From assembly GCA_937139605.1 (NCBI GenBank), contig CAKZQG010000023.1, positions 1 to 5,621 of the forward strand: 5,621 nt of DNA, in the 5' to 3' direction. The notes under the pieces were generated by a model. The model made no database searches. It saw nothing but the letters and a program-made list of their open reading frames with translations, and was not told the DNA's origin. Position numbers and translations under genes: made by a program. Below, piece by piece: positions 1-5,621 of the stretch. The number at the start of each line of letters is the position of its first letter. Within the stretch, counting starts at the first letter, position 1. Origin of the DNA: an uncultured bacterium (GTDB taxonomy: Bacteria > DRYD01).

Positions 1-1
1 T

Positions 2-3000
2 GAAAAAGCTACTACTGATATGTTTGGTATTTATGATATTGATGAGATAAATTTATTCAATATGGTATATTTACCCGTATGGTTTGGAAGTTATTATAGG
101 TATAGTAAAAAAGATAGATTTAGCTATAACTTTTTACTAACAGAGAATAGTAGTTTAAATAGCATAAAAGAACAATTTGAAGAATTTTTATCAGGCAAAT
201 TCCCAAGTAAAACATTTAATATTGATTTTAAACTATTAAATGATTTACTTATCAAACACAATGCAACTGATGACATAGAAATACGAAGTTATTTACGTGT
301 TATGGGTTATCAGATAGTGAATAACAGGATACAAAGATTAAATATTGATAGAATAAAGGAATTCATAAAAGAAATTAATGAATTAAACATTAATGAAAAT
401 GCAGATTTGACTTCATTTATAAATAAATATTCACCTGATTTAAGTTTAGTAAACAAAGCTATTGCTACAAGTTTAATATCTGATTATTTAACTTTTAAAC
501 CCGCTTTATATGGTATTATAATTCCTAATAATCATCCTTATAACATTAAAGCTGTTCCTTATCGTAATAATCAAAGTTTTTATTTTTCTTTTGAATCATT
601 TTTGGCTTATTATATAGGAAATAGTTATAGTGGAAGAAAAAAAGGTATAAATCCACTCTATTATGATACAGAATTAGCTCCTGGATATGAACACGGAGAC
701 AGTAAAATACCTAAATTAAAAATGAATGCTTTTAACTTAAATAATTTCTTTAAACATTCTTCAATAGCAATTAACAGAAATGCCATTATTTCGTTATTCA
801 AATTTGTTGACCCAAGAACAAGGTTATACAAAGAAGCTAATATAAGAGATAGTTTTATTAAAACTTTACTAAGTTATTACACTCAAAAAATAAGATTAGA
901 AAAATACTTACCAATATTTTTATATCACAATATGGCTACTAAAGAGGGAGTAGCTGAATTTGAAATTAGTAAAGATAACAAAATTAAAATAGAAATTGAT
1001 AAAGAGCTTAAGATAAAGATTACCCAAATAGTTGGTGATACTGAAATAAAAGAAAAGCTTAATAGAGAAAATATAGAACGATTAGTTAGTTTAATTGACT
1101 TTAGTTCAATAGAAAATCAAGAAAAGGCAAGTCAATTAATATCTGGTAAAAGTAGTAAATATGATGAAATTGATACTACAATTATGAGTAGAACTGATTT
1201 AGTATTTATTGTGGATACCATAATACAGGATGCTTTAAATAGAAAAACTCAATTTGACAAGAAATTAGATGAACTTGTAAATAAGTATTATCCAGAAGCT
1301 TTAGAGCAAAGTCAAGGACGAGGTAATATTAATTTTATTTTAGTTAATTTAATTTCCAAAGATAAAGAATATAGCAAGTTATATGATTTACTTATTACAT
1401 CATTAAACAGTAAAGATATACCTTTACTTGTTAAATCTTTAATGATGACACAGGAATACAGAAGTAAAGAATATAGAGCAGGATTAACTAATGATAATAT
1501 ACAGTTATTAATGTCTCTAATGGCTAAATATACTCCCAAATTATTTAACGATTACATAGTGGATATAAAAAGGTCAATAGTTAGTTCAAATAAACAAGTT
1601 GGTTCTATACTAAATGCTGACGATACTGGAAGGACAGATGATGAATTAGCTTTAATGTTCCCATCATTTGAAAGAACTGCTGATTTCAGTATGGATAGTC
1701 AGCTATTCAAAGAATTTGGGATTGAAGGTAAGGAATTAGTTGAAAGATTCAATCAGATTGGAATTGAATCATCATCATTACAGGAAAGATTAAAAGAAAT
1801 TAAAACTGGTGGTGAACATCAGAAATTTAAAGAAGCCATAAAAGAAATGGTAGAAGTTAACTATGAATCTGGATTAAAAAAGGCATTAGAAATACTAAAT
1901 AAAAGAATAGATGACTTAATAGTTTTTACATATGTTCAAGAAGATAATGGTGATTACACACTTTTATTAGATAAAGATAAAATAAAGCAAATCATAAAAT
2001 ATATCAACTGGGGAAAGATAAAAGGTGATGACGTTAATAAGACTGCTATATTACTTGCTACTATGTACACTGATATAGATAGAGCAATTACTCAAAAAAA
2101 TACTCCTAATGGTAGAAGAATACATATGTTACATCAAATGCATAATTTACTAAGTCCTTTAGCGAGAGTAGGTGAGAAGTTAGACATTGAAGATGGGTTT
2201 TACTTTAATATTAATGCAAGATATATAGAAGATGAAAAGAATAAAAGAACAGTTATAAATTTAAATGATTTAATTATTGATAGTTCCGCTGTATATGAAT
2301 ATCATACAAGAATATATGAAAACAGTTTAATGCGTGGTTTTATAAATGCTTTTCAGATAGCAAGATACAGAGAAATGAGAAGTAATAATGAAAAGAACAT
2401 ATTGATTAAAAAATTAAAGGCAATTATAGAGGAAATAGAACATAGTGTAGGTTCAGGAGAGAATAAGTTATTGTTTTATAAATCTTTAAAAGAAATGTTT
2501 AATGTAATTTCTTTATCTCCAATGATAATAAGAGAAAAGCAAGATGCTAAAGGTTTTTACTACATTTACAACGATAAATCTTATGACACAAGGGATAGAA
2601 TTGTAAGTGTGTTATCTGATATGATTAAATTCAAAGATAGAGGTACAAATATAGATAAAACATTATTGATAGAAACCGTTATCAAAATTAAAGAATTATT
2701 GGCTATAATACACAGTAAAGCTGTAAGAGGTGCTAATATCATAAACTATATGATAGAAAATGGAATAATCAAAGATGAAACAAACGCTTCTATATTAAAA
2801 AGGAAAGGTGTTTTATATTCAATAATTGCTAAAGCAATACAATCGGGTAAAGCAGGGAAGGAAATATTATTCAATTACTTACCTAAGATGTATAATTCAA
2901 ATGAATTTATTTTATCATACATTACAGATGAAGAAGTTATATCTAAAAAGATAAAATTATTAATGGAAAAATATAACAAAAACGAACTAACTAATTATGA

Positions 3001-5419
3001 AAAAAGAATCATTGATGAAAACGGTGGAAATTTAAGATTAGCTTCTATTAAATTACTTGAAGGTGAAATTAAAAGAGTAGTAGGAGATAAAAATTACTTT
3101 ATACCTGCTTTAGTTAATATGAAATATCAAATAGACAGTGCTGTAGCAGTTGATGATATAGTATTGACATTAAACAATTTTATGGAATCTTTTATAAACT
3201 TAATTAGTGATACTTTTGATGAAATAAACTATTCAATAACTATTGAATCATTAAAGAGAACTAATGATTATAATGACAAGACAGTGAAGTTATTTAAAAA
3301 CTATATGAAATTAGGTTCTAATTTAGATTCAATACAATTAGAAACTGTAAATACAATTGATTTACCTGTTGGCAAAAAGGTAGTATTGAATAAAGAATAT
3401 CAAAGAACGATATACGTAGATGGAATGCCATTGAAAGTAAGTGAAATATCTATTATAGATGGTTATTTTGTAGGTGTTGAAGGTGATACTGTATATATAT
3501 CTAAGAACAAAGATTTATCTTATCCTATTGGATACACAGATGCATTTATAGTAAAAGATGGAGTTAGAATACCTGCAAGTGAGCAAGTTAACGTTCCAAT
3601 TGATTATGAAGGATTCATATCAGTCAATAGTGATAGTGTAGCAGGTAGGAGCATTGCTAAAGCATCTCTTAATTCAAGGAGAATAATAGTTAAAACTGCG
3701 TTAGCTGGATTCAGAACGCTTGGTACTATGGTTAAACAAGCATTAGGATTACTTATTACCACTACTTCATTATATGGCACTAAATTTACAAGATATATGT
3801 TAAGAGAAGCCAATATACAAGAAGCTATTGTTAAAGAGAAGGATTTAAGTGGTTGGTTTGAAAAAAGATTATACAAAGGGTTAGGAAAGCCAACAAGTTT
3901 CAGAAGAACTGAAAGTGAATTAGCTGAATTAGAAGCTACGATTGCATATATTACTTCTATTACTAATGTTGGTATATATGATGCTTTAACAGGTAGAATT
4001 AAGACAATAGCTGAAGATGATATATTCGGTTCAGATTTATCTAAAAGAGAAATTAGAAAAATAGTTAAACACAGTAAATCACATAAATTATTCAGCGAAT
4101 ATATTAAGTTAAAAAGAGAAGCGATTAAAAAGCAGATAGAGGAAGGTAATTTAGAAAACTTAAGATTACTTAATAAACTAAACTACGACCTTAATGTATC
4201 GCAAGATGAATTTGAAGAATTAGCAGCCAAAGTTAAAGAGATTGGAGATGAACAATTAGATAATTTAATTACTATAATTGAACAATTAAGAGAAGTTAGA
4301 GATGAACTAATAGATAAAAGAATAAACAGTTATGCAGTTAAATCACTTGCTAAAAGTAAGAAAGCTGAAATTAGTGCTGAAGCTGGTATAGGCAGAACAC
4401 AAATATTAGAATCTAAATTAAGAGCTAAATTACTTGTAATGTTATATAATGTAGCAAGGCAATATGGTAAAACTCATCAAGAAGCATTAGCATTTGCAGT
4501 AGCACAGATAGAATACTGGCACGCAGTATATAATGAAAGAGCCAAGTTACTATCGCATACAAAGGAATTAAATAGGTTTTTGGATATGTTATTTCATTAT
4601 ACAAGTACGGTGGTTAAAACGTTTAAACAGTTTAAGCGATATGATAAAAAGAGATTTAAGCAAATATATTCATTACTGGAAGATTCTGAAAAATTAGTAG
4701 AAGAAATGAAAAATTCTAAAGAGCCATATACAGATGTAAGGGCATCTATGAGAAGGTTATATTTAGTATCGGCTATAATGCACAACTTATCTGAATACGT
4801 ATTTGGATTAAGCAGTTTAATATTTCCGATAATGGCAGCCAAGATGATGTTAATTACTTTAATAATCAAATATTTGTTATATGATGATAATGAAAAAAGA
4901 GATAAAGCTACTAAATATGAATTATATATGTTAATACAGGTATTAATTTCATTAAGGTATGGGATGGGAATGGGGTTAACGGCAAGTCCAGCAATAGCAC
5001 ATTTAGTTGACATAGGTAGTGAAGATAAAGAAGATGATGTAATTGATACATTAAAATATCCAGGTGGAGCTCTAACCAGACTACCTAACATAAGGGCTTT
5101 AGGGGCGTTATATGAAATAACTCTAAGAAGGTATATAACTGATGATGACAGTGAAGTAAATTGGATGCAAGAAGGTAATACATTTTTAACATCGGGATTA
5201 GGGTTAGGATTTAATTTATTCAACTTAAAGGAATTCAGAGATTACAACTTAGCATTTTTAGAAGGTTCAACTATATTTGGAAATGTATTTATACCATTTG
5301 GTAAGCAATTATACATTGGATTGACAGAAGATGATACAAGGGTTAAAAGAAGAAGAAGAAATACTGAATATCAAGAAAAAACATTCATAAGGGATTTTAT
5401 AAGGGATTTATTTAGATGA
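2..5419 (+). CDS. Giant phage protein, probable virion-internal/ejected or polyvalent protein (5' partial)
   Basis: Uninterrupted frame of 1,805 codons plus TGA, still open at the left edge. The first ATG is at 20, but the codons before it (Glu-Lys-Ala-Thr-Thr-Asp) stay in frame and bases 2-19 hold no Shine-Dalgarno sequence, so the real start is probably upstream. Numbered from the Met at 20: a mixed N-terminal part with a short alternating beta stretch (about 313-338); mostly charged helical sequence to about 1110; a beta-rich module (1112-1220); a Gly/Ala/Leu-rich hydrophobic helix (1227-1254); a charged helical stretch (1339-1460); a C-terminal helical part with a hydrophobic segment (1593-1621); a KRRRR cluster (1776-1780); and an amphipathic tail. 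There is no cysteine and only five tryptophans. I found no P-loop, HExxH or DxDGD motif. It lies directly upstream of, and overlaps, a probable terminase gene. Size, position and the C-terminal pattern resemble phage large polyvalent or internal virion proteins. That role is inference. The gene itself is certain. Confidence 0.9.
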   Translation, partial: EKATTDMFGIYDIDEINLFNMVYLPVWFGSYYRYSKKDRFSYNFLLTENSSLNSIKEQFEEFLSGKFPSKTFNIDFKLLNDLLIKHNATDDIEIRSYLRVMGYQIVNNRIQRLNIDRIKEFIKEINELNINENADLTSFINKYSPDLSLVNKAIATSLISDYLTFKPALYGIIIPNNHPYNIKAVPYRNNQSFYFSFESFLAYYIGNSYSGRKKGINPLYYDTELAPGYEHGDSKIPKLKMNAFNLNNFFKHSSIAINRNAIISLFKFVDPRTRLYKEANIRDSFIKTLLSYYTQKIRLEKYLPIFLYHNMATKEGVAEFEISKDNKIKIEIDKELKIKITQIVGDTEIKEKLNRENIERLVSLIDFSSIENQEKASQLISGKSSKYDEIDTTIMSRTDLVFIVDTIIQDALNRKTQFDKKLDELVNKYYPEALEQSQGRGNINFILVNLISKDKEYSKLYDLLITSLNSKDIPLLVKSLMMTQEYRSKEYRAGLTNDNIQLLMSLMAKYTPKLFNDYIVDIKRSIVSSNKQVGSILNADDTGRTDDELALMFPSFERTADFSMDSQLFKEFGIEGKELVERFNQIGIESSSLQERLKEIKTGGEHQKFKEAIKEMVEVNYESGLKKALEILNKRIDDLIVFTYVQEDNGDYTLLLDKDKIKQIIKYINWGKIKGDDVNKTAILLATMYTDIDRAITQKNTPNGRRIHMLHQMHNLLSPLARVGEKLDIEDGFYFNINARYIEDEKNKRTVINLNDLIIDSSAVYEYHTRIYENSLMRGFINAFQIARYREMRSNNEKNILIKKLKAIIEEIEHSVGSGENKLLFYKSLKEMFNVISLSPMIIREKQDAKGFYYIYNDKSYDTRDRIVSVLSDMIKFKDRGTNIDKTLLIETVIKIKELLAIIHSKAVRGANIINYMIENGIIKDETNASILKRKGVLYSIIAKAIQSGKAGKEILFNYLPKMYNSNEFILSYITDEEVISKKIKLLMEKYNKNELTNYEKRIIDENGGNLRLASIKLLEGEIKRVVGDKNYFIPALVNMKYQIDSAVAVDDIVLTLNNFMESFINLISDTFDEINYSITIESLKRTNDYNDKTVKLFKNYMKLGSNLDSIQLETVNTIDLPVGKKVVLNKEYQRTIYVDGMPLKVSEISIIDGYFVGVEGDTVYISKNKDLSYPIGYTDAFIVKDGVRIPASEQVNVPIDYEGFISVNSDSVAGRSIAKASLNSRRIIVKTALAGFRTLGTMVKQALGLLITTTSLYGTKFTRYMLREANIQEAIVKEKDLSGWFEKRLYKGLGKPTSFRRTESELAELEATIAYITSITNVGIYDALTGRIKTIAEDDIFGSDLSKREIRKIVKHSKSHKLFSEYIKLKREAIKKQIEEGNLENLRLLNKLNYDLNVSQDEFEELAAKVKEIGDEQLDNLITIIEQLREVRDELIDKRINSYAVKSLAKSKKAEISAEAGIGRTQILESKLRAKLLVMLYNVARQYGKTHQEALAFAVAQIEYWHAVYNERAKLLSHTKELNRFLDMLFHYTSTVVKTFKQFKRYDKKRFKQIYSLLEDSEKLVEEMKNSKEPYTDVRASMRRLYLVSAIMHNLSEYVFGLSSLIFPIMAAKMMLITLIIKYLLYDDNEKRDKATKYELYMLIQVLISLRYGMGMGLTASPAIAHLVDIGSEDKEDDVIDTLKYPGGALTRLPNIRALGALYEITLRRYITDDDSEVNWMQEGNTFLTSGLGLGFNLFNLKEFRDYNLAFLEGSTIFGNVFIPFGKQLYIGLTEDDTRVKRRRRNTEYQEKTFIRDFIRDLFR
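3353..3676 (+). other. Beta-rich module within the giant protein (residues about 1112-1219)
   Basis: This stretch differs from the helical, Lys/Glu/Ile-rich sequence around it. It is rich in Val, Ile, Tyr, Gly, Asp and Pro in short alternating strands separated by turn-like GD, DG and NK pairs (for example VDGMPL, VEGDTVYIS, VKDGVRIP). The pattern suggests a compact beta-sandwich or barrel of about 100 residues. It is followed by a Ser/Ala/Arg-rich linker and then a hydrophobic helix starting near residue 1227. I recognise no family. The boundaries are estimates from the amino-acid pattern. Confidence 0.45.
4034..4399 (+). other. Highly charged helical / possible coiled-coil region (residues about 1339-1460)
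   Basis: The segment is dense in Lys, Arg, Glu, Leu and Ile with very few Gly or Pro. Hydrophobic residues are spaced by three or four in places, such as the stretch around EQLREVRDELIDKRI. This fits long amphipathic helices and possibly a coiled coil, which could mediate self-association or packing in a virion. Coiled-coil status is judged by eye and not scored. Confidence 0.45.
4409..5134 (+). other. C-terminal helical region, LPD38-like pattern (residues about 1464-1705)
   Basis: The region opens with E-x3-R (E1464, R1468) and a hydrophobic helix, then G1483 with HQEA (1486-1489) and an alanine-rich helix reaching W1500. It goes on through an aromatic stretch (LFHYTS), a hydrophobic segment (1593-1621) ending in acidic residues, a second hydrophobic helix (about 1635-1645), and a Pro/Gly loop (YPGG, RLPNIRALG). 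This order (Arg-bearing helix, 'G...EA' turn, aromatic segment, hydrophobic hairpin, acidic linker, Pro-rich loop) recalls the C-terminal region of very large phage proteins annotated as large polyvalent protein-associated domain 38. The resemblance is from memory of the pattern and may be only structural. It is not a verified family match. Confidence 0.33.
5387..5409 (+). repeat. 12-base-period tandem repeat encoding FIRD-FIRD
   Basis: The 11-mer ATAAGGGATTT occurs at 5387-5397 and again at 5399-5409. The period is 12 bases, exactly four codons, so the protein ends in a duplicated Phe-Ile-Arg-Asp unit followed by Leu-Phe-Arg. The alternation of hydrophobic and charged residues makes an amphipathic C-terminal tail. 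The near-perfect DNA identity suggests a recent in-frame duplication. It also duplicates the AAGGGA element that serves as the ribosome site for the next gene. Confidence 0.7.
5401..5406 (+). promoter_or_regulatory. Weak Shine-Dalgarno for the downstream gene
   Basis: AAGGGA lies 9 bases before the ATG at 5416, a normal spacing, and is a partial match to AAGGAGG. It sits inside the last codons of the giant gene. With the ATGA stop/start overlap, the downstream gene is probably translated by reinitiation or coupling, helped by this site. The same hexamer occurs 12 bases earlier as part of a tandem repeat, but that copy is too far from the start to be ideal. Confidence 0.5.
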
Positions 5420-5621
5420 AATGTATAAAATGTAATAATAAAGCGGTACAAGACAGATTATGTTATCATCATTACATAGATTCCAAAGAAGAGATATTCA
5501 GTGATAACTCTAATATAGATAACTTAGGGATAATACAATGGGCCAAATATTTCTTACCTCATCACGTTAAGAATGAATTTCCTCCAAAGCATAAATTCAT
5601 ATATGCAATGTTACTTAACCT
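5416..5621 (+). CDS. terL: Probable phage terminase large subunit with N-terminal zinc knuckle (3' partial)
   Basis: The frame starts at ATG 5416 inside the ATGA overlap with the preceding gene and runs off the right edge after 68 codons. Residues 3-18 form a compact Cys/His motif (C3, C6, C16, H18 or H19), like the small zinc knuckles found in phage and HNH-type proteins. After a short acidic linker, residues 42-67 carry a WAKYFLPHH segment, a PP-x-H element (P56, P57, H59) and IYAMLL. This matches the usual N-terminal lead-in of terminase large subunits, the ATPase/nuclease motor that packages DNA into procapsids, which typically have a 'YFLPH...P.FH.eiy..LL' pattern before the Walker A loop. 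The Walker motifs and nuclease domain lie beyond the window, so the assignment rests on this segment and on the context beside a giant phage-type gene. The alternative is another phage zinc-binding protein. Confidence 0.62.
   Translation, partial: MKCIKCNNKAVQDRLCYHHYIDSKEEIFSDNSNIDNLGIIQWAKYFLPHHVKNEFPPKHKFIYAMLLN

Follow-up and report, generated by a model that had tools for sequence, protein, structure and literature searches.

What kind of protein is encoded by a gene of more than 1,800 codons that lies directly in front of a phage terminase gene and resembles no known family? The question is raised by a window of 5,621 bp, which is one complete contig (G000:C23) from a 1.88-Mb, 45-contig bin. 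Since the window is the entire contig, the giant gene and the terminase gene are both cut by contig ends.

The contig and the relatives of its giant protein

Reading frame 2 of the plus strand is uninterrupted from base 2 to a TGA at 5417 to 5419 and thus comprises 1805 codons, with its left end open; the longest stop-to-stop run in the other frames has 214 codons. The GC content at the three codon positions of this frame (0.356/0.288/0.172) has the pattern of a coding frame. The first-pass annotation had described, for the interval from 2 to 5619, a left-open giant gene coupled to a probable terminase gene; the left-open giant frame is real, the interval holds two genes and the giant stops at 5419. 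As that annotation had also stated, the protein exceeds 1,800 residues and has no recognised match: its 1805 residues matched nothing in Pfam, PHROGs, PDB sequences or 50,697 phage records, and direct IMG/VR scans and one genome-collection scan returned nothing.

Relatives were reached via the portal protein encoded on another phage contig of the same bin (C20). This portal is of the P22 type (PF16510, E = 3e-35; phrog_156, E = 6e-38), and C20 also has a gene for an SU10-like capsid protein (E = 9e-5, slightly short of the Pfam cutoff); a primase-helicase is encoded on contig C14. With the portal as query, a 58-kb IMG/VR phage (L084; 51% identity) and a contig of a Candidatus Goldbacteria bin (74% identity) were found. 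In that bin, contig L090 has a left-open frame, at least 3,468 aa long, followed by the gene for the large terminase subunit (TerL), and the 58-kb phage encodes a 4,008-aa protein five bases ahead of TerL. Residues 1682 to 3465 of the L090 giant align with the full length of the window protein, and 33 to 35% of about 1,790 positions are identical (E = 5e-258). This homology across the whole frame demonstrates a real, conserved gene, and the feature at 2 to 5419 (plus strand) encodes the last 1805 residues of a phage giant, with the 5′ end of the gene outside the contig. In its C-terminal part, the best-conserved block of the alignment is KLLSHTKE..RFLDML.HYTS (residues 1515 to 1535; bases 4544 to 4606, plus strand). 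A hydropathy scan revealed that residues 1604 to 1622 (bases 4811 to 4867, plus strand), some 200 residues before the C terminus, are strongly hydrophobic, and similar segments are found 140 to 210 residues from the end of the other three giants. The third of these is encoded on contig C18 (L005) of the window's own bin, where a giant frame (at least 1,392 aa) is followed by a terminase start 72% identical to that of the window.

IMG/VR scans with the terminase fragment or its DNA pattern, with the C18 giant, with the 4,008-aa giant and its TerL, or with the window-L090 alignment gave no new relatives, and no further giants were found in the phylum of the window's bin (7 genomes) or in that of the Goldbacteria bin (45 genomes). 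Hosts were assigned solely by binning, and the two bins with such phages come from separate phylum-level sets.

Two further contigs of the bin resemble each other: bases 1 to 952 of C21 (L060) are 72 to 84% identical over parts to bases 3533 to 4594 of C31 (L064), which also suggests that the bin contains a pair of related phages. An open frame of 796 aa on C31 may represent the N terminus of one of the giants. The portal/capsid contig C20 (L059) ends in a seven-repeat CRISPR array (8434 to 8863; repeat TCTCAATTCCACTATGGTTCGATTAAAAC, spacers of 36 to 39 nt). No other copy of the repeat was found in the bin, and the spacers were unmatched among the phage contigs compared; the array is either a phage-borne mini-array or the mark of a chimeric contig. 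Tandem protein repeats (TSSIYHYFGIRESIK...ILGISKxLRTNF) occur at the break ends of C20 (L059, 1 to 570) and C30 (L063, 3397 to 3942). Long degenerate tandem repeat arrays surround a 399-codon open reading frame on C1 (L052, 239 to 1351 and 2612 to 3552), and the stretch between these arrays has a copy on C35 that is 91 to 93% identical.

The terminase gene and its junction with the giant

The second gene (5416 to 5619, plus strand; 3′ end outside the contig) encodes the N-terminal 68 residues of a large terminase subunit. These run MKCIKCNNKAVQDRLCYHHY...WAKYFLPHHVKNEFPPKHKFIYAMLLN, bear a metal-binding-like CxxC...CxxH cluster and align with the full-length TerL proteins of two related phages. 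Identity amounts to 51 of 68 residues (75%) with the 625-aa TerL of the Goldbacteria-bin phage contig, which matches phrog_38 "terminase large subunit" (E = 7e-51), and to 46% with the 646-aa TerL of the second phage (phrog_38, E = 2e-58). The earlier guess of a terminase was therefore correct; the assignment is made from the N-terminal 68 residues, and the Walker motifs would fall past the contig end.

Comparison of the gene order showed the giant gene directly 5′ of terL in all four loci (the window, C18, L090 and the 58-kb phage), in line with the first-pass observation that the giant adjoins a terminase gene. That annotation had also proposed translational coupling. In the window, the giant stop overlaps the terminase start in an ATGA (5416 to 5419, plus strand), and a Shine-Dalgarno-like AAGGGA (5401 to 5406, plus strand) lies inside the giant gene, 9 nt 5′ of the terminase ATG. 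Judged from these elements, coupled translation is plausible in the window phage, but the junction varies among the four loci (overlaps of 4 nt in the window, 44 nt, and 11 nt in L090, and a 5-nt gap in the 58-kb phage) and the ATGA is not conserved.

The last 77 nt of the window (5545 to 5621) are identical to the contig end of C18, whereas the approximately 108 bases before them are only about two-thirds identical. Further upstream, BLAST detected no similarity between the two giants, which have only a weak C-terminal hint in common (E = 0.12). A fork in a de Bruijn graph at k = 77 leaves an exact 77-base overlap at the contig ends. Such a shared end would result from two related phages with a common terminase sequence, and equally from a population in which giant modules are swapped at the start of terL; giant modules may thus be exchanged.

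Polymerase motifs in the longer relatives

The first-pass annotation had noted the lack of an RNA polymerase signature. This is correct for the window but results from truncation, because residue 1 of the window protein corresponds to about residue 1,660 of the L090 giant, some 650 residues past a DxDxD block. Both longer relatives carry this block upstream of the part that matches the window (GKDYDAD and GKDFDID), in a conserved double-psi-barrel sequence context that is absent from the window: EYIQALGKDYDADVIYAV at residue 1015 in L090 and HTQSKVGKDFDIDVMNIL, also given as HTQSKVGKDFDIDVMNILFP, at residue 2317 in the 4,008-aa protein. Both blocks match phi14:2 gp77 (TKTGSDFDIDKMYVML). The phi14:2 virion RNA polymerase (vRNAP) has TKTGSDFDIDKMYVMLP at residue 1361, and the counterpart in crAss001 gp50 is TLSGSDFDVDKLYIMLP.

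When a profile of L090 and the 4,008-aa protein was compared with nine crAss-like vRNAPs by hhalign, a score of 45.2 was obtained (E = 3.7e-4; the search space in these pairwise profile comparisons is one, so E values are lenient). The reversed alignment scored 23.2 and 60 column shuffles scored at most 25.8. The match spans 61 columns and stops just after the DxDxD motif. Portal, capsid, terminase, stabilisation-size and cargo-size proteins from the phages studied here, compared with their crAss counterparts, as well as mismatched pairs, scored at most 22, and the polymerase block is the only place where similarity to crAss counterparts exceeds noise. A profile HMM of the crAss D block had its best matches where they were expected, at residues 970 to 1032 of L090 (E = 1e-6) and 2293 to 2359 of the 4,008-aa protein (E = 2e-4), and so had an HMM of the crAss lysine block in the 4,008-aa protein, at residues 1905 to 1940 (E = 2e-4). 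The two blocks of the latter protein stand in the expected order. Its lysine block reads MRENNIALLMSSSAVKVN, compared with MEENQIDVVQFDSAVKVG in Dulem virus 41, and its SSAVKVN motif lies 386 residues before DxDxD; in the crAss-like pattern, the SAVKVG of the second barrel lies about 300 residues before. The lysine block of L090 is recognisable by eye only, and a two-sequence profile of the lysine block did not rise above its controls. Only some 60 residues around DxDxD can be aligned with crAss-like vRNAPs, and many two-barrel RNAP families resemble each other only around this motif (PMC10770324). Single-sequence AlphaFold models of the relative's polymerase region and of the last 601 residues of the window protein were unusable (mean pLDDT of 35 and 38).

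The window frame is the C-terminal part, probably about half, of a podovirus-like phage protein of 3,500 to 4,000 residues, and the motifs of the relatives suggest that the missing N-terminal half most likely carries an RNA polymerase with both barrels (double-psi beta-barrels) in a single chain, like those found in crAss-like virions. We therefore favour, with a probability of about 0.7, the reading that a short-tailed phage outside the Crassvirales packages a giant fusion protein with a two-barrel RNA polymerase in its virion and that the window encodes the C-terminal half of this fusion. The earlier proposal of a new class, drawn from the missing polymerase signature, did not hold, since both longer relatives carry crAss-like vRNAP motifs upstream.

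Could the giant instead be a polyvalent ejected protein (Iyer et al. 2017) in which metallopeptidase and host-takeover domains replace a polymerase and the DxDxD is fortuitous? Polyvalent proteins are giant, often packaged by phages and often equipped with zincin peptidases (PMC5512222), and the 4,008-aa relative has a metallopeptidase-like HEGLH motif at residue 1304 with a weak match to Peptidase_M78 (E = 0.11). The motif block, its flanks, the order and the spacing nevertheless fit crAss vRNAPs and beat every shuffle, and we regard a polymerase-free polyvalent protein as unlikely; the two readings also overlap, as vRNAPs can themselves be part of a polyvalent protein. In no chain were at least two recognisable effector or enzymatic domains found, as would be expected of a polyvalent protein: the window has none, and the relatives have only the HExxH and RNAP motifs. 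The HEGLH motif does not occur in the visible part of the Goldbacteria-bin homolog.

The window gene could also be a shorter one that starts near the left contig edge and encodes only the C-terminal module, such as an ejection or envelope-channel protein, with no polymerase. Its 5′ end does lie outside the contig, and neither the N-terminal half nor a homolog of it is encoded on any contig of the bin. However, homology to the fused protein starts within the first residues of the window and is unbroken, the two relatives that extend further upstream are both fusions, and a fragmented bin is expected to miss contigs; the remainder of the window's terL is absent from the bin as well. A short gene is thus improbable, and still less credence can be given to a tail tape-measure protein. 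Giant size and a hydrophobic segment would suit the latter, and Thermus phage P23-45 has a tape measure fused to a vRNAP in gp96 (PMC10770324), but the portal is of the P22 type (PF16510, E = 3e-35), the gene order is suggestive of a short tail, and the window has no match to a tape-measure family.

Comparison with known packaged polymerases

The favoured polymerase fusion has its closest parallels in crAss001 and Flavobacterium phage Fpv1. The gene order is similar (a stabilisation-size protein, two mid-size proteins and the giant), so that the giant stands in the virion block after two mid-size cargo-type genes, as do the crAss-like vRNAP crAss001 gp50 and Fpv1 gp33. The DxDxD block has the same flanking pattern as in crAss-like vRNAPs, and the protein is a single fused chain like Fpv1 gp33 (4,401 aa). 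There are also differences. Portal and TerL match phrog_156 and phrog_38 best, rather than phrog_6547 and phrog_6681 as in crAss001/Fpv1, although the crAss001 portal also has a weak match to phrog_156; terL comes immediately after the giant, whereas it precedes the portal in crAss001 and Fpv1; and the genome of the 58-kb relative is smaller than the 89 to 103 kb of crAss001/Fpv1-type genomes. Membership in the Crassvirales was rejected, as the crAss-type portal and TerL families were not matched and the capsid was without similarity. The window itself had no direct similarity above noise to crAss gp47-, gp49- or vRNAP-type proteins, and therefore the C-terminal half of the giant cannot be equated with gp49.

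P23-45 gp96, a 5,002-aa virion protein, likewise combines a two-barrel RNAP with a giant chain, a long non-polymerase part, a metallopeptidase and membrane segments (PMC10770324). In gp96, the RNAP forms the N terminus of a tape measure, which determines the length of the very long tail, and no sequence match to it was found. The polyvalent proteins described by Iyer et al. (2017), among them N4-like vRNAP fusions, are also giants of portal-terminase phages and likely co-ejected. No polyvalent-protein domains were detected in the window, and the N4 vRNAP is a T7-type polymerase, unlike the two-barrel kind proposed here.

The three RNA-polymerase-associated giants of crAss001 (gp47, gp49 and gp50) were detected in virions by mass spectrometry (PMC10172136), and phi14:2 gp77 and Fpv1 gp33 are annotated as virion proteins, the phi14:2 giants from MS/MS. 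The first-pass annotation had envisaged a phage protein of the packaged or ejected type, and phage origin and protein type are both supported; from gene position and relatives we infer that the protein is located in the virion. We also infer that the polymerase half is present in the window's own phage and that the giant is active as a polymerase. By analogy with the known systems, the giant would be made late, together with the terminase, and packaged in the head. It would then traverse the portal and tail in a partly unfolded state, before the DNA or along with it, and, once injected, transcribe the first phage genes. The C-terminal half, with its hydrophobic segment near the end, may serve in packaging, in passage of the envelope or as an accessory to the polymerase.

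These giants might represent a separate lineage of giant two-barrel vRNAPs, fused to a long C-terminal extension and encoded by short-tailed phages outside the Crassvirales as a swappable module before terL; we put the chances of this at about even. The hosts would be members of poorly known bacterial phyla, and the swapping is suggested by the two dissimilar giants at one shared terminase sequence. Only a few phage groups are known to package two-barrel RNA polymerases, and these enzymes have diverged so far that they escape sequence searches. If the favoured reading is true, a wider range of phages, with another portal/terminase type and from candidate-phylum bins, would bring their own transcription enzyme into the cell, and a simple rule would serve to find more cases: to look for DxDxD in a giant gene just ahead of terL.
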